Source of the DNA: Deltaproteobacteria bacterium
GTDB lineage: Bacteria > Desulfobacterota > GWC2-55-46
Length of the DNA stretch: 63,861 nucleotides
Direction: 5' to 3'
Assembly: GCA_020846435.1 (NCBI GenBank)
Contig: JADLDY010000066.1
Coordinates: 1-63,861 of the forward strand
The translations under genes were made by a program, and so were the position numbers. Of the stretch, positions 1 to 63,861 are shown in pieces (position 1 is the first letter of the stretch; each line of letters starts with the position of its first letter). Under the pieces are notes generated by a model. The model saw nothing but the letters and a program-made list of their open reading frames with translations. It made no database searches and was not told where the DNA came from.

Positions 1-722
1 GCCGCATCCTTGGCCCTTATCATGGCCTGGGATTGCTCGTGCTTGAAGTCGATGTAGCAGTCCGGCAGCGTCATCGCGCCGTAGGTCACCGGGTTGTCGG
101 TGTCGAGCATGGGGTTTATGGCCTTGTACGGGCCGACAAACTCCTTTATGCCCTTGTCATCTATGAGACTTATGTTCTCGATGGCGTGGCTCGTTATGAA
201 GCCGTCAAAACAGACCATCGCCGGAAGGCGGACCTTCGCGTGCTCGGCTATGCGGACTGCCATGAAAGTATTGTCGTAGGCTTCCTGCACGGTCTCGGCG
301 TAAAGCTGTATCCAGCCGGAGTCCCTCGCGCCCATCGAGTCAGAATGGTCGCAGTGTATGTTGATGGGGGCGGCCAGCGCCCTGTTGACATCGGCCATGA
401 CTATCGGCAGCCTCAAGCCTGAGGCTATGTAGAGCATCTCCCACATGAGCGCGAGCCCCTGCGCGCTGGTCGCGGTCATGACCCTCGCGCCGGCGGCGGA
501 AGCTCCTATGCAGGCGCTCATCGCGGAGTGCTCGGACTCGACGGTTATGTACTCGCTGTCGACCTCGCCGTCAGCAACATAGCTGGCGAAGTCCTCGACT
601 ACGGCGGTCGAGGGGGTTATGGGATAGGCGGGGAAGACATCCGGGTTTACCTGCTTCATCGCGTAAGCAACGGCCGCGTTTCCAGTGAGCCCGACCTGGC
701 CTTTTGTCGCTGTTATAGCCAT
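1..722 (-). CDS. porA: 2-oxoacid:ferredoxin oxidoreductase alpha subunit (PorA/VorB type), 3' end beyond window
   Basis: About 240 N-terminal residues are visible; the gene runs off the left edge. The alpha subunit of the multi-subunit pyruvate (or other 2-oxoacid) ferredoxin oxidoreductases forms the core with the TPP-binding beta subunit and converts 2-oxoacid plus CoA to acyl-CoA, CO2 and reduced ferredoxin in the cytoplasm. The N-terminus carries the family motif YPITPST (about residues 33-39) and the conserved ESEHSAMSACIGAS stretch of PorA/VorB/OorA proteins. The ATG at 720-722 lies one base after the porD stop, so the two are translationally coupled. Gene order on the minus strand is gamma-delta-alpha; beta would be expected just outside the window. 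Substrate (pyruvate, 2-ketoisovalerate or 2-oxoglutarate) cannot be decided from this part. Confidence 0.93.
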   Translation of the reverse strand, partial: MAITATKGQVGLTGNAAVAYAMKQVNPDVFPAYPITPSTAVVEDFASYVADGEVDSEYITVESEHSAMSACIGASAAGARVMTATSAQGLALMWEMLYIASGLRLPIVMADVNRALAAPINIHCDHSDSMGARDSGWIQLYAETVQEAYDNTFMAVRIAEHAKVRLPAMVCFDGFITSHAIENISLIDDKGIKEFVGPYKAINPMLDTDNPVTYGAMTLPDCYIDFKHEQSQAMIRAKDA

Positions 723-723
723 G

Positions 724-1002
724 TTATTCAGCCTCCTCTACCATCTTGATGGCCTTGACCTTGTCAGGGCACTCGACAGCGCATATGCCGCAGCCCTTGC
801 AATGGTCGAGATCGAAGCCTATCATCTTGCCGTCCTCGGCGATGACCGCGGAATCAGGGCACATCACCCAGCAGATGAGGCAGTTGGTGCATTTGTCCTT
901 GTCGATAACCGGACGGAGCTTCCTCCACCCGCCTGTCGAGTAGTCGTGAGCAGTGCCGCCCTTGGGTATGACCCCTCCGAGCGGGAGTCCCTTCTTTTCC
1001 AT
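724..1002 (-). CDS. porD: 2-oxoacid:ferredoxin oxidoreductase delta subunit, 2x[4Fe-4S] ferredoxin
   Basis: A 92-residue ferredoxin-type subunit that carries electrons from the catalytic core to external ferredoxin. Two complete CxxCxxCxxxCP motifs are visible (C38/C41/C44/C48 and C68/C71/C74/C78), enough for two [4Fe-4S] clusters. The N-terminal 30 residues (GLPLGGVIPKGGTAHDYSTG) are the usual PorD leader segment that packs on the other subunits. The gene sits between porC and porA with 30 and 1 nt spacing, as in four-subunit POR/VOR operons. Confidence 0.95.
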   Translation of the reverse strand: MEKKGLPLGGVIPKGGTAHDYSTGGWRKLRPVIDKDKCTNCLICWVMCPDSAVIAEDGKMIGFDLDHCKGCGICAVECPDKVKAIKMVEEAE

Positions 1003-1032
1003 ATATCGCGTCCTTTCGGTCAGATTCGTTGG

Positions 1033-1614
1033 TTATTCCGCTTTGAGCTCGCCGTAGCCCCTGTTCATTGCGGCCACATTCCCTTCAAGGACCTTCTCGC
1101 TGAACTTCTTGGCGTAGCCTTCCCTGAAGTTGTCGATAAGGGCGTCCAGGGCTATGAACTCGGTCGCCTTCGCGAGAGCCCCGAGAAGCGGGGTGTTGGG
1201 CATTACCCTTCCTATGGTCTCGAGGGATATGTTCACCGCGTCGAGCGTGTAGACCTTGACCCCGTTCCGGCCTTCGAGCCCGAGCTCTTTTCTCATCTCC
1301 TTCGGGCTCTTTGGCGTGTTCACTATGAAGACCGCGTTATCAGGCGTGCCTTCGGTGACATTCACGGTCGCTATCAGAGTGGGGTCGGCGATGAGCACGT
1401 ACCTCGGGTCGGTCACGGCACAATGGAGCCTTATGGGGTCGGCCGATATCCTGTTGAAGGCCCTGACCGGCGCGCCCATTCTCTCGGGGCCGAACTCCGG
1501 AAAAGCCTGCACGAATTTCCCTGACCTCAGTGCGGCTTCTCCAAGGACTTTCGCCGCCGTGACCACGCCCTGCTGGGCCCTGCCGTGCCACCTTACTTCT
1601 ATGTAGTTCTCCAT
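1033..1614 (-). CDS. porC: 2-oxoacid:ferredoxin oxidoreductase gamma subunit
   Basis: 193 residues, the normal length for the POR/VOR gamma chain, which is associated with CoA binding. The N-terminus EVRWHGRAQQGVVTAAKVLG matches the family signature GRGGQG-V-TAA. It is first in the porC-porD-porA operon. The ATG at 1612-1614 is preceded by AGAGGG at about 7 nt. Upstream lies a palindromic repeat copy (1645-1766) and then the 3' end of recR, so the operon promoter must lie in or next to that repeat, or transcription continues from recR. Confidence 0.93.
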   Translation of the reverse strand: MENYIEVRWHGRAQQGVVTAAKVLGEAALRSGKFVQAFPEFGPERMGAPVRAFNRISADPIRLHCAVTDPRYVLIADPTLIATVNVTEGTPDNAVFIVNTPKSPKEMRKELGLEGRNGVKVYTLDAVNISLETIGRVMPNTPLLGALAKATEFIALDALIDNFREGYAKKFSEKVLEGNVAAMNRGYGELKAE

Positions 1615-1644
1615 GTGTATACCCTCTGGTTTTATTTTCTTTTT

Positions 1645-1766
1645 CAGGTTGCTGAAAAAGTCCCATCTGCCATGTCGTCAGCGTCGCTCGTCATTGCGGC
1701 GTATAAAAAGTACGCCTCTCTCCTTGCTTCTCGACTCCTCGCATCTGGAACTTTTTGAACAACCTG
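1645..1766 (-). repeat. ~123-bp palindromic intergenic repeat, copy A
   Basis: Begins CAGGTTG and ends CAACCTG. In reverse complement it matches the copy at 48569-48692 almost base for base. Shared features are terminal inverted ends, AAAAAGTTCCAGATG near one end, a central hairpin GGCGTAC...GTACGCC, and GGCAGATGGGACTTTTT near the other end. It lies 45 nt after the recR stop codon. It has no coding capacity; it resembles REP/MITE-type elements. Confidence 0.85.
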
Positions 1767-1811
1767 TCTATTTTCAGCAGCTTGAATCATCTGCCAGTTC
1801 AGGGAGCCGCC

Positions 1812-2411
1812 CTAAACTTCTCTTCTTCCGTCGAGCGCGCGCCCGAGGGTCGCGCCGTCCATGAACTCGACATAGCTCCCTACCGGTATGCCGGATGCGA
1901 GCCTTGTAACCTTGACGCCCGAAGACTTCAGGAGCTTTGATATGTAGGCCGAAGTGGACTCTCCCTCGGAATCGAACCCGGTGGCAAGTATTACCTCTTT
2001 TATGCCGCCTGCATCTATTCTCCTCAAGAGCTCTTTCAAGCGGAGCTCATCCGGGCCCACACCCTTTAACGGGGCGAGGTTGCCGTGGAGTATGTGATAG
2101 GTCCCCTTGTAGGCGCCCATCGATTCTATCGCCGTCATGTCCTTGTAGTCGGAGACTACGCAGACGGTTGCGGAATCCCTCCCTGCGTCATCACATATCC
2201 TGCACGGGTCGGTGTCCGAAAAGGTCATGCATACCGAGCAGAGGGAGACTTTTTCCCTGACGGTCGCTATCGCGTCGGCCAGAGACGCCACATATCCGCC
2301 GTCGGCGTTCAATATGAAAAGCGCGAGCCTTGTGGCCGACTTCTCTCCTATGCCGGGGAGCCTCGTTATCGCTCTGATAAGGTTGTTTATGGGCTCCGCG
2401 TACTGCATCAC
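1812..2411 (-). CDS. recR: Recombination mediator protein RecR
   Basis: 199 residues, standard for RecR, which with RecO/RecF loads RecA at gaps during recombinational repair. Visible parts are an N-terminal helix-hairpin-helix (LPGIGEKSATRLA), a four-cysteine zinc finger (C58, C61, C70, C73) and a Toprim domain starting near residue 80 (VCVVSDYKDMTAIES). The first start is GTG at 2411 followed immediately by ATG; AAGGA lies 8 nt before the GTG and 11 nt before the ATG, so either may be used. It follows dnaX-ybaB, the classic dnaX-ybaB-recR cluster. Confidence 0.97.
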   Translation of the reverse strand: MMQYAEPINNLIRAITRLPGIGEKSATRLALFILNADGGYVASLADAIATVREKVSLCSVCMTFSDTDPCRICDDAGRDSATVCVVSDYKDMTAIESMGAYKGTYHILHGNLAPLKGVGPDELRLKELLRRIDAGGIKEVILATGFDSEGESTSAYISKLLKSSGVKVTRLASGIPVGSYVEFMDGATLGRALDGRREV

Positions 2412-2503
2412 AATCCATTTCCTTCACCGGAACTCTCCGGAGTTCTCAAACCATTACATAGTGGCCCTGCGGCCGGAAAGCGCCTGACGGTTTTTTCAGG
2501 GGT

Positions 2504-2821
2504 TCAGAACAGGCCGCTTGGAAGGCCGAGCCCGGCGGTAAGCTTTGACATCTCTTCCTGGACCATCTGCTTGCTTTTTCTTATGCCCTCGTTCACAGCG
2601 GCCACGACGAGGTCCTGGAGCATGTCAACATCCTTCGGGTCTGCGACAGCGGGGTCTATCTTTATCGCGACGAGCTCCTGGCCGCCGTTGACGGTTGCCG
2701 TGACCATGCCGCCGCCGGAAGAAGCCTCTATGGTCTTCAGATTAAGCTGCTGCTGCATCTCGCCCATCTTTTCCTGCATCTTCTGGGCCTGCTTCATGAG
2801 ATTGCCAAGGTTCTTAGACAT
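2504..2821 (-). CDS. ybaB: YbaB/EbfC family nucleoid-associated protein
   Basis: 105 residues, typical of the small dimeric DNA-binding YbaB/EbfC family. The start MSKNLGNLMKQAQKMQEKMG and the amphipathic first helix are family hallmarks, as is the SGGGMV turn. Its ATG overlaps the end of dnaX by 8 bp, indicating coupled translation, and recR follows. It acts on chromosomal DNA; in other bacteria it is linked to replication restart and nucleoid organisation. Confident on family, less so on precise role. Confidence 0.95.
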   Translation of the reverse strand: MSKNLGNLMKQAQKMQEKMGEMQQQLNLKTIEASSGGGMVTATVNGGQELVAIKIDPAVADPKDVDMLQDLVVAAVNEGIRKSKQMVQEEMSKLTAGLGLPSGLF

Positions 2822-4490
2822 TAGTCCCCCTCCGGTCCTCTATGATCCTGCCTCCGAGGATGCGCAGGGCATCCTTGAGGACTGGGTCTGCTTCTTTATT
2901 ATTCCTGGGTGCGGCCTGGGCCGCCCCGTTTCCGTTTATCGTCGCGGCAACGGGCCTTCCGTAAAAGTCCTTGAGACACGCGTCAAGCGATGCCCTGTGA
3001 AACGTGCGGAGCTTTGCCTCGTTCCTGGCGTGGACCGTTATGTTTACCACGTCGCCTTCGGCCTCTATGACAGCGCCGCTTAAAAGCCCGGCAAGTTCCT
3101 TGCTCCTGTTTCCGATAAATTCCAACAGCCCGTTATCCGGGCCTGTCTTCTGCGGCTGAGCCTCTTTAACAGCCTTGGCAGCCTTGACCTCTTCCACTGC
3201 CGCCGGAGCCGGCGCTGGCGCGGCCTTGGGACTCACAGCTGGAGCGCCGTCTTTTTTCCAGGGCACAGCCGCGGGCCTTACGTTCGCCTGGGGAGGCTGC
3301 GCGGCCTGAGCAGGGACCCTTCCCTGTCCGCCCCCGCCTGTCGCGGAAGCTTTCGCCGCTATCCCCTCGAGTCTCGCGATCAGCTCGGCAAGGGGCTCCA
3401 TCTCATCAAAATGGGCCGCCTTCAAAAGGGCCATCTCGAGGGAGTACCTCGGATGGGCCGACCTTGAGACATCTTCATAACCCTTTGAGATTATGCTGAA
3501 AATCATCTGGAGCCTTTCGGCCCCGGCCTGCGAGCTTATCCGGGCAAGCCTCTCTGTTTCGCAGTCCGGCAGGTCCAGAAGAGACGCCTCCCCGGTCACC
3601 TTCAGGACGGTGAGGTCCCTGAGGTGCTCAAGAAGGTCGCTTGTGGCTCTTTTCAAATCATACCCAAATTCATATACCTTTTCAACAATATTCAGGCAGG
3701 CCAACGGGTCTTTTCCGACGATCGCTTCCGATATCTCGAAGAGTATGGAACGGTCCATCAGGCCGAGCGATTCTGCCACGTGAGAGGCCTTGAGCTCGCC
3801 TCCGGCAAAAGCAATGGCCTGCTCGAGAAGGCTCTGGGAATCACGCAGGCTGCCGTCAGCCTCCCTCGCCAGCAAAAAGAGCGCCTCGTCCTCGAAGGCC
3901 ATGCCCTCTTTCGTGACTATCTTCCTGAGATGGGCCTGAATGTCCCTGAACGGGATGCGCTTGAAATCGAACCGCTGGCACCTCGACAAAATAGTCGCCG
4001 GTATCTTGTGGACCTCTGTTGTCGCGAATATGAATATGGCGTGGGGAGGAGGCTCTTCGAGGGTCTTCAAAAGGGCGTTGAAAGCGGCCGTCGAGAGCAT
4101 GTGGACTTCGTCTATTATGTAGACCTTGTACTTGCCGATGGACGGGACATACCTGACTGACTCAGATATCTCCCTTATGTTATCTACGCTGTTATTGGAG
4201 GCGCCGTCTATCTCGAAGACGTCGACGGAAGAGCCGGTCGTTATGCCCTTGCAGGACTCACAGACCCCGCAGGGCGTGACAGTCGGGCCATTGACGCAGT
4301 TCAGGCATTTTGCGAGGATCCTCGCGGCGGTTGTCTTGCCAACGCCCCTGGGCCCTGAAAAAAGGTAGGCATGCGCTATCCTGCCCGAGGCAATAGCGTT
4401 CCTGAGCGTCCGGGTGATATGGGCCTGGCCCACAACATCCTCGAAGACTCCAGGCCGCCATTTCCTTGCTATTACCTGGTAGGAAGACAT
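2814..4490 (-). CDS. dnaX: DNA polymerase III subunits gamma/tau
   Basis: Clamp-loader ATPase of the replisome. From the ATG at 4490 the protein is 558 residues. It has SYQVIARKWRP at the start, Walker A GPRGVGKTT (46-54), zinc cysteines C65/C74/C77/C80, Walker B DEVHML and the sensor-1 region ILSRCQRF, then a Pro/Ala-rich linker and a C-terminal domain. A GTG at 4508 is in frame, but ATG at 4490 is preferred because AAAAGG lies 9 nt upstream and families start at MSYQV. A run of six A (minus-strand sense, near 3251-3256, codon about 411) lies between the ATPase core and the linker; loss of one A there would give a stop six codons on (see findings). Confidence 0.97.
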   Translation of the reverse strand: MSSYQVIARKWRPGVFEDVVGQAHITRTLRNAIASGRIAHAYLFSGPRGVGKTTAARILAKCLNCVNGPTVTPCGVCESCKGITTGSSVDVFEIDGASNNSVDNIREISESVRYVPSIGKYKVYIIDEVHMLSTAAFNALLKTLEEPPPHAIFIFATTEVHKIPATILSRCQRFDFKRIPFRDIQAHLRKIVTKEGMAFEDEALFLLAREADGSLRDSQSLLEQAIAFAGGELKASHVAESLGLMDRSILFEISEAIVGKDPLACLNIVEKVYEFGYDLKRATSDLLEHLRDLTVLKVTGEASLLDLPDCETERLARISSQAGAERLQMIFSIISKGYEDVSRSAHPRYSLEMALLKAAHFDEMEPLAELIARLEGIAAKASATGGGGQGRVPAQAAQPPQANVRPAAVPWKKDGAPAVSPKAAPAPAPAAVEEVKAAKAVKEAQPQKTGPDNGLLEFIGNRSKELAGLLSGAVIEAEGDVVNITVHARNEAKLRTFHRASLDACLKDFYGRPVAATINGNGAAQAAPRNNKEADPVLKDALRILGGRIIEDRRGTNV

Positions 4491-4550
4491 GGTAGAAGAC
4501 CTTTTCACGCCGGATGGGACCGGCGTGAAGGTGGTAGTGATTGTGGGATT

Positions 4551-4680
4551 GCCGGACGCCGTTGATAGCTAGGCACCCTTGCGGCACATGGAAAAGAACT
4601 GTTACCGTTGCTTCCTTCCGGACCTGGCGGAGTTCACAGCCCTCCATTGCGCAAGACCCAGCTATCAACGCCGTCCGCAA
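4551..4680 (-). ncRNA. ffs: Signal recognition particle RNA, small bacterial type (4.5S)
   Basis: On the minus strand the sequence contains the diagnostic SRP apical region CCAGGTCCGGAAGGAAGCA with AACGGTAAC nearby, the binding site of Ffh. Flanking arms GTTGATAGC (4661-4670 side) and GCTATCAAC (4561-4570 side) pair, and the helix extends outward through GGACG/CGTCC, giving one long hairpin of roughly 110-130 nt. It lies between tRNA-Ser and dnaX, a common location. The exact 5' and 3' ends are estimates from the helix. Confidence 0.93.
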
Positions 4681-4777
4681 TGCTCCGGGCACTGAGCCCT
4701 CCCGGAGACTTCATTATACATCAAAAGGAACTGAAATCCACTATCGCCGCCTTATTCTCGGCCGCGCGGATAAACAA

Positions 4778-4867
4778 TGGCGGAGAGGGAGGGATTTGAA
4801 CCCTCGGTGCCGTTTCCAGCACAGCAGTTTTCGAGACTGCCACCTTCAGCCTCTCGGTCACCTCTCC
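4778..4867 (-). tRNA. tRNA-Ser (anticodon CGA)
   Basis: 90 nt including an encoded CCA. The acceptor stem GGAGAGG pairs with CCTCTCC; a long variable arm (GCTGTGCTGGAAACGGCAC) marks a class II tRNA. The anticodon loop CTCGAAA gives anticodon CGA, reading UCG. The T arm is GGGTTCAAATCCC. It is separated from the second tRNA-Ser by a REP-like element and a tRNA 3' fragment, and shares the upstream spacer AAAAAGCCGAAA with it, consistent with duplication. Confidence 0.95.
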
Positions 4868-4893
4868 AAAAAAAGCCGAAAAACCCGTGAGAC

Positions 4894-4967
4894 TGTCATT
4901 CTGAGGAGCCTGAGGCTCCGAAGAATCTCGGTTTCAGGGCAGATCCTTCGCTTCGCTCAGGATGACA
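4894..4967. repeat. TGTCATTCTGAG-type palindromic repeat (full copy)
   Basis: Starts TGTCATTCTGAGGAGCC, contains CCGAAGAATCTC, and ends AGATCCTTCGCTTCGCTCAG then GATGACA. The two ends are inverted (TGTCATTCTGAG versus CTCAGGATGACA). A half copy occurs at 15676-15702. This sequence type is widespread in intergenic regions of many bacterial genomes; it is non-coding. Confidence 0.7.
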
Positions 4968-4982
4968 AACATGAAAAAATAA

Positions 4983-5001
4983 TGGCGGAGAGGGAGGGAT
5001 T
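4983..5001 (-). pseudogene. tRNA-Ser 3'-end fragment
   Basis: Nineteen bases identical to the 3' acceptor/T-arm end plus CCA of both flanking tRNA-Ser genes, followed by unrelated sequence. No other tRNA arm is present, so it is a remnant, probably of duplication or of integration at a tRNA 3' end. Confidence 0.75.
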
Positions 5002-5123
5002 ATCTCGCCCCATCCCTGGGGCTCGACCCTTCGGGCCTTTTCGCTTACGCTCAAAGTTCAATTTTTGCTGTCCTGCAAAAATTGTCGAACCCTCATCTCG
5101 CTTCTACCAACACCTTGCAAAAT

Positions 5124-5215
<92 letters not shown>

Positions 5216-5520
5216 GTGAAAAAGCCGAAACAAAACAAAAAAACAGGTAGATTCCCGGCCAGTACCCCTTTGGCCCGGGCACCACCGTTGGAAAAGCCGA
5301 AACAAAACTAAAAACAGGTAGATTCCCGGCCAGTACCCCTTTGGCCCGGGCACCACCGTTGGAAAAGCCGAAACAAAACTAAAAACAGGTAGATTCCCGG
5401 CCAGTACCCCTTTGGCCCGCGCACCACCGTTGAAAAAGCCGAAACAAAACAAAAAACAGGTAGATTCCCAGCCAGTACCCCTTTGGCCCGGGCACCTCTC
5501 CGTGAAAAAGCCGATCAAAA
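5216..5520 (-). repeat. 71-bp tandem array derived from tRNA-Ser 5' half plus spacer
   Basis: Unit starts at 5261, 5332, 5403 and 5474 are exactly 71 bp apart. Each unit holds a degenerate tRNA-Ser 5' segment (plus-strand AGTACCCCTTTGGCCCGGGC; compare GTACCCCTTCGGCCACTCGG in the real gene) and a spacer AAAAGCCGAAACAAAAC...CAGGTAGATTCCCGGCC. The outermost unit keeps CACCTCTCCGTG, the true tRNA 5' end, while the inner ones read CACCACCGTTG. The units are near-identical, so the array expanded recently. No tRNA arm downstream of the anticodon is present, so these are not functional tRNAs. Confidence 0.85.
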
Positions 5521-5622
5521 AAAACAAGCCTTGCCATTCCCTAAAGCAGCTCAAAGGCCGTCCGGGACTTGTTAATTAAGCATATTTCAAAGCCCATGTC
5601 AAAAGGCTTTTGCCGGGCGCCT

Positions 5623-5660
5623 CAAAAAACAAAGCCCCCGGGCTTTCAACGCCCGGGGGC
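5623..5660 (-). terminator. Intrinsic terminator after the DUF2155 lipoprotein gene
   Basis: Minus-strand hairpin GCCCCCGGGC...GCCCGGGGGC followed by TTTGTTTTTTG, 23 nt after the stop of the gene at 5683-6252. Confidence 0.85.
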
Positions 5661-5682
5661 CGCTGACTCGAAAATGTATCGT

Positions 5683-6252
5683 TTACTTCTTGGCCTGGGC
5701 AGGAGCCGGCACAACGAGCCTTACCGTGAACTTGCCGTCGTTGTAGGAGTTGAACTCGGGGAAGTCCCTGAAGACCCAGCCCCTCGCGATGGTCTTGTCG
5801 CCCTCGACAAGCTCGAGGAGGACGGCCGGATTCCTGGCCTCGTTCGACCTCGACTCTATGGTATTCTCGGCTATCGCGTAGTCAGGGACAAGAGCGTCTA
5901 CTTTAAGCCTCACGCCTTCCTTGAGCTTGACGTCGCCGCCGACCTTTATCGTAACGGCTTCCTTGGCGCCGGTAGCGTTATCGATGAGCTCAAGCTTTAC
6001 TTCCTTCCACTTGGCCTTCACCTCGTTAGAGAGCGAAACCGTCTTCTGAGTCTTTATGTTGGCGTGCTGGACCTTGCTTATGTCTTCCTGTGTCTTGTCC
6101 ACGGGCTGGTGGCCTTCTGGCATGGCCTGCTGGCCCTGCTCGGGCTGGGCCGGGACTTCAGCCTTTTTCTCTCCACTGCAGCCGGTGAAGGCAAGGATTA
6201 CTGCTGAGGCGGTTACAAGAAAAAATCTTTTGGACTGTCCTGACAGACTCAT
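5683..6252 (-). CDS. DUF2155-type lipoprotein
   Basis: 189 residues. It has a lipoprotein signal peptide with lipobox FTGC (C25), then an Ala/Gln/Pro-rich linker and a C-terminal beta-rich domain (about 75-185) of the DUF2155 type, recognised by KAKWKEVKLELIDNATG and ARGWVFRDFPEFN. Function of this domain is unknown; it is expected to be membrane-anchored in the periplasm. An ATG at 6270 is in frame, but its own codons contain AAGGAG placed 9 nt before the ATG at 6252, so 6252 is the better start. Single-gene unit with its own terminator. Confidence 0.8.
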   Translation of the reverse strand: MSLSGQSKRFFLVTASAVILAFTGCSGEKKAEVPAQPEQGQQAMPEGHQPVDKTQEDISKVQHANIKTQKTVSLSNEVKAKWKEVKLELIDNATGAKEAVTIKVGGDVKLKEGVRLKVDALVPDYAIAENTIESRSNEARNPAVLLELVEGDKTIARGWVFRDFPEFNSYNDGKFTVRLVVPAPAQAKK

Positions 6253-6690
6253 TTGTCTTTTCTCCTTCATCTTGTTCCGAAGCCATCGGCCCCGTTTTTA
6301 TTGTAATGGTATCGAGCTGTAACACGCCGGGCAGAAACGGCGTTTTTTTTCGAAGTAAAAATGTTACCACAACACGCCCGGCTCTAAAAGGTTTTTTTAA
6401 AGGGCCGAGGGGCAGGCTCGGGAATACCCTCTCAAAACAATGCCGCTTCCGATTAAAATTCTCCGCCATAAATGACGGAGAATTTTGATGGTACGGAAAA
6501 AACATTTTTATTTGCCAGCCTTGACCCGAAGCTCAAAGCGACGGGATTGCGGCTGGCATACCCATTCAATACCTATCGTCAGAGATGGCAGGCTGCTGGA
6601 GGGAAAAATATGGCGCAGACGAAAAAAAATGCAAAAAAGGCGGGCCAGAGGGCCCGCCTTCAATATGCCAGAGATCAAATGGCCCCGTTC
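6253..6690. other. Gene-free interval with palindrome and terminator
   Basis: No convincing gene in 438 bp; short frames here lack ribosome sites and recognisable sequence. It holds an inverted repeat AAAATTCTCCG...CGGAGAATTTT (about 6455-6486), two copies of the 11-mer AACACGCCGGG/AACACGCCCGG near 6321 and 6371, the presumed promoter of the lipoprotein gene to the left, and the terminator of the GAF gene at the right end. Confidence 0.6.
6622..6660 (-). terminator. Intrinsic terminator after the GAF gene
   Basis: Minus-strand hairpin AAGGCGGGCC-CTCT-GGCCCGCCTT followed by TTTTGCATTTTTTTT, about 30 nt after the stop codon at 6691. Confidence 0.88.
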
Positions 6691-7401
6691 TTAAAGGCGC
6701 TTTCTCATCTTGACCGCGCCAAGGATGAGGTTCGCGATGACTGACATGAAGTATATCTCGTCCTCTGTGAACTCCCTCGTGACGACCGTCTGGAGGTTCA
6801 AGACGCCGAAAGGCTTATCCCCGAGGAAGATGGGGTACGAGTACATGGTCTTTATCTTGTACTGCTCCTCTTTTGTCTCGGCAAAGTACCTGTAACGCGG
6901 GTCCTTGGAGACGTCCTCCACGAGAATGGGCCTTCTCGCCTCAACAGCAGAGCCTGTTATGCCCTCTCCTATCTTGAGCTTCGCCTTGCCCAATGCCTCC
7001 TGCGCGAGCCCGTGGCTCGCGCGCAGGACCAGATACTCTCCGTCCCAGAGGTAGACCGAGCAGATGTCGAGGCCGAGCCTGGCGGCTGTCTTTTCAACGA
7101 CGGCCATGAGCACCTCGTCGAGGTTATAGTCCGAGGAGGCGAGCATGCTTATCTCCTCGAGCGTTATTATCTCCTTCTGCTCCCTGTCTGCCTGCTGCTG
7201 GAGGACGAACCTGCCGCTGTCGTCAAAGGTGAGCGGCATCAGGCTTTCCCTGGAAAAATGCGGGTTGATGGCCTTGGAGGCGGCCGGAGCGGTCCTGTAC
7301 TCTGAAAAGCCGCAAGTGCACGAGAGCTTTATCCTGTAATCGTCCACGCGGGCGGACTTCATCTTTTTGCCGCATTTTCTGCACCTGACAATCGATTCCA
7401 T
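6691..7401 (-). CDS. Zinc-ribbon plus GAF domain signalling protein
   Basis: 236 residues from the ATG at 7401, chosen because AAGGGGG lies about 6 nt upstream; a longer frame to 7467 lacks a good site. The N-terminus has two cysteine pairs (C7/C10 and C28/C30), suggesting a small zinc ribbon, followed by a linker and a GAF domain (about 85-230; EGITGSAVEARRPILVEDVS and YSYPIFLGDKPFGVLNLQ are typical). GAF domains bind small ligands or sense redox state. No output domain is present, so it may act through a partner. Soluble, cytoplasmic. Ligand unknown. Confidence 0.82.
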   Translation of the reverse strand: MESIVRCRKCGKKMKSARVDDYRIKLSCTCGFSEYRTAPAASKAINPHFSRESLMPLTFDDSGRFVLQQQADREQKEIITLEEISMLASSDYNLDEVLMAVVEKTAARLGLDICSVYLWDGEYLVLRASHGLAQEALGKAKLKIGEGITGSAVEARRPILVEDVSKDPRYRYFAETKEEQYKIKTMYSYPIFLGDKPFGVLNLQTVVTREFTEDEIYFMSVIANLILGAVKMRKRL

Positions 7402-7500
7402 GCTCTGCCCCCTTTTCAGTCCCCGGCTCTTCCAGCCGGGCATTTTCCGCTCAAGAGTATAGCCCAAACAGGGCTTTTTTGCATTATCTAAGTTTCAGAA

Positions 7501-8670
7501 TTACTCGGCCGGCACTGCCTGAGGAGCCGCCGGGATCTCAGGCATGTTGATAGCCGGGGGCTGCTGAGGAGCAGGCGCGGCCAGAGGCAGGGCTGGCAAG
7601 GCAGTCACAGGAGCCTGCTGCTTTTTTATCTTGTAGCTCCCGCCGGTTGGCAGGTTCAACCCTACGACCTCTCCGGCCGAGCCGAGGGGAGCCATCTCCC
7701 TGCCGTTATAATTGACCGAAACTCCCCCGGCGTTCCCGATAATGACGGAGATGCTCTCGGCCGCCTTCCATGTGAAGCGTTCACCCTTTTTAAGAAGAAC
7801 TTCGACAGGCGATTGCCTGTCGACCCCGACCTTCAGCCAGACAGACTCCCGCGCGCTGACGACGAGAGTATGGGCCGCCTTAGCCTGCTCTTCGGGTGCC
7901 GCCGCCTTTACGGGAGGAGGCACCTCTTTCTTGACCGGCTCGGCAATGGGCGATTTCTGGATAGGCTGCTCAAGAGGCTGCGTCACAGGCGCGGCCGGCT
8001 TTGAAACAGGCTCAGGCACTGACTTGTGCGCAGGAAGGGTCATGGCCGGGACCGCGGGAGGCGCCAGCGGCGCCGCAGGCTGAACACTCTGGCTCGCCCT
8101 GTCAGGAAATACAGTCGACAGGGGGACCGAGGGCTCTGCTGGAGAGGGCATCTGCATGGGCACGCTGGCAGCAGGGCTGACTGTCGACGGCTCGACAGCA
8201 GGCTGCGAAAGAGGCTCTGTTGCAGGCGCGGGAGCGAGCGTCTGCGGCTCAGGGGCTGAAAGGTCTCTCCTCGTGAGCGAATAGGCGAGGACGACTATGA
8301 TGATGCCGACAACTGCGACTATGAGCTTCCCCATGTAGGGGTGCAGCCTGACAATCGGCCTTTCCGGCGCGGCGGCCTTGTGCCTGGCTTCCTGCGCCTG
8401 AGCGGCCTTGCCGGCGCCTTCGGCCTCGGCGTTCATGTCGGCGAGCCAGACCTCATAACGGAGGACCGCGTCGTTGTCATCGAGGCCGAGGACCTTGCAG
8501 TACGACCTTATGAAGCCCTTTACAAAAGCCGGGTGGGGCAGACCTTCGATGCGGTCAGCCTCAATGGCCTCAAGGTACTTCATGGGGACTCTCGTGCTCT
8601 CGAATATCCTGGCGAGAGAGACGCCCCTTTGCTCCCTTTCCCGTTTAAGGTGTTCTCCGGGACTCTCCAT
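7501..8670 (-). CDS. rodZ: RodZ-like protein: HTH, one membrane helix, DUF4115
   Basis: 389 residues. The N-terminal Xre-type HTH_25 domain (4-65: GEHLKREREQRGVSLARI, FVKGFIRSYCKVLGL) is followed by a basic stretch, one transmembrane helix (about 113-132), a long Pro/Ala linker (about 137-270) and a C-terminal DUF4115 beta domain (about 273-350) outside the membrane. This architecture is that of RodZ, which links MreB to the envelope; RodZ-like proteins next to a TPR lipoprotein also occur in pilus-type gene neighbourhoods. ATG at 8670 is preferred (GGGGG 8 nt upstream; domain begins at once); ATG at 8688 is also possible. The extra Pro/Ala-rich C-terminal tail (about 350-389) is unusual. Confidence 0.82.
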   Translation of the reverse strand: MESPGEHLKREREQRGVSLARIFESTRVPMKYLEAIEADRIEGLPHPAFVKGFIRSYCKVLGLDDNDAVLRYEVWLADMNAEAEGAGKAAQAQEARHKAAAPERPIVRLHPYMGKLIVAVVGIIIVVLAYSLTRRDLSAPEPQTLAPAPATEPLSQPAVEPSTVSPAASVPMQMPSPAEPSVPLSTVFPDRASQSVQPAAPLAPPAVPAMTLPAHKSVPEPVSKPAAPVTQPLEQPIQKSPIAEPVKKEVPPPVKAAAPEEQAKAAHTLVVSARESVWLKVGVDRQSPVEVLLKKGERFTWKAAESISVIIGNAGGVSVNYNGREMAPLGSAGEVVGLNLPTGGSYKIKKQQAPVTALPALPLAAPAPQQPPAINMPEIPAAPQAVPAE

Positions 8671-8744
8671 CTTCACAACCCCCGCCATTGAGCCGCCGGG
8701 ACCTGAATTTTATTCCGGCGGCTGTTAAAAGCGACTTCCCTGTC

Positions 8745-9500
8745 CTATTTAATAAGCCCTATGTACTCCCTGGCAGACTGCGCCTTTTCACTGGCAGGAG
8801 CTATCTCAATGACTTTTTCAAAGGCCTTGACAGCGGCGCTCTTGTCCCTGGCCTTCACGAGGGCCATGCCCATGTTGAAGTACGCGTCAACATAGCCGGG
8901 ATAGACCGCAACCGCCCTTTCATAGGCCTGTATCGCGTCCTTTGTCCTGCTCATCTTCTCATACGCCATGCCCATGCTGTACAAGGCCTGGGCGTAGGAC
9001 GGATTAGCGCCAACCGCCTTGCTGTAGCTCTCGATGGCCTTTTCCAGCTCTCCGGAGTTGTAGTAGGACAGGCCCATATTGTACCAGGCGTACTCCGGGG
9101 TCCTGTAAAAGATGTTCCTCACGGCAAGGTTTGACTCGGCTATGGCGTCAGCCCACTTCTGCTGGTCCATGTAGACGGCCGCCTTGTTGACATGCGCCTC
9201 GGAATAGGCGCTGTCAATGGAAAGGGCCCTGTCCATCGAGGCCAGAGCCTCCTTGTGCATGCCCTTGGCCAGATAGGCGAGGCCGAGAGCGTCATGATAG
9301 GTCGGGTCATCCGGGTATATCTCGATGGCCTTTGTGAGCTCGTTCAGCGCGTCGGCGAGGTTCCTCTCGTTCAAGTGGACGGCCCCGAGCCTGTAATGTA
9401 TGGCTGAATCTTCCTTTTTCTGGGCAAGAGTCGGCCCGCACGCTGAGAGACACGCGACGAGTGAGACGAGCGCAAGGGTCCTTGAAAGTTTTCCCGCCAT
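8745..9500 (-). CDS. TPR-repeat lipoprotein (PilF/PilW-like)
   Basis: 251 residues with a lipoprotein signal (LSAC, C21) followed by about six tandem TPRs from residue 35 to 245 (for example AIHYRLGAVHLNERNLADAL, AWYNMGLSYYNSGELEKAI, AYFNMGMALVKARDKSAAV). The length and all-TPR layout fit PilF/PilW-type outer-membrane lipoproteins that assist secretin assembly, and the RodZ-like gene downstream is a frequent neighbour, but no pilus gene is in the window. A general scaffold lipoprotein is equally possible. Confidence 0.8.
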   Translation of the reverse strand: MAGKLSRTLALVSLVACLSACGPTLAQKKEDSAIHYRLGAVHLNERNLADALNELTKAIEIYPDDPTYHDALGLAYLAKGMHKEALASMDRALSIDSAYSEAHVNKAAVYMDQQKWADAIAESNLAVRNIFYRTPEYAWYNMGLSYYNSGELEKAIESYSKAVGANPSYAQALYSMGMAYEKMSRTKDAIQAYERAVAVYPGYVDAYFNMGMALVKARDKSAAVKAFEKVIEIAPASEKAQSAREYIGLIK

Positions 9501-9530
9501 GTCAATTAGCCCGCAACTGCTTGAATTTTA

Positions 9531-10439
9531 TCATATATCCTCAAAGAAGGTCAAACGCTTGAACGCGTAGTAACGCTCCTTTATCTCCGCGGGCTTGAGA
9601 GTTTCAAGCCTCTCGAGGCTGAACGCCTCGACATTGAAGCTCGCCATGACAGACCCGTAGATTATAGCCCTTCTGATGTTCCCTTCAGAGATGTCCTCGG
9701 TATTCGCAATATAGCCCATTAGGCCTCCAGCGAAGGTGTCTCCCGCGCCTGTAGGGTCGAAAATCTCCTCGAGCGGATAGGCGGGGGCCGCGAACATGGA
9801 CGAGGCCGTGAACATTAGCGCGCCGTACTCGCCCCTTTTTATAATGAGCACCCTCGGCCCGTAGCCCATGATGGTCTTGGCGGCCTTCACGAGGCTCGCT
9901 TCCTTTGAGAGCTCCCTTGCCTCCCCCTCGTTTATGACGAAGAGGTCTACCCTGCGAAGGAGCTCTTTCAAAGCGTCGGGCTTGCCCTCTATCCAGAAGT
10001 TCATGGTGTCGCAGGCAACGAGCCTGGGCTTTTTCACCTGGTCTAAAACCTTCATCTGGAGCTCGGGGTCGATGTTGGCGAGGAATACGAAAGGAGCCTC
10101 CCTGTAAGCGGCGGGCACCTCAGGGTTAAACGAGCTGAATACGTTGAGGTGCGTCTCAAGCGTGTGCGCCTGGTTGAGGTCGTAGCCGTAATAGCCCTTC
10201 CACCTGAAGGTCTTGCCCGGGACCTTCCTGAGGCCCGCGACGTCTATGCCCTTGGCCTTGAGCGTCTCTATGTGCTTGTCCGGGAAGTCCTCTCCCACGA
10301 CCGCGACAAGGCTTACGCCGGTGAAGAAGCTGGCTGAAGTCGAAAAATAGGTCGCCGAGCCGCCAAGGACCTCTTCGGCCTTGCCGAAAGGGGTCTCGAC
10401 CGAGTCAAAAGCGACAGAACCTACTACGAGAATGGACAT
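9531..10439 (-). CDS. PfkB-family sugar/nucleoside kinase
   Basis: 302 residues of the ribokinase fold. The N-terminal VVGSVAFDSVETPFG and GGSATYFSTSASFF form the substrate lid region; DPTGAGDTFAGG is the PfkB signature 2, with the catalytic Asp in GAGD and the anion hole. It lies 45 nt downstream of the MTA phosphorylase gene on the same strand, so adenosine (from nucleoside turnover), ribose or a methionine-salvage sugar are the plausible substrates. The substrate cannot be fixed from sequence alone. Cytoplasmic. Confidence 0.85.
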   Translation of the reverse strand: MSILVVGSVAFDSVETPFGKAEEVLGGSATYFSTSASFFTGVSLVAVVGEDFPDKHIETLKAKGIDVAGLRKVPGKTFRWKGYYGYDLNQAHTLETHLNVFSSFNPEVPAAYREAPFVFLANIDPELQMKVLDQVKKPRLVACDTMNFWIEGKPDALKELLRRVDLFVINEGEARELSKEASLVKAAKTIMGYGPRVLIIKRGEYGALMFTASSMFAAPAYPLEEIFDPTGAGDTFAGGLMGYIANTEDISEGNIRRAIIYGSVMASFNVEAFSLERLETLKPAEIKERYYAFKRLTFFEDI

Positions 10440-10484
10440 GGGAACTGCTCCTTGAAATATTTTTTAAGCTGAGGCCTTTTGGCC

Positions 10485-11339
10485 TTAAAGATATTTTCCC
10501 AAAAGGAGATCAAGATCTTCCCTGGTCTTCGCCGGTATCGTCTTCGGGTCTGTCATGGTCGCGTACTTCAGTGCGGTCGCGCATTTACAGCCCCTCGCCC
10601 CTGTTATCGCTGGCACAGCCTTCCTTATTATGTCCTTGGCTGTCGCGACGTTGGCCTTGATGATGGCCACTATCGCCTCTATCGTGACAGACTCTTCAGT
10701 CTCGTGCCAGCAGTCGTAGTCAGTCGAAAGGGCGACCGTAGCGTAGCAGATCTCGGCCTCCCTCGCGAGCTTGGCTTCCGGTATGTTTGTCATGCCGATG
10801 ACGTCGACGCCCCAGGACCTGTATATCTTCGACTCTGCCCTTGTCGAGAACTGCGGCCCCTCGATGCAGATGTAAGTGCCGCCCTTGTGCACGATCGCGC
10901 CGGCCTCTTTCGCCGCCCCGTAAAGGACATTGGCAAGGTCCGGGCATACCGGGTCAGCGAACTCGACATGGCCGACGACCCCGTTGCCATAGAAGCTCGA
11001 GGGCCTGCCCTTTGTCCTGTCGAAGAACTGATCGACTATGACTATGTGGCCGGGCTTTATCTCCTCTTTCATGGAGCCCACGGCAGAGACGGATATTATC
11101 CACTCGGCGCCAAGCTTTTTCATGCCGTAGATATTGGCGCGGTAGTTGACTTCGGAAGGCGTGAACCTGTGCCCCCTGCCGTGCCTCGGCAGAAAGAGCA
11201 TCTTGACGTCGCCCAGCATGCCTGTCACGTATTCGTCCGAGGGAGCGCCGAAAGGCGTCTCCACCTTGATTGACTTCACATCGGTCAAACCTTCCATCTC
11301 ATAGAGGCCGCTGCCGCCTATGACTCCTACAACCTTCAT
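10485..11339 (-). CDS. mtnP: S-methyl-5'-thioadenosine phosphorylase
   Basis: 284 residues, the usual MTAP length. It splits methylthioadenosine with phosphate into adenine and 5-methylthioribose-1-phosphate. Family features are VVGVIGGSGLYEMEG (phosphate loop), LPRHGRGHRFTPSEVNYRAN, YICIEGPQFSTRAESK and VIGMTNIPEAKLARE, with DYDCWHE near the active site. The product is the substrate of MtnA, encoded at 30661-31695. Adjacent to the PfkB kinase, probably one operon. Confidence 0.94.
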   Translation of the reverse strand: MKVVGVIGGSGLYEMEGLTDVKSIKVETPFGAPSDEYVTGMLGDVKMLFLPRHGRGHRFTPSEVNYRANIYGMKKLGAEWIISVSAVGSMKEEIKPGHIVIVDQFFDRTKGRPSSFYGNGVVGHVEFADPVCPDLANVLYGAAKEAGAIVHKGGTYICIEGPQFSTRAESKIYRSWGVDVIGMTNIPEAKLAREAEICYATVALSTDYDCWHETEESVTIEAIVAIIKANVATAKDIIRKAVPAITGARGCKCATALKYATMTDPKTIPAKTREDLDLLLGKYL

Positions 11340-11481
11340 CAGCTCAAATCTCCTTCAACGTATTAAAGCCCTGATATGCTTATACAAGTCTATCTTTTTA
11401 ACATCAGGCAGTGAACCGGTCAACACTTTTCATAGCCTGTTTAATTTAAAAATGCGGTAATCAGGGTTACCCGCGGCCTTC

Positions 11482-12507
11482 TCATGCCTCGCACGCGCCG
11501 CGGAGCTGGCCGCAGGCGGCCTGTATCTCTGCGCCCTTGCTGAGGCGCACGATGACGGTGTAGCCTGACTGTTTTATGATGTAATGGAACCTCTCGACCC
11601 GCTCAGGCGCCGGGCTCTTGAAGGCCGAGCCAGGGAAGGCGTTGAACGGGATGAGGTTGACCTTGCAGGGCACGGAGCGAAGGAGGCTGGCAAGTCTTCT
11701 CGCGTCGTCGTCGGTGTCGTTGACCCCTGAGATGAGGACATACTCGATAGTTATGTACTTCCTCGATTTCAGAGGGTAGCGCCTGAGAGCGGCCATGAGC
11801 TCGTCAAGGGGGTACTTCCTGTTGATCGGCATAAGCTTATCGCGCACCTCGTCGGTCGTCGCGTTGAGCGAGACGGCGAGGTTCACGTTCCCCTCAAGTC
11901 CGAACCTCTTAATCGCGGGCACGAGCCCGGCTGTCGAAAGGGTGACCTTGTTGTGCGAGAAGTTGAAACCCATGTTGCTCGTGAGGACGCCGATGAACTT
12001 GAGGACATTGTCGTAGTTGGCAAGCGGCTCACCCATGCCCATGAGGACTATGTTGGTGATGCGCTCTTCCCCTTCGAGCAGCTCGAACGCTGAAAAGACC
12101 TGGCCTGTGAGCTCGGAGAGTGTAAGGTTTCGCGTAAACCCGGTCACACCCGTCATGCAGAACTTACAGCCCATGGCGCAGCCCGCCTGCGAAGAGACGC
12201 AGAGGGTGAGCCTGTCGCCCTCGGCTATGAGCACCGACTCTATCCGGGAAGAATCCTCAAGCTCGGAGAGAAACTTCCTCGTGCCGTCGACCGAGCGCTT
12301 TACCTCGAGCACCTTATTGGCGCCTATCTCGTACTCCTCCTTGAGCCTTTCCCTGAAGGCCTTGGAGATGTCGGTCATCTGGTCGATGGATGCGGCGCGC
12401 CTGAAAAACACCCATTTGAATATCTGCTCTGCCCTGTACGGCCTCTCTCCCAGCCCGGCTATCACGGCAAGGAGCTCTTCGTGCGTAAAATCCCTCAAGT
12501 TCTTCAT
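11482..12507 (-). CDS. rlmN: 23S rRNA/tRNA (adenine-C2)-methyltransferase RlmN
   Basis: 341 residues. Radical SAM enzyme that methylates A2503 of 23S rRNA and A37 of some tRNAs. The cluster motif CAMGCKFC gives C110, C114 and C117; the methyl-accepting cysteine is C332 in AACGQL near the C-terminus. The N-terminal accessory domain (YRAEQIFKWVFFRRAAS) and VLMGMGEPLANYDNV are RlmN-specific and separate it from Cfr. Single gene, with no close neighbour on the same strand. Confidence 0.96.
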   Translation of the reverse strand: MKNLRDFTHEELLAVIAGLGERPYRAEQIFKWVFFRRAASIDQMTDISKAFRERLKEEYEIGANKVLEVKRSVDGTRKFLSELEDSSRIESVLIAEGDRLTLCVSSQAGCAMGCKFCMTGVTGFTRNLTLSELTGQVFSAFELLEGEERITNIVLMGMGEPLANYDNVLKFIGVLTSNMGFNFSHNKVTLSTAGLVPAIKRFGLEGNVNLAVSLNATTDEVRDKLMPINRKYPLDELMAALRRYPLKSRKYITIEYVLISGVNDTDDDARRLASLLRSVPCKVNLIPFNAFPGSAFKSPAPERVERFHYIIKQSGYTVIVRLSKGAEIQAACGQLRGACEA

Positions 12508-12644
12508 AGGCGCATATTAAATCAGATGGAGGGCATGGAAAGGAAGAGGAAACTTGAAAGAAGACGGAGAAAAGGGGCAATTGACCCGAAAACCGTCAAT
12601 CCCCCTCACTCCCGCCTGGAAAAGGGGAAGTTAAGACCTGATAT

Positions 12645-12674
12645 AAAAAAAGGCCCGGACTTTTCGTCCGGGCC
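12645..12674 (-). terminator. Intrinsic terminator after the globin-PsiE gene
   Basis: Minus-strand hairpin GGCCCGGAC-GAAAA-GTCCGGGCC followed by TTTTTTTA, 85 nt after the stop at 12759. Confidence 0.85.
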
Positions 12675-12758
12675 TCATCTTGTCAAACTATCAGAAACCG
12701 CCTCTGAAAATCAGCCATTTTTTCTGAAGTCAAGGTAAGGAGAAAGTGCGATTTTCAA

Positions 12759-13646
12759 CTACTCCTTATCGACTTTCGAGACCAGCCAATACACCGCCCC
12801 TAAAACCGCCACAGCGCCGACGAGCGAAAGCTGCGCCTCGACGGCCTCAGACTTCAAACTGGTGACGAGTATCTTCCTTATGACGGCAACGAGCGCAACG
12901 CTGATGAAGACCTTTATCGCGAACTTGCCGCCGCGAAGGTGTTTTATCTCCGTGCCCATGAGCTCGATGACGACCCAGAGCATGAGAAGGCTGCCGAGCG
13001 TCGACAAGAGGCCTTTTTCAAGGTCGCCGTCAAGGACATGCAGCAGGTCGTAGGCAAAGAGCCCGATGACCATGAAGCCGAGTATCACCAGCCCGAGGAC
13101 AAGCACGAGGTTCAACCCGTGAGTGAAGCGGTTGGCCAGCTGTATGAGCTGGCTTTCGACCTTCTGCGACAGGAAGAACTTCTTTTCCTCTTCTATATAG
13201 GAGCTCGTGAAGATGTCGAGGTTTATGTCGAGTATCTTGTCGGCCGACCTCATGAAGCTCGCGCGCTCCACCTGGTCGGCGTACTCCTTCCTCAGCACAT
13301 CGTGCACGTAGCGCTTCACGAAATGGAAGGCCGCGTTCACGTAATGGGCGTGGAGGCTTATCTTTACATGGACCTCGCCGACCTTGCCGAGCTCGGCAAG
13401 GTAAAGGCTGTCATAGCTGCCGGAGAAGAGCTTCATGAACCAGACCTTGAGCGCCTCCTGATGGCGCTTGACCGTGGCCTCGTCCTTGAGGAATTTGTGG
13501 GCCTCCTCGAAGTGCTTGACGTAGTTGTAGAACTCCACTACGAACTCGTCGCGCCGCTTCTCCATTACGGGCCTCAGGCCGGTGAGGTTGTCAACGTCCT
13601 CGTCGGTGAACCTGTAATGCGCCTTTATCCTCTCAATGGTCTCCAT
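12759..13646 (-). CDS. Protoglobin sensor domain fused to a PsiE-type membrane domain
   Basis: 295 residues. Residues about 5-155 match globin-coupled-sensor/protoglobin domains: LTGLRPVMEKRRDEFVVEFY, then VGEVHVKISLHAHYVNAAF, where H93 is the likely proximal haem ligand. Residues about 177-290 form four predicted membrane helices (177-200, 213-231, 245-263, 271-290) with the PsiE-like pattern LLMLWVVIELMGTEIKHLRGG. PsiE (phosphate-starvation-inducible E) has no known biochemical activity. The fusion suggests an oxygen, NO or redox sensor acting through a membrane module. It lies 11 nt after ndk, so ndk and the upstream lipoprotein gene are probably co-transcribed with it. Confidence 0.8.
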   Translation of the reverse strand: METIERIKAHYRFTDEDVDNLTGLRPVMEKRRDEFVVEFYNYVKHFEEAHKFLKDEATVKRHQEALKVWFMKLFSGSYDSLYLAELGKVGEVHVKISLHAHYVNAAFHFVKRYVHDVLRKEYADQVERASFMRSADKILDINLDIFTSSYIEEEKKFFLSQKVESQLIQLANRFTHGLNLVLVLGLVILGFMVIGLFAYDLLHVLDGDLEKGLLSTLGSLLMLWVVIELMGTEIKHLRGGKFAIKVFISVALVAVIRKILVTSLKSEAVEAQLSLVGAVAVLGAVYWLVSKVDKE

Positions 13647-13657
13647 GCGCCCTGCCC

Positions 13658-14077
13658 TTACTCGAATATCTCCAGGCCGCTGAAGAAGTAGCCTATCTCA
13701 AAGGCCGCGGTCTCGGGCGCGTCAGAGCCGTGGGCTATGTTCGACTCGATGGAGTCGGCAAAGTCCTTCCTTATGGTGCCGGGCGCGGCCTTGGCCGGGT
13801 CGGTGGCTCCCATGAGCTCCCTGTTCTTCGCTATTGCCCCTTCGCCCTTCAATACCATCAGCAGGACCGGGCCGGAGGTCATGAACTCGCAGAGGCTCGA
13901 GAAAAACGGCCTCGCGCTGTGCACAGCATAAAAGCCCTGGGCCTCTTTGAGTGACAGGTGCTTCATCTTGGCTGCGGCGACCTTGAGCCCGTTGGCCTCA
14001 AACCTCTTTATGACCTCTCCAATAATGTTCTTCCTTACTCCATCCGGCTTGATAATCGACAGCGTTTTCTCAATCAT
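13658..14077 (-). CDS. ndk: Nucleoside-diphosphate kinase
   Basis: 139 residues, normal for bacterial Ndk, which equalises NTP pools by phosphate transfer through a phospho-histidine. The catalytic signature NIAHGSD puts the active His at 116; [12 protein letters not shown] opens the protein as in all Ndk. Overlaps the end of the upstream lipoprotein gene by 8 bp, so translation is coupled. Confidence 0.97.
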
Positions 14078-14768
14078 TCTTCGCTTCCTCTCCTTGTATT
14101 GGCATCTTTAACACGAGATTATCTACTGCGTACCTTGCAATCTCTTCAAAGGATATCGGCTTTGACTTGTAGTTCTCGGCGGCCATGTTGGCCTCGGTAG
14201 AGCCCACCCATACTACCTTGCCGGTAGAGGCCTCCCAGACCTCGAAGTACAGCTTTATGTGAGACTCGTGCGTTTTGAAGATCGTGAGCCCCAGCAGGCT
14301 GAACCTCGTGGACTGGCCTTGCGAAAAGTCAGTGAGCTTGGGCTGGATAAAGTAGTTGACGCCGAGTATCTCGCCGAACTTGCTGAGGATGCGCCTGTCG
14401 AGTATCCCGGCCACCGAGTACTCCTGCATCATATGCGCGTAATCGTTGGTGAACCCTTCGCTGTTTATTATATTGAGCCCTTCCCAGTACGGTACAACCC
14501 TGGTCGCCGGGCTGCGCTTCTTTATCGCTTCGCTGACAATATCAACGAGCATGGCCTTTTGCTCCACACCCCTGTCCTGTACCATTACCGTAAGGATCGC
14601 GATGGAATCCCCGTTGCCCAGCACGACCTTGTCAGGGTTCTTGAAGGGCTCCAGGGCGGAGAAGTTGGACTGGACCAGAGGAGCGCCTGAGCACGAAACA
14701 AGGAAAAAAAGACAGAACAATGCGGCCGCTGTTTTCAACATTCCCCCCCTTGAGGCCTGTCTTGTCAT
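14070..14768 (-). CDS. Unrecognised lipoprotein
   Basis: About 232 residues with a basic N-region, a hydrophobic core and lipobox LVSC (C26), so a lipid-anchored envelope protein. The mature part contains alternating beta and helical segments ([54 protein letters not shown]); the last stretch resembles domains found in CsgG/GNA1162-type outer-membrane lipoproteins, but I do not assign it firmly. ATG at 14768 is preferred (GAGGGAG just upstream); ATGs at 14780 and 14741 are alternatives. First gene of the ndk operon. Confidence 0.65.
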
Positions 14769-14992
14769 GAGCTCCCTCATTCAGAACTGACGCCGCCCTT
14801 GTCAATACGGCCCGCGTCCCGCCATAAACAGAGTCATCACATGAGCCCCGTTCCTGAAGGGGCCCGTCCTTATTTCCTTATTATATCCAAAAACAGGAAA
14901 AAAGGCCGGCTGGGGAAAAATAGGTATATCACTACAAAGGCCCATCTTACAAGGGTAATCTGGCAAGAGTATTCTGGCAAAAGCTCAGAGGC

Positions 14993-15652
14993 CTACCTGC
15001 TCTTTTTGACGCCATCTCTCGCGCACCACCCGGAGATCGCGCACGAGGAGCACAACGGGGATAAAGGGGCGCAGACATTCTGGCCGTAGGCTACAAGGAG
15101 GTCGTTTATAGGTATCCAGTACCTCCTGGGAAGCACCTCCCTCAGGGCGTACTCGGTTGCTGAAGGAGTCTTCGTTGAAACGAGCCCCCACCTGTTGGTT
15201 ATCCTGTGTACGTGCGTGTCCACGCAGATGCCCGGCTTGCCGAAGCCGAGCGTCAGGACGAGGTTGGCTGTCTTCCTTCCCACGCCCTTCAATTCAAGGA
15301 GCCCTTCCATCGTCTCAGGCACCTTTGACGAGTGGTTCTCGACAAGCTCCCTTGAGATGTCGATTATGGTCTTTGCCTTTGTCCGGTAAAAGCCCGCCGG
15401 GTAGATGGCGCCCTCGACCTCCTTTTGCTTCAAGCGGGCAGCGGTCTCAGGCGTGCCCGCAAGGGTGAAGAGCCTTTTTGAGGCCGCCCTTGTCACGTCG
15501 TCCTTTGTGCGAAGGCTTATTATGCAGCTTATGAGCACGCGGAAGGGGCTTGCGCGCAGCTCCTCGGCGACTTCGGTTACGGCAGGCGTCTGAAAACGGG
15601 CGTATTCCTTTTTAAGGATAGAGAAGACCTTCGGCAGGTCTGAGATGTGCAT
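14993..15652 (-). CDS. nth: Endonuclease III
   Basis: 219 residues. Base-excision-repair glycosylase/AP lyase for oxidised pyrimidines. The HhH motif LKGVGRKTAN contains catalytic K127; catalytic D145 lies in CVDTHVHR. The C-terminal [4Fe-4S] motif C194-x6-C201-x2-C204-x5-C210 is complete. Stands alone between a ~220-bp gene-poor gap (14769-14992, in which I see nothing) and the hrpB region. Confidence 0.96.
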   Translation of the reverse strand: MHISDLPKVFSILKKEYARFQTPAVTEVAEELRASPFRVLISCIISLRTKDDVTRAASKRLFTLAGTPETAARLKQKEVEGAIYPAGFYRTKAKTIIDISRELVENHSSKVPETMEGLLELKGVGRKTANLVLTLGFGKPGICVDTHVHRITNRWGLVSTKTPSATEYALREVLPRRYWIPINDLLVAYGQNVCAPLSPLCSSCAISGWCARDGVKKSR

Positions 15653-15675
15653 TAAAGAACTCCTTACACAATAAC

Positions 15676-15702
15676 TGTCATTCTGAGCGAAGCGAAGAAT
15701 CT
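15676..15702. repeat. TGTCATTCTGAG-type repeat, half copy
   Basis: TGTCATTCTGAGCGAAGC then GAAGAATCT; matches one half of the full palindromic copy at 4894-4967. Lies just upstream of nth and next to repeat copy B. Confidence 0.6.
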
Positions 15703-15717
15703 TGTTTTTAGTTTATT

Positions 15718-15840
15718 CAGTCTGCTCAAAAAACTCCAGATGCTTCTCGTCGAGGAGCGAGGAATGAGGCGTACTCTGTTTGTACGCCGCAATTACGAGA
15801 GACGATGACAACGACACAGATGGACTTTTTGTGCGGCCTG
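15718..15840 (+). repeat. ~123-bp palindromic intergenic repeat, copy B
   Basis: Left end CAGTCTGCTC, then AAAAACTCCAGATGC, central hairpin GGCGTAC...GTACGCC, right end CACAGATGGACTTTTTGTGCGGCCTG. One base separates it from the hrpB stop codon (TAG at 15842-15844). More diverged at its ends than copies A and E. Confidence 0.82.
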
Positions 15841-15841
15841 C

Positions 15842-18379
15842 CTACTCCCCCTTCCTTTTAGCCCTCCTCGTTGGCTCCGCCTCCATGGGGTTGTCAGGCC
15901 AGTGGTGCCTCGGGTAGCGCCCCTTCATCTCCTTTTTAACCATCTCGTAGCTCCTCGCCCAGAAGCCCGCGAGGTCGTCTGTCACCTGCAAGGGACGCCC
16001 AGCTGGAGAGAGCAGATGTATGACGAGCGGGACCTTGCCACCCGCTATTGACGGGGTCCTGGCCAGGCCGAACATCTCCTGAAGGCGCACGGCAAGAGCA
16101 GGCTTATCCCCGCCGTAATCGACGGGCACGCGCGTTCCGGTCGGCACGGCGATATGCGTCGGTGCGAGATCATCGAGCGCCTTTCTCTGCTCCCGGCTCA
16201 GAAGGCTCGAAAGGGCGGCCCTCAGGTCGACCTTTTTCAAATGCTCGAGACGGGTCATCCCTTCGACGAACGGGCCGAGCCATTCATCTAACTTCTCGAG
16301 CAGAAAGTCATCGGTGAGAGCCGGGAACGAAACGCCTGTCAGGGCACTCAGGCGGCTTAAAAAGTTGACCCTCTCACGAAAACTCTCTGTTGCCCTGTCC
16401 CAGGGAAGGGCCTTGAGGCCGCTCTTCCTTACCCCGTGGATAAAGGCGGCGAGCACTTTTTCAGGAGGAGGGTCAGCGAGCCTGCCCTCAAAGAGCGTGA
16501 GGCTCCAGAGTTTCCTGAGCCTCAAGGCGGCAACCCCCTTTATCGATTCGTCCCATTCGACTTTTTCGGCTTCTTCGATATCTGCCGCAAAGTCCCTTTC
16601 AACTTCAGCCTCTTCAACAGGCGCGGCGATAAATACGCGGCAGTCCCTGTCAGAGCCGTCGAGGCTTGCCGCCACTATGTACTCGCTCTGGCCGAGCGGG
16701 TCAGGCCCCCTGAAGTACGCGCCAGAGCCGCTGGCAAGCAGGAACTTCCCAACAGAGCCTTCCCTCTTTTTTCCTATCCTGTCAGGGTACGCGAGCGCAA
16801 GCAGCATACCTGACATATCAACGTCGACCGGCTCGTTTTTTATGTTGAGCCGCTTTTCGATCTGCCTTGCCGAGGCTCTCACCCTCTCGACAACAGCCCT
16901 GTCCATCATGAAGCCCGAATGACCGCGCCCCGCGACTGCCTCTATCCTCGGCCTTATGTCAGAGCTCTTTTCATCGGGCCCGGCCTTGAATATGTCCCTC
17001 TCTTCAAGGAGGGCGGCGATGACGCACGCGAGAGAGCCGAAACCAAGCTCCTTCCCCTTTACCACCATGTGGCCGAGGCGGGGATGAAGCGGAAGCCTCG
17101 CCACCTGACGGCCGTGCTCTGTCGCGCGGCCGTTCGCGTCTGCTGCGCCAAGGCGCCTGAGCACGTCCATCGCCTGCTCGAACGAGGCGGATGGCGGCGC
17201 GTCCAGCCACCTGAGGCTCCCCCTGTCAGCGCCCCAGACAGCGAGGTCGAGCGCGAGAGAGGCGAGGTCAGCCTCGAGTATCTCCGGCGTCCCCTTGTCC
17301 CTGAGACCGTTCTGCTCAGACAGAGTCCACAGGCGCAAGCAAACGCCCGGCTCTGTCCTGCCTGCCCTGCCCTTTCTCTGCTCGGCGGAGTCTTTCGTGA
17401 CCCTTATAGTCTCGAGGCTCCCCATGCCGGTTGATGGATTGAAGCGCGGCACGCGCTTCAATCCTCCGTCAACAACGACGCGCACGCCGCCTATCGTAAG
17501 GCTCGTCTCCGCGATGGAGGTCGCGAGCACGACCTTTCTCCTGCCAGTGGGAGCTGGCCTTATGGCCGCGTCCTGAGCGTCCCTTGAAAGCTCTCCGTAA
17601 AGACAGAAGACCTCCACGTTCTCAGGGAGCGTCTTCTCCCTCAGGCGCGCCTCTACCCGCCTTATCTCGGAGCTTCCGGGAAGAAAGACGAGGATCGAGC
17701 CGCTCTCGTCCTTCAGGTTAGAGAGCACAGCGCCAGCGACCGAGGATATGAACGACGGGCCTGTCATGCTCTCAGGCCTCACGCTTACCGGCCTCTCTTC
17801 AGCCATGTACCTGACCTCGACAGGGTAGGCCCTTCCCTCGCTTTTTATGACGGGCGCGCCTCCAAGCAGGGAAGAGACCTCCTCGCCGTCAAGGGTCGCA
17901 GACATGACAAGAAGCCTCAAATCGTCCCTTAAATGCGACCTCGACTCAATGCACAGAGCGAGCCCCAGGTCAGCGTGAAGGCTCCTCTCGTGGAACTCGT
18001 CGAATATGACGCAGGCGGCGTTCTCCAGCGCAGGGTCGTCCTGCAGATATCTCGTAAGTATGCCTTCGGTCACGACTTCTATTTTCGTACCAGGGCCGAC
18101 ACGGCTGTCAAAACGCGTGCGAAAGCCGACCGTGCCTCCGGCCTCTTCCCCTAAAAGGCTCGCCATCCTCATGGCCGAGGCCCGGGCCGCGAGCCTTCTC
18201 GGCTCAAGCATTATTATCCTGCGGCCCTCAAGCCACGGCTCATCAAGCAGCGCGAGCGGGATTATCGTCGTCTTTCCCGCGCCAGGCGGGGCCTGGACAA
18301 CGGCGCGCCTGTCTTGTGAAAGCGCGCGGACTATGTCCGGGATGACCTCTTCTATCGGAAGGCCTGTCTTTAAAAGCAT
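15842..18379 (-). CDS. hrpB: ATP-dependent helicase HrpB
   Basis: 845 residues, the usual HrpB size. DEAH/RHA-type helicase: Walker A APPGAGKTT near 29-37, motif II DEFH in IFDEFHERS, motif III SATLDG and motif VI QRKGRAGR, then HA2 and the HrpB C-terminal domain ending RHHWPDNPMEAEPTRRAKRK. The HrpB C-domain separates it from HrpA. Physiological role is poorly defined (RNA/DNA remodelling). Directly followed downstream by repeat copy B. Confidence 0.95.
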   Translation of the reverse strand: MLLKTGLPIEEVIPDIVRALSQDRRAVVQAPPGAGKTTIIPLALLDEPWLEGRRIIMLEPRRLAARASAMRMASLLGEEAGGTVGFRTRFDSRVGPGTKIEVVTEGILTRYLQDDPALENAACVIFDEFHERSLHADLGLALCIESRSHLRDDLRLLVMSATLDGEEVSSLLGGAPVIKSEGRAYPVEVRYMAEERPVSVRPESMTGPSFISSVAGAVLSNLKDESGSILVFLPGSSEIRRVEARLREKTLPENVEVFCLYGELSRDAQDAAIRPAPTGRRKVVLATSIAETSLTIGGVRVVVDGGLKRVPRFNPSTGMGSLETIRVTKDSAEQRKGRAGRTEPGVCLRLWTLSEQNGLRDKGTPEILEADLASLALDLAVWGADRGSLRWLDAPPSASFEQAMDVLRRLGAADANGRATEHGRQVARLPLHPRLGHMVVKGKELGFGSLACVIAALLEERDIFKAGPDEKSSDIRPRIEAVAGRGHSGFMMDRAVVERVRASARQIEKRLNIKNEPVDVDMSGMLLALAYPDRIGKKREGSVGKFLLASGSGAYFRGPDPLGQSEYIVAASLDGSDRDCRVFIAAPVEEAEVERDFAADIEEAEKVEWDESIKGVAALRLRKLWSLTLFEGRLADPPPEKVLAAFIHGVRKSGLKALPWDRATESFRERVNFLSRLSALTGVSFPALTDDFLLEKLDEWLGPFVEGMTRLEHLKKVDLRAALSSLLSREQRKALDDLAPTHIAVPTGTRVPVDYGGDKPALAVRLQEMFGLARTPSIAGGKVPLVIHLLSPAGRPLQVTDDLAGFWARSYEMVKKEMKGRYPRHHWPDNPMEAEPTRRAKRKGE

Positions 18380-18484
18380 GCGGCTATGATAGCAGATGAA
18401 AGGGGAAAATTCGACAGGCTGTGTCTGTGCACCTTCTACCTGAAAGTAAATTTATTTTTCTATACCTCAACGCATTCGTTGCGT

Positions 18485-18961
18485 TCAGTTTTGATGGTTT
18501 TTCACGCCAAATATACTAAAATATTCAATTAGCATTCTGTCAGCCTCACTTAATTTTCTGATAGCCTCTGCGCTGCCTTTCTTTTCCAAGAAAAAATCTT
18601 GAACCTTGTTGATAAACAAACGATCCCCATCCAGACGGCTTGTAAATTGATACTGATTTCCCGAATCGCTTAATGCGTTTAGATTTCGAAGCAGAATGTT
18701 AATTGGTCCTTCGAAGATATCTATATTTCTAATTTCGCGTATAGCTATGATAAGGACGCCGTCAATCCAGCCGGTATCACCGGGAATAATCCTTTTGTCA
18801 ATGGCGTGAAAGTGGCCCAATGCGCCCAGCAGGCAATATCTTCGTCCATCCTGGTCAACAAAACAGTTCTTTCCTACCGTCGGAGTTAATTGCTTGCCTG
18901 CTGTTTTCTCATAAAACGCCCTTACCTGCTCCCTATCGGATGAATTAAATTTTCGGGACAT
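18485..18961 (-). CDS. Unknown protein paired with the HARE-HTH gene
   Basis: 158 residues, no family recognised. Mixed alpha/beta, with conserved-looking blocks CFVDQDGRRYCLLGALGH and GWIDGVLIIAIREIR, and acidic residues scattered (GDTGWID, DGDRLF). Codon use and base composition are AT-richer than the flanking hrpB and groEL genes, suggesting acquisition. It starts 12 nt after the HARE-HTH stop, with AGGGGG 8 nt before its ATG, so the two form a transcription unit. The layout (small DNA-binding protein first, small unknown protein second) is that of regulator/effector pairs such as toxin-antitoxin modules; this is inference only. Confidence 0.7.
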   Translation of the reverse strand: MSRKFNSSDREQVRAFYEKTAGKQLTPTVGKNCFVDQDGRRYCLLGALGHFHAIDKRIIPGDTGWIDGVLIIAIREIRNIDIFEGPINILLRNLNALSDSGNQYQFTSRLDGDRLFINKVQDFFLEKKGSAEAIRKLSEADRMLIEYFSIFGVKNHQN

Positions 18962-18973
18962 TTTACTATCCCC

Positions 18974-19450
18974 CTATTTAAGGTCATCTAACTTGCTTAA
19001 CTGATTAGCGAGCCCAGCCCTGATTGCTGGTGCGAGATCAATCAAACCTCTTTTTAAAATACAAATTGCCGTAGCGTCAAAACCATCTGCAATTTTGGCT
19101 TGAGTGGCAAGTTGAATTTTTTCAAACAGGCCTTCTGAAATTTTTAAAGATATGGTCCTTTGACTATCAAATGAACTCGATTTTTCAATTGGCTGCAAGT
19201 TATCGTTTTTCTTATCCCAAGCTGGCAGGCCTATAAAACGACCGGCTTTAGTTAAAATAAGCCTGAGTTCCGGCTTATTGTAAATGCCTTCTCTGATATT
19301 TTTATCGATTGTTGATTTATGAGAAAAAATCGGGTCTCTTGCAGTGCTTGTAACCATCCCCCTATCCAATGCCCGCTTAGCAATCTCTTGCGAAGTCAAC
19401 GGTGCACCTTCTTCCTTTAACAACAATTCAGCGGCCTCCTGTATACGCAT
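18974..19450 (-). CDS. HARE-HTH winged-helix protein with RHH-like C-terminal segment
   Basis: 158 residues from the ATG at 19450, chosen because GGGAGG lies 6 nt upstream (the ATG at 19456 directly abuts it). Residues about 1-75 match the HARE-HTH (HB1/ASXL/restriction-endonuclease HTH) domain: AELLLKEEGAPLTSQEIAKR, then SHKSTIDKNIREGI and LTKAGRFIGLPAW. Residues about 95-150 (RTISLKISEGLFEKIQLATQ, then ILKRGLIDLAPAI) look like a ribbon-helix-helix fold. Both halves imply DNA binding. HARE-HTH domains occur in restriction endonucleases, methylase-linked and chromatin-type proteins and in RNA polymerase delta. AT-rich relative to neighbours. Confidence 0.75.
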   Translation of the reverse strand: MRIQEAAELLLKEEGAPLTSQEIAKRALDRGMVTSTARDPIFSHKSTIDKNIREGIYNKPELRLILTKAGRFIGLPAWDKKNDNLQPIEKSSSFDSQRTISLKISEGLFEKIQLATQAKIADGFDATAICILKRGLIDLAPAIRAGLANQLSKLDDLK

Positions 19451-19522
19451 ATCCATCCTCCCATCCAGTTTTAATTAGGATAACAGGATGAGGATGCATT
19501 GTCAACTTCAATTTTAACTACT

Positions 19523-19551
19523 AAAAAAAAAGGGCGGCCCATGGCCGCCCC
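19523..19551 (-). terminator. Intrinsic terminator of groESL
   Basis: Minus-strand hairpin GGGCGGCC-AT-GGGCCGCCC followed by nine T, 35 nt after the groEL stop codon. Confidence 0.9.
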
Positions 19552-19585
19552 TCTTGAATCAATCTCCCAGCTTCGGGAGGAGATA

Positions 19586-21253
<1,668 letters not shown>

Positions 21254-21294
21254 TTATGTATAAATGGGATTGTTTTTAAAGGTTGCCTTCTCTA

Positions 21295-21582
21295 TTACTT
21301 CTCGAGGACGCCGAGGATGTCTTCTTCCCTCATTATAAGGAGGTCTTCTCCGTCGACCTTTATCTCGGTGCCGGCGTACTTGCTGAAGATGACGGTATCG
21401 TTGACCTTGACGGCCATGGCTTCGAGCTTGCCGTCCTCTTTCTTGCCGGGTCCTACGGCTATGACCTTGCCTTCAGCCGGGGTCTCTTTGGCGCTGTCGG
21501 GGATTATTATGCCACCCTTGGTCTTTTCCTTTTCCTCAAGCCTTTTGACTATGACGCGGTCGTGAAGCGGTCTGATCTTCAT
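21295..21582 (-). CDS. groES: Co-chaperonin GroES (10 kDa)
   Basis: 95 residues, normal length. Starts [20 protein letters not shown]; contains the mobile loop region [20 protein letters not shown] that contacts GroEL, and the roof loop. First gene of the groESL operon. A sigma-70 promoter at 21658-21686 preceded by a CIRCE operator drives it, with a leader of about 70 nt. Confidence 0.98.
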
Positions 21583-21657
21583 CCTTTGATTCTCCTCCTT
21601 GAAATTATATTTTTACTTTTTGCTGGTTTTTATGGAAACCGGCTGCTTTGTGCTCTA

Positions 21658-21686
21658 AATATATGGCCCCATCGAGGGTTTGTCAA
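21658..21686 (-). promoter_or_regulatory. Sigma-70 promoter of groESL
   Basis: On the minus strand: TTGACA (21681-21686), 17-nt spacer, TATATT (21658-21663). The -35 box starts one base after the CIRCE arm, so bound HrcA would cover it. Confidence 0.85.
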
Positions 21687-21725
21687 GGTATTTTGGCACT
21701 CTTTTTTGTCGAGTGCCAAAATACC
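21687..21725. promoter_or_regulatory. CIRCE operator (HrcA binding site)
   Basis: Perfect inverted repeat with TTGGCACTC and GAGTGCCAA separated by 9 nt, as in the CIRCE consensus TTAGCACTC-N9-GAGTGCTAA. The symmetry extends outward to 15 bp per arm (GGTATTTTGGCACTC and its complement). Implies HrcA repression relieved on heat stress; hrcA itself is not in the window. Confidence 0.95.
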
Positions 21726-21797
21726 GGTAACAGAGCCGTTTCAGGCCTGAGCGGCATCCGGAGCCTCATACCGGAGTTTATTGCTTAAAGAAATAGT

Positions 21798-21826
21798 TTG
21801 ACACAATGGCGCAAGTGAGATATTGT
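21798..21826 (+). promoter_or_regulatory. Sigma-70 promoter of the cold-shock gene
   Basis: TTGACA (21798-21803), 17-nt spacer, TATTGT (21821-21826). Gives a 5' leader of nearly 100 nt, typical in length for cold-shock genes whose mRNA leader responds to temperature; the gap 21583-21930 otherwise holds only CIRCE and the groES promoter. Confidence 0.75.
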
Positions 21827-21930
21827 AACTGACAGTAAGTAGTTGCAGGGATTGTTCTGGAGTAAGCTTTAGCTTGCAGTACAGGACCTCAATGGCACTT
21901 ATGAATTTGAGAGAAAGGAGGTCCTGAAAA

Positions 21931-22131
21931 ATGGCAAAAGGAAAAGTGAAGTGGTTCAATGAGTCGAAGGGATTTGGCTTCATTGAAAGGGAATCCGGTG
22001 AGGACGTTTTCGTTCATTACACCTCTATCCAGGGTGATGGCTTCAAGACCCTGAAGGAAGGTCAGGCTGTGGAGTTCGACATAGCCAATGACGCGAAAGG
22101 TTCCAAGGCCGTAAACGTGATCCCCCAGTAA
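21931..22131 (+). CDS. csp: Cold-shock protein (CspA family)
   Basis: 66 residues, a single cold-shock domain. RNP1 KGFGFIE and RNP2 VFVHYTSI motifs are intact. Binds single-stranded RNA/DNA and melts RNA structure. The ATG is preceded by AAAGGAGGT at 8 nt, a very strong ribosome site, and followed by its own terminator, so it is a single-gene, highly expressed unit. Confidence 0.97.
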
Positions 22132-22150
22132 TTTAGGGACTCGCAAAAAC

Positions 22151-22185
22151 AAAAGCCCCCACGCAAGTGGGGGCTTTTTTTATTT
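22151..22185 (+). terminator. Intrinsic terminator of the cold-shock gene
   Basis: Hairpin AAAGCCCCCAC-GCAA-GTGGGGGCTTT continuing into TTTTTATTT, 20 nt after the stop codon. Confidence 0.92.
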
Positions 22186-22265
22186 CAAATTCTCCGCCAA
22201 ATCAAGCCAGTCTCTCCATTTCGCTTTTCAATCCAGCAGTTACCCTTGTCCGGCTATATTTCCTG

Positions 22266-22294
22266 TTGCCTGAAAACCCATTTTTCTGTATAAT
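22266..22294 (+). promoter_or_regulatory. Sigma-70 promoter upstream of the 187-residue protein gene
   Basis: TTGCCT (22266-22271), 17-nt spacer, TATAAT (22289-22294). Confidence 0.7.
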
Positions 22295-22369
22295 TAATAT
22301 AACAATTGTAACCAGCCGGGCCTCAGCCGAGGGGAGGCTCTCAGGAGACGACAGCAGGGGGAGGAGCCT

Positions 22370-22933
22370 ATGGTCACGGATATAAAGCCCATCGAGCACT
22401 TCAAGGAACTTGTCTCAGAGGCCATGCGCCGCCAGAAGGTCGAAACAGACTCCATGGCCGAATACTACCTCTCCAGTTTGCTTGCCAGCTTCGCCACGAC
22501 GGAAAAATCAATAGACGAGCCTCTTGCCATCGCCTACCTAAAGGCGCTCGGCTCGGCAAGGGATGTCCAGCTCCGCCAGATGCGCGCGATAGGCGACATC
22601 TCTCTTTTTACCTCGGGCTTTTTCTCAGACAGCCTCAAAAGAAAGATAGTGGACATCGACTACTACATGGCCATGGGCTCGTCCTGCTACGCCTTTGTCG
22701 CCTCAACAGACAAAAATAAAGAAACAAGACGCCTTTTCAGCGAACTTGCCGCCAGGTTCCCGGCCTTTGTAGATGTGTTGAGCGAGGTGAGCGAGAGGAG
22801 CGCCCTCACCTCGGCGACCGACATCCTGCGCATATACGAAAGATGGCTTCGCACGAAGAGCGCGATAGCTGAAAAGAAGCTCCGCGACATTGGCATAGAG
22901 CCTTATGAAGTGGGCACGAAACCGGTGCACTGA
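22370..22933 (+). CDS. Conserved-looking helical protein of unknown function
   Basis: 187 residues, no family assigned. Predicted mostly alpha-helical and soluble, without signal peptide or membrane segment. Reads as an orderly coding sequence with strong codon bias matching its neighbours. Notable stretches: VETDSMAEYYLSSLLASFAT, DVQLRQMRAIGDISLFTSGF and VDIDYYMAMGSSCYAFVAST. ATG is preceded by GGGAGGAGCCT. It has its own sigma-70 promoter and stands alone between csp and the UvrA-family gene. Confidence 0.75.
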   Translation: MVTDIKPIEHFKELVSEAMRRQKVETDSMAEYYLSSLLASFATTEKSIDEPLAIAYLKALGSARDVQLRQMRAIGDISLFTSGFFSDSLKRKIVDIDYYMAMGSSCYAFVASTDKNKETRRLFSELAARFPAFVDVLSEVSERSALTSATDILRIYERWLRTKSAIAEKKLRDIGIEPYEVGTKPVH

Positions 22934-23172
22934 GTACCGTGGCCGTTGTTCATGACCGGAAAAAATAAATTTTAAGCCCTTTTCATGAAGCACGGCCATG
23001 TATTTTTTCAGGCTGCCTCAGAGAGGCAGACTAAAACCCGCTGCTTTTTCCCACCTGTTATTTTCTTCATGGCCACGGAACACGAACACGGCCCCACCTC
23101 TTTTTTCTGGCCCGCGATACGCCTTTAGGCTATAATTTACAGTTACCATTTCGCTTGAGGCGCGCTCATACC

Positions 23173-25980
23173 ATGTCCAGAAAAAAAACCAACAAGGCAA
23201 CCCCTTTGCCCTTTGAGATGCCTGCCCCCTCCGACAGGGACGAGCTCGTAATAGAGGGGCTCAGGCAGAACAACCTCAGGAACATCTCTCTTCGCATCCC
23301 GCACAACGCGATAACGGCCATCGTCGGGCCGAGCGGGTCAGGCAAATCCTCGCTTGCCTTTGACACCCTCTTTGCCGAAGGGAGATGGCGTTTCATAGAG
23401 TCGCTTTCGACCTACACCCGTTTATTCCTCGAGCGCATGGACAGGCCCGACGTCGACACGATAAGGAACATACGCCCGGCAATCGCCGTCGAGCAGAAAA
23501 ACCCGGTGAGAGCTTCCCGCTCGACAGTGGGCACAACGACCGAGCTGAACGACTACCTGCGCCTCCTTTTCGCCAGAGTCGGCAAGCTCCACTGCCATGA
23601 GTGCGGCCAGCCGGTCGAGGCTACAAGCCCTGTTGCCGCCGCTGAGGCCGTCATCAACAGATACGAGGCAGAGGCCGTACACATAGGCTTTGACATTAAC
23701 GTCAGGGGAAAGACGGCGCTGGAAGCGGCCTCTAACCTCCTCAAAAAAGGCTTTGTCCGCATACTCTTGTCAGGCAGTATAATCGACATCTCTGAGGCCG
23801 CGCCTGAAATCCTGCCAGACACAATAGGCGTCGTCGCCGACAGGCTCGTCGTTAAAGAAGCTCAGAGACAAAGGCTCACCGAGGCGTTGGAAGCGGCCTT
23901 TGACCAGGGAGGCGGCCTTGCCTGGGTCTTTGTCCCTGACAAAGGGATAGAGACATTTTCACGGGAGGCAAGGTGCCCGGGATGCAACGCAAAAGCCGAG
24001 AGGCCTACGCCCATATCCCTCTCCTTCAACCACCCGGTCGGCGCGTGCCCCGAGTGTAAGGGCTTCGGCAATGTCCTCCGGTACGACGAGTTCAAGGTCA
24101 TTCCCGACAAGAGCCTCTCACTGAGGCAGGGCGCTATAGAGCCCTGGACAAAGCCTTCCTACAGGTGGTGGGAAGAGGAGATAGAGAAGTACGCTCCCCA
24201 TTACGGCATAGACCTGGACAAGCCCTTTGAGAGGCTCTCGGCAAAAGAAAAAAAGCTCGTCTTCGAAGGCTCAGCCGACTTCGAAGGGATAGACCAGTTC
24301 TTCGATTACCTCGAATCCAAGAAGTACAAGCTCCATATAAAGGTCTTCAGCTCCCGCTACAAGGGGCAGGTAAAATGCGTATCCTGTGGCGGGACAAGGC
24401 TCAAAAAACAGGCTCTCTCAGTGACGATAGGCGCCCTTAACATAGCCGAAGCAGGGCGCATGACGATAAAAGAGGCAAAGGACTTTTTCTCATCCCTCAC
24501 GCTCTCGCCCTTTGAAAAGTCCGTCTCCGAAGAGGTGTTGCGGCAGGTCAACGCCAAGCTCGACTTCCTCGTACAGACCGGCCTCGGCTACATAACGCTC
24601 GACAGGCTCACCAAGACCCTCTCCGGCGGGGAGGCGCAGAGGGTGACTATCGCCACCCAGCTCGCCAGCGCCCTGTGCGGGGTCATGTACATCCTCGACG
24701 AGCCGTCCATCGGGCTCCATCCCGTTGACATCGACATGCTCAACAGCCAGTTGAAGCGCCTCTCCTCCATGGGCAACACGGTCGTCACAGTCGAGCACGA
24801 TTCCTCGATGATAGCCAGGTCAGATTACATCGTCGAGATGGGGCCGGGCTCAGGCGGAAGGGGCGGCAAGGTCGTCTGGTCAGGCCCGACAGATGAGTTC
24901 ATGAAGAGCGCCCGGACGCTTACCGCCGACTATCTGACAGGCCGCCAGGAGATACACGTACCCAGATGGAGGAGGGGCGGCTCAGGCAGGCATATCACTA
25001 TAAAAGGCGCCTCCGGCAACAACCTCAAGGATGTAGACCTCAAAGTCCCCTTGAAGACAATGACCTGCGTGACAGGGGTCTCAGGTTCCGGCAAGTCTAC
25101 CCTCATAGTCGACACCCTCTACAACATTCTGGCCGCCCACTTCGGGGAAAAATGCGAGAGCGCCCTGCCCTTCAATTCAATAAAGGGGCTCGGCGACATA
25201 TCCGGCATCAAGCTCATTGACCAGGGGCCCATCGGCAGGACCCCGAGGTCAAACCCCCTTACCTACATCGGCGGCTTCGACGACATAAGGAAGCTCTTCG
25301 CCTCTCTTACCTCGGCGAGGCTCATGGGCCTCACCCCGGGCGATTTTTCCTTTAATGTGCCGGGCGGCAGATGCGAAGCCTGCAAGGGCGAAGGGGCCGA
25401 ACAGCTTGAGATGTACTTTTTGCCCGATGTTTTCGTGAAATGCGCGGTATGCAGCGGGAAGAGATACAAAAACCATGTGCTCGAGGTCAAATACCGTGGC
25501 AAGAGCATATACGACACGCTCAACATGACCTTTGAGGAGGGCCTGAGGCTCTTCCCGAACGAGCGCGACCTCCAGAAGAGGTTCACCGTATTAAAGGATG
25601 TCGGCCTCGGCTACCTGAAGCTCGGCCAGTCAGCCACGACATTGTCCGGCGGAGAAGCGCAGAGGCTCAAGATCGCCAGGGAGCTCATGGACGGCTCAGA
25701 CGCGGAGGTCCTCTACATCCTCGACGAGCCGACAACGGGCCTCCACATGGACGACGTCAAAAAGCTCCTCTCCGTGCTCGGCCGTCTCGTCGACTCCGGC
25801 AACACGGTCCTCATGATAGAGCACAACCTCGATTGCGTGAAGACCGCCGACCATGTCATAGACCTGGGCCCGGGCGGCGGGGCCGAAGGAGGCGAAATCG
25901 TCGTGACCGGCACGCCGGAAGATGTGGCGAAAAACCCCGAAAGCCTCACCGGAAAATACCTCAAGAAAGTCCTCCATTAG
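23173..25980 (+). CDS. uvrA: Excinuclease ABC subunit A family protein (UvrA or paralog)
   Basis: 935 residues, close to the usual 930-950. Two ABC ATPase modules are seen: Walker A GPSGSGKSSLAF near 52-63 and GVSGSGKSTLIV near 635-646, with signatures TLSGGEAQRV and TLSGGEAQRL each followed by LDEPSIGLH/LDEPTTGLH. Zinc-module cysteine pairs appear around CPGCN/CPECKG, CVSCGG, CEACKG and CAVCSG. UvrA loads UvrB at DNA lesions in nucleotide excision repair. The N-terminal segment (FIESLSTYTRLFLERM, AIAVEQKNPVRASRSTVG) departs from canonical UvrA, so this may be a second paralog. ATG at 23173 is chosen over the TTG at 23155. Confidence 0.88.
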   Translation: MSRKKTNKATPLPFEMPAPSDRDELVIEGLRQNNLRNISLRIPHNAITAIVGPSGSGKSSLAFDTLFAEGRWRFIESLSTYTRLFLERMDRPDVDTIRNIRPAIAVEQKNPVRASRSTVGTTTELNDYLRLLFARVGKLHCHECGQPVEATSPVAAAEAVINRYEAEAVHIGFDINVRGKTALEAASNLLKKGFVRILLSGSIIDISEAAPEILPDTIGVVADRLVVKEAQRQRLTEALEAAFDQGGGLAWVFVPDKGIETFSREARCPGCNAKAERPTPISLSFNHPVGACPECKGFGNVLRYDEFKVIPDKSLSLRQGAIEPWTKPSYRWWEEEIEKYAPHYGIDLDKPFERLSAKEKKLVFEGSADFEGIDQFFDYLESKKYKLHIKVFSSRYKGQVKCVSCGGTRLKKQALSVTIGALNIAEAGRMTIKEAKDFFSSLTLSPFEKSVSEEVLRQVNAKLDFLVQTGLGYITLDRLTKTLSGGEAQRVTIATQLASALCGVMYILDEPSIGLHPVDIDMLNSQLKRLSSMGNTVVTVEHDSSMIARSDYIVEMGPGSGGRGGKVVWSGPTDEFMKSARTLTADYLTGRQEIHVPRWRRGGSGRHITIKGASGNNLKDVDLKVPLKTMTCVTGVSGSGKSTLIVDTLYNILAAHFGEKCESALPFNSIKGLGDISGIKLIDQGPIGRTPRSNPLTYIGGFDDIRKLFASLTSARLMGLTPGDFSFNVPGGRCEACKGEGAEQLEMYFLPDVFVKCAVCSGKRYKNHVLEVKYRGKSIYDTLNMTFEEGLRLFPNERDLQKRFTVLKDVGLGYLKLGQSATTLSGGEAQRLKIARELMDGSDAEVLYILDEPTTGLHMDDVKKLLSVLGRLVDSGNTVLMIEHNLDCVKTADHVIDLGPGGGAEGGEIVVTGTPEDVAKNPESLTGKYLKKVLH

Positions 25981-26184
25981 TCCGATAAAACTCTAAGCGC
26001 GACAAAACAGCCCGGGTCTTGAAGAGGTGCTTTTACTCACATACAGTACCTTGCCGCGCGACTATAATGACCCCGAGGACAAGGGCTGACTGCGCGTCAG
26101 CCGCGGCGCGGCAACTACTTGATTTACAAAGCAAAGCGCCCCTGCCAAAGGGGCTTCCAGGAGGTGTGCCCGGCGGGTATTTCC

Positions 26185-26213
26185 TTGACAGTGGACTGGT
26201 GGACAGGTAATAT
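26185..26213 (+). promoter_or_regulatory. Sigma-70 promoter of the B12-radical SAM gene
   Basis: TTGACA (26185-26190), 17-nt spacer, TAATAT (26208-26213). The expected transcription start is near 26220, which lies after the GTG at 26214 and so rules that codon out as the translation start. The rest of the gap 25981-26249 shows only a small GC hairpin at about 26139-26155. Confidence 0.8.
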
Positions 26214-26249
26214 GTGACCCACCCCAGTGTAAAGGACTTTAAACCCCTG

Positions 26250-27743
26250 ATGCGCAAGATAATCTTTATCGAGCCCAACCCCCCTGACTTTCATCTTTTC
26301 ACAGGGGTGCCGATACCAAGACTTGGAACGATCATACTGGGGACCAGGCTCCGGCAGAACGGGTACGAAGTAAAAAGTTACGTTGAATCGATAACAGAGC
26401 TCGACCTCAAGGATGTCTTGAGCGCCGACGCTGTCGGGATCTCGACCATCACGTCCACCTCTTCGCGCTCGTACGAGATCGCGAAGCTCATAAGAAAGGC
26501 CGGCATACCGGTCTTCATGGGCGGCCCCCATGTGACTTACATGCCTGAAGAGGCGCTTGAGTACGCGGACTATGTCCTCAGGGGCGAGCAGGACGACAAC
26601 ATAGTCGACTTCATCAGGGCCCTGGAAACTGGCAAAGGCCTCGATAAGATAACCGGACTTTCCTACAGAAGGCCGGACGGCACCATAAAGCACAACAGCT
26701 CGCCGCCCTTTTGCAAGGACATGGACTCGATCCCGGCCCCTGACTTCACGCTCATCGCAGGGCTGGAAAAGAGCGGCGCCAGGACGATGCCCCTGGCCCC
26801 GATAATGACCTCGAGAGGGTGCCCTTACGACTGCAGCTTCTGCTCTGTCACCGGCATGTTCGGACAGAAGTACAGGTTCAGGAGCAAGGAGCGGGTAATA
26901 GAGGAGCTGGAGAACCACAGGAAGTTCGGAGGCGACTGGGTCTTTTTCTACGACGACAACTTCTGCGCGCACAAGAAAAGGACCAAAGAGCTCCTCCATA
27001 CGATGATAGAAAAGAAGATCACCCCCAACTGGACCGCGCAGGTACGGGTGGAGGTGGCAAAAGACCCTGAGCTCCTCGACCTCATGACGAGGTCGAAGTG
27101 CCATACGGTCTACATAGGGCTCGAGTCCATAAACCCGGAGACCCTGAAGCTCTACAACAAGGGGCAGTCGGTAGAGGACATAACCAACTGCATAAAGACG
27201 CTCCACAAGAAAAAGATACGCATACACGGCATGTTCGTGTTCGGCTCTGACACGGACACCACCGACACCATAGCGGAGACCGTGAAGTTCGCGAAGAAAA
27301 ACGACCTCGAGTCGGTCCAGTTCCTGATCCTCACGCCGCTTCCCGGCACCAGGTGCTACAAGGAGCTCGACGAACAGGGCCGCATACTGACGAAGGACTG
27401 GAGCCTGTACGACGCGCACCATGTGGTCTACGAGCCCAAGCTCATGAGCTACTACGACCTGCAGCTCGAGACCATGAGGGCAACGAAAGAGTTCTACTCG
27501 ATAGCGCAGATAGCGAAACGCTTGGTCCGGTTCGACATGTTCAACGTTTCGCTCAAGGCATACGGCCACAACCTGACGAAGAAGTGGATAAAGCAGAACC
27601 AGTACTTCCTCGAGTACACCAGGACGCTGACCGAAGCCGGAAAGAAAATAGAGCTTGCCGCCAAGAAAACGGCGGAGGACGTAAAGGAGCAGTTCAGCAA
27701 GATCGAACTCTCCGGCTCTTTGCAGGCGCCAAAAGCGCGCTGA
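26250..27743 (+). CDS. B12-binding-domain radical SAM protein
   Basis: 497 residues from the ATG at 26250 (an in-frame GTG at 26214 would sit at the -10 box). The N-terminal third is a cobalamin-binding-type Rossmann fold (AVGISTITSTSSRSYEIAKL, VFMGGPHVTYMPEEALE). A radical SAM core follows, with the cluster motif CPYDCSFC (C191, C195, C198) and the usual GLES and PGT strand motifs (IGLESINPETL, TPLPGTRCYKEL), then a C-terminal helical extension. Family members do methyl transfers or ring rearrangements in tetrapyrrole, hopanoid or other natural-product pathways. No neighbour points to a substrate. Confidence 0.85.
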   Translation: MRKIIFIEPNPPDFHLFTGVPIPRLGTIILGTRLRQNGYEVKSYVESITELDLKDVLSADAVGISTITSTSSRSYEIAKLIRKAGIPVFMGGPHVTYMPEEALEYADYVLRGEQDDNIVDFIRALETGKGLDKITGLSYRRPDGTIKHNSSPPFCKDMDSIPAPDFTLIAGLEKSGARTMPLAPIMTSRGCPYDCSFCSVTGMFGQKYRFRSKERVIEELENHRKFGGDWVFFYDDNFCAHKKRTKELLHTMIEKKITPNWTAQVRVEVAKDPELLDLMTRSKCHTVYIGLESINPETLKLYNKGQSVEDITNCIKTLHKKKIRIHGMFVFGSDTDTTDTIAETVKFAKKNDLESVQFLILTPLPGTRCYKELDEQGRILTKDWSLYDAHHVVYEPKLMSYYDLQLETMRATKEFYSIAQIAKRLVRFDMFNVSLKAYGHNLTKKWIKQNQYFLEYTRTLTEAGKKIELAAKKTAEDVKEQFSKIELSGSLQAPKAR

Positions 27744-27767
27744 GTAAAGCAATAAAGGAGACCACCC

Positions 27768-29207
27768 ATGAAGAGGAAACTCGCAGCAGCCATATTCTGC
27801 CTGTCGTTAGCGGGAACACCGGCCGTAGCCTCTACGGCCGCAGGCAGCCTTGACCCTGCGAAAGAGCCGATCCAGCTGGCTTACCTCGCGACAGGCGGCC
27901 CTTCCATGTCAGCGCAGGAAGTAAACCTGAAGGCGCCCCGGCACAACAGGACCGAGGGCAGCCCGTTCTCCGGCATAATCGCGTCAATATCGGCCGCGGC
28001 TTGCGGCGCACAAAGCGCTCCGGCAGCCGTCCACTACGCCTACTCGGCCTCTGCGCCTGAGGAAGACCTGCCCTCTTGCTCTCCCGGCATCGGCCAGGCG
28101 TCAATCGACCAGGCTCTTCCGATGCTGGCCATAACCGACTCTGTCCTTGACGGCATTGATTCCGAAGAGGCCACCGACGGCCTGCCGGACGTGCCCATCG
28201 TCGTAAACAAGAACGTGGAATCGTTCATCAGGTACTTCCAGACCAACGGCAGGAAGCACTTCGAGAAGTGGCTCGGCAGGTCCAAGGACTACATGGTGAT
28301 GCTCCAGTCCATCCTCAAGGAGAACGGAGTACCCGAGGACCTCTCTTACATCGCCCTCATCGAGAGCGGCCTCAACCCGACCGTCCGCTCGCACGCGAAC
28401 GCGGTCGGCATGTGGCAGTTCATAAAGGGCACGGCGACACGGTACGGCCTCAGGGTCGACTGGTGGATAGACGAGCGCATGGACCCTGAAAAGGCGACCC
28501 ACGCCGCGGCCAAATACTTCAAGAACCTCTACGGCATGTTCGACTCGTGGTATCTTGCCGCCGCCAGCTACAACGCGGGCGAAGGCAGGGTCTCAAGGGC
28601 AATAAAAAGGCACGGCACCGAAGACTTCTGGGAGCTTGCCGCGCTCAAAAAGCGCTCCCTTCACAGGGAGACGAGGGAATACGTTCCCAAGTACCTCGCC
28701 GCCCTCACGATAGCCAAAGACCCGGAGTCCTACGGTTTCACACCTGTCGCCTTCAACGAAGAGCTGATGTACGACAAGGTCAGGGTCTCTCAGGCAACAG
28801 ACCTGCGCCTCATAGCTGACGCGGCCGGCACGACAGTCGAGGAGATAAGGCGCTTGAACCCGGAGCTCCTGCGCTGGTTCACCCCGCCCAACTATCCGAA
28901 CTACATGGTGAAGATACCGGCCGGCACGACTGAGATGTACGCCGAGAACATGAGCAAGGTCCCGGCGGCCAAGAGGATAGCCTTCCTCCAGCACAAGGTA
29001 AAGCGCGGCGAGACCATCACGAGGATAGCGAAACGCTACGGCACGAGCGTGAAGCCCATACAGCACCTCAACAACATAAAGGGCACCAGGCTCAAGCCCG
29101 GCACGCTTATCATGATACCCGTAAGGCCGTCTAAAGCTGTCGCGAAGACAAAGGGCAAAGTGGTAGCGGAGATAATAACCAACATGGAGCTCAACCAGCT
29201 CATCTGA
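27768..29207 (+). CDS. Lytic transglycosylase (MltD-like) with LysM domain
   Basis: 479 residues with an N-terminal signal peptide (AAAIFCLSLAGTPAVAS). An SLT family 1 domain spans about 145-270 with the catalytic Glu in ALIESGLNP, the AVGMWQFIKGTA motif and YNAGEGRV. One LysM peptidoglycan-binding repeat is at about 405-450 (VKRGETITRIAKRYGTS). MltD-type enzymes cleave peptidoglycan glycan chains in the periplasm during growth and assembly. A region of about 110 residues between signal and SLT has no recognised domain. AAGGAG lies 9 nt before the ATG. Confidence 0.92.
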   Translation: MKRKLAAAIFCLSLAGTPAVASTAAGSLDPAKEPIQLAYLATGGPSMSAQEVNLKAPRHNRTEGSPFSGIIASISAAACGAQSAPAAVHYAYSASAPEEDLPSCSPGIGQASIDQALPMLAITDSVLDGIDSEEATDGLPDVPIVVNKNVESFIRYFQTNGRKHFEKWLGRSKDYMVMLQSILKENGVPEDLSYIALIESGLNPTVRSHANAVGMWQFIKGTATRYGLRVDWWIDERMDPEKATHAAAKYFKNLYGMFDSWYLAAASYNAGEGRVSRAIKRHGTEDFWELAALKKRSLHRETREYVPKYLAALTIAKDPESYGFTPVAFNEELMYDKVRVSQATDLRLIADAAGTTVEEIRRLNPELLRWFTPPNYPNYMVKIPAGTTEMYAENMSKVPAAKRIAFLQHKVKRGETITRIAKRYGTSVKPIQHLNNIKGTRLKPGTLIMIPVRPSKAVAKTKGKVVAEIITNMELNQLI

Positions 29208-29225
29208 CACTCTCGGCTCAATACA

Positions 29226-29257
29226 GGGGGGCGGCTTTAGCCGCCCCCTTTTTTTTA
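29226..29257 (+). terminator. Intrinsic terminator of the lytic transglycosylase gene
   Basis: Hairpin GGGGGCGGC-TTTA-GCCGCCCCC followed by TTTTTTTTAT. Confidence 0.9.
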
Positions 29258-29378
29258 TCCGGTCAGACTTTATCTGTCCTTCCTTATCAGAGCCTGTACG
29301 CGCGCGCCCTCCACTTTACTTATATCCTCTATAATGCTATTTTATAAAATCTTCAAACTCCAACAGCAAAGGTGTCAC

Positions 29379-30617
29379 ATGATATCTGTCGAATCAGCCC
29401 TTGAGGTCATCCTCAAGGAGATAAAGCCCCTTGGGCTCGAGTCCGTTGACATCGCGTCTGCCCTGGGCAGGGTCATCGGCGAGGACATAGCGGCCAGATG
29501 GCCGAACCCGCCCTTTGACAACTCGGCCATGGACGGCTACGCCGTGCGCACCATTGACGTTAAAGGCGCTTCGAACGAGAGCCCCGCGAAACTTTCCGTC
29601 ATATACGACCTTCCGGCTGGCAGCGTGCCGCAGGGGCCAATCGGGCCCGCTCAGGCGGTAAGGATAATGACGGGCGCGCCGGTGCCTGAGGGCGCTGACG
29701 CGGTAGTAATGGTCGAGAAGACCGAGTCAGGCGACGGCTTCACTCTCATCAAGGCCGAGCCAAGGGCCGGCGAGAATATCCGCAAGGCTGGCGAAGACTT
29801 CAAGGCCGGCGACATCGTCGTAAGAGCTGGCTCTGTCATAAGGCCCGCCGAGGTGAGCATGCTCGCAACCATCGGCGTGCCGTTTGTCATGGCCCACAGG
29901 AGGCCGAGGGTCGCCATCATCTCTACTGGCGACGAGCTCTGCGACATAAGCGAAGTTCCGCCGGCGGGCAAAATAGTAAACTCCAACGGCTACGCCCTCG
30001 CCGCGTTAGTTGCCGCGTCAGGCGCCGTCCCCATACAGCTTGGCATAGCGCGGGACACGAAAGAGAGCCTCAGAGAAAAACTCTGCGCGGCCCTGTCCGC
30101 CGACTGCATCATCTCTTCCGGCGGCGTCTCCGTCGGCGACTATGACTTCGTCAAGGATGTCCTGAAGGACATGGGCTCGTCCATGATATTCTGGAAGGTA
30201 GCCATGAAGCCGGGCAAGCCCCTTGCCTTCGGCATAATCGGCGGCAAACCGGCCTTCGGGCTTCCGGGCAACCCCATCTCCTCGATGGTCGCGTTCGAGC
30301 AGTTCGTGCGCCCGACGCTCCTCAAAATGGCAGGCAGGACAAACCTTTTCAGGCAGAGCTTTTCCGCGACCCTCACAAAGGACATAAAGATAAAGCCCGG
30401 CAGGATGAACTTCATAAGGGCCGAGCTCAAGGCAACCGATACCGGCTTCACGGTGACCCCGCTCGACGGACAGAGCTCGGGCATGATCCTCACCATGGTC
30501 AGGGCAAACTCTTTTGTCGTCGTGCCTGAGGACTCAAACGGCTTCAGGAGCGGAGACATCGTCAAGGCGCAGCCTTTCGACGACACGGTCTTCACGGGCG
30601 GAAAACCGAGCTATTGA
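29379..30617 (+). CDS. moeA: Molybdopterin molybdenumtransferase MoeA
   Basis: 412 residues, normal for MoeA, which inserts molybdate into adenylylated molybdopterin. Family motifs are NSAMDGYAV near 50, STGDEL near 190 and SSGGVSVGDYD near 250, followed by GKPLAFG and GLPGNP. The ATG at 29379 is preferred over the one at 29334 because AAAGG lies 6 nt upstream and the family starts here (MISVESALEVIL). Implies the cell makes molybdenum or tungsten enzymes. Followed at 43 nt by mtnA. Confidence 0.95.
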   Translation: MISVESALEVILKEIKPLGLESVDIASALGRVIGEDIAARWPNPPFDNSAMDGYAVRTIDVKGASNESPAKLSVIYDLPAGSVPQGPIGPAQAVRIMTGAPVPEGADAVVMVEKTESGDGFTLIKAEPRAGENIRKAGEDFKAGDIVVRAGSVIRPAEVSMLATIGVPFVMAHRRPRVAIISTGDELCDISEVPPAGKIVNSNGYALAALVAASGAVPIQLGIARDTKESLREKLCAALSADCIISSGGVSVGDYDFVKDVLKDMGSSMIFWKVAMKPGKPLAFGIIGGKPAFGLPGNPISSMVAFEQFVRPTLLKMAGRTNLFRQSFSATLTKDIKIKPGRMNFIRAELKATDTGFTVTPLDGQSSGMILTMVRANSFVVVPEDSNGFRSGDIVKAQPFDDTVFTGGKPSY

Positions 30618-30660
30618 CGCAATTTGATGCGATTCAAACCAATCAAGGAGAGCCATAAAG

Positions 30661-31695
30661 ATGTTCAAGACAGTCGAATGGAAGAACAACACAGTGGTCA
30701 TGATAGACCAGACACTGCTGCCTGAAAAAGAGATCTACAGGAAGTACAAAACCTATACGGAAGTCGCCAAGGCTATTAAAGACATGATAGTGCGCGGCGC
30801 TCCCGCCATAGGGGTAGCCGCCGCAATGGGAGTCGCCCTCGGCGCGTGTAAGTCCAAAGCCACCGACATGAAGGGCTTCTCAAAAGAGTTCGACAAGATA
30901 ACCTCCCTCATGGCCTCGACCAGGCCTACGGCCGTGAACCTCTTCTGGGCCATAGAGAGGATGAGGAAAGTCGCCTCCGATAACGCCTCGCTGAGCGTGG
31001 ACAAGCTCAAGAAAAGGCTTGTCGAGGAAGCGAAGACCATACACTCCGAAGACATCGAGATATGCAAACTCATCGGCAGGCACGGCGGCAAGCTCCTTAA
31101 GAACGGCACGGTGCTCACCCACTGCAACGCTGGCGCGCTCGCCACAGCCGGCTACGGCACGGCCCTCGGCGTAATCCGCGGCGCGATAGAGCAGGGCAGG
31201 AAGATCGCCGTCTACGCGGATGAGACGAGGCCTTTTCTTCAGGGTTCGAGGCTTACCGCGTGGGAGCTCAAGAAGGACAAGATAGACGTCACGCTCATCA
31301 CCGACAACATGGCCGGGTACATGATGAAAAAGGGACTGATCGACGCCGTAGTCGTTGGCGCTGACAGGATAGCGGCCAACGGGGATGTCGCCAACAAGAT
31401 AGGCACCTACTCTGTCGCGGTCCTCGCCAGGGAGCACGGCATCCCGTTTTATGTTGCCGCCCCGCTTTCGACCATCGACATGAAGATAAAGCACGGCGAC
31501 TTCATACCCATCGAGGAGAGAAGCGAGACCGAAGTTACCCACATGAAGGGCAAGAGGATAGCCCCGGCCGGCATAAAGGTGAAAAACCCGGCCTTTGACG
31601 TTACGCCATCAAAGCTTATCGCCGCGATCATAACCGAGAAGGGCGCGGTGAGAAAGCCCTACAACAAGGGGCTCAAGGCGCTTTTCTCGAAGTAG
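30661..31695 (+). CDS. mtnA: S-methyl-5-thioribose-1-phosphate isomerase
   Basis: 344 residues, the usual length. Converts methylthioribose-1-phosphate (product of MtnP) to methylthioribulose-1-phosphate. [13 protein letters not shown] binds the sugar phosphate; the catalytic Cys is in [11 protein letters not shown] and the catalytic Asp in [10 protein letters not shown]. Related to eIF2B subunits, but these active-site residues identify the isomerase. The later salvage genes are not nearby; mtnP is 20 kb away on the opposite strand. Confidence 0.95.
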
Positions 31696-31715
31696 AAAAA
31701 ACACCGCAAACGACG

Positions 31716-31752
31716 AAAGGCCCGGTCGATTGAAGACCGGGCCTTTTCTTTT
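31716..31752. terminator. Terminator between mtnA and the Nudix gene
   Basis: Hairpin AAGGCCCGGTC-GATTGAA-GACCGGGCCTT with T-rich sequence on the plus side and AAA on the other, between two convergent genes, so possibly bidirectional. Confidence 0.85.
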
Positions 31753-31771
31753 GCGCTAACCGGGCCTCGCG

Positions 31772-32170
31772 CTATTCCAGAAACTTCGCGATGTCAGGGA
31801 GAGCGAGAACCATGTTCGGAACGAGCGTGCCGTCGGAGGCCGCTTTTTTCATATCCTCGAGCGAGTACCAGCCAAACGATGGGATCTTGTCCGGCTCCAT
31901 CACAACAGGCTCGCCTGAGGTTATCTCGCACAGATAGAGCCTCACGAGGAACTCGCCTTCAGGCGAGTGGGTCGCGTACTCGCCGATCGTGCCCTTGACG
32001 ACAACCTCTACGCCGAGCTCCTCTCTGACTTCCCTTGTAACTGATTCTTCCCAGCCCTCGCCAGCCTCTTTTTTGCCGCCGGGCGGCTCGATTCTCAAGC
32101 CATGCTTCATGTTGTGGACGAGGAGCGCCCTGCCATCCCTTATTATCAGACCCGCTGTCATCTCTTTCAT
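31772..32170 (-). CDS. Nudix hydrolase (MutT-like)
   Basis: About 132 residues. The Nudix box is complete: GGKKEAGEGWEESV then TREVREELGV, giving the GX5EX7REUXEEXGU pattern with metal-binding glutamates. Such enzymes hydrolyse nucleoside diphosphates linked to another moiety; the substrate is not predictable here. The start is uncertain: ATG at 32170 fits the domain edge (MTAGLIIRDGRALLV), while ATG at 32185 and TTG at 32218 are also in frame and none has a strong ribosome site. Divergent from ntrB. Confidence 0.8.
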   Translation of the reverse strand: MKEMTAGLIIRDGRALLVHNMKHGLRIEPPGGKKEAGEGWEESVTREVREELGVEVVVKGTIGEYATHSPEGEFLVRLYLCEITSGEPVVMEPDKIPSFGWYSLEDMKKAASDGTLVPNMVLALPDIAKFLE

Positions 32171-32259
32171 CTCGACATTATGCATTCGCGAAGAGAGCGA
32201 GGCAAATGTTTTTTCCAACGCTGAGCAGGCAAAACCCCTCGCCCATACCTTGTTTGCCC

Positions 32260-32288
32260 TTGCCTTTAAAGTGCGCCGCTGTTATCAT
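32260..32288 (+). promoter_or_regulatory. Sigma-70 promoter of ntrB
   Basis: TTGCCT (32260-32265), 17-nt spacer, TATCAT (32283-32288). The expected start, near 32295, falls inside the dyad at 32288-32308. Confidence 0.65.
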
Positions 32289-32308
32289 GTGCCTAATATT
32301 TAGGCACA
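32288..32308. promoter_or_regulatory. Perfect dyad (putative operator) at the ntrB start
   Basis: Nine-base arms TGTGCCTAA and TTAGGCACA separated by TAT. It overlaps the predicted transcription start and the AGG ribosome site 2 nt before the ATG, so it could act as a repressor operator. Core GTGCC-N9-GGCAC is not the classical NtrC site (GCAC/GTGC). Confidence 0.55.
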
Positions 32309-32310
32309 AT

Positions 32311-33387
32311 ATGACCGATACCGTAAAACCTTCATTTTCGTGCGAAGACCTCCTTGAGTCCATCGCCGAGGGCGTTATAGCCATCGACACCGATTCAAGG
32401 ATCTGCGTCTTCAACCAGTCGGCTGAAAAGCTCCTCGAGGTCTCGCGCTCGCTCGTCATCGGCAGGCCGCTCGGCGAATACTTCAAAAGGAACCCGCGCA
32501 TCTCTGAACTCCTCAAAGCCACCCTCGAGGAGGGACGTCTTTTTGCCGAATACGGCGAAAAACTCTTCAGGAGGATAACCGGGGACACCATCCCGGCCGG
32601 CATAACGACGAGCCAGCTCTTCGACGCCGAAGGCAACATCCAGGGCGCGGCCGCCCTCATAAGGGACCTTTCCGGCATAAAGTCCCTTGAGGAAGGCAGC
32701 CTCAGGAAGGAAAGGCTCGCCTACCTCGGCACTTTCGCCGCCAAAGTCGCCCACGAGATAAAAAACCCCTTGAGCGGCATGCGCGGGGCGGCCCAGCTCC
32801 TCTCAAGGAGGATGGCCGACCCAGGGCACAAAGAGTACCTCGAAGTGATAATGAAAGAGGCTGACCGCCTCAACACGATACTGAACGGCATGCTGAATTT
32901 CACCAAGCCCGCCAAGCTGCGCAAAAAGCCCTTCAACATACACAAGGCGCTCGACGCGGTCGCCTTCCTCATGGGAGACGAGAAGCTCTCAATCTTCATA
33001 AGGAGCTACGACCCGTCCATACCCGATATCTCCGGCGACGAGAACCAGCTGAAGCAGGTCTTTTTGAACCTCGTGAAGAACGCGAAGGAGGCCCTCGGGG
33101 AGGGCGGCTCCATACACCTTACGACAAGGGCGATAACCGAATTTCACATCGTCGAGGGCGGAGACAAGGGCAGGATGGTCTCCATCGAAATAAGGGACAA
33201 CGGCTGCGGCATACGACCGGAGGACATGGAAAAGATATTTACCCCGTTTTTCACGACCAAGCACGGAGGCTCAGGCCTGGGCATGGCGATAACCCTCAAC
33301 ATAATAAAAGAACACGGCGGACACCTCAAGATAGACTCGGCCCCTGGCAAGGGGACTTCCGTAACGGTCTATCTGCCGCTGGCGTAA
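32311..33387 (+). CDS. ntrB: NtrB-type PAS histidine kinase
   Basis: 358 residues from the ATG at 32311 (longer frames run back over the promoter). Layout: PAS domain (about 10-125: LLESIAEGVIAIDTDSRICV), dimerisation/H-box with the phospho-His in AHEIKNPLSGMRGAA (about 150), and an HATPase domain (N-box LVKNAKEAL, G1 DNGCGI, F-box IFTPFFTTK, G2 GSGLGMAI). No membrane helix, so a cytoplasmic sensor like NtrB/GlnL, which is read by PII. Directly followed by an NtrC-type regulator and close to two amtB genes, glnK and nirB, supporting a nitrogen role. Confidence 0.88.
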   Translation: MTDTVKPSFSCEDLLESIAEGVIAIDTDSRICVFNQSAEKLLEVSRSLVIGRPLGEYFKRNPRISELLKATLEEGRLFAEYGEKLFRRITGDTIPAGITTSQLFDAEGNIQGAAALIRDLSGIKSLEEGSLRKERLAYLGTFAAKVAHEIKNPLSGMRGAAQLLSRRMADPGHKEYLEVIMKEADRLNTILNGMLNFTKPAKLRKKPFNIHKALDAVAFLMGDEKLSIFIRSYDPSIPDISGDENQLKQVFLNLVKNAKEALGEGGSIHLTTRAITEFHIVEGGDKGRMVSIEIRDNGCGIRPEDMEKIFTPFFTTKHGGSGLGMAITLNIIKEHGGHLKIDSAPGKGTSVTVYLPLA

Positions 33388-33397
33388 AGGACGATCG

Positions 33398-34822
33398 ATG
33401 GGCCCCATAAAAGTACTCATAGCCGACGACGACGAAAGCATACTCTGGGTCCTCAAAAAGCTCCTTGAGGAAAAGGGGCTCTCTGTCGTGAGCGCGAAGG
33501 ACGGCACAGAGGCTTCCAAAGCCCTCTCTGGCGGCGTCCAGCTCGCACTGCTTGACATAAACATGCCGGGCAAGGACGGCCTCCAGCTCCTTACAGAGGC
33601 GAAAGAGGCCGGAAGCGCCGCCTCGTTCATCATGATGACCGCCGAGTCGACCATGAAGAACACGCTGGAGGCCATGAGGCTCGGCGCGTTCGACTACATA
33701 ACCAAGCCATTTGACCTCGGCGAGCTCGAAGTGACGATAGACAAGGCCCTCGAGAACCTAAGGCTCAAGGGCAAAGTCACGGCCTTAACCGAGAGGCTCA
33801 AGGAACACCTCTCGGGAGAGACGGTCTTCATAGGCAAGAGCAAGGCCGTGGAAGAGGTATTCAAGAAGGCCGGCAAGGTCGCGGCCAAGGACGTGACGGT
33901 TTTGATACTCGGGGAGAGCGGCACGGGAAAAGAGCTCCTCGCGCGCATCCTGCACGCGAACAGCGCCCGCTCGGAGGGCCCGTTCATCGCGGTCAACTCG
34001 GCGGCCGTTCCGAAAGATCTGATGGAGAGCGAGCTCTTCGGCTTTGAAAAAGGCGCGTTCACCGGGGCCGTTGAAGCGAAAAAAGGCAAGTTCGAGCTCG
34101 CGGACGGCGGCACGCTCTTCCTCGACGAGGTAGGAGATACGAGCCTTGACCTGCAGGCCCGCCTCCTTCGCGCCATACAGGAAAAAGAGTTCTACCGGGT
34201 CGGCGGCAAAGAGCCTGTAAAGGTAGACGCGCGCATAATCGCGGCCACGAACCATGACCTTGAAAAAGCGGTCACCGAGAAAAAATTCAGGGAAGACCTC
34301 CTCTTCAGGCTCAACGGCATAACCTTCACGCTGCCGCCGCTGCGCGAGCGCAAAGGCGACGTCGCCATCCTCGCGGGCCACTTCCTTGAGAAATTCAAGG
34401 GCGAGTTCAACTCAGGCATGAAAAACCTTTCTCAAAAGGCGCTCGACGCGCTCGAGGCCTACAACTGGCCGGGCAACGTGAGGGAGCTCGAGAACGTTCT
34501 CAGAAGGTCCGTGCTCATGAGCCAGTCTGTTGCCATCACGCCCGAAGACCTTGGCCTGCCTCAGCCGCGCCAGAAAAAAGAGTCTCTGGAGGACATCATC
34601 GCCTCCCGCATAAAGCCCTTCATCGACAAGACCGACCACCGCTCCAATCAGGAGCTCTATGACTTCATCATGCCGTTCATGGAAAGGCCGCTCCTGAGGC
34701 TCGTGCTGGAGAAGACAAAAGGCAACCAGGTGCAGGCTTCCGAGATGCTCGGCATAAACCGCAACACCCTCAGGAAAAAGATCAAAGAGCTCGACATAAA
34801 GCCGGAAAAGTTCAAGTCATGA
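33398..34822 (+). CDS. ntrC: NtrC-type sigma-54 response regulator
   Basis: 474 residues. Receiver domain with phospho-acceptor D53 (LLDINMPGKDG) and K104-type lysine in YITKPFDLGE; AAA+ sigma-54 activation domain with Walker A GESGTGKE, the sigma-54-contacting GAFTGA loop and Walker B GGTLFLDEVG; Fis-type HTH at the C-terminus (QASEMLGINRNTLRKKIKEL) as in NtrC. Starts 10 nt after ntrB. Expected to act on the sigma-54 promoters found here at 44151-44167 and 42742-42759. Confidence 0.93.
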   Translation: MGPIKVLIADDDESILWVLKKLLEEKGLSVVSAKDGTEASKALSGGVQLALLDINMPGKDGLQLLTEAKEAGSAASFIMMTAESTMKNTLEAMRLGAFDYITKPFDLGELEVTIDKALENLRLKGKVTALTERLKEHLSGETVFIGKSKAVEEVFKKAGKVAAKDVTVLILGESGTGKELLARILHANSARSEGPFIAVNSAAVPKDLMESELFGFEKGAFTGAVEAKKGKFELADGGTLFLDEVGDTSLDLQARLLRAIQEKEFYRVGGKEPVKVDARIIAATNHDLEKAVTEKKFREDLLFRLNGITFTLPPLRERKGDVAILAGHFLEKFKGEFNSGMKNLSQKALDALEAYNWPGNVRELENVLRRSVLMSQSVAITPEDLGLPQPRQKKESLEDIIASRIKPFIDKTDHRSNQELYDFIMPFMERPLLRLVLEKTKGNQVQASEMLGINRNTLRKKIKELDIKPEKFKS

Positions 34823-35451
34823 AGCCTGAAGGTTTGACCGGCCTCTACGCGATAATAGACTCTACATGGGTCAGCCTCGCCCAGGCCGGAAGATATACGG
34901 AAGAGCTCGTCAGCGGCGGGGTGCGCGTGATCCAGCTGAGGGCCAAGGATGAAGGCAGCCGGGCAATCCTTGAAGCGGCACGCGCCATGCGCTCAGCAAC
35001 AAAAGACAGGGCCCTGTTCATGGTTAACGACAGGGTCGACATAGCAATCCTCTCAGGGGCTGACGGAGTACACCTCGGGCAAAGCGACATCCCTCTTGTC
35101 GAAGCCAGGAAGCTCATGCCAAACGCGCTCATCGGCGTCTCGACGCATAACCTCGAAGAGGCGACAGACGCAGCCAGACACGGCGCAGACTACATCTCAT
35201 ACGGCCCTATATTCGCTACACAGACTAAAAAAGACGCTGACATTCCCAAAGGCCTCGAAGGACTAAAGGCTCTTGCCCCATCAGTCAACATCCCGATTGT
35301 AGCCATCGGCGGAATCACAGTTGAGACTGCCGCCTCTGTCATCGAGGCCGGGGCCTCTGCTATCGCGGTCATATCAGACATACTCCTTGCCGATGACATC
35401 AAGAGCCGGGCAGTGGAGCTAATATCGAGGATAGGAAGGAAGGGAGCCTAA
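34819..35451 (+). CDS. thiE: Thiamine-phosphate synthase
   Basis: 210 residues, the normal TIM-barrel size. Couples HMP-PP and thiazole phosphate to thiamine phosphate. Markers are VRVIQLRAKDEGSR, NDRVDIAILSGADGVHLGQ, GVSTHNLEEA, YGPIFATQTKKDA and VAIGGIT. Overlaps ntrC by 4 bp (ATGA), an unexpected operon partner for a nitrogen regulator, and overlaps the 3' end of nirB by 4 bp tail to tail. Confidence 0.93.
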   Translation: MKPEGLTGLYAIIDSTWVSLAQAGRYTEELVSGGVRVIQLRAKDEGSRAILEAARAMRSATKDRALFMVNDRVDIAILSGADGVHLGQSDIPLVEARKLMPNALIGVSTHNLEEATDAARHGADYISYGPIFATQTKKDADIPKGLEGLKALAPSVNIPIVAIGGITVETAASVIEAGASAIAVISDILLADDIKSRAVELISRIGRKGA

Positions 35452-37823
35452 GCCCCCTTCCTTCCTTCGCCGCACTCGTCTGTCCATGGGTCCTTTGAAA
35501 GGGCTATCTCCTTTTCGATCCTTTCGCACAGCCCCTTGCGGCCCGCGCCATCCTCAAGCGCCTCTTTCCTTATGTTGGCGAGCCCCCTGCGCTCGACCCA
35601 CTTGAAGGTTCTCTCGCCGTAATGGGCGTCTTCCCTGTAATGCTGCAGGAACGCAGAGACAACCTCGATGGCCTCAGCCCCGGTTTTGACGCTTACGAGC
35701 TTTTCCGCCGCCTTCGTCTCTATGCCGCCGCAGCCTCCTGCATAGACCTCCCAGCCGCCAGCGACGCCGATGATCCCGATGTCTTTAATGCTGCTTTCAG
35801 CGCAGCTCCTCGGACAGCCGTTGACCCCGAGCTTCACCTTGGCGGGCATCCACAAGGCTCCGAACTTTTTCTCCAGCTCTATGCCGAGGCCCATCGAGTC
35901 CTGAGTACCGTACCTGCAGAACTTCTCTCCAACGCAAGTCTTGACCGTCCTTAAGGCTTTGGCGTAGGCAAAGCCCGAAGGCATGCCAAGCTCCTTCCAT
36001 ACGGACTTGAGCTCCTCTTTCGGCACACCCATGAGAGCTATGCGCTGGCCGCCGGTTATCTTGACGAGCGGGACCTTGTGCTTCTCGGCGACAGAGGCAA
36101 TTTTCTTGAGGTCGCCCGGGGTCGTGACGCCGCCGTAGATCCTCGGCACGACCGAGAAGGTCTCGTCCTTCTGTATGTTCGCGTGCATCCTCTCGTTGAT
36201 GAGCCGGGAGGTCGTGTCGTCATTGCTTTCACCCGGCCAGACTACTGACACATAATAGTTGATGGCAGGCCTGCATTTTTCGCACCCGACACCCTGCCAG
36301 CCGAGGATCTCCATCACCTCGCTTACCGACTTGAGCCCCTTCTCACGGATGTTTCTCATGACATCTTCTCGGCTGTAAGCGGTGCAGGCGCACAGGGCCT
36401 GCGAGATGACGGGCTGGAAGCCTGCCCCGAGCGTCTCTTCGAGTATCCTGTCTATCTGTTGGGCGCAACCGCCGCAAGAACCGGAAGCGCCCGTCTCCCT
36501 TTTTATGTCTTCCCTCGTGAAAAGGCCCTTGCTCTCTATGGCCTCGACTATCATCTTTCTTGTCACGCCCTTGCAGCCGCAAACGATGGCGTCGTCAGGC
36601 AGGGCAGCCTTCGACGCGGCCTTGCCTCCGTCCCAGAGCAGGGCAGGGCGCCTTTCCGCCACGTCGTCCCCGGCGGCGAGCAGGTTGAAGAGCTCAGGGC
36701 CCCTTGAGCTGTCGCCGTACATCACGATGCCCTTTATGACGCTTCCTTCGAACAGTATCTTCCTGTAAACCCTCGCCTTCCTGTCAAGGTACTCGACCGA
36801 GTCATCGACGCGAGGGTCGATGTCCCCGGCGGAATAAAGGTCAACGCCGGAGACCTTGAGCCTTGCCGAAGTAGGCATGCTCTTGAAGGGCTTTCTGCCG
36901 TCCCCGGCGAGCTGGTTGGCAACGACCCGCGCCTGGTCGAATATCGGCGCAACGAGGCCGAAGGTCTTTCCCCTGTGCTGGACACACTCTCCGAGAGCGT
37001 AGACAGCAGGGTCATAGGTCTGCATGGTGTCGCTTACGACGATGCCTCTTTCACAGTAAAGATTTGATGCCTTTGCCAAAGCGATATCAGGCATTATGCC
37101 GGCTGACACGAGGACAAGGTCGGCATCCACCGCTTCTCCAGCGGCAAACATTACCTTCTCGACCTTACCGTCGCCTTCGATGGCGGCGGTCTTCGTGTTG
37201 AGAAGCACTTTCATGCCGAGCCTTTCAAGGTCTTCCCTGAGCATCTCAGAGGAGACCTTGTCGAGCTGCCTTTCCATGAGCCTGTCCATGAGGTGCACGA
37301 CAGTCACGTCCATGCCCATTGAAAGAAGAGCGCCAGCCGCCTCGAGGCCGAGGAGCCCGCCTCCGATTATTACCGCTTTTGAGCCGGCTCCCGCGCGCTC
37401 TCTTATCCTTTCACAGTCGTCCGCGCGTCTGAAAGCCACGACGCCGTCGAGCTCAATCCCGGGAACAGGCGGCATGAGCGGCAGAGAGCCAGTCGATATG
37501 ACGAGCCTGTCGTATTGAACGCTTGCGCCGTCCGCCGTAAAGACTTTTTTGCCGGCCCTGTCAATCCTTGTAACAGGAGCGCTGGTGCGCAGGTCGATCG
37601 ACTTTTCCCTGTACCACTCAGAGTCATGGAAGGCGAGGTCTTTGAGGGATTTATCTCCGGTAAGGAGATGAGAGATGAGCACCCTGTTGTACGCGGCATG
37701 CCTCTCCTTGCCAAAGACAGTTATCGAGTACTGGTCCTGGCCAGCCTTCAGAAGCTCCTCCAGAAGGGCGTTCGCGGCCATTCCGTTGCCAATTACTACA
37801 AGCCTTTTCTTGTTTGCGTCCAT
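35448..37823 (-). CDS. nirB: NADH-dependent nitrite reductase large subunit NirB
   Basis: 791 residues. FAD/NAD(P)H module at the N-terminus (VVIGNGMAANALLEEL; AVIIGGGLLGLEAAG), two BFD-like [2Fe-2S] segments (CGCKGVTRKMIVEA...CGGC and CACTAYSREDV...CEKC), a ferredoxin-like half domain and the sirohaem/[4Fe-4S] domain with CVGEKFC and CPRSC. Reduces nitrite to ammonium in the cytoplasm. The small subunit nirD is not adjacent. The ATG at 37823 is chosen (AGGAGG and AAAAGGG upstream); an open frame continues to 37997 but runs through repeat copy C. Last gene of the nitrogen cluster. Confidence 0.93.
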   Translation of the reverse strand: MDANKKRLVVIGNGMAANALLEELLKAGQDQYSITVFGKERHAAYNRVLISHLLTGDKSLKDLAFHDSEWYREKSIDLRTSAPVTRIDRAGKKVFTADGASVQYDRLVISTGSLPLMPPVPGIELDGVVAFRRADDCERIRERAGAGSKAVIIGGGLLGLEAAGALLSMGMDVTVVHLMDRLMERQLDKVSSEMLREDLERLGMKVLLNTKTAAIEGDGKVEKVMFAAGEAVDADLVLVSAGIMPDIALAKASNLYCERGIVVSDTMQTYDPAVYALGECVQHRGKTFGLVAPIFDQARVVANQLAGDGRKPFKSMPTSARLKVSGVDLYSAGDIDPRVDDSVEYLDRKARVYRKILFEGSVIKGIVMYGDSSRGPELFNLLAAGDDVAERRPALLWDGGKAASKAALPDDAIVCGCKGVTRKMIVEAIESKGLFTREDIKRETGASGSCGGCAQQIDRILEETLGAGFQPVISQALCACTAYSREDVMRNIREKGLKSVSEVMEILGWQGVGCEKCRPAINYYVSVVWPGESNDDTTSRLINERMHANIQKDETFSVVPRIYGGVTTPGDLKKIASVAEKHKVPLVKITGGQRIALMGVPKEELKSVWKELGMPSGFAYAKALRTVKTCVGEKFCRYGTQDSMGLGIELEKKFGALWMPAKVKLGVNGCPRSCAESSIKDIGIIGVAGGWEVYAGGCGGIETKAAEKLVSVKTGAEAIEVVSAFLQHYREDAHYGERTFKWVERRGLANIRKEALEDGAGRKGLCERIEKEIALSKDPWTDECGEGRKGA

Positions 37824-37871
37824 GACCCTTTTGCCTCCTTCCTGACAGGTTGAAAAAACTTTGATTTTATT

Positions 37872-37994
37872 CAGGCTGCTCAAAAAATTCCAGATGCGAG
37901 GCGTCGAGGAGCAAGCAACGAGGCGTACTTTACTCGTACGCCTCAGTTGCGAACGACGAAGACAACAAGGCAGATGGTTTTTTTGAGCAGCCTG
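37872..37994 (+). repeat. ~123-bp palindromic intergenic repeat, copy C
   Basis: Starts CAGGCTGCTCAAAAAATTCC and ends TTTTTTTGAGCAGCCTG; central hairpin GGCGTAC(TTTACTC)GTACGCC. Lies in the nirB leader, 49 nt before its ATG. Confidence 0.85.
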
Positions 37995-38002
37995 CAAAAT
38001 GG

Positions 38003-38034
38003 AACGGCGCCCTGGGAGACCCCAAGGCGCCGTT
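38003..38034 (-). promoter_or_regulatory. GGCGCC hairpin with ANTAR P2-like stem, amtB/nirB gap
   Basis: Minus-strand hairpin AACGGCGCC...GGCGCCGTT, followed by CCATTTTGC, so only a weak U tract. Its left arm overlaps AAGGCAACGGCGCCTT (38024-38039), which can fold as AAGGC/GCCTT closing the hexaloop AACGGC, identical to the P2 element in the porin leader. No P1 partner is visible; repeats C and D flank it. It may be an amtB terminator, a nirB leader element, or both. Confidence 0.55.
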
Positions 38035-38060
38035 GCCTTTATTCCTTTACTCCTTTTTCT

Positions 38061-38183
38061 CAGATTGCCTGAAAAGCTCCAGATGCAAGGCGTCGAGGAA
38101 CGAGTAACGAGGCGTACTTTGTTTGTACGCCGCAGTTACGAGAGACAAAGACAACGACGCAGATGGACTTTTCAGGCAACCTG
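38061..38183 (+). repeat. ~123-bp palindromic intergenic repeat, copy D
   Basis: Starts CAGATTGCCTGAAAAGCTCC and ends GGACTTTTCAGGCAACCTG; central hairpin GGCGTAC...GTACGCC. The outer base of this copy is the base immediately after the TAA stop of amtB (38184-38186). Confidence 0.86.
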
Positions 38184-39476
38184 TTAGAGCGAGTAGCCGT
38201 TCTCACTATGCTGCGTGATATCAAGCCCCTGCACCTCGTCGTCCTTGGCAACCCTCAAGCCTACTACAAGATCTACCACCTTGAGTATGACGATGCTCAC
38301 GATGAACGAGTAGAGAGCTGACGCGCCTATCGCTATGAGCTGCTTGCCGAGGAGCGCGGCGCTCCCGAAGATGAGGCCGTCCGCGCCTGCCGGGTTTACC
38401 GCGACCGTAGCGAAGATGCCTGTAGCGATGGCTCCGAACATGCCGCCTACTCCGTGAATGCCGAAGGCGTCGAGAGAGTCATCGTACTTCAGAAGAGGCT
38501 TTATTACAGCGACCGACGCGTAGCAGACAATTCCGGCGGCGAGCCCTATGATTATCGACGAAACCGGGCTGACAAAACCCGCGGCAGGCGTTATTGCGAC
38601 GAGCCCGGCGACTATGCCTGAGGCAAGGCCCAATAGAGTCGGCTTGCCCCTGTGTATCCACTCGACAGCCATCCATGAGAGGCCCGCTCCAGCGGCGGCC
38701 GTGTTGGTCGTGAGGAAGGCGGTCGCCGCGAGTCCGTTCGCGCCGAGCGCGCTGCCAGCGTTGAATCCGAACCAGCCGAACCACAGAAGACCCGCGCCGA
38801 TGACCGTCAACGGGAGGTTATGCGGCGGCATCACTTCAGTAAGATAACCCTTTCTCTTGCCGAGCATCAAAGCCGCCGCAAGGGCCGCGGCGCCCGAGCT
38901 TATGTGGACGACGGCTCCTCCGGCAAAGTCCAGCGCGCCGAGCACCCTGAGCCACCCGCCCACACCCCAGACCCAGTGAGCGACAGGGTCATAGACAAGG
39001 GTCGTCCAGAGCAGCGTGAAGATGAGGAAGGCTGAGAACTTCATTCTCTCTGCGAACGCTCCGGCGATAAGAGCCGGAGTTATCACGGCGAACATCATCT
39101 GGAAGAGCATGAACGCCTGATGAGGGATGGTAGCGGCGTAATCGAGGTTAGGCTCCTGCCCCACGCCTTGAAGCCCGAAGAACTCGAGGCCGCCTATGAG
39201 CCCGAATTTGTCAGGGCCGAAAGAGAGGCTGTAGCCGATGAGTACCCATTGTATGCTTACCGCGCAAAGAACGGCGAAGCTCTGCATGATGGTGCCGAGG
39301 ACGTTCTTTCTCCTGACCATGCCGGAGTAAAAGAGCGCGAGCCCAGGGGCGGTCATGAGGAGCACCAGCGCGGTCGACATGAGCACCCAGGCCGTGTCCC
39401 CGGTGTCTATCCCGGCGGCCAGCGCCGGGGAGGCGCTGATAAGACATATTAGAAGAGCGTATACGAGCTTTGACAT
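38184..39476 (-). CDS. amtB: Ammonium transporter Amt/AmtB (copy 1)
   Basis: 430 residues with an N-terminal signal-like helix (ALLICLISASPALAAG) and about eleven further membrane helices. Amt signatures are ALVLLMTAPGLALFYSGMVR, the twin-His pore region (GAVVHISSGAAALA and DAFGIHGVGGMFGAI) and FGWFGFNAGSALGANG. Conducts ammonium inward and is gated by PII. The ATG at 39476 follows AAGGAG at 7 nt. It lies 72 nt after glnK, the standard glnK-amtB arrangement. The C-terminus (DITQHSENGYSL) is the conserved tail. Confidence 0.96.
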   Translation of the reverse strand: MSKLVYALLICLISASPALAAGIDTGDTAWVLMSTALVLLMTAPGLALFYSGMVRRKNVLGTIMQSFAVLCAVSIQWVLIGYSLSFGPDKFGLIGGLEFFGLQGVGQEPNLDYAATIPHQAFMLFQMMFAVITPALIAGAFAERMKFSAFLIFTLLWTTLVYDPVAHWVWGVGGWLRVLGALDFAGGAVVHISSGAAALAAALMLGKRKGYLTEVMPPHNLPLTVIGAGLLWFGWFGFNAGSALGANGLAATAFLTTNTAAAGAGLSWMAVEWIHRGKPTLLGLASGIVAGLVAITPAAGFVSPVSSIIIGLAAGIVCYASVAVIKPLLKYDDSLDAFGIHGVGGMFGAIATGIFATVAVNPAGADGLIFGSAALLGKQLIAIGASALYSFIVSIVILKVVDLVVGLRVAKDDEVQGLDITQHSENGYSL

Positions 39477-39548
39477 GGTTTTTCTCCTTGAACTTATTTG
39501 AAGCAGCAACTGAAAGTCAGATATTTTTTTGACGAGAAGGAACGATTT

Positions 39549-39995
<447 letters not shown>

Positions 39996-40134
39996 CTATA
40001 AATTTTGAGTGCTCAAAAATCAGATATTTTTTCCGAGGTCGAGGAAGGGTGGAAGCAAAAAGCGCAGCATATATGACAATATGTGAGCATTTTTGCTTTC
40101 GCCCTGACAAAGAGATCGGGAAAAATAGCGATTT

Positions 40135-41406
40135 TTATAAGGAGTAGCCGCTCTCCTCATGCTGCGTCAAATCGAGCCCTTGAATTTCCTCTTCGGTCGT
40201 GACCCTTATGCCCATAGTCATGTCGACCACTTTAAGTATCGCGAGCGTGCCTACCGCTGATAAGGCTATCGTTACTAAAGCGCCAATGGCCTGTTTCAGA
40301 AGAAGCCCCGGGTTGCCGTGAAGAAGGCCGGACGCTCCGATGGAAGCGAATATGCCGGTCGCCAGAGTTCCCCATGTACCGGCTATTCCGTGTATGCCGA
40401 AGACGTCGAGCGTGTCGTCGTAGCCGAATCTGGGCTTCAACATCGTAACCGCGACATAACAGAGGCCGCCTCCGACAAGTCCTATCGCCATCGCGGCAGC
40501 CGGGGTCACGAACCCTGCCGCAGGTGTTATCGAGCCGAGCCCGGCGACAGCCCCTGACATCGCGCCAAGCATCGTAGGTTTGCCCCTGTGCGCCCACTCT
40601 GCAAAGGTCCATGTGAGAGTCCCGACAGCGGCCGAGACATTTGTCGCCACGAAAGCCGTGACAGCCACCCCGTCGCTCGCAAGAGCGCTCCCCGCGTTAA
40701 AGCCGAACCAGCCGAACCAGAGTATGCCCATGCCCAGGACAGTGAGAGTCAGGTTGTGAGGGGCCATGAGCTCTCTTGGCCAGCCCCTCCTCCTGCCGAC
40801 GTATATGGCCGCGACCAACGCCGACACTCCAGAACTGATGTGCACCACTATGCCGCCCGCGAAATCCAGGACGCCGAGCTTTTGAAGCCAGCCGCCTCCC
40901 CAGACCCAGTGGCAGAGCGGGTCGTATATCAGAAAAGCCCACAGGATACTGAAGACCACTACGGCTGAAAATTTTATCCTCTCCGCGAAAGCTCCTGTTA
41001 TGAGCGCTACCGTTATCGCCGCGAACATCCCCTGGAACGACATGAACAGGAGGTGCGGGACTGTCCCCTTCGGTTCTACTCCGACACCATTGAGCCCCAG
41101 AAAATCAAGGCTGCCTATGATGCCGCCGAGATCAGGGCCGAAGCTCAAGGTGTAACCGGCCAAGACCCACTGCACAGTTATCAGAGCCAGAAGAAAAAAG
41201 CTGTGCATGATGGTAGAGAGCACGTTCTTCTTTCTCACCATGCCCGCGTAAAAGACCCCGAGGCCTGGCACCATGAACATGACGAGCGCCGTTGAGATCA
41301 TGAGCCACGCCGTGTCTGCCTTGTCTATTGCCGCGGCATCCGCCGCCTCCGCGAACCCGGCCCAGCACCCTGAAAAAAGAGCCGCCAGTAAAATCACCAA
41401 CTTCAT
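40135..41406 (-). CDS. amtB: Ammonium transporter Amt/AmtB (copy 2)
   Basis: 423 residues, with a signal-like N-terminus (LLAALFSGCWAGFAEA) and the Amt helices. Pore motifs are GIVVHISSGVSALVAA and DVFGIHGIAGTWG, plus WFGWFGFNAGSALASDG. Clearly homologous to copy 1 across its length but diverged, so an older duplication. ATG at 41406 has AGGAGG at 6 nt. It lies 97 nt downstream of the porin; the gap can fold (CAGGCC...GGCCTG) but has no U-tract terminator, so porin and amtB may be co-transcribed. Upstream of the glnK attenuator. Confidence 0.95.
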   Translation of the reverse strand: MKLVILLAALFSGCWAGFAEAADAAAIDKADTAWLMISTALVMFMVPGLGVFYAGMVRKKNVLSTIMHSFFLLALITVQWVLAGYTLSFGPDLGGIIGSLDFLGLNGVGVEPKGTVPHLLFMSFQGMFAAITVALITGAFAERIKFSAVVVFSILWAFLIYDPLCHWVWGGGWLQKLGVLDFAGGIVVHISSGVSALVAAIYVGRRRGWPRELMAPHNLTLTVLGMGILWFGWFGFNAGSALASDGVAVTAFVATNVSAAVGTLTWTFAEWAHRGKPTMLGAMSGAVAGLGSITPAAGFVTPAAAMAIGLVGGGLCYVAVTMLKPRFGYDDTLDVFGIHGIAGTWGTLATGIFASIGASGLLHGNPGLLLKQAIGALVTIALSAVGTLAILKVVDMTMGIRVTTEEEIQGLDLTQHEESGYSL

Positions 41407-41503
41407 CTTCTGCCTCCTGATCACCCTTGATCTTTCAGGCCCCCTCGCGGGCTGCGGGCTCCATTGCCGGCCTGTGCTTACAACTGGCTAATCCTGTGAC
41501 ACG

Positions 41504-42589
41504 TTAAAAGTGGTACACGGCGTTGACGCCTAAAGTGTCCTGCGTATCCGAGACGCTCGCGCCCTTGTCGAATGAATCCTTGTTGGACTCGTCGTGGCGG
41601 TACTCGGCCCGCACTACGAGGTTGTCGTTGATTGTGTACTCGGGCGTAAGCGTCACCTCCCAGAGGTCCTGCGCAGTACCGGTCCTGGCGCCTTCATTGT
41701 CAGAGAAAACCTCTGCCCTCAGGTTCATGGCGAATTTTTCGCTCACCGCGTACCTGGCATAACCCGCGACCCCTGTCCACGTGCTGTCGCCGATTGAGGG
41801 CACATTATCCTCGGAGCCGTAAACGTAATCGGCCTTGAGGGTGAGAGCGCCGAAGCTCTTCGAGAGGTTCACGTTGAAAAGGTGCCTGGTATCGTTCGCT
41901 TCTGTGCCTGCCATGTACTTGAGGTTTACCGTCATATCCGGCAGCGGGGTTATTATCGCGTGCGCGTGGAACGACTTCGAGTTGTTGTTGTCCTTCACGT
42001 TGTCCCAGCCGTTCACGACCGCGCCGGAGAGCGTGAACATGTCACCCACCTTGTAGGTCGCCCTCAGGCCCGTGTGCGTAAAGGGTATGGAATAGTAAAA
42101 GAGGAACGAGCGCGAGTAGTTCAGGTTCCAGTCCTCGTAGCCCTCTATCACCTCGAGGCCGTGGTCTGTGACGAACTTTCCGAAGTCGAGCTTGAGGCCG
42201 CTGCCGACAGGGGCCACATAGGAGATATAAGCCTGGCGCACGTCAAAGTCATCAGAGCTCGCGGCGCCTGTTGAGTGAATCGCCTTTGGCACTGTGTAGC
42301 CGAAGTTGAGGTCAAGCCTGAAGCCCGCTTCCCCTGCATTGGCCGCGTCCTTGTGGAATGCGAGCTGCGCGAGCTCCAGAGCGAAGCTGTTGTGAGCGTC
42401 GTTGAAAGGCCTCAGGTTTATCGCCCTTGTGTGCGGCTCGTTGAAGTTGTAGTTATACCCGGCCGAGAGGGCCCCGTTTATCTGGACATCCTTCAATACG
42501 TCCGCAACCGTCAGTGCGTCCGCTGCCAGCGCCTGTCCAGAGGAAAAAATCAGGCCGCAGGCGGCCAATGCTATCGCGCTTCTCTTCAT
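41504..42589 (-). CDS. Outer-membrane beta-barrel porin (BBP2/OmpL-like)
   Basis: 361 residues, with a signal peptide (IALAACGLIFSSGQALAAD) and then a barrel of alternating strands ending in the outer-membrane terminal Phe (VNAVYHF). The pattern KDVQINGALSAGYNYNFNEP, GFRLDLNFGYTVPKAIH, LDFGKFVTDHGLEVIEGYED and FTHTGLRATYKVGD is that of the putative beta-barrel porin-2 family. Substrate unknown. Placement directly before amtB2-glnK-amtB1-nirB and control by a sigma-54 promoter plus ANTAR leader suggest uptake of a nitrogen source. Confidence 0.88.
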   Translation of the reverse strand: MKRSAIALAACGLIFSSGQALAADALTVADVLKDVQINGALSAGYNYNFNEPHTRAINLRPFNDAHNSFALELAQLAFHKDAANAGEAGFRLDLNFGYTVPKAIHSTGAASSDDFDVRQAYISYVAPVGSGLKLDFGKFVTDHGLEVIEGYEDWNLNYSRSFLFYYSIPFTHTGLRATYKVGDMFTLSGAVVNGWDNVKDNNNSKSFHAHAIITPLPDMTVNLKYMAGTEANDTRHLFNVNLSKSFGALTLKADYVYGSEDNVPSIGDSTWTGVAGYARYAVSEKFAMNLRAEVFSDNEGARTGTAQDLWEVTLTPEYTINDNLVVRAEYRHDESNKDSFDKGASVSDTQDTLGVNAVYHF

Positions 42590-42628
42590 AATCTCAATAC
42601 CCCCGCTTTTTATAGAGAGCGCCTCTTG

Positions 42629-42670
42629 AAAAAAAGGCGCCTTGCTCTTCGTATGGAAGAATAAGGCGCC
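42629..42670 (-). terminator. Attenuator in the porin leader
   Basis: Minus-strand hairpin GGCGCCTTATTCTTC...GAAGAGCAAGGCGCC followed by seven T, ending 39 nt before the porin ATG. The 5' arm GGCGCCTT is also the 3' part of the P2 hairpin, so the two structures exclude each other. Confidence 0.88.
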
Positions 42671-42717
42671 GTTGCCTTCAGTTGATTTTATTATCCTGCG
42701 GTTACTCCGATGTAACC
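42663..42717 (-). promoter_or_regulatory. ANTAR-binding RNA leader element (P1 + P2) upstream of the porin
   Basis: P1 (42700-42717): GGTTAC/GTAACC closing hexaloop ATCGGA. P2 (42663-42678): AAGGC/GCCTT closing hexaloop AACGGC. Both loops have A at position 1 and G at 4, the recognition pattern of ANTAR-domain antiterminators (NasR, EutV, AmiR types). The linker is 21 nt. P2 formation removes the terminator 5' arm. An ANTAR response regulator is encoded 1 kb upstream. Confidence 0.85.
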
Positions 42718-42741
42718 ATGCTGCTCTTGATTGATTTCATA

Positions 42742-42759
42742 TTGCAACACGGGTGCCAA
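42742..42759 (-). promoter_or_regulatory. Sigma-54 promoter of the porin operon
   Basis: Minus-strand TTGGCACCCGTGTTGCAA: GG and GC separated by exactly 10 nt, and TTGGCAC...TTGCA matching the -24/-12 consensus throughout. Start expected near 42732, giving a leader of about 140 nt that contains P1, P2 and the attenuator. Confidence 0.88.
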
Positions 42760-42787
42760 CTTCAATTCCCGTGTTTTTCCCGCATAT

Positions 42788-43552
42788 TCAATGGCAGGAA
42801 CAGCACGAACTGCCTTTTTTTAGGGCAGAGCCTGCCTCAAGTGCCTGTTTTTCAACCATGCGCATGAATTTGGCGGCAAGCGCGCCGCCCATCCTGTTAA
42901 GCTCTTCTATGCAAGAAGGCGTCTCGGCGATTATCGCCTTCGGGTCGACCTTGCCCTTCAAGGCCGCGAGCTCGTCCTTGTTCAATTCGATCCACTCCCT
43001 TACCATCTCTTCAGTGACCTCGAAATGGAACTGTATGCCGTAGGCGCAGGGCCCGGCCTTTATGACCTGGTTAGGGAACAGATCGCTTGAGGCGAGCATG
43101 AGAGCGCCCTTTGGCACATCGAATGTGTCGCCGTGCCAGTGGAAGGCCCTGAACTTGTCCGGGATGCCGAGAAAGAGAGAATCGTCGTCAGCGTCTTCGG
43201 TGAGCGTGACGTCGTGCCAGCCTATCTCCTTTGCGTTGCCCTTGTAGACCCTGGCTCCGGCCGCCTTGGCGAGGAGCTGCGAGCCGAGGCATATGCCGAG
43301 CATGGGGACCCTTTTCTTGAGCGCGTCCTCTATAAGCCTCACTTCATTCCTGATGAAAGGATACTCCTCTTCCTCGTAGACGCCCATAGGCCCGCCGAGC
43401 ACGATGAGGCCGTTGTAGCCGTCCATGCGCTTTGGGAGTGCATCTCCCCTGAAGAGGTCAACGTACTCGACAAGCGCTCCGCTCTCGATCGTCCTCTTCA
43501 TGACACCGAGCCCTTCGTGGGCCACATGCCTTATGACCAGCACCCTTGACAT
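42788..43552 (-). CDS. Class I glutamine amidotransferase-like protein
   Basis: 254 residues, GMP-synthase-like GATase fold without a synthetase domain. The catalytic triad is intact: C88 in LGICLGSQLLA, H176 and E178 in YGIQFHFEVTEE. YNGLIVLGGPMGVYEEEEYP is the oxyanion region. Stand-alone members release ammonia from glutamine or gamma-glutamyl compounds (for example gamma-glutamyl-polyamine hydrolysis). A cysteine-rich tail (CCSCH) ends the protein, unusual for the family. It starts 9 nt after the ANTAR regulator stop, so it shares its sigma-54 promoter; the acceptor or substrate is unknown. Confidence 0.87.
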   Translation of the reverse strand: MSRVLVIRHVAHEGLGVMKRTIESGALVEYVDLFRGDALPKRMDGYNGLIVLGGPMGVYEEEEYPFIRNEVRLIEDALKKRVPMLGICLGSQLLAKAAGARVYKGNAKEIGWHDVTLTEDADDDSLFLGIPDKFRAFHWHGDTFDVPKGALMLASSDLFPNQVIKAGPCAYGIQFHFEVTEEMVREWIELNKDELAALKGKVDPKAIIAETPSCIEELNRMGGALAAKFMRMVEKQALEAGSALKKGSSCCSCH

Positions 43553-43561
43553 AGCCGCCCC

Positions 43562-44137
43562 CTACCTGCCTTTATCGAACGCCATGATGATGACCTCGGC
43601 GACCTCGGCCATCGACTTCCTCTTGTCCATGCTTATCTTTCTTATCCGCGTGAAAGAGTCCGCCTCGGAGAGCCCATCTCTCTCCATGAGGAGCCCCTTG
43701 GCCTTCTCGATGAACTTTCTCGCCTGTATCGTGTTCTTGAGCTCTTCGTTCTCTTTGCGGAGCTCCACGAACTCCCTGAACCTCGTTATGGCGAGCTCGA
43801 CGGCAGGCGCTATCTCCTCGGCTCTCACCGGCTTCACGAGATAGGCCATGACCCCTGCCTCGGCCGCCTTTTTTATCGTCTCCTCGTCGTCGCAGCCGGT
43901 AAGGAGCACTATCGGCGTGGGGCAGCTCCTGCCAATTTCAGCGGCGGCCTCTATACCGTCCTTGCCAGGCATCTTAACGTCCATTATCAGGAGGTCAGGC
44001 AGGTATTGCCTGCATATCGCGAGCGCCTCTGAGCCGTCCGTGCCCTCGGCAACGACTTCGAGCCCCGCGTCCTCGAGGAAGCCTTTCAATATGAGTCTTT
44101 CATTCGGATTGTCGTCTACTACGGCTATTCTTCTCAT
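43562..44137 (-). CDS. REC-ANTAR response regulator (RNA-binding antiterminator)
   Basis: 191 residues. Receiver domain (1-115) with D8/D9, phospho-acceptor D53 (IMDVKMPGKDG) and K102 (YLVKP), a coiled linker (FREFVELRKENEELKNTI) and a C-terminal ANTAR domain (about 130-188: ARKFIEKAKGLLMERDGLSE, then RKISMDKRKSMAEVAE). Such proteins dimerise on phosphorylation and bind paired hexaloop RNA hairpins to block termination. The ATG at 44137 is only about 3 nt after the start expected from the sigma-54 promoter at 44151-44167, with no ribosome site, so translation would be nearly leaderless. Its cognate kinase is not adjacent. Targets are probably the leaders at 42663-42717 and 39952-39994. Confidence 0.93.
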   Translation of the reverse strand: MRRIAVVDDNPNERLILKGFLEDAGLEVVAEGTDGSEALAICRQYLPDLLIMDVKMPGKDGIEAAAEIGRSCPTPIVLLTGCDDEETIKKAAEAGVMAYLVKPVRAEEIAPAVELAITRFREFVELRKENEELKNTIQARKFIEKAKGLLMERDGLSEADSFTRIRKISMDKRKSMAEVAEVIIMAFDKGR

Positions 44138-44150
44138 GCATTGATACAAT

Positions 44151-44167
44151 AGCAATTAAAGTGCCAA
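44151..44167 (-). promoter_or_regulatory. Sigma-54 promoter of the ANTAR regulator-GATase operon
   Basis: Minus-strand TTGGCACTTTAATTGCT: GG-N10-GC spacing exact, consensus at TTGGCAC and TTGC. Expected transcription start near 44140. Confidence 0.85.
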
Positions 44168-44253
44168 AGGACGCCACAGGCGTTTTATCTGCGTTTTCTG
44201 CTGTTTGTGTCCGGAGATGGACTTCTGGTGCGCTCTTTTGAGGCTTGAGATGA

Positions 44254-45714
44254 TTAAGTTTTAAGCAGACGGGCTTTGGCCTGGCCGTAGACCTCGATAT
44301 ATTTTTTCGCGGCGTCATCCCATGAGAAGTCCTCGGACATGCCTCTCTTCTGAAGCTCTGCCCACGCTTTTTTGTCACGGAAGAGCTCGACAGCCTCCTT
44401 CACCTTTCCGGTAAGGGCGTCGGAAGAGAACGTAGTGAACTTGAAGCCGTTGCCGCCGCCGACTTCCGAGAAATCCTTGACAGTGTCGTCGAGGCCGCCG
44501 GTCGCGCGCACAATGGGGACCGTGCCGTACTTCAAACTGTATATCTGGTTCAAGCCGCACGGCTCGTACTTCGAAGGCATGAGGAACATGTCAGAGCCTG
44601 CCTCTACCAGATGAGACAGGCCGCCGTTAAAAGCTATCTTTACCGAGAGCTTCTCAGGGTAGCGCTTCGCAAGCGCGGTGAGCAGTTCCTGATAGCTCCT
44701 GTCCCCTGAGCCGAGTATGACCAACGCGATATCGAGCTGCATGAGCTCGGGTATCGCCTCGGCGAGTATGTCTATGCCCTTTTGTCCGGCAAGACGCGTG
44801 ACCATGCCGATGACAGGCCTCGAGGCTTTGGCCTTCAGACCGAACTCTCTCAGAAGCTTCCTGCGGCACGCCGACTTGCCAGAGAGGTCAGTGGCCGTAT
44901 AGTTGGCGGGTATCAGCTCGTCGGTCGCGGGGTCCCATTCAGCGTAATCCACCCCGTTCAAGATGCCGGTGAGCTCGTTCTTTCTCCTGGAGAGGACGCC
45001 TTCGAGGCCGTAGCCGTACTCGGCAGTCTGTATCTCAGAGCAGTAGCCGCGGCTCACAGTGGTTATGGCGTCGGAAAATACTATACCTGCCTTGAGGAGG
45101 TTGAGGTTGCCCCAAAACTCGAGCCCTTCGGGGTTGAAAAGATAAAGGCCCAGGCCTGTGACATCATAGAAGCTGGCCGGGAACTGCCCTTGATAGGCGA
45201 TGTTGTGGATACTGAGGACTGTCGCGGTCTTGGAGAAAACAGGCTCTTCCCTGTATATGTCCTTGAGGTACGCCGGTATGAGGCCGGTCTGCCAGTCGTT
45301 GCAGTGTATGATGTCAGGAGAGAGGCGCCTGGCCTTTATTACCTCAAGCACGGCCCTTGAAAAGAAGGTGAACCTCTCCAGGTTGTCGAAGTAATCGCCC
45401 TCAGGCGTGCCGTAGAGGTACTCCCTGTCAAAGTACTCATCGCGCCTTATGAAATAGAACGGCACACCGCGGTCATGCCCGAGGAGAATTCTGGCCATGA
45501 CCGTGCGCCTGCCCATATTGACCGGCACGGTAAGGCCCGTGTCCTCTATCTCCAACCCCTTTTGAGCGACCTCTCTGTAGTAAGGGACAAAGACGATCAC
45601 CCTGCACCCCAGGCGCTTCAAAGCCGCAGGCAAAGAGCCGGCGACATCGGCGAGCCCGCCGGTCTTGGCGAAAGGAACGGCCTCAGAGGCCGCGATAACG
45701 ACTGTAAAACCCAT
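44254..45714 (-). CDS. glgA: Glycogen synthase (ADP-glucose type)
   Basis: 486 residues, GT5 family. The ADP-glucose-binding N-terminal motif KTGGLADVAGSLP (about 14-26) and the C-terminal domain with GSGDRSYQELL and PSKYEPCGLNQIYSLKYGT are complete, including the catalytic Glu in EPCGLNQ. Extends alpha-1,4-glucan. The start at 45714 (MGFTVVIAASEAVPF) matches the family N-terminus; an open frame extends to 45750. No other glycogen gene is adjacent. Confidence 0.94.
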   Translation of the reverse strand: MGFTVVIAASEAVPFAKTGGLADVAGSLPAALKRLGCRVIVFVPYYREVAQKGLEIEDTGLTVPVNMGRRTVMARILLGHDRGVPFYFIRRDEYFDREYLYGTPEGDYFDNLERFTFFSRAVLEVIKARRLSPDIIHCNDWQTGLIPAYLKDIYREEPVFSKTATVLSIHNIAYQGQFPASFYDVTGLGLYLFNPEGLEFWGNLNLLKAGIVFSDAITTVSRGYCSEIQTAEYGYGLEGVLSRRKNELTGILNGVDYAEWDPATDELIPANYTATDLSGKSACRRKLLREFGLKAKASRPVIGMVTRLAGQKGIDILAEAIPELMQLDIALVILGSGDRSYQELLTALAKRYPEKLSVKIAFNGGLSHLVEAGSDMFLMPSKYEPCGLNQIYSLKYGTVPIVRATGGLDDTVKDFSEVGGGNGFKFTTFSSDALTGKVKEAVELFRDKKAWAELQKRGMSEDFSWDDAAKKYIEVYGQAKARLLKT

Positions 45715-45845
45715 GAGCGAGAAGTTAACAGAAAAACCCGAGGGTTGCAAGGGGCTCTCAAAGGACGCTTTGTCCTGCCTTCTTCAACCTTTACTCCTTT
45801 TCTTTCTATGATAAAATCCAGTCAATGCCGCGTTGGAGGGTACTG

Positions 45846-47204
45846 ATGAAACAGACGATGTTCGTCCTTCAGGAAAAAGACACGCCGAGTCAGTGGTACA
45901 ACATCATGGCAGACATGCCCAATCTGCCTGCTCCTCCACTTCATCCCGGCACATTGCAGCCCTGCGGCCCTGACGACTTGAAGGCGATATTCCCGATGTC
46001 CCTCATAGAGCAGGAGATCAGCTCGCAGAGGTGGATAGACATCCCGGAAGAAGTGCGCGATATCTACGCCCTCTGGAGGCCGAGCCCTCTTTACAGGGCC
46101 CACAGGCTTGAGGCGGCACTGAAGACCCCGGCGAGGATCTACTACAAATACGAAGGCGTAAGCCCGGCCGGAAGCCACAAGCCCAACACATCGGTCCCGC
46201 AGGCCTACTACAACAGCAAGGCGGGCATAAAGAGGATCGCGACCGAGACAGGCGCGGGCCAGTGGGGCTCGGCCCTCGCTCTTGCCGGCTGTTTTTTCGG
46301 CATCGAGATAAATGTCTACATGGTCAAGGTGAGCTATTTTCAAAAGCCTTACAGAAGGATAGCCATGGAGACCTGGGGAGCGAAGGTCCACGCGAGCCCC
46401 ACGAATTTGACGGAATCAGGAAGGAAGGTCCTCGCGGCTGACCCGGACAGCCCGGGAAGCCTCGGCATAGCCATATCAGAGGCTGTGGAAGAAGCCGCGA
46501 GCCGTCCCGACACCAACTACGCGCTCGGCTCTGTCTTAAACCATGTCTGCCTCCACCAGACCATCATAGGCCAGGAGTGCAAAAAGCAGATGGCCCTCGC
46601 CGGAGACTACCCTGATGTCGTCATCGGGTGCAGCGGAGGAGGGTCGAACCTCGCGGGGCTCGGCTTCCCTTTCCTCCTCGACAAGATAAACGGCAAGGAT
46701 CTGCGCGTGGTCGCAGTTGAGCCTTCGAGCTGCCCGACCCTCACAAAGGGCGAGTTCCGCTACGACTTCGGCGACCTCGCAGGCCTCACCCCCCTGATGA
46801 TGATGTACACTCTCGGACACGACTTCGTGCCCCCGGGCATACACGCTGGGGGCCTGCGCTATCACGGGGAATCCCCGCTCGTGAGCCAGCTCTGCCACGA
46901 CGGCCTCATCGAAGCCAAAGCCTTCCAGCAGACCGAGGTCTTCGAGGCCGCTCTCCAGTTCGCGAGGACGGAAGCCATAATCCCTGCCCCCGAGAGCTCT
47001 CACGCGATAAAAGCCGCCATAGACGAGGCGTTGAAGGCAAAGGAAGAGGGCAGAGAAAAGACGATCCTCTTCAGCCTCAGCGGACACGGCAACTTCGACA
47101 TGCAGGCTTACGCCGACTACCTCGGTGGAAAGCTCAAGGACGCGCCATACCCGGCGGAGAAGATAAAAGAGGCCCTCTCGAGGCTGCCCAGAATACCGGG
47201 CTGA
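45846..47204 (+). CDS. trpB2: Tryptophan synthase beta-like protein, TrpB2 type
   Basis: 452 residues, longer than TrpB1 and with the TrpB2 features: N-terminal extension, [16 protein letters not shown], the PLP lysine in [14 protein letters not shown] and glycine loop [11 protein letters not shown], and [12 protein letters not shown] at the end. Condenses serine with indole; TrpB2 proteins often act without TrpA on free indole, and no trpA is present here. ATG at 45846 has GGAGGG at 5 nt. Followed at 21 nt by a small membrane protein gene. Confidence 0.92.
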
Positions 47205-47225
47205 TGGAAAGGACAAGGAGCGAAT

Positions 47226-47525
47226 ATGTCCGCTAAAGCCTGGCTAATATCAAGGCTCTTCCCCGGTTTTGCCGGGGCAATGCTCGCGTCAGCTCCTGTA
47301 ATACGCGCTTCCAGGGCTATTATCTCGGCGCTCAGGAAAGACTACGGAGATATCTCTGACGAGAAGCTCAAGGCGCTCTTCGAAGAGTTCGAGTCAAGGG
47401 TCGAAAAGCTCGAAGCCTCTGTCGCGGCTCTCGAGAACAGCGTCAGCAAGCTCACGGCCGCCGTCTACCTCATAGCCGGAGTGGCTCTCGCGGCCATTAT
47501 CCTCTCTGTCGTCAAGCTGGCATGA
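47226..47525 (+). CDS. Small membrane protein with coiled coil
   Basis: 99 residues, no family assigned. Hydrophobic N-terminal segment (about 8-28), a heptad-like stretch (SRVEKLEASVAALENSVSKL, about 56-75) and a C-terminal membrane helix (AAVYLIAGVALAAIILSVV). AAGGAG precedes the ATG. Downstream of trpB2 in the same transcription unit and followed by a terminator; function unknown. Confidence 0.72.
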   Translation: MSAKAWLISRLFPGFAGAMLASAPVIRASRAIISALRKDYGDISDEKLKALFEEFESRVEKLEASVAALENSVSKLTAAVYLIAGVALAAIILSVVKLA

Positions 47526-47556
47526 AACTCGTTTAAAATTGCGCCAGGCATGACCC

Positions 47557-47592
47557 GGCCCGCCCGAAAGGCGGGCCTTCGCCTTTTCTTCA
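47557..47592 (+). terminator. Intrinsic terminator of the trpB2 unit
   Basis: Hairpin GGCCCGCC-CGAAA-GGCGGGCC followed by TTCGCCTTTTCTT. Confidence 0.85.
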
Positions 47593-47681
47593 GGCCATAA
47601 CATGGCTATTTTCTTAAGGAAATTCAGCCCTAACCTCCCCTTAATCTTGAAAATCATATAAATGAGTACAAGACAAGCGTG

Positions 47682-47721
47682 ACACCGGTCACATTGAGGC
47701 CCGGTGTGTTCATGTTATAAA
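47682..47721 (+). promoter_or_regulatory. Promoter with overlapping dyad before the secreted orphan gene
   Basis: Inverted repeat ACACCGG (47682-47688) and CCGGTGT (47701-47707) with 12-nt spacer; a -35-like TTGAGG (47694-47699) lies inside it and TATAAA (47716-47721) follows at 16 nt. Suggests a regulated sigma-70 promoter. Confidence 0.4.
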
Positions 47722-47791
47722 TAATGACATATTGTTTTTTCCCTGAAGTTTTCCTCCGAATCACCGATCTACAAGAGTTAAGGAGACAATC

Positions 47792-48532
47792 ATGCGCATA
47801 CTCAGAAAACTGATCCTTCCGGCAGTCGCTGTCCTTACAATTTCCGGCCAGGCCTTCTCCGAAGAGACGGACATAAGGCTTACGCTGCTCGAAGACAAGA
47901 GCGTCACGGCCCTTTACACCATAGACGAGTTCAACACGCTTGTAATATCGGGCGCGGACGGCAGCATGGACAAGGCCCTTGAGTCAATATGCTCAGAATA
48001 CAAAGGCGAGATGGCAACAGACGCCGACACCCTCAGGTGCGAAGGCGTATTCACGGCTTCAAGGATAGACCCGGTCACGGAAGAAGGCCACTCGATCGTC
48101 ATAACCACCGAGACGGCCCAGCCCCTCGCGTACAAAAACGAATCGATACCCTCGGTTGAAGATGTCACGGCCCCGCCGAGCGGCTTGATAGAAGGCGAGC
48201 ATTCGTCGATAGACATGTACCAGTACATGTACGCCCTGTGCAAGAAAAACGGAGGCACGCCTTCGGTCGTCCTGTCAAAGAGGTTCGGCAAGACAGCCAG
48301 GTACACTGAAGTAGGCGCGCAAGAGGCCTTCGGCTACCTCATGGCCTCCGGCGAGGGAAAAGACCCCTGGTTCTTCGCCTGCGAGGGCGAGAACAGGTTC
48401 ATAGTCGAAAAGGACTACCAGCACAACCTGGACGGCTCCAACAGGTTCACCTTCCACCCCAAGAGGGGCCTTGAGTGGGTCGATTACGTAAAGGCCGAGG
48501 ACGGCGTGGTAGCGGCTCTGGACGCGCGCTGA
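47792..48532 (+). CDS. Secreted protein of unknown function
   Basis: 246 residues with a clear signal peptide (ILPAVAVLTISGQAFS then EE). The mature part contains two cysteine pairs (SICSEYK/TLRCEGV and ALCKKNG/FFACEGE), suggesting disulphides in the periplasm, and two similar halves each ending in an aromatic strand. No family recognised. AAGGAG is 7 nt before the ATG. Single gene with an upstream dyad-containing promoter and followed by repeat copy E. Confidence 0.72.
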   Translation: MRILRKLILPAVAVLTISGQAFSEETDIRLTLLEDKSVTALYTIDEFNTLVISGADGSMDKALESICSEYKGEMATDADTLRCEGVFTASRIDPVTEEGHSIVITTETAQPLAYKNESIPSVEDVTAPPSGLIEGEHSSIDMYQYMYALCKKNGGTPSVVLSKRFGKTARYTEVGAQEAFGYLMASGEGKDPWFFACEGENRFIVEKDYQHNLDGSNRFTFHPKRGLEWVDYVKAEDGVVAALDAR

Positions 48533-48568
48533 CGCTTTAACAGAATACTAAAAAACACTGAGTTTAGA

Positions 48569-48692
48569 CAGGTTGCCCAAAAAGTTCCAGATGCGAGGAG
48601 TCGAGAAGCGAGGAATGAGGCGTACTTTTCATGTACGCCGCAATGACGAGCGCCGAAGACGACATGGCAGATGGGATTTTTTCGGCAACCTG
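48569..48692 (+). repeat. ~123-bp palindromic intergenic repeat, copy E
   Basis: Starts CAGGTTGCCCAAAAAGTTCC and ends GATTTTTTCGGCAACCTG; central hairpin GGCGTAC(TTTTCAT)GTACGCC. Closest relative of copy A (opposite orientation). Begins 36 nt after the upstream stop codon. Confidence 0.86.
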
Positions 48693-48696
48693 CAAA

Positions 48697-48730
48697 GAAG
48701 AGGCCCGGCTTAATAAAGCCGGGCCTCTTC
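48697..48730. terminator. Bidirectional terminator between convergent genes
   Basis: Hairpin AAGAGGCCCGGCTT-AATA-AAGCCGGGCCTCTT, placed between the secreted-protein gene and the SEC-C gene, which converge. Confidence 0.85.
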
Positions 48731-48755
48731 TTATTTATGGCAACACTGAAAGTCC

Positions 48756-49475
48756 TTATTTCCCGTGGCACTTCTTGAACTTCTGGCCGCTGCCGCACCA
48801 GCACGGGTCATTCCTGCCGGGCGTTGACGAAGCGGCCCTTTGCTGAGGCAGAAGCGACGGCGCGTTCCTCTCGCACCATGCCCTGACGCCTTCCACGACC
48901 CTGTCGGAGGCCTCCTCGGCCGTGGGGCAGCCCTCTTCGAGGTTTTTGAGGGCTGTCTGCTTTTCAACGGCCAGCGCGACCTCTATCTCGGACGCCCCGC
49001 CACCAAGAGCGGCGTGAATGACACGGCAATAGCCCTTCTCGCCCGCGCGAGCCTCAGGCGTGCCGAGAAAGCCGCAATGCGGCGGCCTTATCTCGCGCCC
49101 TGTAATAGACGGATGTATGGCGCACGAGCGGTCCCCAGAGACAAAGGCGCACCTGAAGGCGAACATCGCTATGAGGTTTATTGTAAGGGTCGCGCCCGTG
49201 GCCCGTATATCGCGTATGACGACATTGTACTTCTCAGGCGACCTGAAGAGCGGCCTGGGCCTCTCCTCTGTGGTTATGTACGCGTCTATTATCCTGTGCG
49301 CCCTGGCCTTTATGCCCTTCAATACCTCTGCCCGAAAGCCCGAAAGGCTCGATATCCCCCCCTCCTTGACGACTGGGTAGGAGATTATCCCCCACCAGGG
49401 GTCGCAACATATGCCGCCGCACCTCTCGACGCAGACCGACGAGAAGTATGATTTGTCCTTTTTTACCGCTTCCAT
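48756..49475 (-). CDS. Cysteine-rich YkgJ-like protein with C-terminal SEC-C motif
   Basis: 239 residues from the ATG at 49475. The N-terminal part has the CxxCxxxCC pattern (CVERCGGICCDPWWG) and further cysteines (CAFVSGDRSCAIH, RPPHCGF, GYCRVIH), resembling zinc/iron-chelating YkgJ-type domains. The C-terminus ends in a complete SEC-C zinc motif (RNDPCWCGSGQKFKKCH) as in SecA tails. Molecular role unknown. A TATAAT lies 6 nt before this ATG, so the transcript may be leaderless; an open frame extends to 49535 but overlaps the divergent fhs region. Confidence 0.78.
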   Translation of the reverse strand: MEAVKKDKSYFSSVCVERCGGICCDPWWGIISYPVVKEGGISSLSGFRAEVLKGIKARAHRIIDAYITTEERPRPLFRSPEKYNVVIRDIRATGATLTINLIAMFAFRCAFVSGDRSCAIHPSITGREIRPPHCGFLGTPEARAGEKGYCRVIHAALGGGASEIEVALAVEKQTALKNLEEGCPTAEEASDRVVEGVRAWCERNAPSLLPQQRAASSTPGRNDPCWCGSGQKFKKCHGK

Positions 49476-49589
49476 CCGAGGATTATAACTTTTTTGATCG
49501 TTGCGAGTCCATCCCAAATTGGAGGATTTAATCATCCGAAGGAGCGCTCTTCCTTGACTCTGAGAGCCCTGTGTGCTAACCCTAAAGAG

Positions 49590-51239
49590 ATGAAAGATGA
49601 AGGAAAATCAACCCTCTGGCTAAGGCCTGTCACTGAAGTGGCCTCCAGAGCCGGAATACCTGAGGAAAGCCTCCTGCCTTATGGCCGCTTCATGGCCAAA
49701 GTCGACCCCGCCCTCATCGACGGGCTCGAGGGAAGGCCTTCCGGCAAACTCGTGCTCATTACCGCCATGAGCCCGACCCCGGCCGGAGAGGGCAAGACGA
49801 CCCTTACGATCGGCCTTACGCAGTCATTGAACCTCCTCGGCAAGAAGGCTTTCGCCTGCATAAGGCAACCGAGCCTCGGCCCTCTACTCGGCATGAAGGG
49901 CGGGGCGTTGGGCTCAGGGCTCTCAGAGGCCGGGCCGGCTGAAGACTTCTCCTTACAGTTCAACAACGACGACTACGGCGTCGTCACCTCCCACAACCTC
50001 ATCTCGGCCATAATCGACAACCACATATACCACGGCAACGAACTGGCCATTGAAAAGGTCATCTGGCCGAGGGTCTCCACCATAAACGACAGGGCTCTGA
50101 GGAACATAACCGCTGGAATTGCCAAAGGAAACACACCGCGAAAGGATGAATTCCAAATTTCGGCGGCTTCTGAGATAATGTCCATGCTCTGCCTGAGCGA
50201 AGGCCTTGAGGACTTCAGGGAACGGGCTAAGAAGGTCATAGTCGCCTTTGACAGAAAAGGCCGTTCGATAACCGTATGCGGCCTCGGCATGGACGGAGCA
50301 GTATCAGCCCTCATGAAGAACGCTCTGCTCCCGAACCTGGGTCAGTCGATCGAGGGCTCGCCTGTCTTTGTCCACGGCGGCCCCTTTGGCAACATCTCGA
50401 TAGGGTGCAGCAGCGTCGCCGCCGACCGCCTCGCCCTGAAACTATCAGACTTTTGTCTTACTGAAGCCGGGTTTTCAACCGAGCTCGGGGCTGAGAAGTT
50501 CATCGACATACTGTGCAGGCAATCGGGGCTCTTCCCTTCGGCCGCCGTGATTGTGGCGACCCTGAACGCCCTGCGCCTGCACGGCAAGGCAACAGACTTT
50601 ACTGCCCATGACATGGACTCAGTCAAAAAAGGCATGGCGAACCTCGAAAAGCACATTGAAAACCTGAAAACCTTCGGCATACCGGCGCTCGTCGCGCTTA
50701 ACAGGTTCAAGGGCGACACGGACAAGGAGATAAACGAGACCCTCGGCCTCATAAGAGGGCTCGGCGTCAAGGCAGAGGCGGTCGACGTAAGGGAGCAAGG
50801 CGGCAAAGGCGGCCTGGATGCCGCCAGGGCGATAATCGAGGCCACCCTCGCCCCAGGCGGCGGTCAGAAAGAAAAGTTCCTCTACCCGCTCGATATGCCG
50901 ATAGAGGAAAAGATAAATACAATAGCGATGAAGATGTACGGCGCGGACGGAATCAGCCTGACCGATGCCGCGAAAGCCGACCTCGAGGACATGAACAGGC
51001 TCGGGCTCGAAGGCCTGCCAGTGTGCATCGCCAAGACCCCGAAGTCGCTCTCTGATGACCCAACGCTCACTGGCAGACCGAAGGGCTTCACTGTGAAGGT
51101 CACGGCCTTGAGGCCCGCCACAGGGGCCGGCTACATAGTCGCCCATTGCGGCAATGTCCTCCTAATGCCGGGCATGCCTTCGCGGCCGCTCGCCGAAAAG
51201 ATTGACATCGACTCAACAGGGCGCGTGACGGGCATATGA
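49590..51239 (+). CDS. fhs: Formate-tetrahydrofolate ligase
   Basis: 549 residues from the ATG at 49590, near the usual 556. Activates formate with ATP on tetrahydrofolate, an entry step of the methyl branch of the Wood-Ljungdahl route and of one-carbon supply. P-loop TPAGEGKTTLTIGL near 56-69; IRQPSLGPLLGMKGGA and FNNDDYGVVTSHNL (family: HLTGD/FHAI region) follow. A TTG at 49554 with AAGGAG 9 nt upstream is an alternative start; the family N-terminus favours 49590. Divergent from the SEC-C gene. Confidence 0.95.
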   Translation: MKDEGKSTLWLRPVTEVASRAGIPEESLLPYGRFMAKVDPALIDGLEGRPSGKLVLITAMSPTPAGEGKTTLTIGLTQSLNLLGKKAFACIRQPSLGPLLGMKGGALGSGLSEAGPAEDFSLQFNNDDYGVVTSHNLISAIIDNHIYHGNELAIEKVIWPRVSTINDRALRNITAGIAKGNTPRKDEFQISAASEIMSMLCLSEGLEDFRERAKKVIVAFDRKGRSITVCGLGMDGAVSALMKNALLPNLGQSIEGSPVFVHGGPFGNISIGCSSVAADRLALKLSDFCLTEAGFSTELGAEKFIDILCRQSGLFPSAAVIVATLNALRLHGKATDFTAHDMDSVKKGMANLEKHIENLKTFGIPALVALNRFKGDTDKEINETLGLIRGLGVKAEAVDVREQGGKGGLDAARAIIEATLAPGGGQKEKFLYPLDMPIEEKINTIAMKMYGADGISLTDAAKADLEDMNRLGLEGLPVCIAKTPKSLSDDPTLTGRPKGFTVKVTALRPATGAGYIVAHCGNVLLMPGMPSRPLAEKIDIDSTGRVTGI

Positions 51240-51258
51240 ACCGCTTTTATCAGCATAA

Positions 51259-54200
51259 ATGATGAAAAACACCTCACACCGTTCAAATAAACTGTCCGCT
51301 AACGGATACGGCGGGCTCCTGAAGTCCCTGGGCTTCCAGTCGTTCCTGTGGACGCAGTTCCTCGGAGCTTTCAACGACAACGTCTTCAAGATAGTCCTGT
51401 CCATGATAGCCGTCAACCTCGCGACCGACGGGACTGGCGGCGGCTATGTGTCAATGGTCGGCGCGGTATTCATATTCCCGTTCTTCATCTTTTCAGGCTA
51501 CGCCGGGTACGCGGCTGACGCCTTCAACAAAAGGACCGTCCTCATCGTCACGAAAGCCTTCGAGATCGTCGCCGTGACAGTCGGGTTTTTCGCCTTCTGG
51601 TCGGGGAGGATCGAGCTCATGCTCGCCACGCTCTTCCTCATGGCCGTCCACTCGACTTTCTTCAGCCCGGCAAAGTACGGAATAGTCCCTGAGATGCTCC
51701 CTGACAGCGAATTATCCCGCGCCAACGGCCTCCTCGAGATGTCGACCTTCTTCGCCATAATCATCGGCACCTCGACCGGCACCATAATGTACTCGGCCCT
51801 CAAGGGCAACCTGACGATAGTCGGCGCCTTCCTCATAGCCATAGCCATCGCTGGCACGCTCATGAGCTTCGGCATACCGAAAGTCCCGTCATCAGGAGCG
51901 CAGGCGAGGTTCAGATTTAACCCCTGGGGCGAGATAGGCCAGGGCTTCAAATCCCTCATGAAGACAAAGCTCCTCCTGTTCACGGTCGGAGGCATAACCT
52001 ACTTCTGGTTCATGGGCTCTCTCCTCCAGATGGACATACTCCTTCTTGGCAAGGAGGTCATGGGACTCTCTGATTTCTGGGTAGGCATACTCATAACCTT
52101 CCTCGCCATAGGCATAGGCACCGGAAGCATAGTTGCCGGGAAACTCTCCGGCGACAAGGTCGAGCCGGGCCTTGTCCCTCTCGGCTCCATAGGCATGGGC
52201 CTTTTCTCGATACTCCTCGCGCTCTCGCCTGAGAGCTACCCGAGGACGGCCGCCGCGATGATAATGGTCGGCTTCTCCGGCGGCCTGTTCATAGTTCCTT
52301 TGAACGCCCTGCTTCAGCAAAAGAGCGGCTCGGAGGAAAAGGGGCGCATCATCGCGACCAACAACTTTGTCAACACCGTAGGCATACTCCTCGCCTCCGG
52401 CGTCCTGTGGCTCATGAGCGAGGTCTTTCGCGTCCCGGCCGACAGCATAATCCTCGTCTTCGGAGTGATCACCATTGTGGCTACGTTCTGGATGTTCAAG
52501 GCCCTCCCGGATTTCCTCATGAGGTTCGTCTTCTGGATGCTTACGCACACCCTCTACAACATCAAGATAGTCGGCCAGGAGAACGTGCCCAAAGACGGCC
52601 CCGCCCTCCTTGTTTCCAACCACATGTCCTTTGTCGACGCCTTCCTCGTCGGAGCTTGCGTGCAGAGGTTCATAAGGTTCATGATATACGAGTACTTCTA
52701 CGAGATAAGGGCGATAAAGTGGCTCTTGAGGCTCATGAAGGCCGTCCCCATAACAGACGGCAACAGGAGGGAAGTCCTGAAGTCTCTGGCCGCGGCCAGA
52801 GAAGAGCTCAAGGCAGGGCACATGGTCTGCGTCTTTGCCGAGGGCGCGATAACGAGGACAGGAAACCTCCTGCCTTTCAAGAAGGGCTTCGAGAGGATAG
52901 TCGAAGGGCTCGACGTGCCGATAATCCCGGTGCACCTCGACAGGGTCTGGGGCTCGATATTCAGCTTCAAGGGGATGAGGTTCTTCTGGAAGCTCCCCAC
53001 TCACTTCCCCTACCCGGTGACAGTATCCTTCGGCGAGCCGCTTACAGGCGCGAGCGCACACGAGGTAAGACAGGCCGTGATGGAGCTCGGCTCCCAGGCG
53101 CTCGACCACAGGAGGGTGAGCGAGGACCTTCTCCACATACGCTTCATAAAGACGGCGAGAAAACGCCTGTTCACGACCTGCATGTCGGACTCGACCGGCA
53201 GGAAGCTCACCTGGGCCAGGACCCTGGCCGCCTCGTTCGCCCTCTCTGACTGGATCGACGAGAACGCGAAGGCCGAGACCGTCGCGATAATGCTGCCAGC
53301 GTCGGTCGGCGGCGCGCTCGCCAATATCGCGTGCCTCATGGCCGGCAAGACCTCTGTAAACCTCAACTTCACGGCTGGAAGAGACTCGATCCAGTCGGCG
53401 CTCGATCAATGCCAGGCCGACAGAATAATCACCTCGCGGGCCTTCCTGACGAAGACCGGCTTATCCGAGGACCACCGCATGGTCTTCCTCGAAGACCTGA
53501 TGAAAGGGATCAGCGGGCTCAAATGGCTCTCCTGCCTCGCGGCCTCGGTCCTCCTGCCGGCAAAGCTCCTCTCGGCGCTCTTCTGCCGGGGGAAGCTCGA
53601 CCCCAACGCCCTTGCGACCATCATCTTCACGAGCGGGTCCACTGGAGAGCCCAAGGGGGTCATGCTCTCGCATCACAACATAGTCTCCAACATCGAGGGC
53701 TTCCAGCAGGTATTCCAGGTCTCGGGCAGAGACACCATAATCGGCGGCCTCCCGTTTTTCCACGCCTTCGGCTACACGGCGACCATCTGGTTTCCGCTCA
53801 TCACTGGCTTTTCCGCGGCCTACCACCCGAACCCCATGGACCCCAAAGGCATGGGCGACCTTGCGAGGACGAGGAAAGGGACGATTCTCATCGGCACGCC
53901 CGCCTTCTACAACGCCTGTATAAGAAAATGCAAAGACGCGGACTTCAGGCACGTCAGGTACGCCATAGCCGGGGCGGAAAAGCTCAGGGAGCAGACAGCG
54001 AGCGAGTTCAGGGCCGTCTTCCGCAAGGACCTGCTTGAAGGGTACGGCTGCACCGAGATGTCGCCTGTCATCTCGGTCAACGTCCATGACGTCGAGGACG
54101 GCTCAGTGCGCCAGCAGGGGCGAAAGAGCGGCACTGTCGGCCACCCCATACCCGGAGTCTCGGTGAAGGTCATAAACCAGGAGACAGGCGAAGAGGCCGC

Positions 54201-54681
54201 GCCAGGAGAAAGCGGCATGCTCCTCGTGAAGGGGCCTGGGCTGATGCTCGGGTACTACAAGAACCCGGAGGCGACCTCAAAGGTCATTGAAAACGGCTGG
54301 TACGTGACAGGGGACATCGCCTCGGTCGGCGAGGACGGCTTCATAACCATACTCGACCGGGTATCGAGGTTCAGCAAGATAGGCGGCGAGATGGTGCCGC
54401 ACGTGAGAATTGAAGAGGCTCTCGCAGAAGCGCTCGGTTGCGACTGCGCCGTGACTTCGATAGAGGACATGCAAAGAGGCGAGAGGCTCTACGCCTTCTA
54501 CACCAGAGAGGACCTTACCCCGAACGACGCCTGGAGCCTTGTGGCCTCGACCGGCCTGCCGAGGCTCTGGCTGCCAAAGAGGGACAACATAATACATGTC
54601 GCTGGTCTGCCTGTCGGCCCGACCGGAAAGCTCGACCTGAGGAAGATAAAGGAGATGGCCCTCGAACTGGCAAAGGCGTAG
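51259..54681 (+). CDS. MFS transporter / PlsC acyltransferase / acyl-ACP synthetase fusion
   Basis: 1140 residues in three blocks. About 20-420: twelve-helix MFS transporter like LplT (FLWTQFLGAFNDNVFKIVLS). About 435-620: PlsC-type acyltransferase with the catalytic HX4D in SNHMSFVDAF and VFAEGAITRTG. About 650-1135: AMP-forming ligase with TIIFTSGSTGEPKG, YGCTEMSPV, YVTGDIA and the C-terminal GPTGKLDLRKI lysine. In other bacteria LplT imports lysophospholipid and Aas re-acylates it; here one chain would do both at the inner membrane. Twenty nt after fhs, without a strong ribosome site. Confidence 0.92.
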   Translation: MMKNTSHRSNKLSANGYGGLLKSLGFQSFLWTQFLGAFNDNVFKIVLSMIAVNLATDGTGGGYVSMVGAVFIFPFFIFSGYAGYAADAFNKRTVLIVTKAFEIVAVTVGFFAFWSGRIELMLATLFLMAVHSTFFSPAKYGIVPEMLPDSELSRANGLLEMSTFFAIIIGTSTGTIMYSALKGNLTIVGAFLIAIAIAGTLMSFGIPKVPSSGAQARFRFNPWGEIGQGFKSLMKTKLLLFTVGGITYFWFMGSLLQMDILLLGKEVMGLSDFWVGILITFLAIGIGTGSIVAGKLSGDKVEPGLVPLGSIGMGLFSILLALSPESYPRTAAAMIMVGFSGGLFIVPLNALLQQKSGSEEKGRIIATNNFVNTVGILLASGVLWLMSEVFRVPADSIILVFGVITIVATFWMFKALPDFLMRFVFWMLTHTLYNIKIVGQENVPKDGPALLVSNHMSFVDAFLVGACVQRFIRFMIYEYFYEIRAIKWLLRLMKAVPITDGNRREVLKSLAAAREELKAGHMVCVFAEGAITRTGNLLPFKKGFERIVEGLDVPIIPVHLDRVWGSIFSFKGMRFFWKLPTHFPYPVTVSFGEPLTGASAHEVRQAVMELGSQALDHRRVSEDLLHIRFIKTARKRLFTTCMSDSTGRKLTWARTLAASFALSDWIDENAKAETVAIMLPASVGGALANIACLMAGKTSVNLNFTAGRDSIQSALDQCQADRIITSRAFLTKTGLSEDHRMVFLEDLMKGISGLKWLSCLAASVLLPAKLLSALFCRGKLDPNALATIIFTSGSTGEPKGVMLSHHNIVSNIEGFQQVFQVSGRDTIIGGLPFFHAFGYTATIWFPLITGFSAAYHPNPMDPKGMGDLARTRKGTILIGTPAFYNACIRKCKDADFRHVRYAIAGAEKLREQTASEFRAVFRKDLLEGYGCTEMSPVISVNVHDVEDGSVRQQGRKSGTVGHPIPGVSVKVINQETGEEAAPGESGMLLVKGPGLMLGYYKNPEATSKVIENGWYVTGDIASVGEDGFITILDRVSRFSKIGGEMVPHVRIEEALAEALGCDCAVTSIEDMQRGERLYAFYTREDLTPNDAWSLVASTGLPRLWLPKRDNIIHVAGLPVGPTGKLDLRKIKEMALELAKA

Positions 54682-54750
54682 CAAGGACTACAGGAATCCC
54701 CCACCTGAACGATTACCAGAAACAATTCTGCTGATTAACGGATATCTGAG

Positions 54751-56154
54751 CTACTTTGCGGCAGGCTGGCCCGGCACGGGCGCGAGGTAGACTGTGTTCC
54801 TGGACATGTCCTTTGCCCTGTACATCGCCTTGTCGGCGGTCTTCAGGAGCTCTTTCTTGTCCCTTGTGTGTATGGGGTAGGTGGCGACGCCTATGGAAGC
54901 GGTTATCTTGAGGGCAAGCCCCTCTTCCCGTATGAAATCGTGCCTTTCTATCGTCGAGCGTATCCTCTCGGCGACCCGCATGGCGACATCATAGTCCGCG
55001 TCAACGAGTATCACCACGAACTCGTCCCCGCCGTACCTTATGACAGTGTCGACTTCGCGGACGCATTTCAGAAGAATCTTGCCTACCTCGACGAGCATCT
55101 TGGAGCCGACGAGGTGGTCGTTCCTGTCGTTCACCATCTTGAAGTTGTCGAGGTCGAGGAAAAGGACAGTCACCGGCATCATGAGCCTGTCAGCCCTCTT
55201 TATCTCCTTGTCGAGGACCAGCTCGAGGTACTTGGAGTTGTACAGGTTCGTGAGGCTGTCGATGAAGGCCATCTCCTTCGCCTCTGCGTACTTGAGCGCG
55301 TTCTCGAAGGCTCCTCCCGCGTGCTCTGCGACGAAGGCGGCGTTCTTTACGTCACGAAGCGAATAGCCGCCCTTGCCGGCCTTGCTCAGTATCACGAGGT
55401 AGCCGACCGGGGTGGGCCCCTTCATCAGAGGAGCGACCAGGAAGGAGTTGTACTCGCGCAACGCCTCGTTGTCCGCCGGAGGCAGCTCGGGCTTGTCTAT
55501 GACGCTTATGTTGGAGAGACCCTTCAAATCCCGCTCGAAACGGTGCTTGAAGACCTCCATTATCCTGTCGCCGTCATAGGTGTTCATGTGCCTCATGGCC
55601 TTTATCTCGAGGGCGCGGCCGTCGTTCTCATAGAACGCGGCTATGCCGGCCTCTCCGGGCACGAGCTGCAAAAGGGCGTCAAGCGCGAGGTTGTAGAGCT
55701 TGTTTATGTCGAGGGTCGTGGTGATGGCGCGGCTCACCTCGAAGAGCTTGAGGGACTGCCTCATCTCCTGGTTCTCTTCGAGGAGCTTCTTCTTTTCGAT
55801 GCAGCTCGAGACGGTGTGAAGGAGCTCGTCCTCGTTCAGAGGCTTTCTTATGTAGTCGAAGGCCCCTGCCTTGAGGGCGGAAATGGCAGTCTCGATGGAG
55901 CCGTGTCCTGTTATGACTATGACGTCGGTGAGGGTGTTATGGCCCTTGGTACGCTCGAGCACGTCCATGCCGCCGACAGAGGGCATTACCAGGTCGGTTA
56001 TGACGATATCGAACGTCTCGTTGTCGACCAGGTCGATGGCCTCGGCCCCGCCGGAAGCGGTCTTCACGAAAAACCCGCCGCTCGTGAGTATGTCCGAGCA
56101 AAGGGCCCTGAAGAACGCGTCGTCGTCAACTACTAGGATCTTGCCTCTGCTCAT
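54751..56154 (-). CDS. Response regulator with GAF and GGDEF domains (diguanylate cyclase)
   Basis: 467 residues. Receiver domain (1-125) with D12/D13-type acidic pair, acceptor Asp in IVITDLVMPSVGG and Lys in YIRKPLNEDE; a coiled segment; a GAF domain (about 140-290); GGDEF domain (about 300-460) with intact active site YGGDEF and an inhibitory RxxD site (REVD) five residues before it. Predicted to make c-di-GMP when phosphorylated, with product inhibition. The cognate kinase is not adjacent. Confidence 0.93.
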   Translation of the reverse strand: MSRGKILVVDDDAFFRALCSDILTSGGFFVKTASGGAEAIDLVDNETFDIVITDLVMPSVGGMDVLERTKGHNTLTDVIVITGHGSIETAISALKAGAFDYIRKPLNEDELLHTVSSCIEKKKLLEENQEMRQSLKLFEVSRAITTTLDINKLYNLALDALLQLVPGEAGIAAFYENDGRALEIKAMRHMNTYDGDRIMEVFKHRFERDLKGLSNISVIDKPELPPADNEALREYNSFLVAPLMKGPTPVGYLVILSKAGKGGYSLRDVKNAAFVAEHAGGAFENALKYAEAKEMAFIDSLTNLYNSKYLELVLDKEIKRADRLMMPVTVLFLDLDNFKMVNDRNDHLVGSKMLVEVGKILLKCVREVDTVIRYGGDEFVVILVDADYDVAMRVAERIRSTIERHDFIREEGLALKITASIGVATYPIHTRDKKELLKTADKAMYRAKDMSRNTVYLAPVPGQPAAK

Positions 56155-56274
56155 CTGGTCCCCGCGTGGAAAATTCCGTTAAAAATAGCATGGGTTCTCT
56201 GCCGATGTCAATAGAGGAGCTTGAACATAAGGCCGCCCTTGACAGCGGCTCGACTTGGGCGCATACTTGATGCA

Positions 56275-57513
56275 ATGCGTTCCCGACTGCACCGTGATAT
56301 CTCCCGCGTTTTCTTCCTTCTGACGCTCGGCTTGCTGCCGCTTGCCGGGTGCGGCGACGTCTCGCTAGGCCCGGAAGGGGCGTCTTCCCTGCTCGCCAGC
56401 TCTCTCTCGGCAGGCGACAGCCACTCATGCGCCATAACGGGCGGCAAGGTGCAGTGCTGGGGCCTCAACACCTCAGGCCAGCTCGGCAACGGCACCTCTA
56501 CCAGCTCTCTTACCCCTGTGTTTGTCTCCGGCATAACCGACGCTGTCCAGGTCCAGGCCGGCGGCAAACACACCTGCGCGCGCCTCTCGAGCGGCGCGGT
56601 CTGGTGCTGGGGGGACAACACGGAAGGGCAGCTCGGCAACGGCTCGTTCACCAGTTCGCTCGTCCCAGTGCTCTCTACCGGCGTCTCAAGCGCGGTCAGC
56701 GTATCTGCGGGCGGCTACCATACCTGCGCTGTACGCGCCGACGGCAGGGCCCTGTGCTGGGGCAGGAACATAGAAGGCCAGCTCGGCGACGCCAGGAACA
56801 TCACCTCAAATCTGCCCGTGCAGGTCTTCGGCATTACAACCGCCAGCACCATCTCCACCGGAGGGGCGCACACCTGCGCCAGGCTCGCAGACTCTACGAT
56901 CCAGTGCTGGGGCTCGAACACCCTCGACCAGCTCGGCAACACCGCCCTGGTAGCGGCTTCAAGGAACACGCCGATAGCCGTCACCGGCATAAATACGGCT
57001 GTTTCGATATCGGCTGGCACTGGCCACAGCTGCGCCGAGGTAGCCTCCCCGTCAAGGGTACGGTGCTGGGGAGACAACTTCTCAGGCCAGCTCGCCCGCG
57101 AGTGGACAGCCCAGCTCTTCCCTGACCCGCCATTGATGACCTCTCCCGAGGCCTTGAACGTCACCGGAATAACGACCCCAAACGGGGCCGCGGCCGGATA
57201 CGCGCACTCTTGCGCGGCGCTGGATGACAACACTATAAGGTGCTGGGGCGAGAATTTCGACGGACAGCTCGGCAACGGGACTGTCGCAGGCTTTATCCCG
57301 CCTGACCCGAGCGCGTCAGCCACCTCCACCATCGTGCCTGTGACCGTAAGCGGCATTACAGCGGCAACCCAGGTCGTAACCGGCCAGTTCCATTCATGCG
57401 CGCTCCTGCTGAACGGCACTGTCATGTGCTGGGGCAGGAACTCGTCAGGACAGTTGGGGGACGGCACCGGAGTAGTCGCGGCCACGCCAGTGGAGGTAAC
57501 CCTCCTACCCTGA
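56275..57513 (+). CDS. RCC1-repeat lipoprotein
   Basis: 412 residues. Lipoprotein signal with LPLAGC (C at about 24) then seven RCC1-type repeats, each with a SAGxxHSCA block followed by xxCWGxNxxGQLGNG (for example SAGDSHSCAITGGKVQCWG). Together they would form a seven-bladed beta-propeller held by one cysteine pair per blade. Such exported propellers are probably binding proteins; no ligand is known. The ATG at 56275 lacks a clear ribosome site; an open frame starts at TTG 56221. Confidence 0.85.
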   Translation: MRSRLHRDISRVFFLLTLGLLPLAGCGDVSLGPEGASSLLASSLSAGDSHSCAITGGKVQCWGLNTSGQLGNGTSTSSLTPVFVSGITDAVQVQAGGKHTCARLSSGAVWCWGDNTEGQLGNGSFTSSLVPVLSTGVSSAVSVSAGGYHTCAVRADGRALCWGRNIEGQLGDARNITSNLPVQVFGITTASTISTGGAHTCARLADSTIQCWGSNTLDQLGNTALVAASRNTPIAVTGINTAVSISAGTGHSCAEVASPSRVRCWGDNFSGQLAREWTAQLFPDPPLMTSPEALNVTGITTPNGAAAGYAHSCAALDDNTIRCWGENFDGQLGNGTVAGFIPPDPSASATSTIVPVTVSGITAATQVVTGQFHSCALLLNGTVMCWGRNSSGQLGDGTGVVAATPVEVTLLP

Positions 57514-57679
57514 CCTTTCCTCAGACATGAAGCCTCATCCACCTGAAAACACTCAGAAAAAGCTCCCCGGCCAAAGAGCGGCGGCTCAAAGCCGCACACC
57601 ACCTCCACCCCTCCTTTCAAAAGACAATCCAGCATGATTCTGATAAAATCCATTCAAAACATCTTCAGGAGGCCTTGAC

Positions 57680-58147
57680 ATGGTAGCCGAAGGCAAAGGA
57701 GCGCCGGACTTTTCGCTCTCCGGCATAGACGAACAGGGAAATGAAAAGAGCTATTCCCTCAAGGACTTCAAGGGGAAGAATCTTGTCCTGTACTTTTATC
57801 CAAAGGACTCAACGCCCGGATGCACGCAGGAGGCCTGCGACTTCAGGGACAACATGGCGAGGATCCTGAAGGGCGCGGCAGTCGTCGGGGTAAGCCCTGA
57901 TTCGATCGCCTCCCACAAGAACTTCAGGGAAAAGCAGTCTATCCCCTACCCGCTCCTTTCAGACCCTGACAGAAAAACAGCCCTCGCCTACGGCGCGTAC
58001 GGAGAAAAGACCATGTACGGCAAGAAGTCAATGGGCATAATAAGGTCTACCTTTCTCATTGACGCCAAGGGGGTCGTGAAAAAGGCTTGGACAGGCGTGA
58101 AGGTCGCGGGGCATGTCGATGAGGTGATAGAGGCGATAGGGAAGTAA
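57680..58147 (+). CDS. bcp: Thioredoxin-dependent peroxiredoxin Bcp (PrxQ type)
   Basis: 155 residues, normal length. Peroxidatic Cys in DSTPGCTQEACDFRD; the resolving Cys five residues on is present (CTQEAC), as in PrxQ proteins. Reduces H2O2 and alkyl peroxides in the cytoplasm. AGGAGG lies 7 nt before the ATG. Followed by a GC hairpin. Confidence 0.95.
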   Translation: MVAEGKGAPDFSLSGIDEQGNEKSYSLKDFKGKNLVLYFYPKDSTPGCTQEACDFRDNMARILKGAAVVGVSPDSIASHKNFREKQSIPYPLLSDPDRKTALAYGAYGEKTMYGKKSMGIIRSTFLIDAKGVVKKAWTGVKVAGHVDEVIEAIGK

Positions 58148-58161
58148 CCCCCTCACACCAA

Positions 58162-58196
58162 CCCTCTCCCGCAAGGGGAGAGGGGGTCTTTGCTTT
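58162..58196 (+). terminator. Hairpin after bcp (CCCTCTCCC-type)
   Basis: CCCTCTCCC-GCAA-GGGGAGAGGG then GGTCTTTGCTTTTG. The sequence around it (CCCCTCACACCAACCCTCTC) resembles a common dispersed bacterial repeat; it probably serves as the terminator. Confidence 0.65.
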
Positions 58197-58310
58197 TGTG
58201 TTTTGTCTTTAAACACATACCATGTACCAGGGCGGAGAGCGCCATAACGCCGCTATTCCCGGAATTAACCTTTTGCCCTCCCCTCCCCTTTCGTGTAAAA
58301 TTAGACTATT

Positions 58311-60497
58311 ATGCCTTTTCTGAAATCCCTCAACCCGACCCAGATGGAAGCCGTCACCTTCGGCGACGGCCCGCTTTTAATCCTCGCAGGCGCCGGAAGC
58401 GGAAAGACCCGCGTCCTGACCGCGAGAATCGCCTTTCTCGTCAAAAAGCTCGGCATAGCCCCGGAGTCCATCCTCGCCGTCACCTTCACGAACAAGGCCG
58501 CAGGAGAGATGAGGGAGAGGCTCGGCCACCTCATAGGAGAGAGCGCACGGAGCCTGTGGCTCGGCACCTTCCACTCACTGGGCCTCCGGCTCCTCAGGAG
58601 GGAGTCGAGGGTTTTAGGGCTCAACGGAGACCTTACCGTCTACAACGACGACGACCAGCTCTCCCTCATAAAGCAGGTCATGGCCGACCTCAAGATGAAC
58701 GAGAAGACAATAGCGCCCAAGGCCATGCTCGCCCGCATAAACCAGGCCAAGAACAACAATATCGGCCCAATCGAGTTCGCCAGCCTCATCGACGACTTCA
58801 TAGCGGAGCGGGCCGCGAAGGTCTACACCCTCTACCAGAAAAAGCTCCGCGAGATGGGCTGTCTTGACTTCGGCGACCTCATCTGCGAACCGATAAACCT
58901 CCTCAGACAGCACCCGAACGTGCTCGAGCGCTACAAGTCCCTCTTCCAGTACCTCCTCGTCGACGAGTACCAGGACACGAACCGCGCCCAGTACCTCCTC
59001 ACGGGCATGCTCGCCTCAGGTTCGAGAAACCTTCTTGCCGTCGGAGACCCTGACCAGTCTATCTACGCGTGGCGGGGAGCGGACATCTCCAACATCCTCG
59101 ACTTCGAGAAGGACTACCCTGACGCAACCGTCCTGAGGCTCGAGCAGAACTACCGCTCGACAAGGCACATCCTCTCGGCCGCGAACTCGGTGATAGAGAG
59201 GAACGCCAGACGCCTTGAGAAGACCCTCTGGACGGAGAACCATGAGGGGTGCCCGCTCATCCACGAAGAGGCAAGGGACGAGTACGACGAGGCCAGGGCC
59301 GCCATAAGAAAGCTCAGGGAAAGGGTCTCCAAAGGCGGCCTCTCATACAGGGACTGCGCCATATTTTACAGGACCAACGCGCAATCCAGGGTATTCGAGG
59401 AATTGCTCATAAGGGAGGGCATACCCTACGCCATCGTCGGCGGCGTCAGATTCTACGACAGGATGGAGATAAAGGACGCGCTCGCTTATTTGCGCATTAT
59501 CTCCAACCCGAGCGACTCCATAAGCCTTCAGAGGATAATAAACAAGCCTGCCAGAGGCATAGGCAAGGTAACGCTCGACAGGGTCATAGCCATAAGCAAC
59601 GAAATCAGCATCCCACTCCTTGAGGCCTTCAGGGAGGCCCAGGACAGGGGCCTTCTGGGAAAGACAAAGACAAGGGCGTTCCTCGAGGCGTACGACACAT
59701 TCAGGGTGCAGATGGGAAAGTTATCCCTCCATGAGCTCTGCCTCCAGCTCCTTGAGGACGCCGGGTACATGATGATGTGGCAGGAGGAGAACACGCAGGA
59801 GGCGACTGAGCGCGTCGAGAACCTCTTCGAACTCATCTCCGCCATAAAGGACTTCGAGGCGGCCAATCCCTCCGCTTCTCTCGCTGATTTCCTCGACCAG
59901 GTCGCGCTGATCTCCGACATAGACAACTACGAGGAAAAATCAGACAGGCTTACCCTCATGACGCTCCACTCGGCCAAGGGACTCGAGTTCAAAGCCGTCT
60001 TCCTCGTCGGCATGGAAGAAGGCCTTTTCCCGCACTCGAGGAGCGCCGAAGACCCGGGCCAGCTCGAAGAGGAGAGGCGCCTTTGCTATGTGGGCATGAC
60101 GAGGGCGAGAGAAGAACTCTACCTGTTCTCCGCGCGCGCGAGATCCGTCTACGGAGAGACGCGTTATCAGGCGCGCTCGAGGTTCATAGACGAAATAGCC
60201 CCTGAACACATCACTCTCGCCAACGAGGAGCCCAGGCCTGTCAGAAAAACTGTCTTCACCGCCCCTGACGAGGTCTATTATTCACCTGAGTCCGGGGCGC
60301 ACGAGACCTCTCCCGAAGAACAGGGCGACTCCCTGCCATGGAGGGTCGGCATGAAGGTCACCCACCCGAGCTTCGGGGTCGGCATAATCAGGGAAAGGTC
60401 AGGGGCCGGTCCCGACCTGAAGGTCACTGTCAACTTCAAGGACGCAGGGGTCAAAAAACTCGCCATCAAATACGCCGGACTCACCCCCCTTTCCTGA
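58311..60497 (+). CDS. pcrA: UvrD/PcrA-type superfamily 1 DNA helicase
   Basis: 728 residues, PcrA length. Motif I GAGSGKTRVLTARIAFL near 25-41, motif Ia VTFTNKAAGEMRERL, motif II LLVDEYQDTN, motif III GDPDQSIYAWRGA, motif IV LEQNYRST, motif V MTLHSAKGLEFKAVFLVG and motif VI YVGMTRARE are all present. The C-terminal Tudor-like segment (VTHPSFGVGIIRE) is the PcrA RNA-polymerase-binding type. Unwinds DNA in repair and removes RecA. Stands alone. Confidence 0.95.
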   Translation: MPFLKSLNPTQMEAVTFGDGPLLILAGAGSGKTRVLTARIAFLVKKLGIAPESILAVTFTNKAAGEMRERLGHLIGESARSLWLGTFHSLGLRLLRRESRVLGLNGDLTVYNDDDQLSLIKQVMADLKMNEKTIAPKAMLARINQAKNNNIGPIEFASLIDDFIAERAAKVYTLYQKKLREMGCLDFGDLICEPINLLRQHPNVLERYKSLFQYLLVDEYQDTNRAQYLLTGMLASGSRNLLAVGDPDQSIYAWRGADISNILDFEKDYPDATVLRLEQNYRSTRHILSAANSVIERNARRLEKTLWTENHEGCPLIHEEARDEYDEARAAIRKLRERVSKGGLSYRDCAIFYRTNAQSRVFEELLIREGIPYAIVGGVRFYDRMEIKDALAYLRIISNPSDSISLQRIINKPARGIGKVTLDRVIAISNEISIPLLEAFREAQDRGLLGKTKTRAFLEAYDTFRVQMGKLSLHELCLQLLEDAGYMMMWQEENTQEATERVENLFELISAIKDFEAANPSASLADFLDQVALISDIDNYEEKSDRLTLMTLHSAKGLEFKAVFLVGMEEGLFPHSRSAEDPGQLEEERRLCYVGMTRAREELYLFSARARSVYGETRYQARSRFIDEIAPEHITLANEEPRPVRKTVFTAPDEVYYSPESGAHETSPEEQGDSLPWRVGMKVTHPSFGVGIIRERSGAGPDLKVTVNFKDAGVKKLAIKYAGLTPLS

Positions 60498-60650
60498 CCG
60501 CCCTTACTTGACTTATCAGGTAAAACTTATTATTATCCTTGAGGATACGCCCTGGTTTTACGGCCGGAGAGGCAGTTTCCAGCCGTACAACAGATTCTTT
60601 GTCCGCAGTATCCCCGTAATCCATCATGGAAGGACGCGCAAAGGAGAAAG

Positions 60651-61511
60651 ATGACGATAAAAAAGGCTGTTTTCCCGGCCGCCGGCTTCGGGACGAGGTT
60701 TCTTCCGGCTACAAAGGCCATCCCCAAGGAGATGCTGCCCCTTGTGGACAAGCCGCTTATCCAGTACGCTGTCGAGGAGGCCAAGGCTTCCGGACTTTCC
60801 GAGATTGTAATAGTGACCGGAATGGGCAAGACCGCCATTGAAGACCATTTTGACACCTCCTTCGAGCTCGAGATGCTCCTCAGAGAGCGCGACAAGACAG
60901 AGCTCCTCAAGATGATAGAGAACGTCTCTGGCCTGACCCACTTCTCGTACACGAGGCAGAAAAAGCCGCTCGGGCTCGGACACGCCATAGGCATAACGCA
61001 AAACCTCATAAATAACGAGCCGTTCGCGGTTTTTCTCAGTGACGATATAATAGACTCAGAAGTCCCGGTGATGAAGCAGATGACCGAGGTCTTCAAAAAG
61101 TACGGCACGACCATACTCGCCGTGCAGAAGGTGCCGAAAAGCCAGGCGCACATGTACGGCGTGATAAAGGGCAAGAAGGTGGCCCCCGGGGTCTACAAGG
61201 TATTGGACCTCGTGGAAAAGCCGAAGTCCAACCCGCCTTCGAACCTCGCCATAATCGGCAGGTACATACTCACCCCGGGCATATTCGGAGCGCTCGAAGA
61301 GACGAAGCCCGGCAAGGGCGGGGAGATACAGCTCACGGACGCGCTGCGGATACTCATGCGCACGCAGGCCATATACGCCTTCGAGTTCGAAGGCACCCGC
61401 TACGACGCGGGAGACAAGCTCGGGTTTCTCAAGGCCAACATCTCTCTTGCGTTGAAGCGCCCTGAACTGAAGGCCGAACTGAGGAAGTTCCTCAAGGACG
61501 TCAAACTCTAA
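60651..61511 (+). CDS. galU: UTP-glucose-1-phosphate uridylyltransferase
   Basis: 286 residues. Makes UDP-glucose for surface polysaccharides. The nucleotide-binding motif FPAAGFGTRFLPATKAIPKE is followed by DKPLIQYAVEEA, GLGHAI and LSDDII, with VEKPKSNPPSNLAIIGRY and RYDAGDKLGFLKANI at the C-terminal half. AAAGGAGAAAG precedes the ATG. Followed closely by hsp20. Confidence 0.95.
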   Translation: MTIKKAVFPAAGFGTRFLPATKAIPKEMLPLVDKPLIQYAVEEAKASGLSEIVIVTGMGKTAIEDHFDTSFELEMLLRERDKTELLKMIENVSGLTHFSYTRQKKPLGLGHAIGITQNLINNEPFAVFLSDDIIDSEVPVMKQMTEVFKKYGTTILAVQKVPKSQAHMYGVIKGKKVAPGVYKVLDLVEKPKSNPPSNLAIIGRYILTPGIFGALEETKPGKGGEIQLTDALRILMRTQAIYAFEFEGTRYDAGDKLGFLKANISLALKRPELKAELRKFLKDVKL

Positions 61512-61534
61512 AGAAGCTTGAGGTGGCCCCCGTT

Positions 61535-61984
61535 ATGGCGAAGATATCGAAAAAAGGCTTGCAGACGCCGATCAGGATAGAGACACTCAACCAGTTCCTG
61601 TTCGAGTGCCTCGGCGACGAAGGGAGCCTCCTGGCCCCGGAACCGATGACGCACGTGCCTTCGCTCGATCTGTTCGCGACGCCAAAGGAACTTGTCGTGG
61701 AGATAGAGCTCCCCGGCGTACAGAAGGACGACATAGACATCACCCTGTACAAGAACACGCTCACCATACGGGCCATAAAGCTCGAGTGCATTGAAGAAGA
61801 CAAGATAAACTATGTCTGCATGGAGAGGAGCTTCGGCCGCATTTTCAGGGCAATCGAGCTGCCTCACCCGGTCGACACCGCGAGGATAAAGGCCAACTAC
61901 GGCAACGGGGTCCTCACGATAATCATGCCGAGGGTCGAAGACAAGCGGAACAACAAGCAGAAAGTCTCCATAGAGTCGGCCTGA
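61535..61984 (+). CDS. Small heat-shock protein Hsp20 family
   Basis: 149 residues. An alpha-crystallin domain spans about 45-140: LDLFATPKELVVEIELPGVQ, DIDITLYKNTLTIRA and the conserved GVLTIIMPR, with the ERSFGRIFRAIELP strand. ATP-independent holdase. The ATG at 61535 is chosen: GAGGTG lies 9 nt upstream; GTG at 61523 is an alternative. Lies between galU and lon, another heat-shock function, 81 nt before lon. Confidence 0.9.
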   Translation: MAKISKKGLQTPIRIETLNQFLFECLGDEGSLLAPEPMTHVPSLDLFATPKELVVEIELPGVQKDDIDITLYKNTLTIRAIKLECIEEDKINYVCMERSFGRIFRAIELPHPVDTARIKANYGNGVLTIIMPRVEDKRNNKQKVSIESA

Positions 61985-62065
61985 AGCGGCAGTGGCGCAC
62001 TCTCAGTAAAAAATTCCCCGTTGCGCCGGATTGAATGCCGGCGTGAAAAAAGAGAGGAAGTACTC

Positions 62066-63861
62066 ATGGCAGAACAAAAAAGAGAAGACGAACAGCTGGA
62101 GATACCCGATTCCCTGCCGCTCCTTCCTGTAAGGGACGTCGTGATATTCCCCTTCATGATAGTGCCTCTTTTTGTAGGCAGGGAACGCTCGATAAACGCG
62201 GTCGACGCCGCCCTCACCAAGGACAGGCTCGTCTTCACGGCCACCCAGAAGGACATTACAAAGGAAGACCCGGACCCGGAGGACCTGTTCAGGACCGGGA
62301 CCGTCTGTATGATAATGCGCATGTTGAAGCTCCCTGACGGCCGCGTCAAGATCCTCGTGCAGGGGCTCAGCCGCGCGCAGATAAAGGACTTCACGCAGAC
62401 AAAGCCCTCGTACACCATCAACATCGACAAGATAAAGGAACCAATCGTCGACCCGGTGCCGGTGGAGATAGAGGCGCTCATGAGGAACGTGAGAGAGCAG
62501 CTCGAGAAGCTCGCCTCCCTCGGCAAGGTCGTCTTCCAGGAAGTCATGCTGGTCCTCGACAACATCACAGACCCGGGCAGGATGGCAGACCTTGTCGCCG
62601 CCAACCTCGGCCTCAAGATAGACGAGGCCCAGTCGGTACTGGAGACGCTCGAGCCGATAAAGCGCCTGGAGAAGGTCAACGACTACCTCATAAAAGAGCT
62701 CCAGGTCGCGCAGATGCAGGTCAAGATCCAGTCCCAGGCAAAAGAGGAGATGGACAAGACCCAGCGCGAGTACTACCTCAGGGAGCAGATGAGGGCCATA
62801 AAGAACGAACTCGGCGACATGGAAGAGCCCACCGAAGAGCTCGACGAGTTCAGGGACAAGATCAAGAAATGCAAGATGCCCGTTGAGGTCGAAAAAGAGG
62901 CCTTCAAGCAGGTCGACCGTCTCGAGATGATGCACCCTGACGCGGCTGAGGCGGCCCTCATCAGGACCTACCTCGAGTGGCTCGTGGACCTGCCCTGGGC
63001 AAAGCAGACAAAAGACCAGATAGACATAGACAAGGCCAAAAAGGTGCTCGACACCGACCACTACGACCTCGAGAAGGTCAAGGAGAGGATCTTAGAGTAC
63101 CTCGCCGTAAGAAAGCTCCAGCCCAAGACAAAGGGGCCGATACTCTGCTTTGTCGGCCCTCCGGGCGTTGGCAAGACATCCCTCGGCCGCTCCATTGCCA
63201 AGGCCATGGGCCGCAACTTCGTGCGCATATCCCTGGGCGGCATAAAGGACGAGGCCGAAGTAAGGGGCCACAGAAGGACCTATGTCGGAGCTCTCCCGGG
63301 GCGCATAATACAGGGCATAAAGCAGGCCGGGACCAACAACCCGGTCTTCATGATGGACGAGATAGACAAGATCGGCATGGATTTCCGCGGAGACCCGTCG
63401 AGCGCATTGCTCGAGGTATTGGACCCGGAGCAGAACTACGCCTTCAGCGACCATTACCTCAACTTGCCCTTTGACCTCTCGAAGGTCATGTTCATAACCA
63501 CGGCGAACATGGCTGACCCCATCCCCGAGCCCCTGCTCGACAGGATGGAAATCATAAACCTCCCGGGCTACACCGAGGAGGAAAAGCTCGAGATAGCCAA
63601 GAAGTACATACTGCCGAGGCAGATAAAGGAGCACGGCCTCTCGAAAAAGTACATCATCCTGCACGACGACGCGGTAAAGAAGATAATCGCCGAGTATACC
63701 AGGGAAGCGGGTCTTCGCAACCTGGAGCGCGAAGTAGCGTCCATCTGCAGAAAGGTCGCCAAAAAGGTCGCCTCAGGCAGGACGGCCGTCACCAACGTGA
63801 CCCCGAAGGTCGTCCAGGAGCTCCTCGGCATACCCAAGTACATACCCGAGGCCGAGCAGGA
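62066..63861 (+). CDS. lon: ATP-dependent protease Lon, 3' part beyond window
   Basis: 598 residues visible; the Ser-Lys protease domain is outside the window. N-terminal LON substrate-binding domain (about 15-210: LPLLPVRDVVIFPFMIVPLF), a helical region, and the AAA+ module: Walker A GPPGVGKTSLGRS near 364-376, Walker B VFMMDEIDKIG, sensor regions LLEVLDPEQN and TTANMADPIPEPLLDRMEI. Degrades misfolded and regulatory proteins. GAGGAAG precedes the ATG at 62066. Confidence 0.96.
   Translation, partial: MAEQKREDEQLEIPDSLPLLPVRDVVIFPFMIVPLFVGRERSINAVDAALTKDRLVFTATQKDITKEDPDPEDLFRTGTVCMIMRMLKLPDGRVKILVQGLSRAQIKDFTQTKPSYTINIDKIKEPIVDPVPVEIEALMRNVREQLEKLASLGKVVFQEVMLVLDNITDPGRMADLVAANLGLKIDEAQSVLETLEPIKRLEKVNDYLIKELQVAQMQVKIQSQAKEEMDKTQREYYLREQMRAIKNELGDMEEPTEELDEFRDKIKKCKMPVEVEKEAFKQVDRLEMMHPDAAEAALIRTYLEWLVDLPWAKQTKDQIDIDKAKKVLDTDHYDLEKVKERILEYLAVRKLQPKTKGPILCFVGPPGVGKTSLGRSIAKAMGRNFVRISLGGIKDEAEVRGHRRTYVGALPGRIIQGIKQAGTNNPVFMMDEIDKIGMDFRGDPSSALLEVLDPEQNYAFSDHYLNLPFDLSKVMFITTANMADPIPEPLLDRMEIINLPGYTEEEKLEIAKKYILPRQIKEHGLSKKYIILHDDAVKKIIAEYTREAGLRNLEREVASICRKVAKKVASGRTAVTNVTPKVVQELLGIPKYIPEAEQ

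Follow-up and report, generated by a model that had tools for sequence, protein, structure and literature searches.

How is an outer-membrane porin gene that stands at the head of a run of ammonium-uptake genes regulated, and what part would be played by the structured RNA preceding its coding sequence? We report a computational analysis of such a locus on a deltaproteobacterial contig of 63,861 nucleotides (JADLDY010000066.1, assembly GCA_020846435.1), the whole of which is called the window in what follows. We conclude that the porin leader is very probably an ANTAR-responsive transcription attenuator heading a nitrogen-scavenging operon. The protein-coding genes concerned are the following.

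43562-44137 (-): response regulator with a C-terminal ANTAR domain (EutV/Rv1626-like; PF00072, PF03861)
42788-43552 (-): class-I glutamine amidotransferase
41504-42589 (-): BBP2/OmpL-like outer-membrane porin, 361 aa (PF07642, E=8.4e-75)
40135-41406 (-): ammonium transporter Amt1 (PF00909)
39549-39887 (-): P-II protein GlnB/GlnK
38184-39476 (-): ammonium transporter Amt2 (PF00909)
35448-37823 (-): nitrite reductase large subunit NirB (TIGR02374, 835.6 bits)

The AlphaFold model of the porin has 16 strands at a mean pLDDT of 81.9, and its best PDB matches are themselves porins (OmpT, VhChiP and PorB). The leader is located on the minus strand between the amidotransferase gene and the porin gene and comprises five elements.

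42741-42759 (-): sigma-54 -24/-12 promoter of the porin operon, TTGGCACCCGTGTTGCAAT at 42759-42741, with exact GG-N10-GC spacing
42700-42717 (-): P1 hairpin, 6 bp stem GGTTAC/GTAACC, loop ATCGGA
42679-42699 (-): P1-P2 linker, 21 nt
42663-42678 (-): P2 antiterminator hairpin, 5 bp stem AAGGC/GCCTT, loop AACGGC
42629-42670 (-): intrinsic terminator, in which GGCGCCTT (42670-42663) pairs with AAGGCGCC (42643-42636), followed by U7 at 42635-42629

An earlier note, made from the letters of the DNA, had described this promoter, both hairpins with their hexaloops, the overlap of P2 with the terminator, the U7 run and the 39 nt from the end of that run to the porin ATG (42589-42587); all are confirmed base for base, and all are on the minus strand, the note having named no strand. 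The arm common to P2 and the terminator is 8 nt long and the two structures are mutually exclusive; folded alone, the leader adopts P1 and the terminator (z -2.38). The hallmark of an ANTAR RNA is a pair of hexaloop hairpins, each with a stem of at least 3 bp and with A at loop position 1 and G at position 4, and the porin leader has both hairpins, with A1 and G4 in each loop. When the leader was shuffled 20,000 times with its dinucleotide composition preserved, two A1/G4 hairpins with stems of at least 5 bp arose together 15 times, and never with an overlapping terminator; the latter combination occurs once in the real window and in none of 30 whole-window shuffles. The earlier note had held that an active promoter between terminator and ATG would speak against its reading. 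No good one is seen by sequence scan, the search of this interval for a sigma-70 promoter giving one weak site (9/12) near the ATG, at a shuffle mean of 0.4. An Rfam search of the window at gathering and relaxed thresholds returned no family matching an ANTAR leader. At 21828-22181 (+) the window has an Rfam match to the cspA thermoregulator, of 80.2 bits, just above the cut-off of 78.

Which protein would read this RNA? The regulator encoded upstream matches the EutV structure 6wsh (E=1.2e-37), and its receiver domain carries, as read from the sequence, the usual phosphorylation-site motifs. When the ten EutV residues named as RNA contacts (PMC8934654) are compared, seven are identical in the regulator (R142, K143, K147, K149, E160, R168 and R175) and three are changed (Y164F, N173D and R177S). 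The genome has four ANTAR genes, two of them full-length response-regulator ANTARs, and because the second of these is encoded elsewhere (contig C58, next to hydG) we infer the cognate protein from gene order. The second regulator could itself be the acting protein, the porin leader still being an ANTAR RNA, the more so as most relatives likewise have at least two ANTAR matches; we nevertheless consider this unlikely, for the first leader stands directly behind the ANTAR-amidotransferase pair in more than 30 clusters, and a search around the C58 gene and near the other ANTAR genes of the genome gave no clear dual hairpin. The regulator encoded upstream thus remains our preferred partner of the leader. 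The amidotransferase, whose gene in every case separates the ANTAR gene from the leader, might sense glutamine as a partner of the regulator.

Two further features bear on the initiation of transcription.

44149-44167 (-): perfect sigma-54 promoter preceding the ANTAR gene, with transcription predicted to begin about 3 nt before the ATG
32206-34822 (+): NtrB-like kinase and NtrC-like sigma-54 activator (ntrC TIGR01818, 495 bits, below the equivalog cut-off of 558.6)

Across both strands of the 63.9-kb window only two sites score at least 22/24 against the sigma-54 consensus, one in the porin leader and the other upstream of the ANTAR gene. In the latter the T of TGGCAC lies 29 nt before the ATG, a spacing of 28-30 nt that is kept in about 20 relatives (38-50 nt in family f13), and because the site is so close to the ATG the regulator mRNA should be leaderless. 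The porin promoter is kept in most relatives and absent in genus g6; since g6 retains the promoter before the ANTAR gene, the operon there probably begins farther upstream. The presence of the predicted promoter and its conservation speak for sigma-54 control of initiation. The rpoN gene was not found in this 88-contig assembly, which most likely reflects an assembly gap, and is present in 38 of 40 relatives. The earlier note had proposed that porin transcription is gated twice, by NtrC/sigma-54 at initiation and by the ANTAR regulator thereafter. The conserved sigma-54 promoter and the ANTAR gene upstream, with the amidotransferase between them and the order conserved, support this, but for NtrC as the activator we infer the role. 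A conserved GGCA...GGCA block (window 42790-42860, -) was seen by eye some 100 nt upstream of the promoter of the porin; it overlaps the amidotransferase stop codon and is a candidate enhancer site, no classical NtrC palindrome being established there.

Comparative evidence from the relatives, which are uncultured Deltaproteobacteria such as GWA2_54_12, indicates that the predicted ANTAR-type switch before the porin is real: about 30 related genomes keep it, and mutations in it compensate one another. The earlier note had made its proposal depend on stem covariation and fixed loop A1/G4 in orthologous leaders, and both are found. An unconstrained RNAalifold run on 14 whole leaders gives a consensus of exactly P1 and the terminator, with UA, CG and AU exchanged in P1, and 11 porin leaders score 0.233 for covariation against 0.166 in shuffles. 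In 45 distinct P1/P2 sequences from three slots, 97.0% of cells are paired and double changes are seen in 8 of the 11 pairs, namely all six of P1 and two of P2. None of 500 shuffles attained any of five measures in this set; as its rows are interrelated, these shuffle counts should not be read as probabilities. The three innermost pairs of P2 are invariant, as expected because this arm must pair with two partners. Position 1 of the loop is A in 51 of 53 leaders for P1 and in all 53 for P2, and position 4 is G in 52 and 53, respectively; these counts and the covariation are partly selected, because many rows of the 45- and 53-leader sets came from a scanner that demanded A1, G4 and pairing. The less biased evidence is the RNAalifold consensus together with the matches of R1, a covariance model built from 11 porin leaders, outside its training genomes, where it found leaders in the same place behind the ANTAR-amidotransferase pair. 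A phylum-wide R1 search gave no matches outside the class, which is no evidence of absence because the model is tuned to its own lineage.

These data also bear on whether an ANTAR protein is needed at all. The leader might be an ordinary intrinsic terminator or attenuator that acts constitutively, with P1 and the letters of the loops incidental, and it is true that folding alone yields the terminator and that ANTAR binding is here a prediction. P1, however, is unneeded for termination and yet covaries in all six of its pairs, the loop letters are kept in both hairpins, and the ANTAR gene lies upstream in the same order across the class, and we therefore regard this explanation as very unlikely. 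That ANTAR binding acts instead on the translation or stability of the porin message is most improbable: Ramesh et al. do describe ANTAR RNAs near ribosome sites (PMC3369931) and the first leader of one relative (L127) shows no terminator, but in about 49 of 53 leaders the P2 arm also belongs to a T-tailed terminator, and the ribosome site is some 30 nt downstream.

The preferred reading, attenuation relieved by an ANTAR protein, is supported by genus g9, in which the porin stands alone away from the ANTAR cluster, keeps its sigma-54 site and has no dual-hairpin motif. It is weakened by the 21-nt linker, the failure to find rpoN, the second response-regulator ANTAR and the first leaders of two relatives, L127 and L132, in which no overlapping terminator is visible. 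Under nitrogen limitation, sigma-54 holoenzyme with an enhancer-binding activator, presumably NtrC-like, would start transcription at about 42732. Without active ANTAR protein the nascent RNA would fold into P1 and the terminator (42670-42629) and transcription would stop before the porin. Once phosphorylated, the response regulator encoded upstream would dimerise and its ANTAR domains would bind the P1 and P2 hexaloops, as in EutV; bound P2 would withhold the terminator 5' arm, and polymerase would then read through the porin, Amt1, a second attenuator, GlnK and Amt2, and onward.

R1 finds two more sites in the window, of which the first is that second attenuator.

39910-39993 (-): second ANTAR-type leader, before glnK; P1 GGGCAC/GTGTCC with loop GCTGCT, P2 AAGGC/GCCTT with loop AAAGGC, overlapping terminator
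37996-38039 (-): incomplete third leader, upstream of nirB; P2 and a weakly U-tailed terminator, no recognisable P1

The glnK leader has G rather than A at position 1 of its P1 loop. The order of the cluster is ANTAR regulator, amidotransferase, leader, outer-membrane protein, Amt, leader, GlnK, Amt, leader and NirB, the third leader being partial in this genome; more than 30 genomes of the class share this order, with some losses and rearrangements. On another contig (C74) there is a complete leader (L114:3946-4003; R1 E=3.7e-7) with its own sigma-54 site; it precedes the gene of a 262-aa exported protein, a member of the family found in place of the porin in relatives, and upstream of the leader is an apparent 3' end of an amidotransferase gene. 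Judged by its sequence, this locus (L114:3750-4864) looks like a duplicated regulatory cassette. The genome also contains an interspersed inverted-repeat element of about 110-120 nt with core GTACGCCTCRTTNCTYGYTCCTCGACGCC (54 matches), copies of which lie at window 37850-38190, 15746 and 48597; the nirB leader has a copy on either side, one of which may have taken the place of the leader's P1.

The distance between the hairpins deserves separate consideration. In EutV, natural linkers are 5-12 nt and function is lost at 14 nt or with 20 nt added (PMC3369931, PMC8934654). The porin leader, at 21 nt, lies outside the 5-12 nt range, a requirement shown for EutV only, and the published definition of the ANTAR motif permits a variable linker, so that 21 nt does not exclude membership. 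First-leader linkers span 9-52 nt in relatives (median 20) and those of later leaders 4-14 nt (median 10), and in each of the 17 genomes that have several leaders it is the first whose linker is longest. Strong hairpins that would shorten the linker are present in L128 and L135, where it is very long; a linker hairpin as a general means of shortening the P1-P2 distance was rejected, as strong hairpins are confined to these two. Two explanations offer themselves: that these ANTAR dimers tolerate a greater distance, or that the first leader works as a weaker switch with a higher threshold. The serial attenuators might form a graded ladder read by one ANTAR protein: the first leader always has the longest linker, very long linkers fold back on a hairpin of their own, and the outer-membrane, inner-membrane and assimilation steps would each open at a different level of active regulator. 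We offer this tentatively and think it rather doubtful; if it were true, ANTAR spacing rules would be tunable and not fixed as in EutV. The natural linkers of 9-52 nt are in any case material for testing how two distant hairpins are read by an ANTAR dimer, a question that the EutV model does not answer.

What the first leader controls varies among the relatives. The slot behind it is occupied by the BBP2 porin in the host's own genus, most g6 genomes and g11, by an exported protein of about 260 aa (consensus ATPSTTYWTPATSDIQPYG) in many others, and in two order-level relatives by a putative porin of the TorF/Gcw_chp type. In the genomes G004 (contig C88) and G011 an Amt follows the leader directly. 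The ~260-aa family has no Pfam or NCBIfam match, and PDB profile searches with it and with the porin gave no sequence relatives; its signal peptide and aromatic C-terminus suggest that it forms a barrel. Three unrelated outer-membrane families, one of them a predicted barrel, thus appear to occupy the slot. That the switch is conserved while the channel is replaced argues that outer-membrane uptake is itself a regulated step of ammonium scavenging, and the BBP2 porin is a candidate channel for it. BBP2 porins also adjoin Amt and/or P-II genes in Acidobacteriota, Omnitrophota, a Gemmatimonadetes MAG and Nitrospira (L064, L066-L069, L074, L079-L081), with no dual hairpin seen within 360 nt upstream of the porins in these groups outside the class; the association of porin and ammonium genes is therefore old and widespread, and the ANTAR leader characterises this lineage.

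The earlier note had singled out a porin as an unusual ANTAR target. A search of the open-access literature found no such report, and the main text of PMC3369931 names no porin or outer-membrane target; the porin is nevertheless less isolated than the note implied, since it heads an Amt/GlnK/NirB cluster with further leaders. The regulons predicted by Ramesh et al. in 2012 include P-II, ammonium transporters, nitrite reductase and nitrogenase (PMC3369931), so that GlnK, Amt and NirB belong to target classes already listed. ANTAR control of these genes is a prior prediction; what the present locus adds to this known RNA-based nitrogen switch is a target of a new sort, the outer-membrane channel. 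NasR/nasF of Klebsiella and AmiR/amiE of Pseudomonas share the RNA motif class and the nitrogen theme (PMC3369931), and differ from the porin leader in their sensory partners and targets. Closest are the EutV-controlled eut leaders of Enterococcus faecalis (PMC3369931, PMC8934654), which likewise have two A1/G4 hexaloop hairpins with P2 overlapping an intrinsic terminator, several attenuators per operon and a response-regulator ANTAR protein, most of whose RNA contacts are kept here. In contrast to eut, the present system has an outer-membrane porin/ammonium operon as its target, a sigma-54 promoter, a first linker of 21 nt and, beside the regulator, an amidotransferase in place of a kinase.
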